A DNA stretch of 43,658 nucleotides from Gemmatimonadota bacterium (GCA_029262115.1 JAJCZZ010000095.1:1-43658); one strand, 5' to 3'; positions 1 through 43,658 are shown, numbered from the stretch's first letter. Numbers and translations are program-made. Notes: generated from the letters alone by a model not told the origin.

Positions 1-609
1 CTGCTCCGGGACGGAGGCCTCGAGCCTGCCGACCGCACGACGTTCGGCGAGTACCTCGCGCTGCTCGAGTTCAAGATCAGCCGCCGCGAGGATCTCGACG
101 GGCAGATCGAGACGCTTGCCCTGAGCCCTCACTACAACTCCGCCATCGAACGACTGTGCTGCTTCCGTGGGATCAGTACGATCGCTGCGATGACGCTCGT
201 CACCGAGATCGGCGACTGGCGTCGCTTCGAACGGCCCGGCCAACTCATGGCCTTCCTGGGTCTCGTGCCCAGCGAGCACTCCTCAGGCGAGCGACACCAC
301 CGCGGCTCGATCACCAAGGCCGGCAACAGTCGATGCCGTCACGTCCTCGTCCAAGCCGCTTGGAGCTACCGATCGCGACCGACCGTGGGCGCGGGGTTGA
401 AGCGAAGACAACAAGGCAAGCCATCCGACGTCATCGCGCACTCCTGGAAGGCCCAGCACCGGCTCCACAAGATCTACCACCGTATCGCGTCCAAGAAGTC
501 GTCGTGCATCGCCGCCGTCGCCGTCGCCCGCGAACTCGCCGGCTTCCTGTGGGCCGTGATGCAGGACCTCGAACACGAACAGGCCCGCGCACTCCGTGAG
601 GCTGCCTAA
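1..609 (+). CDS. IS110-family transposase, 3' part (5' end outside window)
   Basis: The reading frame is open from base 1 and ends at TAA 607-609, giving about 202 residues of the C-terminal part. It matches the Transposase_20 region of IS110 elements: a helix-hairpin segment around 'FRGISTIAAMTLVTEIGDW', then 'GLVPSEHSSGERHHRGSITK' and 'AGNSRCRHVLVQAAW'. The Ser-Ser-Gly stretch is where the family's conserved serine lies. The N-terminal RuvC-like DEDD domain would lie left of the window. IS110 enzymes carry out site-directed recombination without long inverted repeats. The element lies directly downstream of the Druantia-like operon and marks the left edge of the island. Whether it is a complete element cannot be judged. 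Confidence 0.9.
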   Translation: MLRDGGLEPADRTTFGEYLALLEFKISRREDLDGQIETLALSPHYNSAIERLCCFRGISTIAAMTLVTEIGDWRRFERPGQLMAFLGLVPSEHSSGERHHRGSITKAGNSRCRHVLVQAAWSYRSRPTVGAGLKRRQQGKPSDVIAHSWKAQHRLHKIYHRIASKKSSCIAAVAVARELAGFLWAVMQDLEHEQARALREAA

Positions 610-820
610 CGAAGAGAGCCATCGATCACGAGGACCCGAGGCACGACCGGAGAGACGCTCGACCACTCTTCTATGCGGTAGGCCCTCAAAGCTGAACCCG
701 CGACGCTAGAACGAGCCAGCTCCAGACGAATCTGACTTCGCTGCCGCTCTCGTCGGTCATCCCCGCAGTGCTGCCTGTTCGAGCACGCCCCGCCCGAGCC
801 GCTATCCGGACTCGATAGCC
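610..820. other. Non-coding flank between IS110 transposase and helicase 3' end
   Basis: About 210 bp follow the transposase stop and reach the helicase stop codon. In IS110-type elements such flanks carry the element end and sometimes the guide (bridge) RNA. I see no decisive hairpin or repeat, so this is only the likely location of the element's right end. Confidence 0.3.
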
Positions 821-3800
821 TCAAAACGGCCTCCGCAGCACCTCGAAGAGGGACTTAAATCGCACCTGGTTCCCGCCGGCTACTGCCTGTGCATTGGCAG
901 CGGCCAGTTGCGGCCCGAACCGGTTCGGATCAGTGCTCCACAGTGGATGGGTGATGATCTCTACAACATTGCCGCGACTTCCTGCCTGGAGGCCGCCGAT
1001 GGTCGTCTGCCGCCACCCGGGCATGGCTGCGAAATACGGCCGGGCGACTGCCGCGTCGAGACCCTGCCAGTATGAGACCGTGAAGTCGATTGGAGCGGCG
1101 GGATCCAAGGCAAGCCGTGCGACATCCAGGCCCAGGCGCCAATCGAGAATCGGGTGGTAGGGCAAGTTGCTGAAGTCACGAAGGCAATCCGGGCACGAGG
1201 TCCTGCAGGCGTTGCCCCCTGGGCCCGCGTGTTGCTGGCCAACAAGGAACCCGTAGAACGTAGGCGCCTGCGGCGGCTGCCCCAGCACGTACTGCAGGAG
1301 ACGCTCGGCCTCTTGAGGCTGCCCCAGGAGCGATGCGTAACCGGCACCGTTCTCGAGGCTATCCGAGATAAACACCTGCCCGGTAATGTCGCCGCTCGCG
1401 TCACGAAGCACGCGAACGCCTACCTTGATTTCCCGCTCGTGGATATCCAAGTAGTCTGCTGCTGCGCGCCGAAGGAGGAAGCCGAAGGAGAACAGAGCGG
1501 CGCGAACTTCTAGGCCTCTATCTCCAGCAGGCGACGTCTGAAGTCCCACTGGCCAGTTGGCAACGCCCAGCACCATGACGTCAGTTACCTTGACCGATGC
1601 GAGGGCTCTGTCATCGCTCCCGGCAGCCACGTCGATCGGAGGGTTGTTGATTCCGGCTGCGGCGAGAGCATCCTTCGTCGCCCAGGTTTCCCCTTGGACG
1701 AGCTTCTCGAAGGTGAAGAGACGGCCGTCGTTGTCATTGACGACGTAAACCGTCTCCTGCCCGGCCCAGACCTCGAAGTTGGCCCGTTGACTGACAGGGA
1801 GAGACGTAACCCCCATCTTCGGCCGAGATGCGCGTGGCGTCCACTCGAAGGCGCCATCGAAGTCGCGACCGCTCCCGTACCAGGTCCGAAAGCCAGCGGG
1901 CTGGGTAAGCCCGATCACCCGGTACCCGGGATCTTGCGCAGGCGTCGCCCCGCACACAGCGCAGGACGCTGACGGCGGCTGAGATCCGTCTACGGCCTGG
2001 CAGCTTGCACATAAACCAACGGTGATGACAGGTCCAAGGGGGCCAGGATCTTCACTGATGCTGTTGCCCTGAGGCCGGTAGTCGACGACGCCGATGGCCG
2101 TGTGTATGAGCCCATCCTTGACCGTCTCTGCGCCGGGACCGAATTGGCTGATGGCAATGTCCAGCTCTCTGCCGATGACGCCTTCCGGTGGCCACGGGTA
2201 GGCGCGGCGAGGCCGGTCGTGATACAGGAACCTAATCCGGGTGGGGAACCCGAACATCGGCAGCGCTCCAGCATTCGCGAGTCGCTCACTCAAGGCGATC
2301 TGCGTGTAGCGCGGATCGGTCGAGACCGCCGTTACCGCGGGCACCAAGTCATTCATCACATAGTCGATCAACCCTTGCCGCTGTGCCTGAAGCGCGGCAT
2401 CGGCGTAGACCAAGAGAACGTCGCAGACGCGAGCCACTTCTGCGCCATTCTGTTGGATCCATCCGAGAACGAGCTGGGCGGTCGTCGCCGCTGCCGCTGC
2501 TCCGGCCGGGGGCTGGGGAGGAGGCTGGTTCCAATCTGCAGCAGTCCCGAACTCGCCGTGGACGCTATCCCCAGCACCACCGAAGAGACTCAGAGAGGCA
2601 AACGCCTGTCGCAGAATCTCCTTCGCTAGAACTCGCCGGAGGATGATCTCCCGGCGCATGTCAACGTACGGTTGGGGAGGCGGATCTGACGTGATCCGCT
2701 GGGGACGCTGGAAGTAGTAGTCATCGTGGCTCCGCCCTCGACACAGGGTAAGCGCCACAGACACGCCAGAGCCCCGCCTTCCCGCTCGGCCGATCCGCTG
2801 TTGGTAGTTGAAGCGCATGGGCGGCATATTCGCCATCATGACGGCAAGCAGGGACCCAATATCAACGCCGGCTTCCATCGTAGTCGTCACACTCAGCAGG
2901 TCAACCGGATCAGCGAGAGGGTTCTCCCGGGGAGCGGGTAAACAGATGTTCTGAAAAAGGCGCTGCCTCCTTCTCGCGTCGTCCTTGTTCGTCTGACCCG
3001 TGAGTTCCTCGCAGTTCAGCCGGAACACGTCGCCTGCCTGCGTTGCCAGGTAGCCGTAGTAGTCCGCTGACACTTGCGCGCCAGCGGTCGGCTGGGGTGG
3101 GCGAAGAGGAGCCCAGCAGTCGGCGCACACACCGCCGGAGGGGTGAAGGTGGATTCGCCGGCACTGAGTGCATTCGTGGAAGGAGGTCCCCGGCGGTTGG
3201 AGGCAGAGAGAAGTAACTTGGAGATAGTAGTGCGCCGTGTTCAGGCCTCCCGAGGCAGAGAGATAGTTCTTCACGTCGTCGAGGTAGCTGGCTGGTGCGA
3301 GACCATTCTGCTGGGCAACCGCCGTCAAGTATCCGGCCACATAGCCAGGAACAGAGCTCAGCGAGGAAGATGGGTGTGTGGACAGCCGCTTGCGAGATCC
3401 AAGCAGGCGAATGGCCCCGTCCGCACCTTCCTGGATGAGGTTCGAGGCTGCTGGGTTGGTGATCCGATCCGTGGTTGGAAGTGCAAGAAGCAGGGACTCG
3501 ATGCTCCTACGGCCCGAAGCGAACAGGACGTCCATCAACTCCACGACCGAACCGTCTTGAATCCTCCTCAGATGGTCGCGTTGGGGTTGAGACAGTTGGC
3601 CCTGTGGCTTCGCAACTGGTTGTCCCCCCGGCGGCCAGTCATATAGATCGCGCCAGCTGCCATCGCGATTCTGCGAATCGGTCCACAGGGCGTCCTTCCC
3701 GTAGCCAGCTGGGTTCATCCCTTCCGCGAGCAAGCGCGCCGAGGCATCCGCGGCTATCTGCGCTATGCGGAATGGGCCGTTGGCCGCGCGATGGAGGATC

Positions 3801-6385
3801 CGTTGGGCAGCCTGTTGATGTGTCATCGCCAGATTCCCCCCTGACGGCAACCCTGCGGTCAGTGGGTTCGCGGCCATCGCGATGATCATTGCGTCTTGCG
3901 GGTGTTCGGTCTGAAACGTCGCGGCGGCTTCTCGTTGATCTGGCGAGAGTGCCTGTCCCTGACATTGAGCTACGAACGCCTGGGGTCCGCCCGCCTGCTG
4001 CGCGAGTGCGGCCATGAGCGCCTGGCGCAGCGCATCACGATAGTGGGAGAAGCGCATTCCCGCGGAGAGCTTCGCGGCATCCTGGCGGCTGTCGGAGAAG
4101 ACGACCAGCTTGCGTGCCGTTGAGAGCGGAGGTTGGGCGAGGTCGCGCAGCAGTCCATCCGAGAGAACCTGTGCGATTTTCTGGAAACCCGTGCGCTGGG
4201 TTCGGACCGGGGAGCGGACTACCGTTCGCCGGGCCCAATCCGCATCGCACCGAGGACAACGGGCTGGATAGGCTTCGCGGCCAACCCCAGCAGGTGGGGG
4301 ATTCTGCCCGTGAACCGAACGTACGTAGTAGAGATACCCAGCACGCCCACCCTGGGGCGCTCCGCCAAGGCCCACGCGGCCGTCAACAGGATCGAGATAA
4401 GCGGCCCGCCACGCTCGCCCGACACCGTCCTGTGTCCACTGGGGAGACGCTGGCATCAGTGTGTCCGTTGAAGGCCAGAAGACCGCGTAGCGCTCGTAGT
4501 CCCGATCGAAGGAAGCAAGGTCTGGAGCCGCCTCCAAGTTGGGATGGTCTGGGCTCAAGTACCACTCGTTCGGGTTTCCCGCGTCGCGTCGGTACCCGCC
4601 GAAGAGCACCTCACCACACGCCTCGCAGTACAGGAGTTCCAGAATACGAGCACCACACTGGCACGTGAGTGTAGGCACGTAGTGGAGGATGCCTGTGGGA
4701 CAGGGGGCAGATCGCGGCGGCGCCTGCGCGCAGCCAGAATCGGTACAGACCCACAAGCCTTGCAGATTGCGGAGCATCAGATGCACACGCATGGGGATCG
4801 GTGCAAGTCCCGCGTTGTTCCGTGCGTGGGAGAGCGCCGTCAGCAGGCCATCGGTAGCGAGTTCGGCCTGGGGCACACCCGGAAAGAGCGCGGGCGCAAG
4901 CGCGTAATGGGTCTGAGGGACGATCTGCTGCTCCGGTGTGCAGGCGAGGCGCAATGCATCAGGAGCTTGAACGTGTTGAAGGGAGGTGTAAAGCGTCTCC
5001 TCCGCCGACGTCCCGGAAGGCAACGCCGAAGCACCAATTGCTGTATGAAGTGAAGCAGTGGCTTGGGAAAGCGCGGACAACCCGCCCGTCCTGACATCTT
5101 GAGCGAATCGCGCGAACGCCGCGCCGTGAGCTGTGAGCCTGGCCGCTGCGCCGGGACTCGGCGGAACCACATAGTTCGGGCCGCCGATCACTCGGAAGCG
5201 GTTGCGATTCCTGCCGAAGAACTGTTCCAAGTACTGTAGTCCGGTCGTGCCGCTCTCCAGCGACGCGCTGGACGAGATGATGCGAAGCTGATCGGAATCT
5301 GGAACAAGCCCGAGACGATCAAGCAGGGCTCGAAGCAGGTAGGCTACCTCTGTGCCAGGTGTGCCGCGGTAGGTATGCAGCTCATCCACGACGAGATGGA
5401 AGACGTGTTCGGAGGACTGCTCCAACCACTGGCGCGTTTGGTCGAAGATGGGAGTCTCGATAGCTCGCATCAGCATGATGTTGAGCATCGAATAGTTCGT
5501 GATCAGGATGTCCGGTGGCGTATCTTGCATGTCCCAACGAGACCTCATCTCCGCGCCGTCCATGCTCTGGAAGAAGCGTTCTGCTGTGCTGCCTGCGACG
5601 GCCTGCGCGTCCTGGTGGATACTTCTTAGCTCGTCCCGAAGCCGTGCCCTGTTCGACGAGTTGCGGTCCCCCGACACAGGCGTTCTCCCCGTGTATCGGC
5701 CGAAGTACAGGAGGTTCCCGCCGCGATGAGCCTGGAGCCACGCTCGTGCCCCAGCGCTATCCAGCCCCTCGCGCAAGCGCGCCAGCTGATCCTCTACGAG
5801 GGCGTTGAGCGGGTATAGGAGCAGAGCCCGGATCGCCGCCGGCCGAGTTTCATGTGCCCGCTGGCTGACCCGCTCGGCCCAGCGGCGGCGAGTCCCTTGC
5901 ATTGTGAAGTGATTCCACCAGTCCCACTGCGGGGGCGGCTGCCCTGGCGCGCTCCACGCGGCGGACTCCCGCACAATCGACGCGACAACGGGAAGCAAGA
6001 AGCACTCAGTCTTGCCGGAACCCGTCCCAGTGGTGACGACGGCATCCTGTCCGTTGACGACTACCTCTTCGAAGACGTCACGCTGGTGTTGATGAAGCGT
6101 GAGCGTTGAAGGGAAGAGGCCATGATCAACGAACTCGGATGCATCCGCCACCTCTGCGGCCTGCCAGACGTCACCGAGAAGGGCCTGTGCGGCCTGGTTA
6201 AACGACTCTCCGGAGGACCGGTAGGCGGGGACCGGCTCGACCAATGGCAGTCGGTAGATTCGGCCGTCCTGGTCGAGGAGGGTCCGGCGCTCGTCGGTAA
6301 GATCCTCGTACCTGAGGTCAAAGGGGCTGTCGAGGTAACGCAGGTACATGTCACGGAGGTTTTCGAAGAGGCGGATCGGGTTCAT
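821..6385 (-). CDS. druE: Druantia-type large DEAD-like helicase with DUF1998 (DruE-like)
   Basis: This superfamily 2 helicase of about 1854 aa is presumably the motor of a Druantia-type anti-phage system. Seen, counting from the upstream ATG at 6391: Walker A TGTGSGKT at ~121-128; motif Ia 'LLYPLNALVEDQ' ~191; DELH box 336-339; 'SSSASLES' ~373; C577/C579/C589/C592 and C1074/C1077/C1089/C1092 as possible zinc sites; 'TTTMEAGVDIG' ~1169; QRIGRAGRRG 1198-1207. A DUF1998-type C-terminal signature follows, with 'CRTSCPDCLRD' at ~1729 and 'LDWRLGLD' at ~1749. The second ATG (6385) is preferred: it overlaps the upstream gene's TGA as ATGA and has AGGAG 8 nt upstream, whereas for 6391 the AGGAG is only 2 nt away. 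It is the last gene of the operon. DISARM DrmA/B and DpdJ are related, but the fused length and partners fit DruE better. Confidence 0.85.
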   Translation of the reverse strand: MNPIRLFENLRDMYLRYLDSPFDLRYEDLTDERRTLLDQDGRIYRLPLVEPVPAYRSSGESFNQAAQALLGDVWQAAEVADASEFVDHGLFPSTLTLHQHQRDVFEEVVVNGQDAVVTTGTGSGKTECFLLPVVASIVRESAAWSAPGQPPPQWDWWNHFTMQGTRRRWAERVSQRAHETRPAAIRALLLYPLNALVEDQLARLREGLDSAGARAWLQAHRGGNLLYFGRYTGRTPVSGDRNSSNRARLRDELRSIHQDAQAVAGSTAERFFQSMDGAEMRSRWDMQDTPPDILITNYSMLNIMLMRAIETPIFDQTRQWLEQSSEHVFHLVVDELHTYRGTPGTEVAYLLRALLDRLGLVPDSDQLRIISSSASLESGTTGLQYLEQFFGRNRNRFRVIGGPNYVVPPSPGAAARLTAHGAAFARFAQDVRTGGLSALSQATASLHTAIGASALPSGTSAEETLYTSLQHVQAPDALRLACTPEQQIVPQTHYALAPALFPGVPQAELATDGLLTALSHARNNAGLAPIPMRVHLMLRNLQGLWVCTDSGCAQAPPRSAPCPTGILHYVPTLTCQCGARILELLYCEACGEVLFGGYRRDAGNPNEWYLSPDHPNLEAAPDLASFDRDYERYAVFWPSTDTLMPASPQWTQDGVGRAWRAAYLDPVDGRVGLGGAPQGGRAGYLYYVRSVHGQNPPPAGVGREAYPARCPRCDADWARRTVVRSPVRTQRTGFQKIAQVLSDGLLRDLAQPPLSTARKLVVFSDSRQDAAKLSAGMRFSHYRDALRQALMAALAQQAGGPQAFVAQCQGQALSPDQREAAATFQTEHPQDAMIIAMAANPLTAGLPSGGNLAMTHQQAAQRILHRAANGPFRIAQIAADASARLLAEGMNPAGYGKDALWTDSQNRDGSWRDLYDWPPGGQPVAKPQGQLSQPQRDHLRRIQDGSVVELMDVLFASGRRSIESLLLALPTTDRITNPAASNLIQEGADGAIRLLGSRKRLSTHPSSSLSSVPGYVAGYLTAVAQQNGLAPASYLDDVKNYLSASGGLNTAHYYLQVTSLCLQPPGTSFHECTQCRRIHLHPSGGVCADCWAPLRPPQPTAGAQVSADYYGYLATQAGDVFRLNCEELTGQTNKDDARRRQRLFQNICLPAPRENPLADPVDLLSVTTTMEAGVDIGSLLAVMMANMPPMRFNYQQRIGRAGRRGSGVSVALTLCRGRSHDDYYFQRPQRITSDPPPQPYVDMRREIILRRVLAKEILRQAFASLSLFGGAGDSVHGEFGTAADWNQPPPQPPAGAAAAATTAQLVLGWIQQNGAEVARVCDVLLVYADAALQAQRQGLIDYVMNDLVPAVTAVSTDPRYTQIALSERLANAGALPMFGFPTRIRFLYHDRPRRAYPWPPEGVIGRELDIAISQFGPGAETVKDGLIHTAIGVVDYRPQGNSISEDPGPLGPVITVGLCASCQAVDGSQPPSASCAVCGATPAQDPGYRVIGLTQPAGFRTWYGSGRDFDGAFEWTPRASRPKMGVTSLPVSQRANFEVWAGQETVYVVNDNDGRLFTFEKLVQGETWATKDALAAAGINNPPIDVAAGSDDRALASVKVTDVMVLGVANWPVGLQTSPAGDRGLEVRAALFSFGFLLRRAAADYLDIHEREIKVGVRVLRDASGDITGQVFISDSLENGAGYASLLGQPQEAERLLQYVLGQPPQAPTFYGFLVGQQHAGPGGNACRTSCPDCLRDFSNLPYHPILDWRLGLDVARLALDPAAPIDFTVSYWQGLDAAVARPYFAAMPGWRQTTIGGLQAGSRGNVVEIITHPLWSTDPNRFGPQLAAANAQAVAGGNQVRFKSLFEVLRRPF

Positions 6386-7467
6386 GGACATATCTCCTGG
6401 CGCAACAACCCTGCAGCGAGACGCGCCACGCGGCGCGGAACAGCATACTCAAGGCGACCCGTGGTCCTCTCTAGGTTCGGGAGTAGTCCCGTGCAGAGGA
6501 TCAACGCCCTTTCGATGAGAAGCGGCGGCCTGCAACTCACGGGAACCGATAGCAGACACCGGGAGGGGTCGTACTGCAACAGGCCACGCACGCGCCTGTA
6601 CCGGAGAACCGCGTACTTCCCCACTTGGACAGGGACCCTGTACGTCTTCCCCCGCCACCGCAAATAGTGAAGGCGCTGGTACCTCATGCGGAAGCGGAAC
6701 AGCCCTGTCCGAGACCGATGCACATCTCGAGATTCGAGATCTCTTGCGTCCGTCGAGTCTCGTGTAGTCCAGCGCAAGGTGGACGACAAGAATCTCTCAA
6801 TCGTCCACCCCGGCACCGCTGGTGCCTTGTCTGGGACGCGGCTTCGCGGATCATCGACGGGCGGGATTGCTGCCAGCAAGGAGACCGGCGCCATCACCTG
6901 AATGTGTAGGCCTGCTCTCTTGGAGGCTGTCTCGAGTGCCGCGAGCTCGCTAGCCACGAGACGAATACGGTCGGGCATACCAGGCGCCGCTTGAGCCTCC
7001 CATGTGACGGGACCTGGGCCAATCCGGTTGCGCAAGCCAGGTGGGCGCGCGCCACACAGTACTCCTACCCAGTGATCACCTTCCTGGTGAATCGCTAGTG
7101 CCGGGGGTACGACACGCCAGTCAGCCTCCGCAGTCCGGGAGTAGAACTCCACGTGAGCGAGTCGCTGCAGACCAAGGCGCACCGCCTGGTATACGGGAAG
7201 ATCGCCTGCGGTGGCGTCGTCTGCGTTCTCCTCGTCTTCCGCACCGTCGCCCGGCTCGACATGGAGTTCTTCCACCGCCGCGCGGAACTGAGACCAAGAA
7301 CCGCTTCCGCGGGCCGACATCCAGGTGAGCAGATCGTTGAGACTCACCGGCGCGACCTCCAAATGCGTCGTGCCAAGCGCTTGTATGACAGCCATAGCGC
7401 ACGCACCGATTCTGTGTCGGGCTCCGTGGTCATCCCCTTTCGGCTTGCGTCCAAGATCAGCTGACAC
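6382..7467 (-). CDS. druG: Druantia-associated unknown protein (DruG-like by position)
   Basis: This 361-aa protein has no enzyme motif I recognise. Its N-terminal half carries an acidic insert (~residues 72-88) followed by 'AVRLGLQRLAHVEFYS' and 'WRVVPPALAIH', which looks like a winged-helix-type domain. The C-terminal part is rich in Arg, Tyr and Leu. It lies between the membrane-anchored gene and the helicase, the position of druG in type II Druantia; the name rests on gene order, not on recognised homology. The frame opens at a GTG (7467) with no Shine-Dalgarno. An ATG at 7395 (residue 25) is the alternative, overlapping the upstream gene by 52 bp. Its TGA overlaps the helicase ATG, so the two products are probably made together. 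Confidence 0.6.
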   Translation of the reverse strand: MSADLGRKPKGDDHGARHRIGACAMAVIQALGTTHLEVAPVSLNDLLTWMSARGSGSWSQFRAAVEELHVEPGDGAEDEENADDATAGDLPVYQAVRLGLQRLAHVEFYSRTAEADWRVVPPALAIHQEGDHWVGVLCGARPPGLRNRIGPGPVTWEAQAAPGMPDRIRLVASELAALETASKRAGLHIQVMAPVSLLAAIPPVDDPRSRVPDKAPAVPGWTIERFLSSTLRWTTRDSTDARDLESRDVHRSRTGLFRFRMRYQRLHYLRWRGKTYRVPVQVGKYAVLRYRRVRGLLQYDPSRCLLSVPVSCRPPLLIERALILCTGLLPNLERTTGRLEYAVPRRVARLAAGLLRQEICP

Positions 7468-10016
7468 CAGCGGAGCATGTCCGCGTGAGTGCCACTGTTC
7501 GGTCGGCCGCCCTGTCGCTTCTTCGGATCCGGCGCGTCACTCCCGCCGAGACAGAGTATGCGGGTAGTCTTCTTGTCGCAATGAAGCGGGTCTCGCGGCA
7601 GCGCCCAGAGCGGTATAAAGTCGGGAGACGCAATCCGTGGTGCCCCACGCAGTGGAGAAGCCCTTACGGCCATCACGATCTGTCCTGGTTCCGGCCCCAG
7701 CAGGAGAGGGTTCGTTTCCGCCACGGAGAAGGACTCTGAACCCCATGGTTCAGTAGCCGCCGCTCGAACTATGGGCCCGCAGACAGCGAGCCTCAGCGTC
7801 CCATCGAGAGCGACGGGGAAGGCGTACGCGTCCCACAGCTCCCACGACGAATCGAAGGGCACGATCGAGTATGACCTGCTCGATCCAGCACACCAGACGG
7901 AGTGCGATCCGACAGCGTCCCAGCCGGACTTACGATAGGAGCCATCGGCACCACGCTCGGCGACTTCGCCATCGATCCGGACCTCGGAGGCATGTTCAGC
8001 GTCGCCGTACACGCGAATCGACGGGGGATGTCCGTCGAGCCAGTTTATATACCCGAGGCGAATCCCTCGCTCGAGGCTGATCTCGATTCGCGGAAGGGGC
8101 CTGAGCGAGTTGAAGATGTCGGCGCCATCTGTTGGAGAAACCGGTGCGTGTGGAACTACACCTCGAAAGACAAGCCATCCGGGCGGGGCTCCGAAGGACT
8201 CGTCGAGCACGGTCGCCTGCCCCGATCCTGTCTCTCGGATCGCCTCTTCGACGCGATTCCTGAGCGATTCACTACAGAGGACTACGTGGTCGCGCCCGAG
8301 GTCTAGGCAGGGCTGGGATACGTATCCACTGATGTCAGAGCGATCCGCAAGAACGTAGAGTTCGCGCCCACTCAGGGACCATGTACGCCGCCCATTGGCT
8401 CCTTCCTGGGTCCATACTGTGCCGTTACGAAGCACGCTGGAGAAGTCGTCCGGAACGACGTCCTGATACCACTCATCCTGCATCGCCCGCAAGTTCACCT
8501 CGCCTCCACGTGCGACAGCCGTCAGATCTTCCGGCAGGCCGGCGGACCTCTTCGCGATGAGGGATACGTTGCAGAAGCCGCCACGATCGAACCGAAGTCG
8601 GACCTCGATGGGCAAAGAGCGCTCTCGCTGCGCAAGCCCCTCTCCTCCGTGACGTCCCGGTTGCGCTGCCGCATCACGGGGTTCCGGAGCACCGCGAGCA
8701 AGCCCCTTGTACTTGCGGGGCTTCTTCTTCCTGTCCCGCTTTTTTCGCGGGGGCTGAACATGAGCGACAGTTACCGGATCTGTGTCTGGTCCTTCATCGG
8801 CCTCATCTTCGGCCGCTGGCCAAGACGGCTGTTCGTCATCCGGAGTAGATGTCGCCCCTGCAGCCACTACGCCTTCGGCGCCCCTCGCATCGTCTGAACC
8901 CACCGCTTCCGCCGAAGTTTCTTCCTCCGCGGGACGATCTGTTTCCTCTGCGGCAGCGGTAGTCCCAGTCTCAGCCGTTTGCGGAGCGCGATCCGCGGCT
9001 GCTTCACCGGTGGCTTCGGTCTGGTGCGATCCTATCCGCTCTCCCTCGTCCACCAGCGCGTCGAGTCTCTCGACAGCTTCGCCTTCCCCTCCACTGGGTA
9101 CCTCCAAGGCGGGCTCTGGGTCGGAATCCTCTCGATCCTCGGAGGCGGGCGCGTCGTCTTCAACGGGAGCCGCTGAGGGCTGCTCCTCCCGCACAGCTTG
9201 GTCCTGGTCCAGCTCTTCGTCTGCTGCAATGTCGCCAGGTGATACGGGCGCAACATCGCTGGGAGCCGCCTCCTCGCTGTTGGCGGTAGGAGCCGCTTCC
9301 GCGGGCATGTGCGCCTGTTCGTCGCCCTCGCTCCCATGTACATGATCGTCCTCGACCTCGGACTGCCCGGTCGTCCCAGCGGTACGTGGCTCAGCGGTTG
9401 CCACGCCATTGTCTGGGGTCCCGGGAAGAGCATGCATACTGGGTCCTGGAGGAGAGACCTCTGTCTCCACGGCGCTGGAAAGGGCGGGAACGACCTCACC
9501 TTCTGGCGGTCCCTCCTTCGTGGGTTCGGCGATGTCCGAAGTGGAAGTCATTTCGGACTCGGACTCTGGGAGAGCGGAGTCCGGTTCAGGTTCGCCAGGA
9601 GACACTGGCTCCTCGTGACCCGTCACTTCTGGCGCGGCCGTAGGGGAAGGAGTCGCGACGTGCTCCTTATGTGTCGTGACAGCCAACTCTCCCCGCTGAG
9701 TTGCCTCATCTGGTCGAGCGGCAGGCTCCGCTACCGCTGGCGGCCCGCCCGCAGCAGTGTCACTTCGCCGAGCGCTGTCACTTGAGACGAGATTGGTGCC
9801 CGGGGTTCCCTCTCGTGAACCGGATTCGGGCAACGGGGGCTCGGCACGATTGTCGTCCAATACCGTCGCACCGCGGTCCCGGGTGGACTCCGACCCGCCG
9901 GAAGCAGGCTCCGCCTGCGGGGGGCTTCCCCGCGTCCGGAGGTAGTAGAGGAGGGCAGCAGCTCCGACAGCCACAGAGAGGACAACCACGAGCAGAATCT
10001 GCAGTTCGCCGCTCAT
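7344..10016 (-). CDS. druF: Membrane-anchored Druantia-associated protein (DruF-like by position)
   Basis: The product is about 890 aa. Residues ~5-25 form one hydrophobic membrane segment right at the N-terminus ('LQILLVVVLSVAVGAAALLY'). Residues ~30-422 are a long low-complexity region rich in Glu, Ala, Pro, Ser and Thr, strongly acidic and predicted disordered by composition. A basic Lys/Arg patch follows at ~423-440, then a folded-looking domain at ~465-890 with no motif I know. The ATG at 10016 is chosen because it overlaps the glycosylase TGA as ATGA and puts the hydrophobic segment at the N-terminus; the open frame continues upstream to 10379 only as a shadow of the glycosylase. In type II Druantia the gene after the methylase is druF. 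The anchor suggests that part of the system works at the inner membrane. Confidence 0.6.
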   Translation of the reverse strand: MSGELQILLVVVLSVAVGAAALLYYLRTRGSPPQAEPASGGSESTRDRGATVLDDNRAEPPLPESGSREGTPGTNLVSSDSARRSDTAAGGPPAVAEPAARPDEATQRGELAVTTHKEHVATPSPTAAPEVTGHEEPVSPGEPEPDSALPESESEMTSTSDIAEPTKEGPPEGEVVPALSSAVETEVSPPGPSMHALPGTPDNGVATAEPRTAGTTGQSEVEDDHVHGSEGDEQAHMPAEAAPTANSEEAAPSDVAPVSPGDIAADEELDQDQAVREEQPSAAPVEDDAPASEDREDSDPEPALEVPSGGEGEAVERLDALVDEGERIGSHQTEATGEAAADRAPQTAETGTTAAAEETDRPAEEETSAEAVGSDDARGAEGVVAAGATSTPDDEQPSWPAAEDEADEGPDTDPVTVAHVQPPRKKRDRKKKPRKYKGLARGAPEPRDAAAQPGRHGGEGLAQRERSLPIEVRLRFDRGGFCNVSLIAKRSAGLPEDLTAVARGGEVNLRAMQDEWYQDVVPDDFSSVLRNGTVWTQEGANGRRTWSLSGRELYVLADRSDISGYVSQPCLDLGRDHVVLCSESLRNRVEEAIRETGSGQATVLDESFGAPPGWLVFRGVVPHAPVSPTDGADIFNSLRPLPRIEISLERGIRLGYINWLDGHPPSIRVYGDAEHASEVRIDGEVAERGADGSYRKSGWDAVGSHSVWCAGSSRSYSIVPFDSSWELWDAYAFPVALDGTLRLAVCGPIVRAAATEPWGSESFSVAETNPLLLGPEPGQIVMAVRASPLRGAPRIASPDFIPLWALPRDPLHCDKKTTRILCLGGSDAPDPKKRQGGRPNSGTHADMLRWCQLILDASRKGMTTEPDTESVRALWLSYKRLARRIWRSRR

Positions 10017-10795
10017 GCACGGACGCTCTTCCGTGAGACCGTGACGGCACACGAGTCGATGCTGCGATCTCCCCGCGCGCTTGATGTGATGTCTGCGGGC
10101 ACACCACACATCGGGCAGATGCTGCGCGCTGGGCAGCTTGAGCACAGGGGTCGCCGGGGCAAACACGTTCCCTGGCCATCCACCACGAGATTGATGTGGA
10201 ACGGCTTCCTCCGCGAAGCTTCGACGGCATCCTGCAGGCCATCGTGAAGACCTCGCCGCCGGTACACGGAGCCGCGTCCAAGCACTCCTGCGCGCTTGAA
10301 GATCCGAAACGTGTTGCCGTCGACCGGGAACGCGTCCCTGCCAAGGCTGTACAGTAGGACGCACCGCGCGGCCTTCCACGACAGTCCGGGAAGACGAGTC
10401 AGGAACCGCTCCGCTTCGTCATCCTCCATGTCCCGCAGAACATCGAGCGAGTAGCTTCCGGTCTCTTGCTTCGTCGCCTTCAACAGCTTCTTGATCGTCC
10501 TGGCCTTCTGCTCCTGCAGGCCCCCAACACGAAGTGTCTTGACGACCCGGCCCAGCGGCGCTTGAGCCAACGAGTCCCAGGCTGGGAAAGCCGCGCGAAG
10601 TTCGTCCCACACCGATCTGAAGCGATCGAGATCGGTCTGGAAGCTGAGAACCATGTAGACGGCCTCGTCGAGCGGATCGGCCTTGTTGTCGAGGTCCGCC
10701 TCCGGGGCACCGTAGGCATCATCGAGAAGACGGTCGAGCTCCTGGAGAGTACGTTTCGCGCTAGCGCGAAGTCGGAAGCGGATCGCACGCCCCAT
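10013..10795 (-). CDS. Endonuclease III-like HhH-GPD DNA glycosylase with [4Fe-4S] cluster
   Basis: This 260-aa protein has the endonuclease III fold signatures: 'LSFQTD' ~50-55, the helix-hairpin-helix 'LPGLSWKAA' with Lys at 141 (Lys120 position of E. coli Nth), and 'FPVDGNTFRIFKR' with Asp159 (Asp138 position). The iron-sulphur loop is complete: C211-x6-C218-x2-C221-x5-C227. Keeping the Lys predicts a bifunctional glycosylase/AP-lyase, unlike MutY or the MIG mismatch enzymes. It lies 10 bp after the cytosine methyltransferase and overlaps the next gene by 4 bp (ATGA), so it is a true operon member. Mismatch glycosylases beside C5-methyltransferases are known to repair T:G arising from 5-methylcytosine deamination; that role, or an attack on modified phage DNA, is an inference. 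A further ~30 residues follow the cluster, including C230. Confidence 0.9.
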   Translation of the reverse strand: MGRAIRFRLRASAKRTLQELDRLLDDAYGAPEADLDNKADPLDEAVYMVLSFQTDLDRFRSVWDELRAAFPAWDSLAQAPLGRVVKTLRVGGLQEQKARTIKKLLKATKQETGSYSLDVLRDMEDDEAERFLTRLPGLSWKAARCVLLYSLGRDAFPVDGNTFRIFKRAGVLGRGSVYRRRGLHDGLQDAVEASRRKPFHINLVVDGQGTCLPRRPLCSSCPARSICPMCGVPADITSSARGDRSIDSCAVTVSRKSVRA

Positions 10796-10805
10796 GGCCA
10801 GCTCC

Positions 10806-12164
10806 TCAGCGCTTGGGGATCCGCAAGGCCTCTCCCAGGATTGCGCTCACGAGAAGCGGAGGCACAGAGTTACCAATCATCTCGTAGGCGCTGCGGCGGC
10901 ACGCGAGTGCCTGAGGGAAGGTCACGAAGTCAGGAAGTCCTTGAATGCGGGCATACTCGCGGACGGACAGGGATCTTTCGCCGGCAAAGTGGTAGACGCA
11001 GTCGTACCTGGTGGACAGAGCGGTTGAGGGGGCGCTGGGATGCAGGCGCCTGTACGCTGAGTCAAAGCGGCGCGACAGTCCATTGAGTAGGTGCGCGGGG
11101 ATGTCCCGAGCGCATCCGCCCGGGGGGATCTGCTGCAGGCGTAGGACGGTCTCGCGACGAACGGCTGGGGTTTGAGTGTTCGAGAGGCGGTTGGGTGCGC
11201 CCTCTCGCATGAGACGCTGGTAGGCAGTCTTGGCCGGGGTCGCATAGGATCGCGGTTCTTCCGGTGCCCCTGGACCCAGCACGGGGATGTCCGAGAGAGC
11301 ATGTTGAGCCTGAGTCATGGTCAGATCCTGCGGGTCGGCCAAGATGGAGTGGTAGCTATCCATCTCCCGGGGAATCTCGCCTCCGTGGCGAATGGCCGCG
11401 TACAGCGGGGCGAGGTCCGGGCCTGGCTTCGGTAGCGCTTCTTCCCCCGAGCCCGACCGAACGCAGAGAATGAGAAGCCGCCTGCGAGCTTGTGGCGTTC
11501 CGTAGAGCGCGGCATCGAAGACATCGTGCTTGACCCGATAGCGAAGACCCCGTGGCCCGGGCGCCTCGAGACGAGCAAGTAGGTCCTTCAGAGTCCTTCC
11601 GCCACGATGACGGATGAGATCGGGTACGTTCTCGATGAGAACAAGGCGCGGCCGAAGCGCTGCCACGTAGTCCGGCATGATCTCGAGCAGGCGATTGTGT
11701 TGATTCGCCTTGGCCTTGTGATGGTGGCCGTTCCGGATCTGGCTGAAGCCCTTGCATGGGGGACCGGCCGCTAGGAGATCCACGCCGTCGAGCTTGCGGC
11801 AGTCCTTCTTCACCCTGCGCAGCCCTTTGTCAGTCAGCAGGTCGCACTCTACGGCCACAGGTTCCGAAGCGTTGTGGTTGTGATTGTAGATGGCGACCGC
11901 CTCGTCCCACGAGTCGTAGGCGTGAACTACGCGAAAGCCCAGTGCTCGGATTCCTAGGCCAATCCCTCCCATGCCACAGCAAAGCTCAACGGCGACACCA
12001 GGCGAGGGAGAATGAGCGCTCCACCGAAGTCGGAGTTCCATCTGTGATTTGTTGACTGGCACCATCCATTCCGTTTGCGGTGACTTGATCTCCACCGAAT
12101 ACGCCGCATGAAACGATATCAGCAACCCCGTGATACCTGACAGCTCTCCGAGAGTTGCCACCAC
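10806..12164 (-). CDS. druM: DNA (cytosine-5-)-methyltransferase of Druantia-like system (DruM-like)
   Basis: The 452-aa product carries the ordered C5-methyltransferase motifs: I 'VELCCGMGGIGLG' ~59-71 (SAM binding), IV 'AAGPPCKGFSQ' ~132-142 with nucleophile Cys137, VI 'ENVPD' ~178-182, VIII 'QARRRLLI', and X 'GNSVPP' ~431-436. Between VIII and X lies a target-recognition region of about 160 residues. It is the first gene of the five-gene defence operon. A methylase in first position with a DUF1998 helicase last is the hallmark of type II Druantia, where it is thought to mark self DNA. The frame opens at GTG 12164, but conserved sequence starts only near residue 55, so ATG 12065 or 12041 may be the real start; none has a strong ribosome site. 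Target sequence cannot be deduced. Confidence 0.9.
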   Translation of the reverse strand: MVATLGELSGITGLLISFHAAYSVEIKSPQTEWMVPVNKSQMELRLRWSAHSPSPGVAVELCCGMGGIGLGIRALGFRVVHAYDSWDEAVAIYNHNHNASEPVAVECDLLTDKGLRRVKKDCRKLDGVDLLAAGPPCKGFSQIRNGHHHKAKANQHNRLLEIMPDYVAALRPRLVLIENVPDLIRHRGGRTLKDLLARLEAPGPRGLRYRVKHDVFDAALYGTPQARRRLLILCVRSGSGEEALPKPGPDLAPLYAAIRHGGEIPREMDSYHSILADPQDLTMTQAQHALSDIPVLGPGAPEEPRSYATPAKTAYQRLMREGAPNRLSNTQTPAVRRETVLRLQQIPPGGCARDIPAHLLNGLSRRFDSAYRRLHPSAPSTALSTRYDCVYHFAGERSLSVREYARIQGLPDFVTFPQALACRRSAYEMIGNSVPPLLVSAILGEALRIPKR

Positions 12165-12220
12165 GCTGGTTCAGGCCCTCAAAACTGCGCTCACATGGCG
12201 AGCCCAATGGCAGATACCCA

Positions 12221-12588
12221 CTACTTCCTCCCCTTCTTCGTCGCTTTCGGCTTCAGCGAAGACACATACTCGAAGCTCGCCGCCAGATAGGGCGCGAGGG
12301 CGTCAGTCTGCTCCAAGAGGGCATCAGGGACCGCCACGTACTCCTTCATCACGGTACCGTGGGACTCCAGCAGACCCGCTCCGTACTCGGCCATGAACGC
12401 GCTTCGCATCTCAGCGGGAATGCGGGAATACGGATGCCCAGGGTCGCGTCGGAGGAGAACACCGTGAACATGTGCCCGTTGATGGAGGTGTAGAGCATAT
12501 TCTTTCCCTTCAGGGAGACCTCAGGATGGGTCGATAGCAGTCGCTCGTACGCTTCCCGCTTCGCCTCGCTGACCGCGGTCTTTCCCAT
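12221..12588 (-). pseudogene. TfoX-like small protein, frameshifted by an 8-bp tandem duplication
   Basis: The N-terminal part (from ATG 12588: 'MGKTAVSEAKREAYERLL', then 'LYTSINGHMFTVFSS', 'LGIRIPA') and the C-terminal part ('MRSAFMAEYGAGLLES', 'HGTVMKEYVAVPDALL', 'FEYVSSLKPKATKK') join into one TfoX/YjbR-like protein of about 120 aa. They lie in different frames. The break coincides with a direct tandem copy of gcgggaat at 12414-12421 and 12422-12429; removing one copy restores one frame. Such proteins are small, mostly uncharacterised single-domain proteins. The gene lies 57 bp upstream of the methyltransferase on the same strand, so it may share or precede its transcript. A sequencing error is unlikely to create an exact 8-bp duplication, though an assembly slip is possible. 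Confidence 0.8.
12414..12429. repeat. 8-bp tandem duplication disrupting the TfoX-like gene
   Basis: Two adjacent exact copies of gcgggaat. The eight extra bases shift the frame between 'LGIRIPA' and 'EMRSAF' of the minus-strand gene, which explains its split. Confidence 0.85.
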
Positions 12589-12627
12589 CACGACCTCCGA
12601 TAAAAGCACCCAGCCTGGAGAACCCAA

Positions 12628-13350
12628 GTGAGAATTGATCGAGAGGGTTGGGAGAGCAAGGCGGACGTGTGGACCGCTTGGTGGCGCACCTTCATGACGG
12701 TGCTGGTCGTTGCGGCCGGGAGTAGCGTCTCGTGCTCACCCCAAGAGGATGCACAACCGCCGCAAGACGATGTCGCTGCCGTCGGTGACCCCGGGGCGGT
12801 CACCTCAACCAACGAACCTCCACTCCTCATCCACGGCGATTCCTTCTTTGGGATCCGCCTCGGCCAGGCGATCAACTCCATCTCCATCCGGAGAGTCCGG
12901 CGTGCGACGCTGGCGACCGGGGAGGGTGACTTCGACGTCTACGACATCCTCGCGGAGGGAGGTGAGTGGCTCGGCTACTTCCTGCCGGATCCGGTCGATT
13001 CCACGCGGGTTGGGGACCTCGCCGTGGTGTCGCGAGACGCTGTGACCCCAGAAGGGATCCGCGTCGGGTGGACCTACGACGAAGTCAGGGCGGTCTTGGA
13101 CAGCTTCGAAGTGCACGGGTCCGAGATCGAGAGCCGGACCCATGTCCAGTACGGGACCCTATCGGGGATGCCGCTCCTGCCACGTTCGGACCTGGGGGAA
13201 CGGGTCTTCGGTGCGGGTGATCAGCCCGCCGGGGAACGCGCCGATCACGTCGTTTGGCGCCTCGGTCGGGACCAGGCGTCCCGAGGAACCGATCAGCCAG
13301 CTACGCACCGATCCGATCCGACCCGAAAAACCCCGCTCCTCGACTTGTAG
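12628..13350 (+). CDS. Secreted hypothetical protein, probably truncated at its 3' end
   Basis: The frame opens with GTG 12628, with GGAG 8 nt upstream. Residues ~23-36 are hydrophobic and end at a Cys ('VLVVAAGSSVSC'), giving a signal peptide or weak lipobox. Residues ~65-175 look like a compact exported domain ('LGQAINSISIRRVR', 'EGIRVGWTYDEVRAVLDSF'), of a type seen in uncharacterised periplasmic proteins. After about residue 178 the sequence turns into low-quality, Arg/Asp-rich text that runs antisense to the last ~190 bp of the propeller gene. The natural C-terminus is therefore probably lost and the tail is read-through. I do not recognise the family with certainty. Confidence 0.55.
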   Translation: MRIDREGWESKADVWTAWWRTFMTVLVVAAGSSVSCSPQEDAQPPQDDVAAVGDPGAVTSTNEPPLLIHGDSFFGIRLGQAINSISIRRVRRATLATGEGDFDVYDILAEGGEWLGYFLPDPVDSTRVGDLAVVSRDAVTPEGIRVGWTYDEVRAVLDSFEVHGSEIESRTHVQYGTLSGMPLLPRSDLGERVFGAGDQPAGERADHVVWRLGRDQASRGTDQPATHRSDPTRKTPLLDL

Positions 13351-14139
13351 GAGGAGCCCGGCGGGCGTGGCGGCGGCCCCGGCCAACTGATTCACGGAGC
13401 CCGTTTCGGGGTCCGGTTCCAACCGGTAGGATCCGCGCCCGATCACCACGAGGCGTGTCTCTCTGTAGTCCGGGAGTGTCGTCGTCCGAAGGAGTCGGCC
13501 CTCGGCCGAGAACGTCAGTACGTCGGGCCGGATCCGGGGGGCGACGGTGACGGTGCCACGTCGGCTATCGCAGATGAGCCGTCCGTCGGCCAGGTATCGC
13601 TGTTCGAACCGCTCCTCCGCCTTTCCCGGCTCAGGGAAGGAGTAGAAGGAGTGGACGACCCCGTCCGAGCCACGGACCTCGTGGACCCCAGTCTCATTCC
13701 GGAGACCCAACACGAAGAGCCGGTCGCCCAGGGAGCACATATCTTGTGCGAGGAAGTCGATCGGATACTCGGCGGCCAGCTTCACGCCGGCGTTGCTCGG
13801 GACCAGCGCGCTGATTCTGCGGTTGCCCGGATCCAGAACCAGGACCCGATCCAAGGAATCCGCGTCCAGAGCGATGGGCCACGTGAACTCGCCCGGCCCT
13901 TTGCCTTTCCGGCCGAAGCTGTGCGTTAGCTCGCCGTCAGCCGAGAACCACAGAACTCGGCTGGAGAGTCGGTCGAGCACGACCACCGATCCGTCGATCA
14001 GCGATAGAGCGTCCGTCACTTCGCCCAGCGCATCGGGTCCGTCGAGCGAGCCGAATGCGGCTGCAGAGCTACGGGTGGTTTGGCCCGTTCCCGGAGTCGC
14101 GAAAGCCAGCGCCAAGCCGAGCACGACCGCGTGTCGCAC
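13159..14139 (-). CDS. Secreted six-bladed beta-propeller protein
   Basis: This 326-aa protein begins with a signal peptide ('MRHAVVLGLALAFATPGTGQ'). It continues with repeated propeller blades: 'VVVLDRLSSRVLWFSADGEL', 'SFGRKGKGPGEFTWPIAL' and 'DRVLVLDPGNRRISAL' are typical of the NHL/6-bladed propeller proteins that are abundant in Gemmatimonadota and Bacteroidota. The 'G-(K)-GPGEF' turn is diagnostic. The likely role is an exported scaffold or ligand-binding protein; no catalytic motif is visible. It converges with, and overlaps by about 190 bp, the plus-strand lipoprotein frame; the propeller side has the better coding character and is taken as real. Confidence 0.85.
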   Translation of the reverse strand: MRHAVVLGLALAFATPGTGQTTRSSAAAFGSLDGPDALGEVTDALSLIDGSVVVLDRLSSRVLWFSADGELTHSFGRKGKGPGEFTWPIALDADSLDRVLVLDPGNRRISALVPSNAGVKLAAEYPIDFLAQDMCSLGDRLFVLGLRNETGVHEVRGSDGVVHSFYSFPEPGKAEERFEQRYLADGRLICDSRRGTVTVAPRIRPDVLTFSAEGRLLRTTTLPDYRETRLVVIGRGSYRLEPDPETGSVNQLAGAAATPAGLLLQVEERGFSGRIGSVRSWLIGSSGRLVPTEAPNDVIGAFPGGLITRTEDPFPQVRTWQERHPR

Positions 14140-14491
14140 CGCGAAGCTGCACGCCCTGCCGCCCGTCCCAAGACGGGCGGGCGTCGCGCCCGAGCATGAT
14201 CATTCTCGCCCTAGCCTCCTCGGTCTGGGATCGCCTCCGTGGAGAATAGCCGGCGCGACAGGAGCTCGTCCAACTCCACGACGAGGGTGGTGAGCATCCG
14301 CCGTCCACGATCGTAGCCGAGAACCGGCCGGATGGTCGTGAAGGTTCAACCAGAACCGATTGCGGCACGGGCTGACCCTGTCTCAGTGCCTGTTGAGACC
14401 CACCGCGACGTAGGCGTCAACTTCTGGCGTGGTCCGATCCGTGCGTTCATCTTACCCGACCTCGTCCCTCCGAGCCCCTCCCGGAGGGCCC
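14140..14491. other. Intergenic region between divergent propeller and potassium-channel genes
   Basis: About 350 bp between two divergently transcribed genes, so both promoters should lie here. The one clear structure is a perfect hairpin at 14159-14180 (9-bp stem ccgcccgtc/gacgggcgg, loop ccaa) just upstream of the propeller start. It has no T-tract, so it is more likely a leader structure than a terminator. No convincing gene was found. Confidence 0.5.
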
Positions 14492-16192
14492 ATGAAGTTT
14501 CTCAGCGGACACCTCGGCTACGCGCTGCGCGATGAGACGTTGCAGCGTAACGTGGGTGGCCTGCTCCGGTACATCGCGTTCCTGGCGGCAGTGATCGCGC
14601 TGTATTCGGTGCTCTTCCACGTGATCATGCTCCGGGCTGAGGGCGAGGAGCACTCCTGGGTGACGGGGGTCTACTGGACCCTCACCGTGATGAGCACTCT
14701 GGGCTTCGGGGACATCACCTTCACGAGCGACGTGGGGAGGGCCTTCAGCGTCCTCGTCCTCGTCTCCGGCGTCCTCCTTCTCCTCATCGTCCTCCCCTTC
14801 GCCTTCATCCGTTACTTCTACGCCCCGTGGCTCGAGACGCGGCTCCGGCTCAGGGCGCCCCGGGAGGTGCCTCCCGACGTCGAGGGACACGTGATCTTCA
14901 CGGCCTGGGACGACGTGGCGCGGGATCTGGGGGCCCGGCTCGAGGACGCCGGGGTCGCGCACTTCGTCGTCGAGGAGGATCCGTCCACGGCGACGACGCT
15001 GTACGGAGACGGAGTGCCGGCAGTCAGGGGCGACGTGGACGATGTCGCGACCTACCGAGCCCTCGGGGTGGACCGAGCCCGGATGGTGGTGCTGAACCGG
15101 GACGATCTCACGAACACGAATGTGGCCCTCACGGTCCGTGAGATGTCCTCCTCCGTGCCCGTGGCGGCGCTGGCGGAGCAAAACCATTCCGTCGACATCC
15201 TCGAGCTGAGTGGCTGCGATCACGTCCTCCCCCTCAAGCGACGGCTCGGCGAGCAGCTCGCAAACCGGGTCAACGCGGGTCACGCCCAGGCCCACGTCAT
15301 CGCCCGCTACCGCGACCTGGTCATCGCCGAGTTCTCCGCCCATGCCACGCCCCTGGCGGGAAGAACGCTGGGAGAGAGCCGGCTCCGGGAGGTCGCCGGC
15401 GTGAACGTCGTCGGCGTGTGGGAACGGGGTCAGATGCTGCCCCCCCGGCCGGACACGCCCCTCGGGGACCTCAGCGTTCTGGTAGTCGTGGGATCCTCGA
15501 CGGCAATCGAGCTCCTCGACGAGTTCCTCTACATCTACGACACCAACACGAATCCCGTAGTCCTGATCGGTGGAGGGAAGGTGGGGACGGCCGCAGCCCG
15601 GGCGCTGAAGGAGCGATCCATTCCCGTCCATATGGTGGAGCGCGACCCCGACACGGCCCGCCATCTACGTGACCTTCCGGAGCGGCTCGTGATCGGTGAC
15701 GCGGCCGACCGGGAAATCATGCGGGAAGTGGGCATCGGAGACGCCCCTTCGATCATCCTCACCACGAACGACGACGCGACCAACATCTATCTGGCCGCCT
15801 ACTGCCGCCGACTGAATCCCGACGCCCGGATCCTGAGCCGCATCACCCACGACCGGAACCTGGCAGCCATCCAGCGGGCTGGAGCGGATCTCACCCTGAG
15901 CTACGCGACCCTCGGCGTCGAGACCCTCTTCGCGCTCTTCCACGGGCGGCCGCCCATCGTGCTGGGCGCCGGGGTCGCCTTCCACGACCTGGCCACCCAC
16001 CCTTCGCTCGTAGGCCAGACGTTGAGGGAGAGCGGCATCGGCGGGCGCACGGGGCTGACGGTAATCGCCATTGAGGAGGGCGGGCGGCTGGTCACGGACG
16101 CCGGTCCCGAGACTCGGCTGGGTCAGGGCAGCGTTCTCCTGGCCCTGGGCACCGACGAGCAGGTGCGGGAGTTCAGGGCGACCTACCGCTGA
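14492..16192 (+). CDS. Potassium channel with tandem TrkA-N/TrkA-C (RCK) domains
   Basis: The ~566-aa product has two membrane helices (~residues 26-46 and 82-107) flanking a pore loop with selectivity filter 'TLGFGD' (~75), as in 2-TM potassium channels. The cytoplasmic part has two RCK units. The first starts at 'GHVIFTAWDDVA' and carries a Rossmann-like NAD-binding segment lacking the classic GxGxxG. The second, 'PVVLIGGGKVGTAAARALKE', is a canonical dinucleotide-binding site followed by TrkA-C at the end. Tandem RCK channels gate K+ flux in response to nucleotides or cations. ATG 14492 is chosen over the frame's first start (14429) because GGAGGG lies just upstream and the membrane segment then begins near the N-terminus. 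The gene appears monocistronic. Confidence 0.9.
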   Translation: MKFLSGHLGYALRDETLQRNVGGLLRYIAFLAAVIALYSVLFHVIMLRAEGEEHSWVTGVYWTLTVMSTLGFGDITFTSDVGRAFSVLVLVSGVLLLLIVLPFAFIRYFYAPWLETRLRLRAPREVPPDVEGHVIFTAWDDVARDLGARLEDAGVAHFVVEEDPSTATTLYGDGVPAVRGDVDDVATYRALGVDRARMVVLNRDDLTNTNVALTVREMSSSVPVAALAEQNHSVDILELSGCDHVLPLKRRLGEQLANRVNAGHAQAHVIARYRDLVIAEFSAHATPLAGRTLGESRLREVAGVNVVGVWERGQMLPPRPDTPLGDLSVLVVVGSSTAIELLDEFLYIYDTNTNPVVLIGGGKVGTAAARALKERSIPVHMVERDPDTARHLRDLPERLVIGDAADREIMREVGIGDAPSIILTTNDDATNIYLAAYCRRLNPDARILSRITHDRNLAAIQRAGADLTLSYATLGVETLFALFHGRPPIVLGAGVAFHDLATHPSLVGQTLRESGIGGRTGLTVIAIEEGGRLVTDAGPETRLGQGSVLLALGTDEQVREFRATYR

Positions 16193-16235
16193 TTGCTCTC
16201 CATGAGGGCCTCCACTCCCCCGGTTGCAACCGAGC

Positions 16236-16250
16236 ACTAACATTTTTAGT
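16236..16250. promoter_or_regulatory. Inverted repeat upstream of padR (candidate operator)
   Basis: ACTAA-cattt-TTAGT, a perfect 5-bp dyad with a 5-nt AT spacer, 10 bp upstream of the padR start and in an unusually AT-rich stretch. PadR proteins usually repress their own operon through such dyads. The second padR in this window is also preceded by a dyad built on the CACTAT/ATAGTG sequence. Confidence 0.5.
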
Positions 16251-16259
16251 CTAACGGGT

Positions 16260-16592
16260 ATGGGCAAGGAGATTCTGGGTGAGTTCGAGCACCAACTGCT
16301 ACTGGCGACGCTCCGGGTCGGAGCGGACGCCTACTCGGTGACGCTCGTGACCGAGCTCGAGGAACGGACGGGGCGCGAGGTCGCGCCGGCGGCCGTCTAC
16401 ATCGCGTTGAAGCGGCTCGAGCAGAAGGGACTGGCGGCGTCCGAGCTCCGGGCCGCGCCGCCTGAGGAAGGCGGACGGGAGCGTCGGTACTACCGGGTGA
16501 CGCCTGCGGGGCGGGATCTCCTTCTCGAGACGCGCCGGCGATTGGAACGGCTGTGGGACGGTCTCGGCGACGCCTTGGAGGGTGGCGGGTGA
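16260..16592 (+). CDS. PadR-family transcriptional regulator
   Basis: This 110-aa winged-helix protein: 'ILGEFEHQLLLATLRVG', 'YSVTLVTELEERTGREV', the recognition helix region 'VYIALKRLEQKGL', and the wing 'RERRYYRVTPAGRDLL' are typical of PadR. Its GTGA junction overlaps the following permease by 4 bp, so the two form one unit and the regulator most likely controls the permease operon. ATG 16260 gives the usual family N-terminus; an upstream in-frame start at 16224 lies within the candidate operator region and is not favoured. Confidence 0.92.
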   Translation: MGKEILGEFEHQLLLATLRVGADAYSVTLVTELEERTGREVAPAAVYIALKRLEQKGLAASELRAAPPEEGGRERRYYRVTPAGRDLLLETRRRLERLWDGLGDALEGGG

Positions 16593-19225
16593 GGCGCGGA
16601 TTTCGGCGGCTGATCGCTGCCGTGGTGCCGAGCACGGACCGAGGCGAGGTGCTCTCCGGAATGGACGAACTGTATGAGCGCCGTCGCCGGCGGCATGGGC
16701 GGATCCGTGCCGATCTGTGGTATGGGCGCCACGCGCTCGGCTTCGCTTGGCGTCTGCTGCTCGGCGGCGCCGTGAACGACTCGAAGGGTGGAGGGGGAAT
16801 CATGGAGATGGCAGTGCAGGAGATCCGAGGGGCCCTGAGGCGGCTTCTACGTGAGCCGGTGTTCGGGGGAGTCGCAGCAGCCGTGCTCGCGGTCGCGGTG
16901 GCGTCGTTCGCGACGATCTTTGCCGTGGTTGACGGCGTGCTGCTCGAGCGCCCCGGATACGACGCTCCGGACCGCCTCGTGTGGGTGTGGCGCGACTACT
17001 GGTTTCCCTTGGAGCGCGGCTGGCTGGGTGGACCCGATATCGTCAGCCTGCGAACCCACGACGACGTCTTCGAGGATGTGGTGGGAATCCAACTGGGGAG
17101 TGCCACCCTGGTGGCCGCTGAATCCGAGGATGCGCGATCCGTCAACGTGATGTTCGTCTCGGTCGGCTTCTTCGACCTGCTCGGCGTCTCCCCCGCGTTG
17201 GGCCGAGGGTTCACTCCGGGCGAGGACGGCCTGGGCGGTCCCCAGGTGGCCGTGGTGTCTCACGCCTTGTGGCGCAGCCAATACGGGACCGACCCGGCCT
17301 TGGTTGGCCAGGATATCCGCCTGGACGGACAGCCGGTCCGGGTCGTGGGTATCGCGCCGCCCGATTTCCACTTCGTCCGCCATGCGAGCCTGGGACCTCC
17401 CGCGGGCGCGGAAGTCTGGATGCCCCTTCAGACGGACCTGGCAGCCGCAGGTCTGGGCGGTTCGCTCGCCGGCCTCGCGCGGGTCCGGCCCGGGGTCTCC
17501 GAGGCTCGCCTGGAGGCTGCGGTTGACGCGGTAGCCGAAGAGATCGACGCGGAGTTCGGGGGGCGCGGCCTGGAGATGTGGTCGATTGCACTCAGCGAGG
17601 ATCTCCTTGCCGGGGTCCGCCCGGCGCTCCTGGCCCTGTTGGCCTCGGCGCTCCTCCTCTTGGCGGTCTTGGCCGTCAACCTGGCGACTCTCTTCTTCAG
17701 TCGTGCCATCGGTCGTGAAAGCGAATTGGCCGTCCGCGCGGCACTCGGTGCCGGCCCGAGTCGTTTGGTGGCCGGGGTCACCGCGGAGGCCGTCGTTCTG
17801 GCGGGGATCGGCGTCGCGGCCGGCCTGTCCCTGACCGTTCTGGGGCTCGACCTGGTCCGCCGACTGGCGCCGCCCGACCTGCCCCGGCTCTGGGCGGTCG
17901 ACCTGGACGGCTCCGTCGTGACGGTATCGGTGGTCATGGCCCTGGCCCTGGCCCTCTCGGCTTCCCTCGGGCCAGGTCTGGCCGCCGCGCGCTCCGGGGT
18001 GGCTCAACGTCTACGGGCGTCGGGGCCGCGAGGCGGTGGGGCGCGCTCGGAGCGTGTGCGTGGCGCTCTGGTTGTTCTTCAGGTGGCGCTGAGTCTCACG
18101 CTTCTGGTATCCGCGGGGCTACTGGGGCGGGCGTTCGCTCGGCTCCTGGCATCCGATCCGGGCTTTGACGCCCCGAGAGCCATCACCTTCGAACTCTCCC
18201 TCGATGGAACGAACTACCCTGACGAGGCCACCGAGGTCGACTTTGAGCGTCGTTTACGGGCAAACCTCGCGGCGATACCGGGAGTCGAGGCGGTGGGCGT
18301 GACCGACGCGCTCCCTTTGTCGGGCGCAGCCAACCAGCGGGCCGTCACGTTTCCCGGTGCCCCGGGCAACAGTGGGCAGGAGGACGAGGACTCGCCCCTG
18401 GCCGACTATCTTCGCATAGGTGTGGGGTACGCCGAGGCGGTGGGGCTCCGGCTCCGGTCGGGACGCACGTTCGGCGAGGTCGACGGGGCGGGCGCACCGC
18501 TGGTCGCCATAATCGACGATGTGCTGGCGGAACGATTCTTCCCGGGTCGCGATCCCATCGGAAGCCCGATCGTCGTTCAGGGGGATACGGCCCGCGTCGT
18601 GGGCGTAGTGGATCAAGCCCGACTCTACGACGTCCACGCGGACGACCGGGGACAGGTGTACCTCCCGTATGCGCAATCACCGCATAGCAGTCCCCATGTG
18701 GTGGTTCGCTCCGACCGTGCGGCTGCGGAGCTGTTGTCCAGCGTCCGAGGAGCGGTCCGATCTCTCGACCCGGAGATCCCGCTCTCGGATATCCGCACGC
18801 TGGCCGAGCGACGGCGTGAGGCACTCGGACAGGAGCGGCTGACCGTCGCGCTCATGAGCACCTTCGCTGTGGGAGCGCTTCTTCTGGCCGTCCTCGGCGT
18901 CTACGGCGTGGTGGCCAGCACGGTTGCCCGACGCACACGTGAATTCGGTGTGCGGATGGCCCTGGGGGCGGATGCCGGTCAGGTCTTGCGTGGCGTCCTT
19001 GCACGCGGCGTCTTCCTGTCGGTCATCGGAAGCGCCCTGGGCTTCGTCTTCGCGTACCTACTGACGCCGAGTCTCGGCGCGGTCGTGACGGGAATGGCCG
19101 CCAGCGACCCGCTGGTCTACACGGTGGTGTTTGGGACGCTGGTGCTCGTGACCGCGCTCGCGTCGCTGGTGCCTGCAATGCGGGCGGTGCGGGTCGACCC
19201 GGTCTCGGCGCTCCGGGGGGAGTGA
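16589..19225 (+). CDS. ADOP-type ABC permease (MacB core/FtsX duplicated)
   Basis: This 878-aa membrane protein of the acidobacterial duplicated orphan permease family starts with a short cytoplasmic ADOP N-domain ('MDELYERRRRRHGRIRADLW'). It continues with a first membrane helix (~85-110), a MacB-like periplasmic core, three helices of an FtsX domain ('ALLLLAVLAVNLATLFFSR'), a second core after ~500, and the final FtsX helices ('ALLLAVLGVYGVVASTVARR'; ending 'MRAVRVDPVSALRGE'). No ATPase gene is nearby, as is usual for this family. The GTG start at 16589 overlaps the padR stop (GTGA). The substrate is unknown; the family is proposed to act in export or envelope stress. Confidence 0.92.
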   Translation: MRRGFRRLIAAVVPSTDRGEVLSGMDELYERRRRRHGRIRADLWYGRHALGFAWRLLLGGAVNDSKGGGGIMEMAVQEIRGALRRLLREPVFGGVAAAVLAVAVASFATIFAVVDGVLLERPGYDAPDRLVWVWRDYWFPLERGWLGGPDIVSLRTHDDVFEDVVGIQLGSATLVAAESEDARSVNVMFVSVGFFDLLGVSPALGRGFTPGEDGLGGPQVAVVSHALWRSQYGTDPALVGQDIRLDGQPVRVVGIAPPDFHFVRHASLGPPAGAEVWMPLQTDLAAAGLGGSLAGLARVRPGVSEARLEAAVDAVAEEIDAEFGGRGLEMWSIALSEDLLAGVRPALLALLASALLLLAVLAVNLATLFFSRAIGRESELAVRAALGAGPSRLVAGVTAEAVVLAGIGVAAGLSLTVLGLDLVRRLAPPDLPRLWAVDLDGSVVTVSVVMALALALSASLGPGLAAARSGVAQRLRASGPRGGGARSERVRGALVVLQVALSLTLLVSAGLLGRAFARLLASDPGFDAPRAITFELSLDGTNYPDEATEVDFERRLRANLAAIPGVEAVGVTDALPLSGAANQRAVTFPGAPGNSGQEDEDSPLADYLRIGVGYAEAVGLRLRSGRTFGEVDGAGAPLVAIIDDVLAERFFPGRDPIGSPIVVQGDTARVVGVVDQARLYDVHADDRGQVYLPYAQSPHSSPHVVVRSDRAAAELLSSVRGAVRSLDPEIPLSDIRTLAERRREALGQERLTVALMSTFAVGALLLAVLGVYGVVASTVARRTREFGVRMALGADAGQVLRGVLARGVFLSVIGSALGFVFAYLLTPSLGAVVTGMAASDPLVYTVVFGTLVLVTALASLVPAMRAVRVDPVSALRGE

Positions 19226-19323
19226 CGGAAGAAGCAAAAGAGCGCACCGGGGATCAAGCGCCTGACCCCAGCCCGCCGAAGAGCTGGAGGCCGGTCCGGC
19301 GACCCCGCCTTCAGCAACCCGGC

Positions 19324-19692
19324 CTACCCCGCAAAATTGAAGCGCTTCCTCACCACCGCCTCAACGGGGCGTCCGTTCTCAACTGCCGGATCGTAGGTGC
19401 AGCCGCGTGCGATCTCGCGGGCGCGCTCGACCCACTGGCGATCGTCCGTCATGTGATGGCTCGACCGAACGACGATGCTGCTCGGATCCACGCTTCCGTC
19501 CGCCTGAACACGGTACCGGAGGGTAACCTTGATCGGTGCTGTGGCCGGGTCAATCGCCTCAGTGTAAGGGCACCCCAACAGTACCGGTCCGGTATCCGTG
19601 GTTCCGACCGTAGCCGGGCGACGCTCCCCAGGCGGCGGCGACTGGGCGCAACCCACCAGGGCGACCAACACACAGATTCCAAGAGCCCTCAT
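19324..19692 (-). CDS. Lipoprotein with TonB C-terminal-like domain
   Basis: This 122-aa protein has a clean lipobox 'ALVGC' (Cys15) after a short hydrophobic signal. A TonB-C type fold follows: 'VTLRYRVQADGSVDPSSIVV', then 'CTYDPAVENGRPVEAVVRKR' and a terminal FNF. It lacks the membrane helix and Pro-rich linker of true TonB, so it is a free outer- or inner-membrane lipoprotein carrying only the C-terminal domain. ATG 19692 is chosen because it places the signal at the N-terminus. It converges with the permease gene, with a 98-bp gap. Confidence 0.8.
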   Translation of the reverse strand: MRALGICVLVALVGCAQSPPPGERRPATVGTTDTGPVLLGCPYTEAIDPATAPIKVTLRYRVQADGSVDPSSIVVRSSHHMTDDRQWVERAREIARGCTYDPAVENGRPVEAVVRKRFNFAG

Positions 19693-19876
19693 TATCCCCT
19701 CCTCAGGTGACGCGCGCAGCACACATTCTTGGCGTCCCGGGGGCGTCCGCGCGTACGCCCCATCCCGTCTCCAGACGTAGAGCCCACGAGCGTCCCGACA
19801 TGTTCTTGACGGCTAATGCCGCACGTAAGCCCCGAAATCTTGCGAGTGGCGAAGCCGTGAGCAAGCGGTCCTGCGG

Positions 19877-20611
19877 TCACTCCCACCGAAACACCCTCGT
19901 GGATATGCCTGCGCACGTTACGAGCACCGCGACCAGCCCAAGGGCGCTACCCCAGTGGGCGTTCCATCCCGAGCCGTCCCAGACCCCCAGCAGGAGCGAG
20001 ACCGCGTGCGTGGTCGGAAACAGCTGGACGAGGGTCCCTAGCACCGGAGGGAGTTGGTCAACGGGAAAGAAGAGCCCGGACATCGCGATCATTGGATAAA
20101 GGAGAGCGGCGGCAAGGGGTTGAGCGAACCGGGCCGTTGGAACGACGCTGGCGATCACGAAGCCCAACGAAAGAACACTGAGAGTGCTGAGCATCAAGGC
20201 CAAGGTGAAACTCAGGAGGTTCACCTCCATCGCTCCCGGGAAGAACTGCCGCCCCGCCAGAACCAGGAGAATCAAGCCGATCACGGTGAGGACAAGCTTG
20301 ATGACTACTTGTGCGCCAAGGATGGTCACCGGAGAGAGCGGTGTCGCGCGCAAACGCTTGAGGATCCCGCCCTCTCGGTAGATCGAGATCACGGCGACCA
20401 AGGAGATCACGACGCTCACGGCAATCAGGAGCGCGGCCAGAACGGGCAGGTTGAACGGTGGAGGCTCCGAGTTGACCCGGTCGGCGCCCACCATGCGCCC
20501 AAGAACGAGGAAGATGATCACGGGAACGCCGAGCGTGGCGAACACGCCCATCGGCTCCCGTGCGAACACCTTGGTCTCGACCCAGGTCAGTTTCCAGAAT
20601 CCCTTTAGCAC
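19877..20611 (-). CDS. ABC-2 type transporter permease
   Basis: This 244-aa protein has six hydrophobic segments (~24-42, 57-78, 105-125, 133-155, 165-185, 220-240), as in ABC-2 (DrrB/NodJ-like) permeases. The family signature 'LLYPMIAMSGLFFPVDQLPP' precedes the last helices. It starts 2 bp after the ATPase gene ends, so the two make one exporter. Typical cargo of this family is drugs or lipids; the substrate here is unknown. Confidence 0.9.
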   Translation of the reverse strand: MLKGFWKLTWVETKVFAREPMGVFATLGVPVIIFLVLGRMVGADRVNSEPPPFNLPVLAALLIAVSVVISLVAVISIYREGGILKRLRATPLSPVTILGAQVVIKLVLTVIGLILLVLAGRQFFPGAMEVNLLSFTLALMLSTLSVLSLGFVIASVVPTARFAQPLAAALLYPMIAMSGLFFPVDQLPPVLGTLVQLFPTTHAVSLLLGVWDGSGWNAHWGSALGLVAVLVTCAGISTRVFRWE

Positions 20612-20613
20612 GA

Positions 20614-21531
20614 TCAGTCCCTGATCCCGTGGCCTGTGAGCTTCAGAAACACATCTTCAAGGCTCGGAACTTCCGTTCGGAACCCTCTGATTCGGATGCC
20701 CTGGCGAGCGAGCACGTGGATGACGTCCGTGACGAAGTCCTCTCCCTCGCCCTGGAGCGTGTAGGTCGCTCCGTCGCTTGCGACCGAGTGGTCGCCGAGG
20801 GCGGCCTTGAAACGGTCGGCCACTCCAGCGCTCTCGCTCGTGAACACCACTCGCCGCTCCGGGCAGTGCTTTTCCACGAGCTCCAAGGGCGTGCCTACCT
20901 CGACGACACGTCCGTGCTCGATGATCGCAACTCGATCGCAGAGACGTTCCGCTTCCTCCATGAGGTGGGTGCTCAGGATCACGGTCTTCCCCTTCGACCG
21001 AATATCGGTGACGAGGCTCCAGATGACGCGGCGGGCTTGTGGGTCGAGTCCCGTTGTGAGTTCGTCGAGAAACACCACCTCCGGATCGTGAATCAACGCG
21101 AGCGCGACGAACAGCCTCTGCTTCTGCCCTCCCGAGAGGGTCATGAACCAGGCGTTGCGTTTGGTATCCAGGCCAAGCCTGTTCAGGAGATCCGCGGTGT
21201 CGACGGTCCGTGAGTACAGCGTCGACCATAGATCGACTGCCTCCCAAACCTTGATTCTCTTATGGAGATGGGCTTCCTGGTGTTGAACGCCGATGCGCTG
21301 CCGCAGGGCGGACGCGTCTCGGAGCGGGTCCAGTCCGAGAACCGTGATGCGTCCACTGTCTGGCTTCCGGTGGCCCTCGACACACTCCATCGTGGTCGTC
21401 TTTCCTGCACCGTTCGGCCCGATGAGGCCGAAGATCTCGCCCTCATGGACCTCAAGGGACACGTCGTCGACGGCGACTGTCGATCCGTAGGTCTTTCGCA
21501 GATGTGAGACGGCGATGACGGGGGTAGGCAT
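20614..21531 (-). CDS. ABC transporter ATP-binding protein (DrrA/CcmA-like)
   Basis: This ~305-aa protein has a complete nucleotide-binding domain: Walker A 'GPNGAGKTTT' ~38-47, signature 'LSGGQKQR' ~133, Walker B 'VVFLDELTTGLDP' ~155, and the switch His 'STHLMEEAERL'. A C-terminal DrrA-type extension of about 80 residues follows. ATG 21531 is used rather than 21567 because 'VIAVSHLRKTYG' then sits at the usual distance from the start. It pairs with the permease downstream and diverges from a MerR gene across a strong dyad, which suggests that MerR controls the exporter. Confidence 0.92.
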   Translation of the reverse strand: MPTPVIAVSHLRKTYGSTVAVDDVSLEVHEGEIFGLIGPNGAGKTTTMECVEGHRKPDSGRITVLGLDPLRDASALRQRIGVQHQEAHLHKRIKVWEAVDLWSTLYSRTVDTADLLNRLGLDTKRNAWFMTLSGGQKQRLFVALALIHDPEVVFLDELTTGLDPQARRVIWSLVTDIRSKGKTVILSTHLMEEAERLCDRVAIIEHGRVVEVGTPLELVEKHCPERRVVFTSESAGVADRFKAALGDHSVASDGATYTLQGEGEDFVTDVIHVLARQGIRIRGFRTEVPSLEDVFLKLTGHGIRD

Positions 21532-21662
21532 GACAGGGAGTACTCCGCTGGCCGCATATCTCGTCACGTCCCCACATCGTCGCGCGCTGTAGCCACGTCG
21601 GCGTCGGCTACCGGCCCCGGAGGATCACCCCTGCACTTGCGTCCCACCCAACGCACCCCTTG

Positions 21663-21682
21663 CGTTCGAGTGCACCCGAACG
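21663..21682. promoter_or_regulatory. 20-bp near-perfect dyad between ABC exporter and merR (candidate MerR operator)
   Basis: CGTTCGAGTGCACCCGAACG is palindromic at 9 of 10 base pairs. It lies 14 bp before the MerR start and 131 bp from the ATPase start. MerR proteins bind ~19-20 bp dyads lying between -35 and -10 elements. A TTGCGT at 21660-21665 could be a -35, but the matching -10 is poor. Confidence 0.55.
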
Positions 21683-21696
21683 ACGAGGTTGTCGGC

Positions 21697-22095
21697 ATGA
21701 TCGGTTCTATGGGCATCCGGACGGTAGCCGAGAGGACGGGGGTTTCGCCTCATACGCTCCGCTACTACGAAGATGCTGGGCTGATGATCTCTGTTCCCCG
21801 TGACGCTGGCGGAAGGCGGGTCTACTCGGAGGACCATGTCAGATGGGTGTCGTTCCTGCTTCGCCTCCGGGAGGGTGGAATGGGCATCGCTCAGATCCGG
21901 CAGTACGTGGATCTCCTACGATCTGGAACGGACAGGGACGGTGCCCAGAGGCGGGAGATGCTTCGCGCTCATCGCGCCGAAGTCAGGTCCATGGTGGATC
22001 GCCTGACGGAGCACCTCGAAGTCCTGGATCGGAAAGTCGCGAAAGGCTGCGCGCCCAACCATTTCGATACTTCTACAGAGGGAGAGCAAGATTGA
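21697..22095 (+). CDS. MerR-family transcriptional regulator
   Basis: This ~132-aa protein has an N-terminal MerR helix-turn-helix ('RTVAERTGVSPHTLRYYEDA') and wing ('RDAGGRRVYSEDHVRWVSFL'). The dimerisation coiled coil ends near residue 120 ('RLTEHLEVLDRKVAKGCAPN'). The C-terminus is short, with one Cys and no ligand domain, as in small drug- or redox-responsive MerR proteins. ATG 21697 has GAGG upstream; 21709 is the alternative. It diverges from the ABC exporter and overlaps the SnoaL-like gene by 4 bp (TTGA). Confidence 0.9.
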   Translation: MIGSMGIRTVAERTGVSPHTLRYYEDAGLMISVPRDAGGRRVYSEDHVRWVSFLLRLREGGMGIAQIRQYVDLLRSGTDRDGAQRREMLRAHRAEVRSMVDRLTEHLEVLDRKVAKGCAPNHFDTSTEGEQD

Positions 22096-22514
22096 GTGAC
22101 GATCGGAAGTTCCCCGAGCCACGAGACGTGATTGCCGAGGTCTTCCACCTCTTCGGGGCGGGACGCCTGGAGGAGACGTTTGCCTTGATGGATCCAGATG
22201 TGGTGTTGCTCGAGCCGGGGGATCCCGAGCTACTCCCATGGGCCGGTGAATTCCACGGGCACGAGGGCGTCCGTCGGTTTTACGAAGGGCTCGGGACGTC
22301 GCTCTCGCGAATCGAGATCGACCCCGACTCGTTGTCGCTCACGGCACTCGACGGGGGTAGGGTTCTCGCACTCGGAACTGAAGAGGGTACAGTGTCGAAG
22401 ACCGGGCGGCGGTACGAGACGCAATCAGCTTGGATCTGGACAGTTCGTGAAGGGCGCATCACGCATCTGCGTGCGTTCCATGACACCGCGGCGATGGTCG
22501 ATGCTTTGCGGTGA
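22092..22514 (+). CDS. SnoaL-like / NTF2-fold protein with TTG start
   Basis: This ~140-aa protein contains 'VIAEVFHLFGAGRLEETFAL', 'PWAGEFHGHEGVRRFYEGLG', and a closing 'TVREGRITHLRAFHDTAAMV', the usual layout of SnoaL-like polyketide-cyclase-fold proteins. The catalytic role is unknown; members range from isomerases to binding proteins. The start is the TTG at 22092, overlapping the merR TGA, with GGAGAG six bases upstream; earlier in-frame starts would lie antisense to or within merR. It is co-transcribed with merR. Confidence 0.8.
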   Translation: MSDDRKFPEPRDVIAEVFHLFGAGRLEETFALMDPDVVLLEPGDPELLPWAGEFHGHEGVRRFYEGLGTSLSRIEIDPDSLSLTALDGGRVLALGTEEGTVSKTGRRYETQSAWIWTVREGRITHLRAFHDTAAMVDALR

Positions 22515-22790
22515 GGTTTGCGTGCCATCAGGGTGATCAGCCGTGTCGTCGGTAGCTTACCACGCGGGACTCGTAAAACGGAGGGTCCAGTGATCGGGTG
22601 ACCTGCCGTCGAGATTCCTCCGGCGCCTGCTCCTCGACGGAGCCCCGGCGTGTTCCGGTAACCCTTTCCGCCGTCGGCCGCATGGCGTGAAGTCAAATCG
22701 GTGCGAGACGTGGGGCCAAGGGTCGGGCGTCGCGTCAACTCTGAGTCAGGCTTCGCCAGGCTCTTTGGGAGAGAAGGAGAACGCTCCGCG

Positions 22791-23441
22791 TCAGGGGTTG
22801 ATGTTGAGCAGAAGCCCGGATCCGTCTCGCTGCGCGGAGACCTTCGTCAGATCGGGAACAAGCGCGTCGACGCCTACGAGATCTTCCGGCGAGTGTGTCG
22901 TGGTGAGTCCGACTACGCTCATTCCCGCGGCCTTCGCAGCCTCGATGCCGGCAGGTGCGTCCTCGAAGACGACACACTCAGCCGGTGCGACCCCGAGGGC
23001 GGCCGCGCCGGTGAGATAGCCTTCTGGAGAGGGCTTCCCCTCGTTGATCTCGTCAGCGGGCACCAGGCGAGCCGGTGCCGGGAGGCCCGCCCAGTCGAGC
23101 CGCCGATTTGCGAGTCTGCGCACTGCGGACGTGACTACAGCCCACCGACCGGAGGGGAGGCACGACGTCAGAACCAGAGCACCGGGGATCGCTTTGATGC
23201 CCTTGCGGTCCGCTAGCTCGGCGGACTCAAGCCAAAGGAACTCGACATCGGGATCGAGGTGGGGAGCGATGATCGCCAGGGTGTCGCGCGTGCGCCGACC
23301 ATGCGCCGTTCTCAGCACCTGGGCCGCGTCAAATCCATGGATTTGTGACCAGCGACGCCAGACCCGACGGACAACTGGCGTGGAGTCGACGAGGACACCG
23401 TCCATGTCGAAGAGGATCGCGGTGGCCCGCAGTTCACTCAT
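22791..23441 (-). CDS. HAD-superfamily (subfamily IA) phosphatase
   Basis: This 216-aa protein has motif I 'ILFDMDGVLVDST' with nucleophile Asp12 and acid/base Asp14, motif II 'VVTSA', motif III Lys in 'INEGKPSPEGYL', and motif IV 'VVFEDAPAGIEAA'. The helical cap carries 'HGRRTRDTL', as in sugar-phosphatase and glycerol-3-phosphatase (GPP1/YfbT-like) enzymes. It probably dephosphorylates small phospho-sugars or polyols in the cytosol. It is monocistronic and convergent with the SnoaL gene across about 275 bp in which I see no clear terminator. Confidence 0.9.
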   Translation of the reverse strand: MSELRATAILFDMDGVLVDSTPVVRRVWRRWSQIHGFDAAQVLRTAHGRRTRDTLAIIAPHLDPDVEFLWLESAELADRKGIKAIPGALVLTSCLPSGRWAVVTSAVRRLANRRLDWAGLPAPARLVPADEINEGKPSPEGYLTGAAALGVAPAECVVFEDAPAGIEAAKAAGMSVVGLTTTHSPEDLVGVDALVPDLTKVSAQRDGSGLLLNINP

Positions 23442-23616
23442 GCCTACTCGGTGGGTGCGTTCTAACTTCTTGGGATTCTGCTGCGGACCTGCCGGTCCAC
23501 GTACCCATAGATTACACGCTCACTGGCTCACCCGTCCACCGGCGGCAGAAGGCGTCCCTTGTGGACGCCGTGCCAAAGCGACCGCCCCGCCCGGATAAGC
23601 CACCCACCTGTCCGCT

Positions 23617-23646
23617 CCGCAGTAACAATTCCTTGTTAGCGTGCGG
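23617..23646. other. Composite hairpin at the toxin 3' end (attC-like or terminator)
   Basis: Inner stem TAACAA-ttcc-TTGTTA (23623-23638) and outer stem CCGCA/TGCGG with a small asymmetric bulge. The toxin remnant's TAA lies inside it. The GCTAACAA and TTGTTA halves resemble the outer boxes of integron attC sites, but the central arms are missing. It could equally be a simple terminator without a T-tract. Confidence 0.35.
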
Positions 23647-23946
23647 CCCGCCATCGGTCATAGTCTTGCCGTTGGTGAATCAGCCCCAAGATCACGACGT
23701 CCACAGTCTCGACGAAGACACAAGGCGGGAGGGCTCAACCAACAGCTCCCGGACTGTCCGGTCCCCTCGCTCCGGTACGACTCGGCCACGCTCGCACATC
23801 GTTTCAAGCGTGGCAGCGGCCACCGGAAGCCGATCGAGCAGAGCCCGCGCGGCCTTCGGTGCCTCCTCCGCGACGTGGCCAATGGCCTCCTCGAGCTCGC
23901 GGTGGGCGCCACGGCTCCAGACTACCCGGCGGTGCCGAGCAGCCAC
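23636..23946 (-). pseudogene. RelE/ParE-family toxin, frameshifted
   Basis: From GTG 23946 the frame reads 'MAARHRRVVWSRGAHRELEE' and 'RTVRELLVEPSRLV', the N-terminal two-thirds of a ParE/RelE toxin. It then loses the family pattern and stops. The expected end ('VETVDVVILGLIHQ', 'RQDYDRWRAAR', TAA at 23636-23638) lies in another frame; the break is near 23712-23722. A one- or two-base indel therefore inactivates the toxin. It overlaps the antitoxin by 25 bp, as expected for a co-translated pair. Confidence 0.75.
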
Positions 23947-24119
23947 TTCTTCCTCATCTCCTCGGCTACCTGCTCGTGCGGGATCGTGCGACCAGCTTCG
24001 GCGTCCGCCAGGCCACGCTCAACCGCCTGGACCACATACAGATGGTACAGCACGTCATCGATTGAGCAGTCGTCAGGTAGGCGCTTCAGAAGGTCGCGAA
24101 CCTGTTCCTTTGTCGTCAT
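23922..24119 (-). CDS. Type II antitoxin
   Basis: This 65-aa protein contains 'MTTKEQVRDLLKRLPDDCSI', 'DDVLYHLYVVQAVERGLADA', then 'EEMRKKWL', typical of small antitoxins encoded before RelE/ParE toxins. It has no obvious ribbon-helix-helix; the first half resembles antitoxins with a short helical domain. The ATG at 24119 has GAGAGG about 8 nt upstream. The cognate toxin is frameshifted, so this gene may be a relic, or may still neutralise related toxins. Confidence 0.75.
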   Translation of the reverse strand: MTTKEQVRDLLKRLPDDCSIDDVLYHLYVVQAVERGLADAEAGRTIPHEQVAEEMRKKWLLGTAG

Positions 24120-24434
24120 GGCAATGCCTCTCATTGAACTCGACCCAACTGGTACCCCGGGACCACCTCTCGGGTCAACCCACAGGCTGAGTTGCGTCCC
24201 GCCCGTCGTCGGTCTCCGACGCACGCTGACCAAGGGTTTTCACCTGCACGATCACCACCCCAATTGGCGATTGGGCTGCGCCCGCCGCAACCCATCTCCC
24301 CTCGTGAGCCGACCATCCCTTGCAGAACCCATCGAATTCAACGGTGTTGCGCTCCGCAACCCAAATCCGAGACCGATGCAGGGCGCGGGACTGCACCGCC
24401 CGCCTGTGGCCCGCCCACCATTGATTCCACCCCC
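24120..24434. other. Intergenic region between antitoxin and tRNA terminator
   Basis: About 315 bp without a convincing gene. It should hold the toxin-antitoxin promoter. A short dyad CCAAT-tggcg-ATTGG occurs near 24261. No duplication of the tRNA 3' end (attachment-site scar) was seen. Confidence 0.4.
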
Positions 24435-24472
24435 AAAAAGCCCCCGACACCCATCTCTGGGCGCCGGGGGCT
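24435..24472 (-). terminator. Rho-independent terminator of tRNA-Asn
   Basis: On the minus strand, AGCCCCCGGCGCCC-agaga-GGGTGTCGGGGGCT followed by TTTTT: a 14-bp GC-rich stem (two non-Watson-Crick pairs), 5-nt loop and T-run, 22 bp after the tRNA 3' end. Confidence 0.9.
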
Positions 24473-24494
24473 CCTTGGCACGTCCTCGAACTCA

Positions 24495-24568
24495 CTCCGG
24501 GGGTGGGACTCGAACCCACGACCCTCTGATTAACAGTCAGATGCTCTAACCAACTGAGCTACCCCGGA
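24495..24568 (-). tRNA. tRNA-Asn (anticodon GTT)
   Basis: A 74-nt cloverleaf. The acceptor stem is TCCGGGG/CCCCGGA, the D arm GCTCAGTTGGTTAGAGC, the anticodon stem TCTGA/TCAGA around loop CTGTTAA (anticodon GTT), and the T arm GTGGG-TTCGAGT-CCCAC. Discriminator G is as in other bacterial tRNA-Asn. CCA is not encoded. Confidence 0.97.
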
Positions 24569-24620
24569 AAGGCTCCCCTTTGCTGGGGAACCCTAAATAA
24601 GGAGACGGGACTTCGGGGTG

Positions 24621-25256
24621 TCAACCGGCTCGGAGCGAGGGTTCCGGGACCTCGGCCGCCGGGGGAGCGAGCGACAGGCCCGCTGCGACACGGGCGCGGG
24701 AGAGGAGGCCCCATACGGCCGGGCCCACGTCGTGGGCGCCGCCCCACAGTTCGTGATGTCGGCGGGCGGCGAGGCGGGCGGGCTCGGAGGCGTGCCAGGC
24801 AGCCAGCGCGGGGCCGCGATGCGGGTACGGACGCTGAAACCAGTGGTAACCGGTCAGCACCGCAAACGGCCTGGCGCTCTGGTAGAACACGGTGAAATCG
24901 GGGGACCAGCCGCCCAGGGGTGCCGAGCGGACCTCCAGTCGGCCGCTCTCCAGGCGCCGCTCAAGGTCACCGAGCGCGTCGGCCCGGTTCGGGAGGCGCG
25001 AAAGGACCCTTGCCTCGGTATCGAGCGACAGCGCGTTCAACTCCGCGACCAGGACACGGAAGTCGGACACGCCCGCCAGCTCGTCCGCGGTCAGGTCGAT
25101 CGTGCTCAAGCGCACTCGCGTGACGGCGGTCGCGATGCCGGTGGACCGGGATGCAAGCATGCCGAACACGTCACGGAAATCCGGACGTCTTCGCTCGTCG
25201 AACAGGACGGACGGCGCGGGGAGCATCCCCGGGAGAAACATGGGGTCGTTGTGCAT
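24621..25256 (-). CDS. Hypothetical protein, cytoplasmic, lineage-specific
   Basis: This 211-aa protein has no signal peptide or membrane helix. It contains 'LFDERRRPDFRDVFGMLASR', 'STIDLTADELAGVSDFRVLV', 'PDFTVFYQSARPFAVLTGYH', and an end rich in Ala/His ('LAARRHHELWGGAHDVGPAV'). The layout recalls phospholipase-D-like folds in outline, but no HKD motif is present, so no function is given. ATG 25256 is supported by AAGGAGG 9 nt upstream; the longer frame to 25475 is rejected. It may be the third gene of the operon with thymidine kinase (gap ~228 bp). Confidence 0.65.
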   Translation of the reverse strand: MHNDPMFLPGMLPAPSVLFDERRRPDFRDVFGMLASRSTGIATAVTRVRLSTIDLTADELAGVSDFRVLVAELNALSLDTEARVLSRLPNRADALGDLERRLESGRLEVRSAPLGGWSPDFTVFYQSARPFAVLTGYHWFQRPYPHRGPALAAWHASEPARLAARRHHELWGGAHDVGPAVWGLLSRARVAAGLSLAPPAAEVPEPSLRAG

Positions 25257-25484
25257 AGGCCCATCCTCCTTGTGGCAGCGGACCACCGACGGGTGTCGGT
25301 CGGCTGAAGGCACGATGAGGGACCACGCGGGCAGAGGGCATAGCACGATGGGCCGGCACCGTCGGGCCGAGCCGAGCTTACGTCGCCGGCCGCTCGGCAT
25401 CCGCGCGCCACCCCGCGCTCGGGACCACCGACGCAACGCCCTGCGCGCTCGTACACTCGGACGTCCGACTCCCACGCCAGCCGC

Positions 25485-26234
25485 TCAGCACCTCGACATG
25501 CTTCGCCCGCGTAGTGCACCCCGGCCACCTCCCCCTGCCAGGAGGGCTGACGCTGCCCCCGTCCGCCACGCCCCCTGCGGCCTCCGCACTTCCGGCGCGA
25601 CCCCCCCTTCAGCCCATCCTCTCCCCTCGCATATCCAACGTCGTCTGCCCCCGATTCCGCCTGGGACGACATGACACGCGCGGCACCGCGCCTCGTAGCT
25701 CTCGCTCCCACCGACCTGGATGGTGGGGCCCTCCGCGGGAGCGGGCGCTCCGTCGATGAGCCGTTGGTTCCGCGTGGCCAGGTCGCCGCAGACGACGCAG
25801 ATGGCGTGCAGTTTGTCGATGCGCTCCGCCACGGCCAGGAGTTGCGGACGCGGCCCGAACGGTTCGCCGCGAAAGTCCATGTCGGTTCCGACGGCGATGA
25901 CGCGGACGCCCCGGTCGGCGAGGTCGTTGACCAGAGCCACGGTGCCGTCGTTCAGGAACCGCGCTTCGTCGACGGCTACGACCTCCGTATCGCCCTGAAG
26001 AGCCTGCGCAATCTGAACGGCGTTGCTGACGGGGATCGCCTCGATCTCGGTGCCCTCGTGGGAGCTGATCCGGTAGGCCCCTCCGTACCGATCATCCAGA
26101 TGCGACTTGAAGACCTGCACCTTCGTCTTGGCGACGAGAGCCCAACGGACCCGACGGATCATCTCCTCGGACTTGCCGCTGAACATGACCCCCGAGACCA
26201 CTTCGACCCACCCTTCATGGGCGCCGTGGTGCAC
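25485..26234 (-). CDS. tdk: Thymidine kinase (type II), with C-terminal extension
   Basis: This 249-aa protein phosphorylates thymidine in the pyrimidine salvage pathway. Walker A 'GVMFSGKSEE' ~15-24, the 'VDEARFL' box with catalytic Glu90 (usually DEAQF), 'GTDMDFRGEPFGP' ~116-128, the lasso 'RNQRLIDG', and a zinc site C146/C149 plus C184/C187 are all present. Most family members end soon after the last Cys pair; here a Gly/Arg-rich tail of about 55 residues follows, perhaps from loss of the original stop. The GTG start (26234) lies 6 bp after the export-protein gene ends, so they are one operon. Confidence 0.93.
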   Translation of the reverse strand: MHHGAHEGWVEVVSGVMFSGKSEEMIRRVRWALVAKTKVQVFKSHLDDRYGGAYRISSHEGTEIEAIPVSNAVQIAQALQGDTEVVAVDEARFLNDGTVALVNDLADRGVRVIAVGTDMDFRGEPFGPRPQLLAVAERIDKLHAICVVCGDLATRNQRLIDGAPAPAEGPTIQVGGSESYEARCRACHVVPGGIGGRRRWICEGRGWAEGGVAPEVRRPQGAWRTGAASALLAGGGGRGALRGRSMSRC

Positions 26235-26240
26235 TTCTCT

Positions 26241-26951
26241 CTATCTGCCGCCCGTGGCCAGGAATACCAGGCCGACCGCCGTGGCAACGAACGACATCAC
26301 GCTTCCCCAGAATTGGATCTCGTCGCGGACACGGGAGCGGGAGCGCGTCGGAACATGATACCAGTCGCCCGACAGGATACGGAGATTGAGGTTCTCGTCG
26401 GAGACCTCCTCCGGCCGGAGATTCAGGACGTATAATTCACCGTGTCGGAGGAGTCGCACGCGGGTCGGGTCGGCGGGAAGACTGAGCCCGTTAATGCTCA
26501 GCTCACTCGCGATCCCACCTGCTTCGGCCATCGCGTCGAGCACCGTCGCCGTCGGTTCGAGGAAGTAGTGACCGGGTGACCCGACCGCACCTGTGATGTT
26601 CACGCGGAGTTGCACCTCGACGTTCACGACCGGGGAGTCGTAGAACTCCTGATAGAGGTCGATGATGAGCTGCCGAAGCGAAGGTTCGGTCTCTCCGGCC
26701 ACTTGCACCGCCCCGACCAGCGGAAGGTAGACGGCCCCATTGCTGTCGACCGTGCGTTCCCCCGTGACCTGATTGATCTCTTCGCCCGACGCAGCGAAAA
26801 GCCGTATAGAGACATGATCGCCTGGACGGATCCCGTATTGCTCCGCGGTAGGCGTGCGGCGGAACGCCTCCTCGTCGATCTCTCCCGCCACCTGTGCGGC
26901 AACAGGGTGGGCGAGGGCGAGCAGGAGCGCCGGAAGGAGCCGTCGTAACAT
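26241..26951 (-). CDS. Polysaccharide biosynthesis/export protein (Wza-like, SLBB)
   Basis: This 236-aa protein has a signal peptide ('MLRRLLPALLLALAHPVAAQ'), a Poly_export domain ('YGIRPGDHVSIRLFAASG', 'YLPLVGAVQVAG', 'LRQLIIDLYQEFY'), and an SLBB domain ('VNITGAVGSPGHYFLEPTAT', 'AMAEAGGIAS'). A last hydrophobic helix is present ('VMSFVATAVGLVFLATGG'). Such proteins form the outer-membrane exit pore for capsule or exopolysaccharide. It is shorter than Wza (~380 aa) and has a C-terminal helix near the end, like Wza. ATG 26951 places the signal at the N-terminus; the frame to 27206 is non-coding. No other polysaccharide genes are near. Confidence 0.88.
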   Translation of the reverse strand: MLRRLLPALLLALAHPVAAQVAGEIDEEAFRRTPTAEQYGIRPGDHVSIRLFAASGEEINQVTGERTVDSNGAVYLPLVGAVQVAGETEPSLRQLIIDLYQEFYDSPVVNVEVQLRVNITGAVGSPGHYFLEPTATVLDAMAEAGGIASELSINGLSLPADPTRVRLLRHGELYVLNLRPEEVSDENLNLRILSGDWYHVPTRSRSRVRDEIQFWGSVMSFVATAVGLVFLATGGR

Positions 26952-27087
26952 CTTTGACAACACAGGGTCACGGGGGGCGTGCAGGAGCGCACGGCTCACT
27001 AGTTTAGGTGACGTCGTTCGCGATTGTCCAGTCGAGGCCGATCTCCCCAGCGAATGTTCGTTCATCCGGATTCGGAGCAGAATCTCC

Positions 27088-28701
27088 GTGGTTCGTAAGC
27101 GATCCATCTGCCACGCCGCCGCGCTGTTCGCGATGCTCATCGCGCTGTCTCCTACGCTGTCGGCGCCGTCCCGAGCCGACGGTCCTCGCCTCGTCGTGAT
27201 GGTCACCGTCGATCAGCTCCGGGGCGATCTTCTCGATCGGTACCAGCCGGCGTTCGAGGGTGGGTTCGCGCGCCTCTACCGCGACGGCTATCGATACTCG
27301 GGTGCGTCGCATCTCCACTCGGGCACCTACACTGCGGCGGGGCATGCCACGCTGGCGACCGGGGTTTTTCCCTCCCGATCGGGCATCGTCTCGAACAGTT
27401 GGGACCAGAGGTTGGGCGATGGCTGGCTGGAGGGGATGTACGCGGTCGAAGACCCGGACTCGCCGATCCTCGGGATGGAGACGTTGGACCGCCGCCAGGG
27501 TCGATCGCCTCGCAATCTGCTCACCACGGGGATCGCGGACTGGATCCTTGCGGCCGACGCGAACGCCCGGGCCGTTTCAATTTCCGGGAAGGACCGGGCT
27601 GCGGTGACGATGGCGGGTCGGGCCAAGGCCGAGGTCTACTGGCTCCGCCAACGCGAGGGCCGCTTCGTGACGTCCACGTACTATAAAGAGGCGTATCCCC
27701 AGTGGGTGCAGCGGTACAATACCACGGAGATGCCCCGGATCCTCTCGGATCGGGTCTGGGACTCCACGGTGCCGGATCGATTTCGGGGGCTGGCCCGGCC
27801 CGATGAAGGCGTGCCCTACGAGGGCGATCGGGCGCACACGACCTTTCCCCACACGGCAGCCGATGAGGTATCGAACGGGGATGCGGACGCGTTCAACGCC
27901 TGGGCGCTGAACCAACCGCGCATGGACCGGGCGGTCCTCGGCCTGGCAACCGTCGCCATCGACGCGCTCGACCTCGGCCAGCGGTCGTCGGTCGACTTTC
28001 TTTCGGTGTCGCTGTCCGCGACGGACTACGTTGGGCACGGATACGGTCCGCTGAGCCAGGAACAGCTCGACAACCTCGTGCGCTTGGATCGCGAGCTAGG
28101 CGCCTTTTTCGATCACCTGGATTGGTCGGTCGGAGTTGGGAACTGGCTGTTGGGCTTCTCCGCGGACCACGGGGTCGTGACGATACCCGAGGTCCAATAC
28201 GGCGAAGGACTCGGAGGCCGTAGAATCAGCGCCGGGGAGCGTGCCGCAGCCGTCGAGCGGGCGTATGCCGACGCGCTGGCCCTGGTGGGAGGGGACGAAG
28301 ATCGTGCCGCGACCGTGTTCGCCGAATTTCTCGAGGCTCGTGGTCTGGTGGCCGAGGCCTACACGCGTTCGGAACTGAGGTCGGGTGCCCCGGCGGACAC
28401 CTTCGCCGTTTTGTTCCGGAACAGCTACTACCCGGGCCGGGCGGCCGGGCCGGAGTCCCGTCGGGGAGTCGAGATCCGGACCGGTGTGCAGGATCTCGTG
28501 TCGGACCGACCGGGCACGACGCACGGGTCTCCCTACTGGTACGATCGTTGGGTGCCTTTCGTGGTGATGGGTCCCGGGGTCCGCCCGGGCCTCTCCGACC
28601 GCGCGGTTTACACGGTAGATATGGCACCCACGCTTGCGGCTTTGGCGGGTATCACCTCTCCACCCGATCGAGACGGTCGTGCTCTTCTGCCCGGTCGGTG
28701 A
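27088..28701 (+). CDS. PafA-like alkaline phosphatase family protein
   Basis: This 537-aa exported enzyme has a signal peptide (~1-30) and the two-metal phosphatase core. 'VVMVTVDQLRGD' supplies a metal-binding Asp (~42). 'SGTYTAAGHATLATG' ~78-92 carries the likely nucleophile Thr82, as in PafA. 'SVSLSATDYVGHGYGPLS' and 'LGFSADHGVV' supply metal Asp/His, and 'PGTTHGSPYWYDRWVPFVVM' supplies the last His. It hydrolyses phosphate monoesters in the periplasm. GTG 27088 is chosen because the signal peptide then starts correctly and GGAG lies 10 nt upstream; the frame to 26854 is antisense to the export gene. It is divergent from the Wza-like gene. Confidence 0.88.
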   Translation: MVRKRSICHAAALFAMLIALSPTLSAPSRADGPRLVVMVTVDQLRGDLLDRYQPAFEGGFARLYRDGYRYSGASHLHSGTYTAAGHATLATGVFPSRSGIVSNSWDQRLGDGWLEGMYAVEDPDSPILGMETLDRRQGRSPRNLLTTGIADWILAADANARAVSISGKDRAAVTMAGRAKAEVYWLRQREGRFVTSTYYKEAYPQWVQRYNTTEMPRILSDRVWDSTVPDRFRGLARPDEGVPYEGDRAHTTFPHTAADEVSNGDADAFNAWALNQPRMDRAVLGLATVAIDALDLGQRSSVDFLSVSLSATDYVGHGYGPLSQEQLDNLVRLDRELGAFFDHLDWSVGVGNWLLGFSADHGVVTIPEVQYGEGLGGRRISAGERAAAVERAYADALALVGGDEDRAATVFAEFLEARGLVAEAYTRSELRSGAPADTFAVLFRNSYYPGRAAGPESRRGVEIRTGVQDLVSDRPGTTHGSPYWYDRWVPFVVMGPGVRPGLSDRAVYTVDMAPTLAALAGITSPPDRDGRALLPGR

Positions 28702-28968
28702 GTTTTCGCATTTTCGGCCCTTTCAATTTGGTACGCGGCGGGATCGTTGCTAACGGAGAAACGTAGCAATTGCAGGCTCTTGCTTGACAGGCAGGGGGTC
28801 GCGCCCCATATGTAACACGTCTCATAAACATTTGAACGTAGCACCTCAGCGGTACGCCCCGTGGGCCACTGCTGTGCGCAAATTTGACGACGCGTCAGCC
28901 CCCACTGCGTGTCCGCAGGATGCGGATGTCGAGGTACGGCCGGGTTGGCGCGTTTTGCCGGTCGGGAA
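28702..28968. other. AT-richer leader/promoter region upstream of the HD-GYP module
   Basis: This 267-bp stretch is noticeably less GC-rich than its surroundings. It holds a promoter-like TTGACA, an inverted repeat TTGCTA/TAGCAA (28747-28768), and the 9-bp direct repeat aacgtagca at 28760-28768 and 28835-28843 flanking that promoter. A leader of ~150 nt follows. It does not match the c-di-GMP (GEMM) riboswitch consensus that I checked for. Confidence 0.45.
28784..28812 (+). promoter_or_regulatory. Candidate sigma-70 promoter
   Basis: Perfect -35 TTGACA at 28784-28789. With a 17-nt spacer the -10 is CATATG (28807-28812); with 19 nt it is TATGTA. The -35 is good and the -10 weak. A GGGG/CCCC mini-dyad occupies the spacer. 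Confidence 0.4.
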
Positions 28969-29745
28969 GTGACGATTTCCAAGGTCAACGAGGACCTCCC
29001 CCGCCCCCGAACGGGAATCGAAGTGACGGTACCGCAGGAAGAACGGGCCGGCTGGACGATCGACGAGGCCGAGGCGCTCATCCTTTCGCTGAAGGGTGTG
29101 GTCTCCACTCGGTTGGTCACGCGTCCCGGCGGAGAGATCGAGGAGCTTCATGTCCTCACGTCCAATGATGTGGGCGCAAAGCAGACGGTTCGAAACGTCG
29201 AGTCGGCGCTGCTGGCCCATCTCGGTATCTCCGTGGATCACCGCAAGATCTCCGTCGCGCAGACGAAGGACGCGCCGCAGGAGCGGGCCCCGGCCGTGAC
29301 CCTGGCCCCGCCGCCGAGGCATTCGGACAGCCGATTGCTCTTCCAGGCACATCAGGTGGAGTCCGCGCGCTCGAGAAAGGTGCGCCACCGCGTCGAGATC
29401 GAGTGGCGCGACGTCGGCTACCAGGGCGAGGCGGCCGGCGCCGATCTCCCGCGGGCTCGACTGGAAGCCGTTGCAGAGGCGACCCTCCACGCTGTTGAGG
29501 CCGCCCTGTCCGGGGAGCTCGGAGAGGTCGAGGGAGGAGCGCCGCCCGTGACGCTCGCCCTGGACGGAGTCAAATCGATTGACGCTTTCGATCAGCGGTT
29601 CGTGCTGGTGGCCGTGCATGCGGTGGCCGGCCGCGACGTAACGCCGCTGGCCGGAGCGACAGTCGTGGAGGAATCGCCCGACCGTGCCACAATTTTAGCA
29701 ACACTACAGGCAACGGATCGCTGGGTCCGCGGCCGCGTCGACTAA
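28969..29745 (+). CDS. Hypothetical protein encoded upstream of HD-GYP phosphodiesterase
   Basis: This ~258-aa soluble protein has an N-terminal segment 'TIDEAEALILSLKGVVSTRL' then 'IEELHVLTSNDVGAKQTVRN' and 'LLAHLGISVDHRKISVAQ', an alpha/beta domain of about 90 residues. A Pro-rich linker (~113-125) and a second alpha/beta domain follow, with 'RHRVEIEWRDVGYQGEAAGA' and 'LVAVHAVAGRDVTPLAGATV'. I recognise no catalytic motif. The second half looks like a repeat of the same small fold. GTG 28969 is favoured because the plausible protein starts there; GTG 28909 is the only earlier in-frame start and neither has a good ribosome site. It lies upstream of the small peptide and the HD-GYP gene, same strand. 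Confidence 0.65.
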   Translation: MTISKVNEDLPRPRTGIEVTVPQEERAGWTIDEAEALILSLKGVVSTRLVTRPGGEIEELHVLTSNDVGAKQTVRNVESALLAHLGISVDHRKISVAQTKDAPQERAPAVTLAPPPRHSDSRLLFQAHQVESARSRKVRHRVEIEWRDVGYQGEAAGADLPRARLEAVAEATLHAVEAALSGELGEVEGGAPPVTLALDGVKSIDAFDQRFVLVAVHAVAGRDVTPLAGATVVEESPDRATILATLQATDRWVRGRVD

Positions 29746-29809
29746 CGCCGATGCAGGGCCGTGTGTCCTGCCGAACCACCCCAACGAGGAGAAAAGGAGC
29801 CCCCCTCAG

Positions 29810-29839
29810 TCTGCCAGCAAGAGCGAAGTGAGCGGCAGA
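29810..29839 (+). other. Hairpin in the leader of the small-peptide gene
   Basis: Stem TCTGCC/GGCAGA with an 18-nt loop that itself can pair in part. It lies about 70 nt upstream of the peptide's start and has no T-tract. It is a possible RNA control element. Confidence 0.25.
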
Positions 29840-29907
29840 GCGAAGCGCATGCGGCTTCCACAGCGGAAACACCGGAAGTCGACACTTTCTTTAAAGGAGG
29901 TGAGCGC

Positions 29908-29979
29908 ATGTTTAGCTCTCTGTTCGACTTTTTCGGAGCAGCCATTTCCCTGCTTGGGAATGGGCTACTGAACTGGTAG
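29908..29979 (+). CDS. 23-aa hydrophobic peptide with near-perfect Shine-Dalgarno
   Basis: An ATG at 29908 is preceded by AAAGGAGGTGA, an almost complete match to the 16S anti-Shine-Dalgarno, at 7-nt spacing from AGGAGG; this is the strongest ribosome site I see in the window. The peptide begins MFSSLFDFFGAAISLLG and ends in Trp. It has five Phe/Trp and eight Leu/Ile/Ala residues, one Asp and no basic residue. It is the right length for a single amphipathic or membrane helix, like modulin- or pheromone-type peptides. Its TAG overlaps a GTG in the HD-GYP frame by one base (TAGTG). It could be a secreted signal, a membrane micro-protein partner of the HD-GYP sensor, or a leader peptide. No family is recognised. 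Confidence 0.65.
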   Translation: MFSSLFDFFGAAISLLGNGLLNW

Positions 29980-30020
29980 TGCTAGCTACTGAGGGGGTGC
30001 CCTTCCATAGGGGTCATCGA

Positions 30021-31424
30021 ATGAACATGCCTCGGAGGATCGAACTCTTCGTCGGGATAATGGTGGCGGTTGGCCTTGCGCTTATGTGGACCGTCGACTG
30101 GACGATCCTTGCAAGGCTCACCGGACCGCAGTTAACCGGGGTAGGAACCCTGACGTTGTTAGCGCTGTTCAGCGAACAGCAGTCGGTGCGTATAGGAGCG
30201 GGGAAGGTAAGCGGGGGATCTTCAGTGGGCTTCCTGCCTATCTTCACTCTACTCCTCCTCTTCGGGCCGTCGGTTGCGGTTGCCTCGATGATGGTGACCG
30301 GCCCTGCGGTAGAGTATTTGATCAGGAAGAAGGAGCCTATTCGCGCGCACTTCAACGTGGCTCAATATGTGGTCGCGACTGCGGTTGGTGGGATAGCCTT
30401 TTCGGCTGCTGGTGGGCGGGGCTTGGTGGAGTATCAACATCCGGACGTGCTTGGGCTTGTCGGGCCCTTCTTTGTCTTCGCGGTGACGTTGCTCCTGATC
30501 AACAACGCTTCAGTTACGATGGCTATCGCCCTGAGTCAGGGAATGGCTTTTCGCGAGGTTTGGTCAAACCTGGTGTCGAGGTCGGGGGCGAACATTTTCT
30601 CGGATCTGCTGGTCGCCCCCGTGGCTCTCGCCGTCGCTGCGCTTTATGTGCAGATTGGAACTGTCGGCCTTGTCCTCGCCATTCTTCCGCTGTTGTTTAT
30701 TCGACACGCGTACCTGACGACCTTTCGTCTCCAACGTGCCAATGGAGATCTGCTCAACGCTCTCGTGAAGGCGATCGAGACTCGGGATCCCTATACGTCC
30801 GGCCACTCTCGGCGTGTGGCCCAACTCGCCCGGCGGATCGGGCAAGGGATGGGTCTCTACGGTCGTAAACTGCAGGAACTTGAGAACGCGGCACTCCTTC
30901 ACGACGTCGGAAAAATCGAAGGAGTCTATTCCGAGATCTTGAAAAAACGCGGAGCTTTGAGTCCCGAAGAGCGACTGATTATCGAGTCGCATGTGGAGAA
31001 AGGTGCGGACCTCCTAAGGTCTCTGATGTCCCTTAGCGAAGCGGTTGTTCTCGCAGTCCTACACCACCACGAGCACTACGATGGAACCGGCTATCCAAAC
31101 AAACTTGAGGGTCTTGAGATCCCGCTAGGCGCGCGAGTCATCAAAGTTTGTGACGCTATCGATGCGATGCTTTCGGATCGTCCTTACCGGAAGGCGCTCG
31201 CTACCGCGCAGGTCTTGGACCAACTGAAGTTGTATTCAGGGATCCAGTTCGACCCAGAGATCGTTAAGGTGGTTATTGAAACGGGGTGTATTCAGGAGCA
31301 ATACTCCCCTGAGCCGTCTCCAAGTATACGTTTATCCTTGGGTAGACGCTCGCGTCGCTCGAAAGAAGTCGGGCTGGCCGCCGTCAGCGGACCGCGCGAG
31401 GCTCAGAGGGTGTCGACAAACTAA
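30021..31424 (+). CDS. Membrane-anchored HD-GYP domain c-di-GMP phosphodiesterase, C-terminus altered by IS
   Basis: The ~467-aa product starts with a hydrophobic domain of about six to seven helices (~8-235; 'IELFVGIMVAVGLALMW' to 'LVLAILPLLFIRHAYL'), probably a sensory membrane module. A signal helix ('LLNALVKAIETRDPYTSGHS') follows, then an HD-GYP domain: 'HSRRVAQLA', 'LLHDVGKIEG' ~292-301, 'HHHEHYDGTGYP' ~348-359. HD-GYP enzymes cleave cyclic di-GMP, so this lowers c-di-GMP in response to a signal. ATG 30021 is used; a GTG at 29979 overlapping the small-peptide stop would allow coupling and is the alternative. The final codons and the TAA lie inside the left inverted repeat of an IS5 element, so the original C-terminus is lost. 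Confidence 0.88.
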   Translation: MNMPRRIELFVGIMVAVGLALMWTVDWTILARLTGPQLTGVGTLTLLALFSEQQSVRIGAGKVSGGSSVGFLPIFTLLLLFGPSVAVASMMVTGPAVEYLIRKKEPIRAHFNVAQYVVATAVGGIAFSAAGGRGLVEYQHPDVLGLVGPFFVFAVTLLLINNASVTMAIALSQGMAFREVWSNLVSRSGANIFSDLLVAPVALAVAALYVQIGTVGLVLAILPLLFIRHAYLTTFRLQRANGDLLNALVKAIETRDPYTSGHSRRVAQLARRIGQGMGLYGRKLQELENAALLHDVGKIEGVYSEILKKRGALSPEERLIIESHVEKGADLLRSLMSLSEAVVLAVLHHHEHYDGTGYPNKLEGLEIPLGARVIKVCDAIDAMLSDRPYRKALATAQVLDQLKLYSGIQFDPEIVKVVIETGCIQEQYSPEPSPSIRLSLGRRSRRSKEVGLAAVSGPREAQRVSTN

Positions 31425-32666
31425 GTTAGAGCTCTCATGATGTCGCATCCCACAGCCGAGTGAGGTGTGACGTGAGCGCAGGCGATGCCGCGCACGAGGG
31501 GACGAAGCGACGGGGGCGTCCTCCGAAACTGGCGCCTGAGCAGGTGGAGGACCTTGTAGAGTTGGTGCGTGCGAACCCTTTGCTGTCGCTCGACGACCTC
31601 GTGCGGTTCTTTCGGCGAGAGAGGGGCGTCAGCCTCTCGGCCGTGACGATCCGCAAGTACCTGCGCGAGGCAGGGTTCGAGCGGAAGCGACCGGAGAAGC
31701 GCGCGACCGCGAGCACAAGTGAAGCGAGCGGTGAAGGCGGAGCCAAGAAAGGCGAGGCGCCGCCGGCGGCGTATGGATACGGCAAGGCCCATCGTGATCC
31801 GGGGGACGCCGTGCGCTATCCTTGCGGGCTGACCGACTCCGAATGGGAGCAGGTGCGGCACCTCTTCGATCCGCCGGGCAAGACGGGACGGCCTGCGAAG
31901 TATCCGAGGCGGCAGATGCTCGACGCCTGCATCTATGTCCTTCGATCGGGGTGCTCGTGGCGGATGCTGCCGAAGGACTTTCCGCCTTGGACGGCCGTCT
32001 ACCGGACCTTCCGTCGGTGGCTCGCACGGGACCTGTTCGAAGAGCTGTACGACGAACTCCGCAAGCTGTTGCGCGGCCGAGAGCGGCGCAATCCGGATCC
32101 CACAGGTGCCCTTCTCGATTCTCAGTCCGTCAAGACCTCACCCCAGGGTGGACCCAAGGGCTATGACGCGGGCAAGAAGGTCAAGGGGCGCAAGCGGCAC
32201 CTCGTCACCGATACCCTCGGGCTCCTGATCGCTGTGCTGGTCACAGCCGCAGACGTGCAGGATCGCGACGCCGCCATGCCCGCGATGGACCGCGCCATGG
32301 CGAAGGTACCTGGAATCAAGATGCTATACGCCGACGGGGGGTATGCCGGCACCCGGGCCCAGGAGATCCGGGAACGCCACGATGTCGAGGTCGAGATCGT
32401 CCGTCACCCCGGCAATCGGAAACGTCGGACGATGGCACGAGGCCCAGCTTCCACTCTTCAACATCCCTCAGGGATTCGTCGTCCTGCCCAAGCGCTGGAT
32501 CATCGAGCGCACCAACGCATGGAACGACCGCCCCCGAAGGATGAACAAGGATCACGACCGCCTTCTCGATGTCTCGACCGGTTGGATCTGGCTCGCCGAA
32601 GGCCGTAGACTCCTCCGCAGGCTTACAACCACCGCCCCAGAAACCACAGTTTAGTTTGTCGACACC
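31409..32666. mobile_element. IS5-family insertion sequence, 1258 bp
   Basis: It is bounded by perfect 16-bp inverted repeats GGTGTCGACAAACTAA (31409-31424) and its complement (32651-32666); the repeats may extend a few imperfect bases outward (AGAG versus AGAA). It holds one transposase gene, whose stop lies in the right repeat. No convincing target duplication is visible. It is inserted at the 3' end of the HD-GYP gene. Confidence 0.92.
31460..32654 (+). pseudogene. IS5-family transposase with frameshift before the catalytic Glu
   Basis: The N-terminal ~75 residues form a helix-turn-helix ('KRRGRPPKLAPEQVEDL', 'LSAVTIRKYLREAGFERK'). The DUF4096 region ('CGLTDSEWEQVRHLFDPPGK', 'IYVLRSGCSWRMLPKDFPPW') and the DDE core with 'LLDSQSVKTS' (first Asp) and 'YADGGYAGT' (second Asp) follow. 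The end of the enzyme, 'GRWHEAQLPLFNIPQGF' and 'RWIIERTNAWNDRPRRMNKD' with the catalytic Glu, is in the +1 frame, joined near 32417-32424 (cggaaacg). Without frameshifting, the first frame reads a nonsense tail. Programmed frameshifting is known in some IS5 groups, but usually between two short ORFs earlier in the gene, so a mutation is more likely. Start is GTG 31460 or 31472. Confidence 0.85.
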
Positions 32667-32678
32667 TTCTTGGGGGTC

Positions 32679-32935
32679 GTAAATAAATAACTGACATATT
32701 AGGGTGGGACGGATCGTATAGTTCCAGTCGCCGTGGAAGCGGTGGCGTTCGAGCACGAGGCTCGCCACCTGTTCGTCTGAGATGCGCACACCGGCAGGGT
32801 AGGCACGGCGGTCGATCTCGGGGCGGACGCGCAGGCCGGAGGTGCTGGTCGTGGCGCCGATCAGGCTGACGATGGTGGCCAGGGCCCCGCAGCATAGCAT
32901 CGCTCTGAACCAAAATCAATCAGTTATTTCTTTAC
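32679..32935. mobile_element. 257-bp internally deleted ISAzo13-type element (MITE-like)
   Basis: The ends are GTAAATAAATAACTGA (32679-32694) and TCAGTTATTTCTTTAC (32920-32935), inverted repeats matching at 15 of 16 positions. Inside is the last ~65 codons of an ISAzo13 transposase on the minus strand. It starts 12 bp after the IS5 right end and finishes 5 bp before the next gene's stop codon. It is non-autonomous. Confidence 0.75.
32698..32900 (-). pseudogene. ISAzo13-family transposase C-terminal remnant
   Basis: The translation 'IVSLIGATTSTSGLRVRPEI', 'DRRAYPAGVRISDEQVASLV' and 'HRFHGDWNYTIRP' is the conserved C-terminal end of ISAzo13 (Rhodopirellula-type) transposases. Everything upstream of about 65 residues is missing. 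The frame has no stop of its own and would run into the IS5 element. Confidence 0.85.
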
Positions 32936-32940
32936 AAGTC

Positions 32941-35900
32941 CTAAGGTCGGGCTAGAATCTGTCGCCGAAGCTGAGGTAGGAGGAGCTGCTCCGCGAGGGT
33001 CGCGGCGGTCTCAACGGACTCGTCTTGCTCATGGCGGAGTCGGTGGACGAGTTGAGCTTCGATGGCCTTTACTTTTAGCCAAGGCAGAATGAGCCTTCCA
33101 CCCAACCCGCTCGCTGTATCGCGGACTGGTTGGACTTCTGCAGCCTCAGCCCTCCTTCGCCGAGCTAGCTTCACTCTGAATCGAAGTATAGGGCTTGGAT
33201 CGTAGCATAGGGGGCGGTGCAAAACGCTCGCTCGCTCTCCTATGCGTCGCACGGTCTCAAGGTTCCCGGTCTCAAGGGCACAGTGCGCAACACCGGAGTA
33301 GAGGACAGCTGCCATGTATTCTGGAACTCGGTCTATGCCCTCCGCGGCGCGAGAGAAACGCTTCATCGCCGTATCCCATTCGCCCCGTAGCAAGGCGGCT
33401 TCCCCCCAGTTCGTGAAGAAGTTGAAACGTGTCATGACCGCCTCGGCACGGTTTATATCCGGGTAAATCTGCTCGAACACCTCCTCTGCCGCTTCATACT
33501 GGCCGATGTCCACGAGAAACGCGGCGAAATTCGCCTCGACAAGAATCCTAAGGCCGCCCTCGCTCGAGCGGGACAGAGAGTCACGAACGCTGGCCAACAC
33601 ACGTCGGGGCTCTGGCAGGTTCAGCATACCCGATACGTAGAGCACCACCACCAACCGCGTCTGCGCCATCAGGAGATGCTCACGTTGCCCCTCCAGCTCG
33701 GCCAACCTCACCGCCTCCCGCGCTGAAGCCAGCGCCTCGTTCGGATCCCCGAACAGAATGTTCAGTGCCAGGCTGCAATGGGCCAGGCAGGCTGCCGCCG
33801 GTGTGCCCTTCGCCGCGCACTCGCGCATCTCCTCGAACACACCTTCGATCGCGCCGGTGTCGCATTCCTGATGGAGGAGGTGCAACTCGGTGTCGAGGGC
33901 GTGGGCCGTGGCCTCCCAGTCCGCGCGGTCACGTGTCTCGAGCTTGATCTCCGTCAGGCGATCCACGGACCGAGCCAACGGGATGTCCTCGACTTCCGCG
34001 AGGCACTCCACACGCCGGATGTCCATACGAACCGCGAGGTCGGGTCTGCCGATCCTCCGCAGGCGGCCGGCGGCCAGTTCGAGGACCGGGGCGGCCCGGG
34101 CCATCTCCCGATTCGAGTGGAGCAGGCGGCCCAGGTCGCCCGTGGCTTCGGCCACGCCCCGTTCGTCCTCCTCGCACTCTACGATCAACTCGAGGAAGTA
34201 TGCGGCTTCCGCGGCCGCACCACTGGCGAGCGCCTGGTCAGCGGCCACTCTGCCGAACTCCACCGCATCACGGTTGCGGCCGGCCTTGGCGTAGTGGACC
34301 GCCATCTCGCTGTGAGGCACGGGGTCGCACGTTTCAAGGAGATGCGCGGCGATCCTATCGTGAAGCACCGCCACCCGGGCGGGCGTAATTCGCCGGTAGA
34401 AGGCGCTTCGGAAGAGTTCGTGTCGAACAGTGATCGTCCCCCGCTCCACCCTCACCAGGCGGTGGCGGACGAGTTCGTCCACCGCCAACGCGCACTTCTC
34501 CTCCGGCGTGTCGGCGAGCATTGCCAGGTGGTGCACGGTCATGGGTCGAGATCGTACGGACAGGAGTTCGGCGAGTCGCTGGACCAAAGTGTCGAGTCCG
34601 TTGAAACGCCGGTCGAACAGGTCCTGCAACGAGACGGGAAGCGGTAGAGTCTCTCCGGCCACGGCGGGCGGTGTCACCCGTCCGGCATCGACGTCGTTGG
34701 TCAACTCGATCAGATAGAAGGGATTTCTCCCGCCCATCGCCTCGAGTTGCCGCACGACGTCGTCGTTGAGGGTGTGATTGGCCGTGGCGTGGATGAGGTC
34801 CCGGGCGGCTTCATCGGACATCTCGCCGACTTCGATCACCCGAGTGGCGGCAGCGAGAAACGTCGCGAGAGCGCCGCCGGGCGAGTCCCGCCGCGGGAGT
34901 GAGTCGGTCCGGATGGTACCGATCACGCCGAGCCGACCGTCGCCCCATCGCCTCTTGGCGAAGCTCAGAACCGACAGCGTGGTGTCGTCCACCCACTGGA
35001 GGTCGTCAATGCAGATCAGCACCGGCTCCTCGGATGCCACCTGCCCCAGGAGAACGGTGAAGGCGTCGAGGAGGCGCCGAGTGAGGTGCTCCTCCCGAAT
35101 GGGTGGGACGCTCGCGAGTCGGTCGACATCGGCTTCAGCCGGCAGAAACTCCGCAACCAGTGTGCGCCACGGTTGGGCCAGCCTCCGCACATGTCGGAGC
35201 AGGTCGGTATCGGCCAGCGCATCCATCAGTACCATCATGGGAATCCGCCGCTCCGGTTCGACCGCCTGCGCGGTCAGCGGCCTGACTCCGGCGAGGCGGG
35301 CGTCGCGCACTACCTCCGTGAGAATGCGTGACTTCCCGATTCCGCCATCACCCTGGATGACCGTGATGTCGAGCCGGCCCGGTCGCGGCTCGAGTGCCTC
35401 CGAGCGCAGTCGGCCCATCTCCTCGGCTCGTCCGATCAGAGGAACGCGGACCCGTTCGTCCGCATCCTCCAGGGATGCTTGAAGTCGGCCGACCCGCTCG
35501 GCGAGGGCGCGTGTCACGGGAGACACGTCGGTCCCCTCGGGTAGGCGTTCGACGAACATGGAGAACGCCACTTGAGCCCCCTGAAGCGCGCCGGTGGCGG
35601 CCCGTGCTTCGAGTACCATCCGGAGCACCGACTCGTCGTTCGGAGTCAGCAGGTAGGCCGCCTCCGCCGCGCCGCGTGCGGTGGGCCAATCGTGGCGGGC
35701 ACGGGCTACGTCCCACGCGCGGGCGGCGGCGTCCCTAAGCCGCTCTTCGCACCCGCGCCGCTGCGCATCCAGCCAGTCCTCGAACTCGTCGGTCGGCGGG
35801 CGCGCGACCGCCTGACCGAGCCCACGGGCGACGATCGTGGCGGCATCCTGCAAACGCCCGGTCCGAAGGAAATCCTCGAACAGGTCGAAGTCGGTCCGGA

Positions 35901-36297
35901 CCATCCTCGGGTCGAGGCGGATGCTGGACTCCGCCCTACCTTCACAGAAAAGGTCGGCGCCCGTGCGAATCCGTAGTCCGTGAAGGAGCTGCCGGATCCG
36001 CTGGCGACATGCCGGGGTGTCGTCTTCCTCCCAGAGGAGCCACGCGAGGTGGCTTCGGTCCACGCCCGCTTCCCGCGCCGTCCCGAGCACGGTCAGGGCG
36101 AACTTCTGATAGGGCGATAGCAGAATCGATCCATCGGCCCCACGAAGGCTCGGGCCTCCAAAGAGGTTGAGGACCAGGTCCGGCATGGCGTTGTCCGCGC
36201 TGGGATAGAAGTCGGCTGAACCCCGGCGCTGGGGAATCGAGACCCGCCGCACGGGAACTGCATTCTTTCCGAGCGGTGGCGAATAAGCAAGCGTCAT
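32941..36297 (-). CDS. SARP/BTAD-STAND ATPase regulator
   Basis: This 1118-aa protein has an N-terminal SARP-type DNA-binding winged helix ('SPYQKFALTVLGTAREAGVD', 'LAWLLWEEDDTPACRQRIRQ'; ~45-115) and a BTAD helical domain (~130-270, 'DFDLFEDFLRTG', 'AEAAYLLTPNDESVLRMVLE'). An AAA/STAND ATPase follows, with Walker A GDGGIGKS 316-323 and Walker B 'LICIDDLQWVDD' 427-438. TPR-like helices fill ~640-1118. There is no C-terminal LuxR helix-turn-helix. Such proteins are large ATP-dependent activators that switch on their targets on ligand or partner binding. ATG 36297 overlaps the AraC-type gene's TGA (ATGA), so the pair is translationally coupled; an internal ATG at 36186 fits the family N-terminus better. 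The 3' end abuts the ISAzo13 remnant. Confidence 0.88.
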   Translation of the reverse strand: MTLAYSPPLGKNAVPVRRVSIPQRRGSADFYPSADNAMPDLVLNLFGGPSLRGADGSILLSPYQKFALTVLGTAREAGVDRSHLAWLLWEEDDTPACRQRIRQLLHGLRIRTGADLFCEGRAESSIRLDPRMVRTDFDLFEDFLRTGRLQDAATIVARGLGQAVARPPTDEFEDWLDAQRRGCEERLRDAAARAWDVARARHDWPTARGAAEAAYLLTPNDESVLRMVLEARAATGALQGAQVAFSMFVERLPEGTDVSPVTRALAERVGRLQASLEDADERVRVPLIGRAEEMGRLRSEALEPRPGRLDITVIQGDGGIGKSRILTEVVRDARLAGVRPLTAQAVEPERRIPMMVLMDALADTDLLRHVRRLAQPWRTLVAEFLPAEADVDRLASVPPIREEHLTRRLLDAFTVLLGQVASEEPVLICIDDLQWVDDTTLSVLSFAKRRWGDGRLGVIGTIRTDSLPRRDSPGGALATFLAAATRVIEVGEMSDEAARDLIHATANHTLNDDVVRQLEAMGGRNPFYLIELTNDVDAGRVTPPAVAGETLPLPVSLQDLFDRRFNGLDTLVQRLAELLSVRSRPMTVHHLAMLADTPEEKCALAVDELVRHRLVRVERGTITVRHELFRSAFYRRITPARVAVLHDRIAAHLLETCDPVPHSEMAVHYAKAGRNRDAVEFGRVAADQALASGAAAEAAYFLELIVECEEDERGVAEATGDLGRLLHSNREMARAAPVLELAAGRLRRIGRPDLAVRMDIRRVECLAEVEDIPLARSVDRLTEIKLETRDRADWEATAHALDTELHLLHQECDTGAIEGVFEEMRECAAKGTPAAACLAHCSLALNILFGDPNEALASAREAVRLAELEGQREHLLMAQTRLVVVLYVSGMLNLPEPRRVLASVRDSLSRSSEGGLRILVEANFAAFLVDIGQYEAAEEVFEQIYPDINRAEAVMTRFNFFTNWGEAALLRGEWDTAMKRFSRAAEGIDRVPEYMAAVLYSGVAHCALETGNLETVRRIGERASVLHRPLCYDPSPILRFRVKLARRRRAEAAEVQPVRDTASGLGGRLILPWLKVKAIEAQLVHRLRHEQDESVETAATLAEQLLLPQLRRQILARP

Positions 36298-37163
36298 CCC
36301 GCGCGCCTCGCCACCTCCTCGACCGATCGGATCACGGGCTGGCGTCCCATCCAGGGTGCGGGGCGCGGCGCGTCGAGAAGGTTATCGTCACCGATTGCCG
36401 ACGGAGCGAGCGCCCCGGATTCCGCCTCGACGCGCAGCCAGGCCTCCATGAACCACTCCCACCCAAGGCAGCTGCGGGCCTCACTCGGGCGTACGCCCGT
36501 CAGCCGGACCATCTGATTGCTGAGGGAGAAGCCGTCCGGGTACCCGTACCGGTACCCGATGGTCAGAATGCTGTCCGTGCTGTTCTGAAGGCGAAACAGC
36601 ACACGTAGCAGCCGAGAGAAGTGGAGCCAGTGGGACGGCACGGGCAGGCCGCGCCGGAGGAAGCGTCGACCGAGGGCGCGTCGCGACAGATAGAGCGAGC
36701 GAGATAACGCTGCCACCGACCGGAGTTCGGTGGACAGTTCGACCGTGCGACGGAGCAGGCGGGTGGTCTCTCGGTCCGGGCACAGCCCGCGCCACCTGAG
36801 GTACTCGGTGACCTCGACCGCGGGATCCGAGGGTGGGCGTCTCAGCACCTGCGCGAGCTCCTCGGCCTCGCTTCCTTCGAAGTAGGGAAGGACCGCGAGC
36901 GGCCGAACCACCTCGACTATTCGCAGGAGCCGGACGGTGTCCGGCATGCGTTCCGGCTCGGGAAGTACGAGGATCAATCCGACGCCGCCCGGGCGACTCT
37001 GGACGGCCGCGACGAGACGCTGTGACGAGTTCGTTCCGACGGTCCAGACGAGAGCTGAACCAGGGCCGGCCACCAGCCGCACGGCGGGCTCGTCCGCGGG
37101 AAGGGGCTCGAGTTGCAGGTACGGGGGCCGAAGGAGCGAAAGGCGATCGTGCTGCGGGGTCAT
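36294..37163 (-). CDS. AraC-type helix-turn-helix regulator
   Basis: This ~289-aa protein has a weakly conserved N-terminal region of about 165 residues (a degenerate receiver-like fold: 'GLILVLPEPERMPDTVRLLR'). A double helix-turn-helix follows: 'VAALSRSLYLSRRALGRRFL' then 'GYRYGYPDGFSLSNQMVRLT' and 'GVRPSEARS'. The second helix pattern (GY-x4-(D)GFS) is typical of AraC proteins. ATG 37163 has GGAGG five bases upstream and is preferred to 37211. It is the first gene of a two-gene unit with the SARP/STAND regulator and diverges from the TetR gene. Confidence 0.85.
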   Translation of the reverse strand: MTPQHDRLSLLRPPYLQLEPLPADEPAVRLVAGPGSALVWTVGTNSSQRLVAAVQSRPGGVGLILVLPEPERMPDTVRLLRIVEVVRPLAVLPYFEGSEAEELAQVLRRPPSDPAVEVTEYLRWRGLCPDRETTRLLRRTVELSTELRSVAALSRSLYLSRRALGRRFLRRGLPVPSHWLHFSRLLRVLFRLQNSTDSILTIGYRYGYPDGFSLSNQMVRLTGVRPSEARSCLGWEWFMEAWLRVEAESGALAPSAIGDDNLLDAPRPAPWMGRQPVIRSVEEVARRAG

Positions 37164-37268
37164 GGCCACCTCCGTGGTCAGGTCGCGGATGTTGGGGGGG
37201 CGGCCGGACATCTTGATGAGGCCCCGTCACTACGCCGTCATCGTCATGACGTCCCCTCGCCAAAGCAG

Positions 37269-37289
37269 AAACAAAATGCCATTTTGTTT
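37269..37289. promoter_or_regulatory. Perfect 9-bp inverted repeat between AraC and TetR genes (candidate TetR operator)
   Basis: AAACAAAAT-gcc-ATTTTGTTT is a perfect dyad in an AT-rich island of otherwise GC-rich DNA, 34 bp upstream of the TetR start and 106 bp from the AraC-type start. Divergent tetR promoters commonly carry such an operator. Confidence 0.65.
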
Positions 37290-37322
37290 TAGGCCACAAT
37301 CCAAGACGAGCCGGGGACTCCG

Positions 37323-37988
37323 ATGAGCCACGCCGTGTCGAAGGTCCACCCGCCGAAGCAGTCGAGGTCGCGCCGCACCCTCGAGCGGATCCGTCGGGCT
37401 GCCTTGGAGATTCTCGACCAGGACGGTCCGGACGGCCTGACGGTCCAGGCCATCGTCACCCGTGCCCGCTCCTCGGTGGGATCGTTCTACGCGCGCTTCG
37501 ATGGGAAGGACGACCTGCTGGCGGATCTCGGCGAGCAGATGTGGCTCGACGCGGCCGAGCGGTGGGACGAGGCGGTGGCCCTACGTTCCTGGGACGGGCG
37601 CTCGCTCGGCGAACTGGCGGACGGTGTGGTGGCGCTACTCGCCGACACCCACCGCGGGGAAGCGCTTCCACTTCGGGCGCTGGCGGCGGCGGGATCGGGG
37701 GGCGACGGCGCACGCCGTTTTCGCGCGCACGTCCGCCAGGGACTGGCCGAGGTGCTGCTGTCGCGCAGGGCCGAGATCGATCACCCACGTCCCGAGGTTG
37801 CGGTCCAGGTGGGGCTTGCGGCGGTCACCGCGCTCCTTGACGCGCCTACGGCCGAGTTATCCGAAGGCTTGGACGAGTCTCAGCTCCGAACCGAGGCGGG
37901 GCGCCTCCTTCACGGCTATCTCCAGGCAACAGATCCGGGCGGTGGGGCGTCCTCTCAAGGCGTCGACTTCTTCGATGTGTGGGCATAG
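37323..37988 (+). CDS. TetR-family transcriptional repressor
   Basis: This 221-aa protein has an N-terminal helix-turn-helix 'RRAALEILDQDGPDGLTVQA', 'IVTRARSSVGSFYARFDGKD', the classic TetR pattern ending in the F-x-x-K helix. The C-terminal ligand domain (~75-210) is helical and divergent, so the inducer cannot be guessed. It starts 34 bp after the dyad and is followed by the plug-domain protein on the same strand (124-bp gap). Autoregulation through the dyad is likely. Confidence 0.92.
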   Translation: MSHAVSKVHPPKQSRSRRTLERIRRAALEILDQDGPDGLTVQAIVTRARSSVGSFYARFDGKDDLLADLGEQMWLDAAERWDEAVALRSWDGRSLGELADGVVALLADTHRGEALPLRALAAAGSGGDGARRFRAHVRQGLAEVLLSRRAEIDHPRPEVAVQVGLAAVTALLDAPTAELSEGLDESQLRTEAGRLLHGYLQATDPGGGASSQGVDFFDVWA

Positions 37989-38112
37989 CCAGGCATCTCC
38001 AGACATATTCTGCGGGACGGTCACGTATTCATCTCCGAGGGGCAGCACGGCGCGCCCTTGGCGCGGCCTCTTCGGCCTTCGCCTGGGACCTGGTCTGAAA
38101 GGACGGGAGACT

Positions 38113-39492
38113 ATGAGGGATTTCGGAACGTCTTGGGACGCTTTCTCTACGGGGATGCTGGCGTTGATGGCGATGGGCACCTTTGCCGGACCCGCCTTGG
38201 TTGCGGGTCAGGACGGGTCGGCCACCGTCTCGGGCATGGTGTTCGACAGCACGGAAATGAAGGCGCTGTCGGGTGCTCGCGTCGCGGTGCTCGGCACGAG
38301 CGCCGTCGGAGAGGCGGACGATTCGGGACGCTTCCGCCTCGAAGACGTTCCGGAAGGGTCGTGGTGGCTCTCGTTCTTCCACCCCCGCCTCCAGGCTCTG
38401 GGTGTCAGCGCTCCCTCCCAACAGGTCACGGTGCGCGAAGACGACGCCCTTTCCGTAGACCTGGCGATCCCGTCCGAGCAGACGCTCTTGATGGGGTGGT
38501 GCATGGCGGAGCAGCCAGGCCCCGGCTTCGCGGCCCTCGCCGGCCTCGTGGTCGATTCGCTCACGGGGGTGCCGATGCCTCGCGCCCTCGTGCGGGCCCA
38601 GGTGAACGACCGATCCCAGGGCAATTTGGAGCCGCTCGAGGTGCGGACCGACGAGGCCGGGTACTATCGGATGTGTTCCCTGCCGGCCGGGCGCGAATAC
38701 CGCATCCAGGCGCGCTTCGGCATGAGTAACGGTCGCACACAAGTCATTCGCATGCCGCAGAACGGCGCGCGTATCGAGGATCTCGTGCTCCTGATGTCGG
38801 CCGAGGGCAACCTGATCGGACGGGTGCTCGACTATCTGACAGCGCAGCCGGTACAGGGCGCCCAGATCAAGGTCGTGGGCACGAATTCCATGGCCATGAC
38901 GGATGCGAACGGTCAGTTCGTGATGGACGACCTTCCGCCGGGTCGGCATCTGGTGATCACAGAGGGGCTGGGCTACGAGGAACGCACGGATTCGGTCACC
39001 ATCTTCTCGCAAGAAACGGTCGACGTCGAGCTGACGATGGCCACCGAAGCGCTCGAGGTGGATGGGCTGGTGGTGACGGCGCGATCCCGGTTCGGGAGGA
39101 CGACGACCAGCCTGGCCGGGACGTCCAAACGCGCGGATTTCATCACGCGGGCAGACATCGAGCCTCTGCTGACCCGAGCCCAGCACGCCGGCGACGTCCT
39201 GCGCATCATGAACGTTCCCGGGCTCTCGATCCGCGACATCTACGTCGACGATATCGGCGGGATTCGTGTGCCGGGTCTCTGCGTGGAGGTGAGCCGCCGC
39301 AGTGCGGGCTCTAGCGGATGCAATCAGGCGGCGGTGTTCTTGAATGACGTGCGCATCCCCTATCCCGATCAGGTCCTGCAGAGTCTCGACCCGAACGTGA
39401 TTGAGCGCATCGAGATCCTCAGTCCGGTGGATGCCCAGTTCCAATACGGGACCATCGCCGGGAACGGAGCGGTCGCGATCTACACGCGCTGA
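38113..39492 (+). CDS. Secreted carboxypeptidase-regulatory / TonB-plug protein without barrel
   Basis: This ~459-aa protein has an N-terminal signal (~8-35). Three carboxypeptidase-regulatory-like (Ig-fold) domains follow ('SGMVFDSTEMKALSGARVAV', 'AGLVVDSLTGVPMPRALVRA', 'IGRVLDYLTAQPVQGAQIKV', each followed by a 'G-x-F/Y' blade). A TonB-dependent receptor plug ends the protein ('DVLRIMNVPGLSIRD', ending 'IERIEILSPVDAQFQYG', 'NGAVAIYTR'). The beta-barrel of a full receptor is missing; such barrel-less proteins are common in Gemmatimonadota. A role in envelope binding is an inference. ATG 38113 gives the signal peptide. Confidence 0.85.
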   Translation: MRDFGTSWDAFSTGMLALMAMGTFAGPALVAGQDGSATVSGMVFDSTEMKALSGARVAVLGTSAVGEADDSGRFRLEDVPEGSWWLSFFHPRLQALGVSAPSQQVTVREDDALSVDLAIPSEQTLLMGWCMAEQPGPGFAALAGLVVDSLTGVPMPRALVRAQVNDRSQGNLEPLEVRTDEAGYYRMCSLPAGREYRIQARFGMSNGRTQVIRMPQNGARIEDLVLLMSAEGNLIGRVLDYLTAQPVQGAQIKVVGTNSMAMTDANGQFVMDDLPPGRHLVITEGLGYEERTDSVTIFSQETVDVELTMATEALEVDGLVVTARSRFGRTTTSLAGTSKRADFITRADIEPLLTRAQHAGDVLRIMNVPGLSIRDIYVDDIGGIRVPGLCVEVSRRSAGSSGCNQAAVFLNDVRIPYPDQVLQSLDPNVIERIEILSPVDAQFQYGTIAGNGAVAIYTR

Positions 39493-39620
39493 GGGCGGGC
39501 ATGAAGTGGAGGCTTGGGCCCGGCGGCTCACATCCGAGGCCGCCCGCTTTGCATCTGAGGCCGTCGCTCGGCAACTGAGTCGCCCCGGTACCAACGTCCT
39601 TGACGGGCGGTCTCCAGGAT

Positions 39621-39649
39621 ATCACTATTCCGATCATCACTATAGTGAT
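39621..39649. promoter_or_regulatory. Direct repeat and 14-bp palindrome upstream of second padR (candidate operator)
   Basis: ATCACTAT occurs at 39621-39628 and again at 39636-39643, where it forms a perfect palindrome ATCACTATAGTGAT (39636-39649). The tract is AT-rich and lies 58 bp before the padR start. TATAGT (39641-39646) inside the palindrome could be the promoter -10, so a bound repressor would block it. Confidence 0.6.
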
Positions 39650-39707
39650 AGCCAGATTAGTTTCATCTTCCGGCGATTGTGACGGCCTGTCCCAGGGACT
39701 TCGTGCG

Positions 39708-40067
39708 ATGACTCGAGACGATCCGACCCCCAGCGACGCTCCACTCACTCCGCTCTCGCACGCCATCCTCCTGGCGCTCGCAGACGGGGACCTCCACGGA
39801 TACAACATCGTGCAGGAGGTCGAGTCGTTGAGCGGCGGTACGCTCCGAACGGGCACGGGCACCCTCTACGCCGCGCTCCAGCGCATGGCAGGGGACGGCC
39901 TCATTGCCGACTCCGATACGCTCCCGGGACCGGACGAGGATCAGCGGCGGAAATATTACCGCATCACCGAAGCGGGGCGCGCGGCGGCCAGGGCGGAGGC
40001 GGCGCGACTCCAAAGGGTCCTGGCCATAGCGGCACGAAAAGACCTCCTTCCGGGCACGAGCCGATGA
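39708..40067 (+). CDS. PadR-family transcriptional regulator
   Basis: This 119-aa protein contains 'LTPLSHAILLALADGDLHGY', 'NIVQEVESLSGGTLRTGTGT', 'LYAALQRMAGDGLI', and the wing 'DQRRKYYRITEAGRAAARAE', a standard PadR winged helix with a C-terminal dimer helix. Its stop overlaps the permease start (ATGA), forming the second PadR-ADOP unit of the window. ATG 39708 is the first start after the operator region. Confidence 0.93.
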   Translation: MTRDDPTPSDAPLTPLSHAILLALADGDLHGYNIVQEVESLSGGTLRTGTGTLYAALQRMAGDGLIADSDTLPGPDEDQRRKYYRITEAGRAAARAEAARLQRVLAIAARKDLLPGTSR

Positions 40068-42766
40068 TGGGGGACGCTCCGGACCGGCCAGGTCTTTCCG
40101 CGCTTTTTTATCGAACGGCCCTTCTGCTTCTCCCGGCGTCGCTTCGGCGCGAGGCTGGACGGGCGATGGAGTCCACGTTCGCGGAGGGTTGGGGGGCGGC
40201 GCGGAACACAGGAGGATGGCTCGGTGGGCTCCGCTACACCATGAAAGAGATGGCGGATGTCGTCCGGACGTCCGTCCGGGTGCGACTTCGTCGGCCCGCC
40301 CGTCGAGGGAAGCAACACCCGGGGGGCGGCCTCCGGGGGCTGAGCCCCCTTCCTTCCACCAGCGTCGAAGGGGTGATCGGAGCCATCTGGATGGACCTGC
40401 GGGTGAGCGCGCGTGCTCTCCTCAAGCGGCCGGCCTATCTGGCGGTGGCCAGTCTGACCCTCGCGGGCGGCATCGGTGCGAATGCGGCGATGTTCGCGGT
40501 AGTGAACTCGGTGGTGCTCCGGCCGTTGGCGTATCCGGACGCGGACGAGTTGGTGATGGTCCATTACTCGCTTCCGAGGTTCGGGTTCGAGCGGGGTCCT
40601 TTGAGCTACCACAATTTCAAGGCGCTCGAGTCGAGGGCGCGTGGGTTTTCCTCGATCGGGGCGGTCGCGAGCACCCAGCGAACCCTTGTGGGCCAAGGCC
40701 ATCCGCGACAGATCCGCGGCTGGCGCGTCTCGGGCGACCTGTTCGCGACGCTGGGAGTGGACGCGGCGGTCGGGCGATACCTTGTGCCGGTGGACGACGA
40801 TCTGCGAGCTCCCCGGGTCGTTGTGTTGAGCCACGCTCTTTGGGTCAACGCGTTCGGTGGCGACGAGGGTGCGGTCGGTACGGACGTCCGGCTCGGCGGT
40901 CAGCGCCACACGGTGGTCGGAGTCATGCCGGCCGATTTCCCCCCGTTAGGTGACGAGGACCAGTTCTGGGTGCCGCTGGCCCTTGATTCCGATGAAATGG
41001 AGCGCGGCTCTAATTTGTTGCAAGGCATAGCCCGCCTGGCCGACGGGGTCGATCTACGGGAAGCGACGGCCGACGCGGCGACGATCCTCGCCGACGAAGC
41101 GCGCACCTGGCCGGAGGATGCCGACCGGGCGGCGGTGCTCACTCCCCGGCACGAATACGTGGTCGGGAGCGTCCGGCATCAGCTCCTCCTGCTCATGGGC
41201 GCCGTGGGCGTCGTACTCTTGGTCGCCTGCGCAAACGTGGCCGGCCTCTCGCTTACCCGTGGGACCCAGCGGGCGCAGGAATTGGCGGTTCGTACGGCCC
41301 TGGGTGCTCCGCGCGGCCGCCTGATCCGCCTGCTGGTCTCGGAGAGCCTGATCGTGGCCGGTGTCGGTGCCGCTCTGGGCGCCGCGGTCGCGGTGAGCCT
41401 CACGCGAGTTGTTGCCGGTTGGGGTGCGGCCCAGCTTCCGCGGCAGGAACTCCTTTCCGTGGATGCGTCGGCTCTGCTGTTTCTCACGGTAGCGGCCGGT
41501 GGGTGCGCGGTGCTGTTTGGGGTGATCCCCGCGTTTACAGCCGTCCGCAGCCAGATTGGCCGGACTCTCAAAGACGGCGCTCGCACCGCGCCGTCTCACC
41601 GCCCTCAGGCTCTCCTGGCCGCCGCTCAGGTCGCAATGGCAGCCGTTTTGCTCGTCGGTGCGGGACTGCTCGGCCGAAGTTTGGCACTCCTGCAGGAGGA
41701 AGATCCCGGGTTCCGCCCGGATGGGGTCCTCTCGGCTTTTTTCGCCCTCCCGAACGGCTCGCCGGAGGAGCAGATCGGCTTCCTCGACGACCTCGAGGGG
41801 CGCTTGAGATTTCACCCCTCGGTCGAGTCCGTCGGGGTGTCATGGACCCTTCCGTTCGTGCCCGGAGAGGCGAGCACGAAGGCCATGCGAGACGATCAGC
41901 TGCTCGCGCCGCGCGAGCGTACGGATCTCTATGTGACGCCCGTTACGCCGGGCTTCTTTCGTGCCATGGGGATTGCTGTGCTGGACGGGGCCACCGTACC
42001 GGGATCCCATTCGGCCGACGACCCGCCCGTGGCGGTGGTGAATCAGGCGCTGGTCGACGCCCTCTGGCCGGGCGAGGATGGGGTCGGGCGGACGTTCCTT
42101 CGGGGTGGTGGAGATGACCCGACACCGACGCGAGTGGTGGGGGTCGTGGAGAATATGCGGACGACTTCGTTGGCAGAGGCCGCCAAGCCCTACGCGTACG
42201 TCCCGTTCGCGCAGAACGTCTGGGCCGATCGAGCCTTCGTGGTCGTACGGACGTCTGGTGATCCACTGGTGTTGATCTCCACGCTCCGATCGGTCGTGCG
42301 CGAACTCGACCCTACCGTCCCGATCGATCGGGTGGCGACCATGTCGGCGCGGATCGGCGACTCGCTGGCCCGTCCACGCCTACGGACCACGCTGGTAGGC
42401 GCATTCGCGCTTCTAGGAGCGCTTTTGGCCGTGCTGGGTGTCTACGGCCTGATGGGCTTGATGGTCGCGGGACGCACCCGCGAGATTGGCGTGCGCATGG
42501 CCTTGGGCGCGGACCGCGCGGTCGTCCGTCGAGACGTCGTGCGCCAGGGATTGGGCGTGGCGGCGGCAGGCCTGGCGGTCGGCCTGATTGCCGCAGCGCT
42601 GTTCGTTCGGGTTGTCGACGCCTACCTGTTCGGCGTCGATCGTACCGACCCGGTCACATGGGTTGGTGTCGCGGTCCTCCTGCTTTCTGCCGCCTTACTC
42701 GCCCTGATTCCACCAGCCCGTCGAGCCAGCGCGGTTGACCCGCTGGTGGCGCTGCGGGCGGAGTAG
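40064..42766 (+). CDS. ADOP-type ABC permease (MacB core/FtsX duplicated)
   Basis: This 900-aa membrane protein has an N-domain (~1-105), a first helix (~128-150), a MacB-like periplasmic core ('YHNFKALESRARGFSSIGAV'), an FtsX helix set ('LLLMGAVGVVLLVACANVAG', 'LAVRTALGAPRGRLIRLLVS'), and a second core from ~500. Final FtsX helices ('ALLAVLGVYGLMGLMVAGRT'; end 'ASAVDPLVALRAE') close it. Its domain order matches the 16.6-kb permease, but the sequences differ strongly. No ATPase partner is encoded here. Coupled by ATGA to its PadR regulator. Confidence 0.93.
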   Translation: MMGDAPDRPGLSALFYRTALLLLPASLRREAGRAMESTFAEGWGAARNTGGWLGGLRYTMKEMADVVRTSVRVRLRRPARRGKQHPGGGLRGLSPLPSTSVEGVIGAIWMDLRVSARALLKRPAYLAVASLTLAGGIGANAAMFAVVNSVVLRPLAYPDADELVMVHYSLPRFGFERGPLSYHNFKALESRARGFSSIGAVASTQRTLVGQGHPRQIRGWRVSGDLFATLGVDAAVGRYLVPVDDDLRAPRVVVLSHALWVNAFGGDEGAVGTDVRLGGQRHTVVGVMPADFPPLGDEDQFWVPLALDSDEMERGSNLLQGIARLADGVDLREATADAATILADEARTWPEDADRAAVLTPRHEYVVGSVRHQLLLLMGAVGVVLLVACANVAGLSLTRGTQRAQELAVRTALGAPRGRLIRLLVSESLIVAGVGAALGAAVAVSLTRVVAGWGAAQLPRQELLSVDASALLFLTVAAGGCAVLFGVIPAFTAVRSQIGRTLKDGARTAPSHRPQALLAAAQVAMAAVLLVGAGLLGRSLALLQEEDPGFRPDGVLSAFFALPNGSPEEQIGFLDDLEGRLRFHPSVESVGVSWTLPFVPGEASTKAMRDDQLLAPRERTDLYVTPVTPGFFRAMGIAVLDGATVPGSHSADDPPVAVVNQALVDALWPGEDGVGRTFLRGGGDDPTPTRVVGVVENMRTTSLAEAAKPYAYVPFAQNVWADRAFVVVRTSGDPLVLISTLRSVVRELDPTVPIDRVATMSARIGDSLARPRLRTTLVGAFALLGALLAVLGVYGLMGLMVAGRTREIGVRMALGADRAVVRRDVVRQGLGVAAAGLAVGLIAAALFVRVVDAYLFGVDRTDPVTWVGVAVLLLSAALLALIPPARRASAVDPLVALRAE

Positions 42767-43180
42767 GTCAAGCCGGAAGCCTCCGTCGCCGCCAACCTAT
42801 CCCATGAACCTGAGCCGGAGAGGCGACCCGACAGCGACAACTTCCAGCGTCGGGTGATGCGGTGGCTCGAAACGCGAGCGAACCCGCTCGGCGCACCCGT
42901 GTAGAGGCATAAACGAGCTACTCAACCGGAGCAGGGAGTCATGGGCCGACCCGTCGCCAATCCGTGCCGACTCACGGTCCGCGCTCCGGCGGAAACCCTC
43001 CTTCACCGCCCCAGCCGGAGCTGACGGTGCGCTCGTTGAGTTCGGGTGAGGCGGTGGTGGTCGCGTTCCGGGGCAGTGAGAACGTCCGGAGGTTTTGGAA
43101 GCTCGCCGCGGGGTTTGAGCACCGCGAACCGAAGTTTCCCGCTCTCCGATGGAGCAACCCTGGTTCTGACGGTCAGCACG
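42767..43180. other. Decayed sequence between the ADOP permease and the IS1380 remnant
   Basis: About 410 bp with only short, inconsistent frames. It probably contains the degraded start of the IS1380-type element, but I cannot find its terminal repeat or a recognisable N-terminal transposase segment. Confidence 0.4.
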
Positions 43181-43658
43181 ATGGCGGACCCCACCCGAAC
43201 CGTTTATGGCGGCCGTCTCCTCCCGGACGAAAGGGTCGTTGGGGAGGCAACCGGCGACCCCGATACCGATTCGGCGCTACTCATCGTGCCGTTCCTGGCC
43301 ACGGCCGAACGGGACCTGACCCTGGATCTGGATTCCTTCCCCCACGTGGTTCACGGCCATCAGCCGGGTAGCGCCTACAATGCCCACTACCACGCGCGCT
43401 GCTTTCATCCGCTCGTGGCCAGCGTGGACGGCCGCTACTTCCTCGGCGCCCAGCTCCGGCCCGGCAACGTGCATACCGCCCACGGCGGGCTCGACTTTGT
43501 CCTCCCCATCCTGCAGTGCTGAAGGACCAGCTGCCCACGGATGCCCGGGTCTGGCTCCGAGCGGACGCGGGCTTCCCGGCCCCCGACCTCCTCGACGCCC
43601 TCGAACACGAAGGCGTCCCCTACATCTTCCGCCTTCGCACCAATGCCGCCCTCGAGCG
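43181..43658 (+). pseudogene. IS1380-family transposase remnant, frameshifted, running off the window
   Basis: 'LTLDLDSFPHVVHGHQPGSA', 'YNAHYHARCFHPLVASVDGR' and 'YFLGAQLRPGNVHTAHGGLD' are the conserved DDE core of IS1380 transposases, with DLDS carrying the first catalytic Asp. The frame stops at 43520-43522. The continuation ('LKDQLPTDARVWLRADAGFP', 'LEHEGVPYIFRLRTNAALE') is in the -1 frame from about 43518 to the window end. The N-terminal ~150 residues expected before DLDS are absent or degraded. It is therefore an inactive relic. Confidence 0.8.

What the first reader, a model, noticed from the sequence alone, without database searches (positions are those of the whole stretch)
821..12164. 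Five-gene Druantia type II-like operon with an extra DNA glycosylase
Seen: a C5-methyltransferase, a HhH-GPD glycosylase, a membrane-anchored unknown, a second unknown and a 1854-aa DUF1998 helicase, all on one strand with 4-10-bp junctions and a longer overlap between the two unknowns. Known: type II Druantia is DruM-DruF-DruG-DruE. Inference: this is a Druantia variant in which a base-excision enzyme is a fixed component, adding a possible nuclease activity to a system with no recognised nuclease.
Basis: partly seen in the sequence, partly recalled or inferred. Interest (0 to 1): 0.88.

Follow-up and report, generated by a model that had tools for sequence, protein, structure and literature searches.

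The report
Druantia operon with methylase-linked repair glycosylase
This is a five-gene phage-defence operon of the Druantia type IV kind that also makes a DNA-methylating enzyme and a DNA glycosylase; in relatives the glycosylase goes with the methylase and takes the place of the mismatch-repair enzyme Vsr, so it most likely repairs the mutations that methylation causes and is probably not a weapon against phage DNA.

Summary
The five genes are real and at the stated place: C5-MTase, HhH-GPD glycosylase, DruF-like, DruL-like and DruE on the minus strand, tightly spaced. PADLOC profiles make it Druantia type IV-like (DruE4 1741 bits, DruL4 1.7e-18, weak DruF, no DruG), not type II. The glycosylase recurs: the same five genes in the same order occur in five other loci from at least four phylum-level groups.

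Its partner is the methylase, not the helicase. Among 31 loci with a C5-MTase, 10 carry HhH-GPD, 17 carry Vsr, none carries both. The 9 loci without an intact MTase have neither; two hold decayed glycosylase remnants. Two operons 92% identical over the 8-kb core carry unrelated MTase+glycosylase cassettes; one is a single-ORF fusion to a glycosylase whose best PDB match is the T:G-mismatch enzyme MIG. MIG-like genes also sit beside C5-MTases on plasmids without Druantia.

Best explanation: a genome-protecting companion that removes T arising from 5mC deamination (about 0.75). The 'added nuclease' reading is weak: relatives already encode a PD-(D/E)XK nuclease (DruK), and one relative lacks the lyase lysine. 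Phylogenetic correction leaves few independent contrasts, and no substrate was tested.

The parts
10806..12164 (-). C5-cytosine DNA methyltransferase (DruM-like / type II MTase)
   Evidence: PF00145 1e-45; PADLOC MTase_II 4e-61, DruM2 4e-52; motifs GPPCKGFSQ, ENV, TPQARRR, GNSVPP intact in the sequence
10013..10795 (-). HhH-GPD DNA glycosylase, K141 + D159 + 4Fe-4S cysteines C211/C218/C221/C227
   Evidence: PF00730; NCBIfam DR2438-type 1.3e-31 below its cutoff; PDB best hits D. radiodurans EndoIII-1 3.9e-26, then ROS1 1e-11, MIG 2e-9; family alignment A1; dN/dS 0.17-0.19
7344..10016 (-). DruF-like protein, 890 aa: N-terminal hydrophobic segment (likely membrane anchor), about 400-aa Pro/Ala/Glu-rich linker, conserved beta-rich C-terminal half
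   Evidence: PADLOC DruF2 3e-7 and DruF4 1e-4 over residues about 500-690; homologs in 37 other loci; hydrophobicity; AlphaFold of C-terminal half pLDDT 85, no PDB match
6382..7467 (-). DruL-like protein (start uncertain, GTG 7467 or internal ATG near 7392)
   Evidence: PADLOC DruL4 1.7e-18 over positions 5-305/309; 38-sequence alignment A2; AlphaFold pLDDT 86
821..6391 (-). DruE, YprA-family SF2 helicase, Walker A and DEAH-type motifs intact
   Evidence: PADLOC DruE4 1740 bits over nearly full length, DruE2 1590; PF00270 6e-15, PF00271 6e-6
190..609 (+). Fragment of an IS110/IS116-family transposase at the downstream edge of the operon (boundary, not part of the system; the contig starts at base 1)
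   Evidence: PF02371 3.2e-18; window = G000:C95:1-43658

Best explanation
A Druantia type IV-like defence operon (DruF-DruL-DruE core) joined to a self-modification cassette of two genes. The C5-MTase methylates a sequence motif in the host genome (shown: intact MTase; inferred: it marks self). 5-methylcytosine deaminates to thymine, giving T:G mismatches at those sites. The HhH-GPD glycosylase removes the mismatched T, with or without nicking at the abasic site, so that base-excision repair restores C (inferred). It does for this methylase what Vsr does for Dcm, and what MIG is thought to do for the MTase on plasmid pFV1. Attack on incoming DNA is left to the helicase core DruE with DruF and DruL, and in many relatives to the PD-(D/E)XK nuclease DruK; the glycosylase is not needed for attack (inferred).
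For: (1) Complementary distribution: of 31 loci with an intact C5-MTase, 10 have HhH-GPD, 17 have Vsr, none both; 0 of 9 loci without an intact MTase have either. (2) The repair enzyme follows the MTase, not DruE: MTase and Vsr lie side by side on the opposite strand in L027 (and beside a disrupted vsr in L019), beside the MTase in L007, L008 and L026, divergent in L042/L043; MTase and HhH-GPD are a convergent pair behind the operon in L029. (3) Cassette swap: L018 and L039 are 92% identical over 8.1 kb of the core, with no nucleotide similarity upstream, where L018 has separate MTase + window-type glycosylase and L039 an MTase-HhH-GPD single-ORF fusion. (4) The L039 glycosylase's best PDB match is MIG, the G-T mismatch enzyme (4.8e-37), with MIG's Tyr at the lysine position. 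(5) Decay with MTase loss: L004 has no MTase and a truncated glycosylase without the catalytic Asp; L005 has no MTase and a short remnant. (6) Outside Druantia, a C5-MTase lies close to a MIG-like gene on 6 of 7 plasmids inspected, including pFV1 mig beside a cytosine MTase and NgoPII-type REase, and on a Roseobacter-group plasmid with an MvaI/BcnI-type RM system. (7) Vsr's role in repairing deaminated 5mC is established (reviewed in PMC12907096).
Against: The window enzyme has EndoIII-type K141/D159, not MIG's Tyr, and its closest solved relative is EndoIII-1, so T:G specificity cannot be read from the sequence. Related loci are not independent: after phylogenetic pairing only 3 contrasts remain for MTase/repair enzyme, all in the same direction (p 0.25), and at least 3 switches between glycosylase and Vsr. 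Four MTase loci (L019, L030, L046, L051) have no intact partner. In L003 the glycosylase is intact but the only MTase is a different one behind druE. Vsr-type domains also serve as effector nucleases in ARMADA helicases (PMC12458937), so replacement by Vsr does not by itself exclude an effector role.
Confidence: 0.75

Rival explanations
1. The glycosylase is a defence effector: it excises a base (unmethylated motif base, or a phage-modified base) from incoming DNA and its AP-lyase lysine nicks the strand, as restriction glycosylases (PabI) or Brig-type glycosylases do; the C5-MTase protects self.
For: K141/D159 as in bifunctional HhH-GPD enzymes; tight co-transcription with a 4-bp overlap into druF; glycosylases do act in phage defence (Brig1 PMC11078745, Brig3 PMC13160076, PabI family PMC10273834). 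The window branch (window, L011, L016) shows no DruK gene.
Against: Replaced by Vsr or by MIG-type glycosylases whose known job is repair; decays when the MTase is lost although the helicase core stays; K141 is Asn in L006 although the operon is otherwise intact; Brig and PabI enzymes belong to other folds; DruK coexists with the glycosylase in L006, L024, L029, L032 and L039.
Confidence: 0.13
2. The glycosylase is a bacterial 5-methylcytosine (or oxidised 5mC) glycosylase, like plant ROS1/DEMETER, that removes marks made by the neighbouring MTase and so resets methylation.
For: ROS1 is the next best PDB sequence match after the D. radiodurans EndoIII enzymes (1.3e-11, residues 72-171); shared FPVD-type motif and 4Fe-4S cluster.
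Against: ROS1 and EndoIII share the wider family, and the D. radiodurans EndoIII hits are far stronger (3.9e-26); excising 5mC at many methylated sites would be toxic and would undo self-marking; Vsr cannot replace such a function.
Confidence: 0.05
3. The glycosylase is a general EndoIII-like repair gene that happens to ride on the element.
For: Chromosomal EndoIII-like relatives without an adjacent MTase exist in other families of the same phylum.
Against: Conserved position between MTase and druF in loci from several phyla, purifying selection, and dependence on the MTase; close homologs in only 1 of 395 genomes of the phylum at E<=1e-40.
Confidence: 0.05

Closest known systems
Druantia type IV (PADLOC; Payne et al. 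2021, PMC8565338)
   Same: DruE4-type helicase as best model, DruL4 full-length match, DruF-family protein, gene order F-L-E; no DruG
   Different: Adds a DruM-like C5-MTase and an HhH-GPD gene; DruF has lost the canonical N-terminal part and carries a hydrophobic segment plus long low-complexity linker instead
Druantia type II (DruM-DruF-DruG-DruE; Doron et al. 2018)
   Same: C5-MTase first, DruF-family protein, DruE last
   Different: No DruG; DruL in that place; DruE scores higher with type IV (1740 against 1590 bits)
Dcm-Vsr and C5-MTase RM systems with Vsr
   Same: C5-MTase paired with an enzyme that starts repair of deaminated 5mC; Vsr takes the glycosylase's role in 17 related Druantia loci
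   Different: Here the repair enzyme is an HhH-GPD glycosylase, not a PD-(D/E)XK nicking enzyme
MIG (mig of plasmid pFV1, Methanothermobacter), T:G/U:G mismatch glycosylase beside an NgoPII-type RM system
   Same: HhH-GPD 4Fe-4S glycosylase near a C5-MTase; direct homolog fused to the MTase in L039
   Different: Window enzyme has Lys where MIG has Tyr and is closer to D. radiodurans EndoIII-1
Brig1/Brig3 and PabI-type defence glycosylases
   Same: Glycosylase near defence genes
   Different: Other folds and not tied to a C5-MTase (PabI aside); no defence role shown here

Membership tests
Druantia type IV | DruE helicase | tested here: met
   PDLC00051 DruE4 1740 bits, 2-1855 of 1856
Druantia type IV | DruL | tested here: met
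   PDLC00057 1.7e-18 over positions 5-305 of 309
Druantia type IV | DruF | tested here: inconclusive
   DruF2 3.3e-7 / DruF4 9.8e-5 over about 160 residues only; N-terminal 300 profile positions unmatched; joined to canonical DruF only through intermediates
Druantia type IV | No DruM and no DruG (published definition) | tested here: not met
   No DruG hit, but a C5-MTase with DruM2 4e-52 is present; hence 'type IV-like variant', not plain type IV
Druantia type II | DruG present | tested here: not met
   No DruG model among hits up to E=1 for any of the five proteins
Druantia type II | DruM C5-MTase present | tested here: met
   DruM2 4e-52, though generic type II MTase models score higher
MIG-type T:G mismatch glycosylase | HhH-GPD fold with 4Fe-4S cluster | tested here: met
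   PF00730; C-x6-C-x2-C-x5-C invariant
MIG-type T:G mismatch glycosylase | Tyr at the EndoIII Lys120 position | tested here: not met
   K141 in the window; Tyr in the L039 fusion and in the RM-linked L052 enzyme
MIG-type T:G mismatch glycosylase | Excises T from T:G | not testable with these tools
   needs an enzyme assay
Restriction / defence glycosylase | Base excision from phage or unmodified DNA causes protection | not testable with these tools
   needs phage and enzyme assays; PabI and Brig enzymes are of other folds

The most novel reading that the evidence does not exclude
The HhH-GPD protein is a true effector of a methylase-bearing Druantia: a sequence- or modification-specific glycosylase/lyase of the EndoIII family that attacks phage DNA opened by DruE, with the C5-MTase as its antidote. 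To my knowledge that would be the first EndoIII-family restriction glycosylase.
Probability: 0.12. Interest if true: 0.8.

Novelty: new variant of a known kind. Interest (0 to 1): 0.47.

Why it matters
Defence systems that methylate host DNA with a C5-MTase pay for it in C-to-T mutations. This branch of Druantia appears to carry its own insurance, and different lineages hold different forms of it: an EndoIII-like glycosylase, a MIG-like glycosylase fused to the methylase, or Vsr. If right, glycosylases and Vsr proteins found in defence islands should not be counted as effectors without a test, and the methylase of these Druantia operons must be active enough in the cell for mutation to matter. 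It also shows that the modification cassette is exchanged as a unit while the DruF-DruL-DruE core stays the same.

Tried and rejected
Type II assignment: rejected, no DruG and a better type IV DruE score. Fold of DruL and of the DruF C-terminal half: good AlphaFold models (pLDDT 86 and 85) but no confident PDB match; DruL gives only middling similarities (an ROK/MecR2-like wHTH at residues about 40-121, Z 4-5; an alpha/beta region 120-192, Z up to 6), so no mechanism was drawn from them. DruE and glycosylase homologs in viral contigs: none. Window-type glycosylase on plasmids: only distant, EndoIII-like hits; phages: three unannotated records at 24-28% identity. The simple statistics (Fisher 2.6e-6 for MTase against repair enzyme; 2e-5 for no overlap) are not taken at face value because the loci are related; the tree-aware test has too few independent pairs. 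Two further loci from the window's own phylum (L058, L060) again showed MTase with Vsr and no glycosylase.

Full report
OBSERVATION. The five ORFs exist as described, on the minus strand between 821 and 12164. Order in transcription: C5-MTase (12164-10806), HhH-GPD (10795-10013), DruF-like (10016-7344), DruL-like (7467-6382), DruE (6391-821). The DruF/DruL overlap is 124 bp if the GTG at 7467 is used and about 50 bp if an internal ATG is used. dN/dS between the window and the closest five-gene locus, L016, is 0.12-0.13 for the MTase, 0.17-0.19 for the glycosylase, 0.27-0.32 for DruF, 0.16-0.20 for DruL and 0.11-0.13 for DruE, so all five are under selection as proteins. The operon ends next to an IS110-family transposase fragment and the start of the contig.

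IDENTITY OF THE CORE. PADLOC models: DruE4 1740 bits over the whole protein (DruE2 1590), DruL4 1.7e-18 full length, DruF2/DruF4 weak (3e-7 / 1e-4) over about 160 residues, no DruG. Payne et al. define type IV as DruE + DruF + DruL without DruM and DruG (PMC8565338). The window is therefore type IV-like with an added DruM-like MTase. Its DruF is divergent: in this branch most DruF proteins start with a hydrophobic segment and a long Pro/Ala/Glu-rich stretch, and the N-terminal 300 positions of the canonical profile are unmatched, whereas DruF of L041 and L043 matches canonical DruF well.

RELATED LOCI. A genome scan with DruE gave 42 loci; two further loci came from the window's own phylum and seven, more distant, from plasmids. 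The five genes in the same order are found in L006 (Planctomycetia), L016 (Rhodothermales), L018 (Steroidobacteraceae), L024 (Deltaproteobacteria) and L032 (Betaproteobacteria); L003 and L011 have the glycosylase next to DruF, L011 cut at the contig end.

THE GLYCOSYLASE GOES WITH THE METHYLASE. Profiles built from the loci were run over all frames and tabulated by hand. Of 31 loci with an intact C5-MTase and readable flanks, 10 carry HhH-GPD, 17 carry Vsr (PF03852), none both, four neither (in one of these, L019, a vsr gene is present but split between frames). Of 9 loci without an intact MTase, none has an intact partner; L004 has a truncated glycosylase without the catalytic Asp, L005 a short remnant. 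Where the MTase sits away from the operon the repair gene sits with it: L007, L008, L026 (behind druE), L019/L027 (opposite strand), L042/L043 (separate, divergent), L029 (MTase + HhH-GPD convergent behind the operon). The pattern is not universal: in most alphaproteobacterial loci the MTase is first and vsr last in the operon, and in L021 vsr lies 1-2 kb behind it.

CASSETTE SWAP. L018 and L039 share 92% nucleotide identity from the middle of druF to past druE (8.1 kb) and none upstream. L018 has separate MTase and window-type glycosylase genes. L039 has one 552-aa ORF, C5-MTase (PF00145) fused to HhH-GPD (PF00730). The fused glycosylase is closest in the PDB to MIG, 'possible G-T mismatches repair enzyme' (1kea, 4.8e-37), and has Tyr at the position where EndoIII has its lysine. 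The L029 glycosylase is closest to D. radiodurans EndoIII-1. So at least three HhH-GPD sequence types and Vsr fill the same role beside the MTase.

OUTSIDE DRUANTIA. MIG-like genes found on plasmids with the L039 domain were inspected at seven places, chosen mostly because they were not annotated as mutY; six lie next to or within a few genes of a DNA cytosine MTase, including pFV1 of Methanothermobacter (mig, NgoPII-type REase, C5-MTase), a Caldicellulosiruptor plasmid and a Thermus plasmid with overlapping MTase and glycosylase genes. On a Roseobacter-group plasmid (L052) a C5-MTase, an MvaI/BcnI-type REase and a MIG-like 'hypothetical protein' form a standard RM system. Conversely, EndoIII-like chromosomal relatives in the window's phylum have no MTase beside them within the 1.5 kb or less of flank held.

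ACTIVE SITE. The window glycosylase has K141 and D159 at the EndoIII catalytic positions and the four cluster cysteines. K141 would permit AP-lyase action, but it is Asn in L006, a metagenome assembly, so strand nicking is perhaps not required. The residues do not tell the substrate.

NUCLEASE. Twenty related loci have an intact PD-(D/E)XK gene directly behind druE (PF12705; PADLOC DruK 8.9e-26), five of them together with a glycosylase. Published work also assigns nuclease or inactivated nuclease domains to DruE homologs (PMC12458937). The system is thus not without a recognised nuclease. DruK is not seen in the window, L011, L016 or L010; in the window the contig ends soon after druE, so absence is not proven.

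MECHANISM. Shown: gene content, conservation, complementary distribution, cassette swap, fusion with a MIG-like domain. Established elsewhere: Vsr and MIG start repair of T:G. Inferred: the MTase marks self; the window glycosylase removes deaminated 5mC; DruF-DruL-DruE acts against foreign DNA. The main gap is the lack of an enzyme assay, and the relatedness of the loci limits the statistics: three independent contrasts, all in the predicted direction, p 0.25.

NOVELTY. No paper found in the searched library links an HhH-GPD gene to Druantia, but MTase-plus-T:G-glycosylase is a known kind of pair and Druantia IV a known kind of system.

Noticed in passing
L039:5167-6822: Single-ORF fusion of a C5-MTase and a MIG-like HhH-GPD glycosylase (552 aa) in front of a Druantia core, in a Nitrospira MAG.
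   Followed up: yes
window 7344-10016 and DruF of most related loci: DruF of this branch starts with a hydrophobic segment and a long Pro/Ala/Glu-rich linker, unlike canonical DruF (L041-L043); this suggests a membrane-tethered Druantia variant.
   Followed up: partly
L007:13155-15828; L008:9328-11607: C5-MTase, a third gene and Vsr directly behind druE; in L007 the third gene is a NotI-type REase (PF12183), so a complete RM system is docked to Druantia.
   Followed up: partly
L015:2533-11142: A DruE locus with no DruF or DruL detected; a large protein with a weak McrBC-component match (PF10117, below cutoff) and a GTPase-like motif lies in their place; the MTase is C-terminally truncated.
   Followed up: partly
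L010 / L059 (same contig of a Gemmatimonadota MAG): DruE and a partial DruL but no DruF, MTase or glycosylase detected; perhaps a decaying operon.
   Followed up: no
window 190-609: IS110/IS116-family transposase fragment between druE and the contig start; it may have displaced a downstream druK gene.
   Followed up: partly
window 12217-12590, minus strand: Between the MTase and the next upstream gene lies a short reading frame that seems to be broken by a frameshift (stops in the tested frame); not identified.
   Followed up: no
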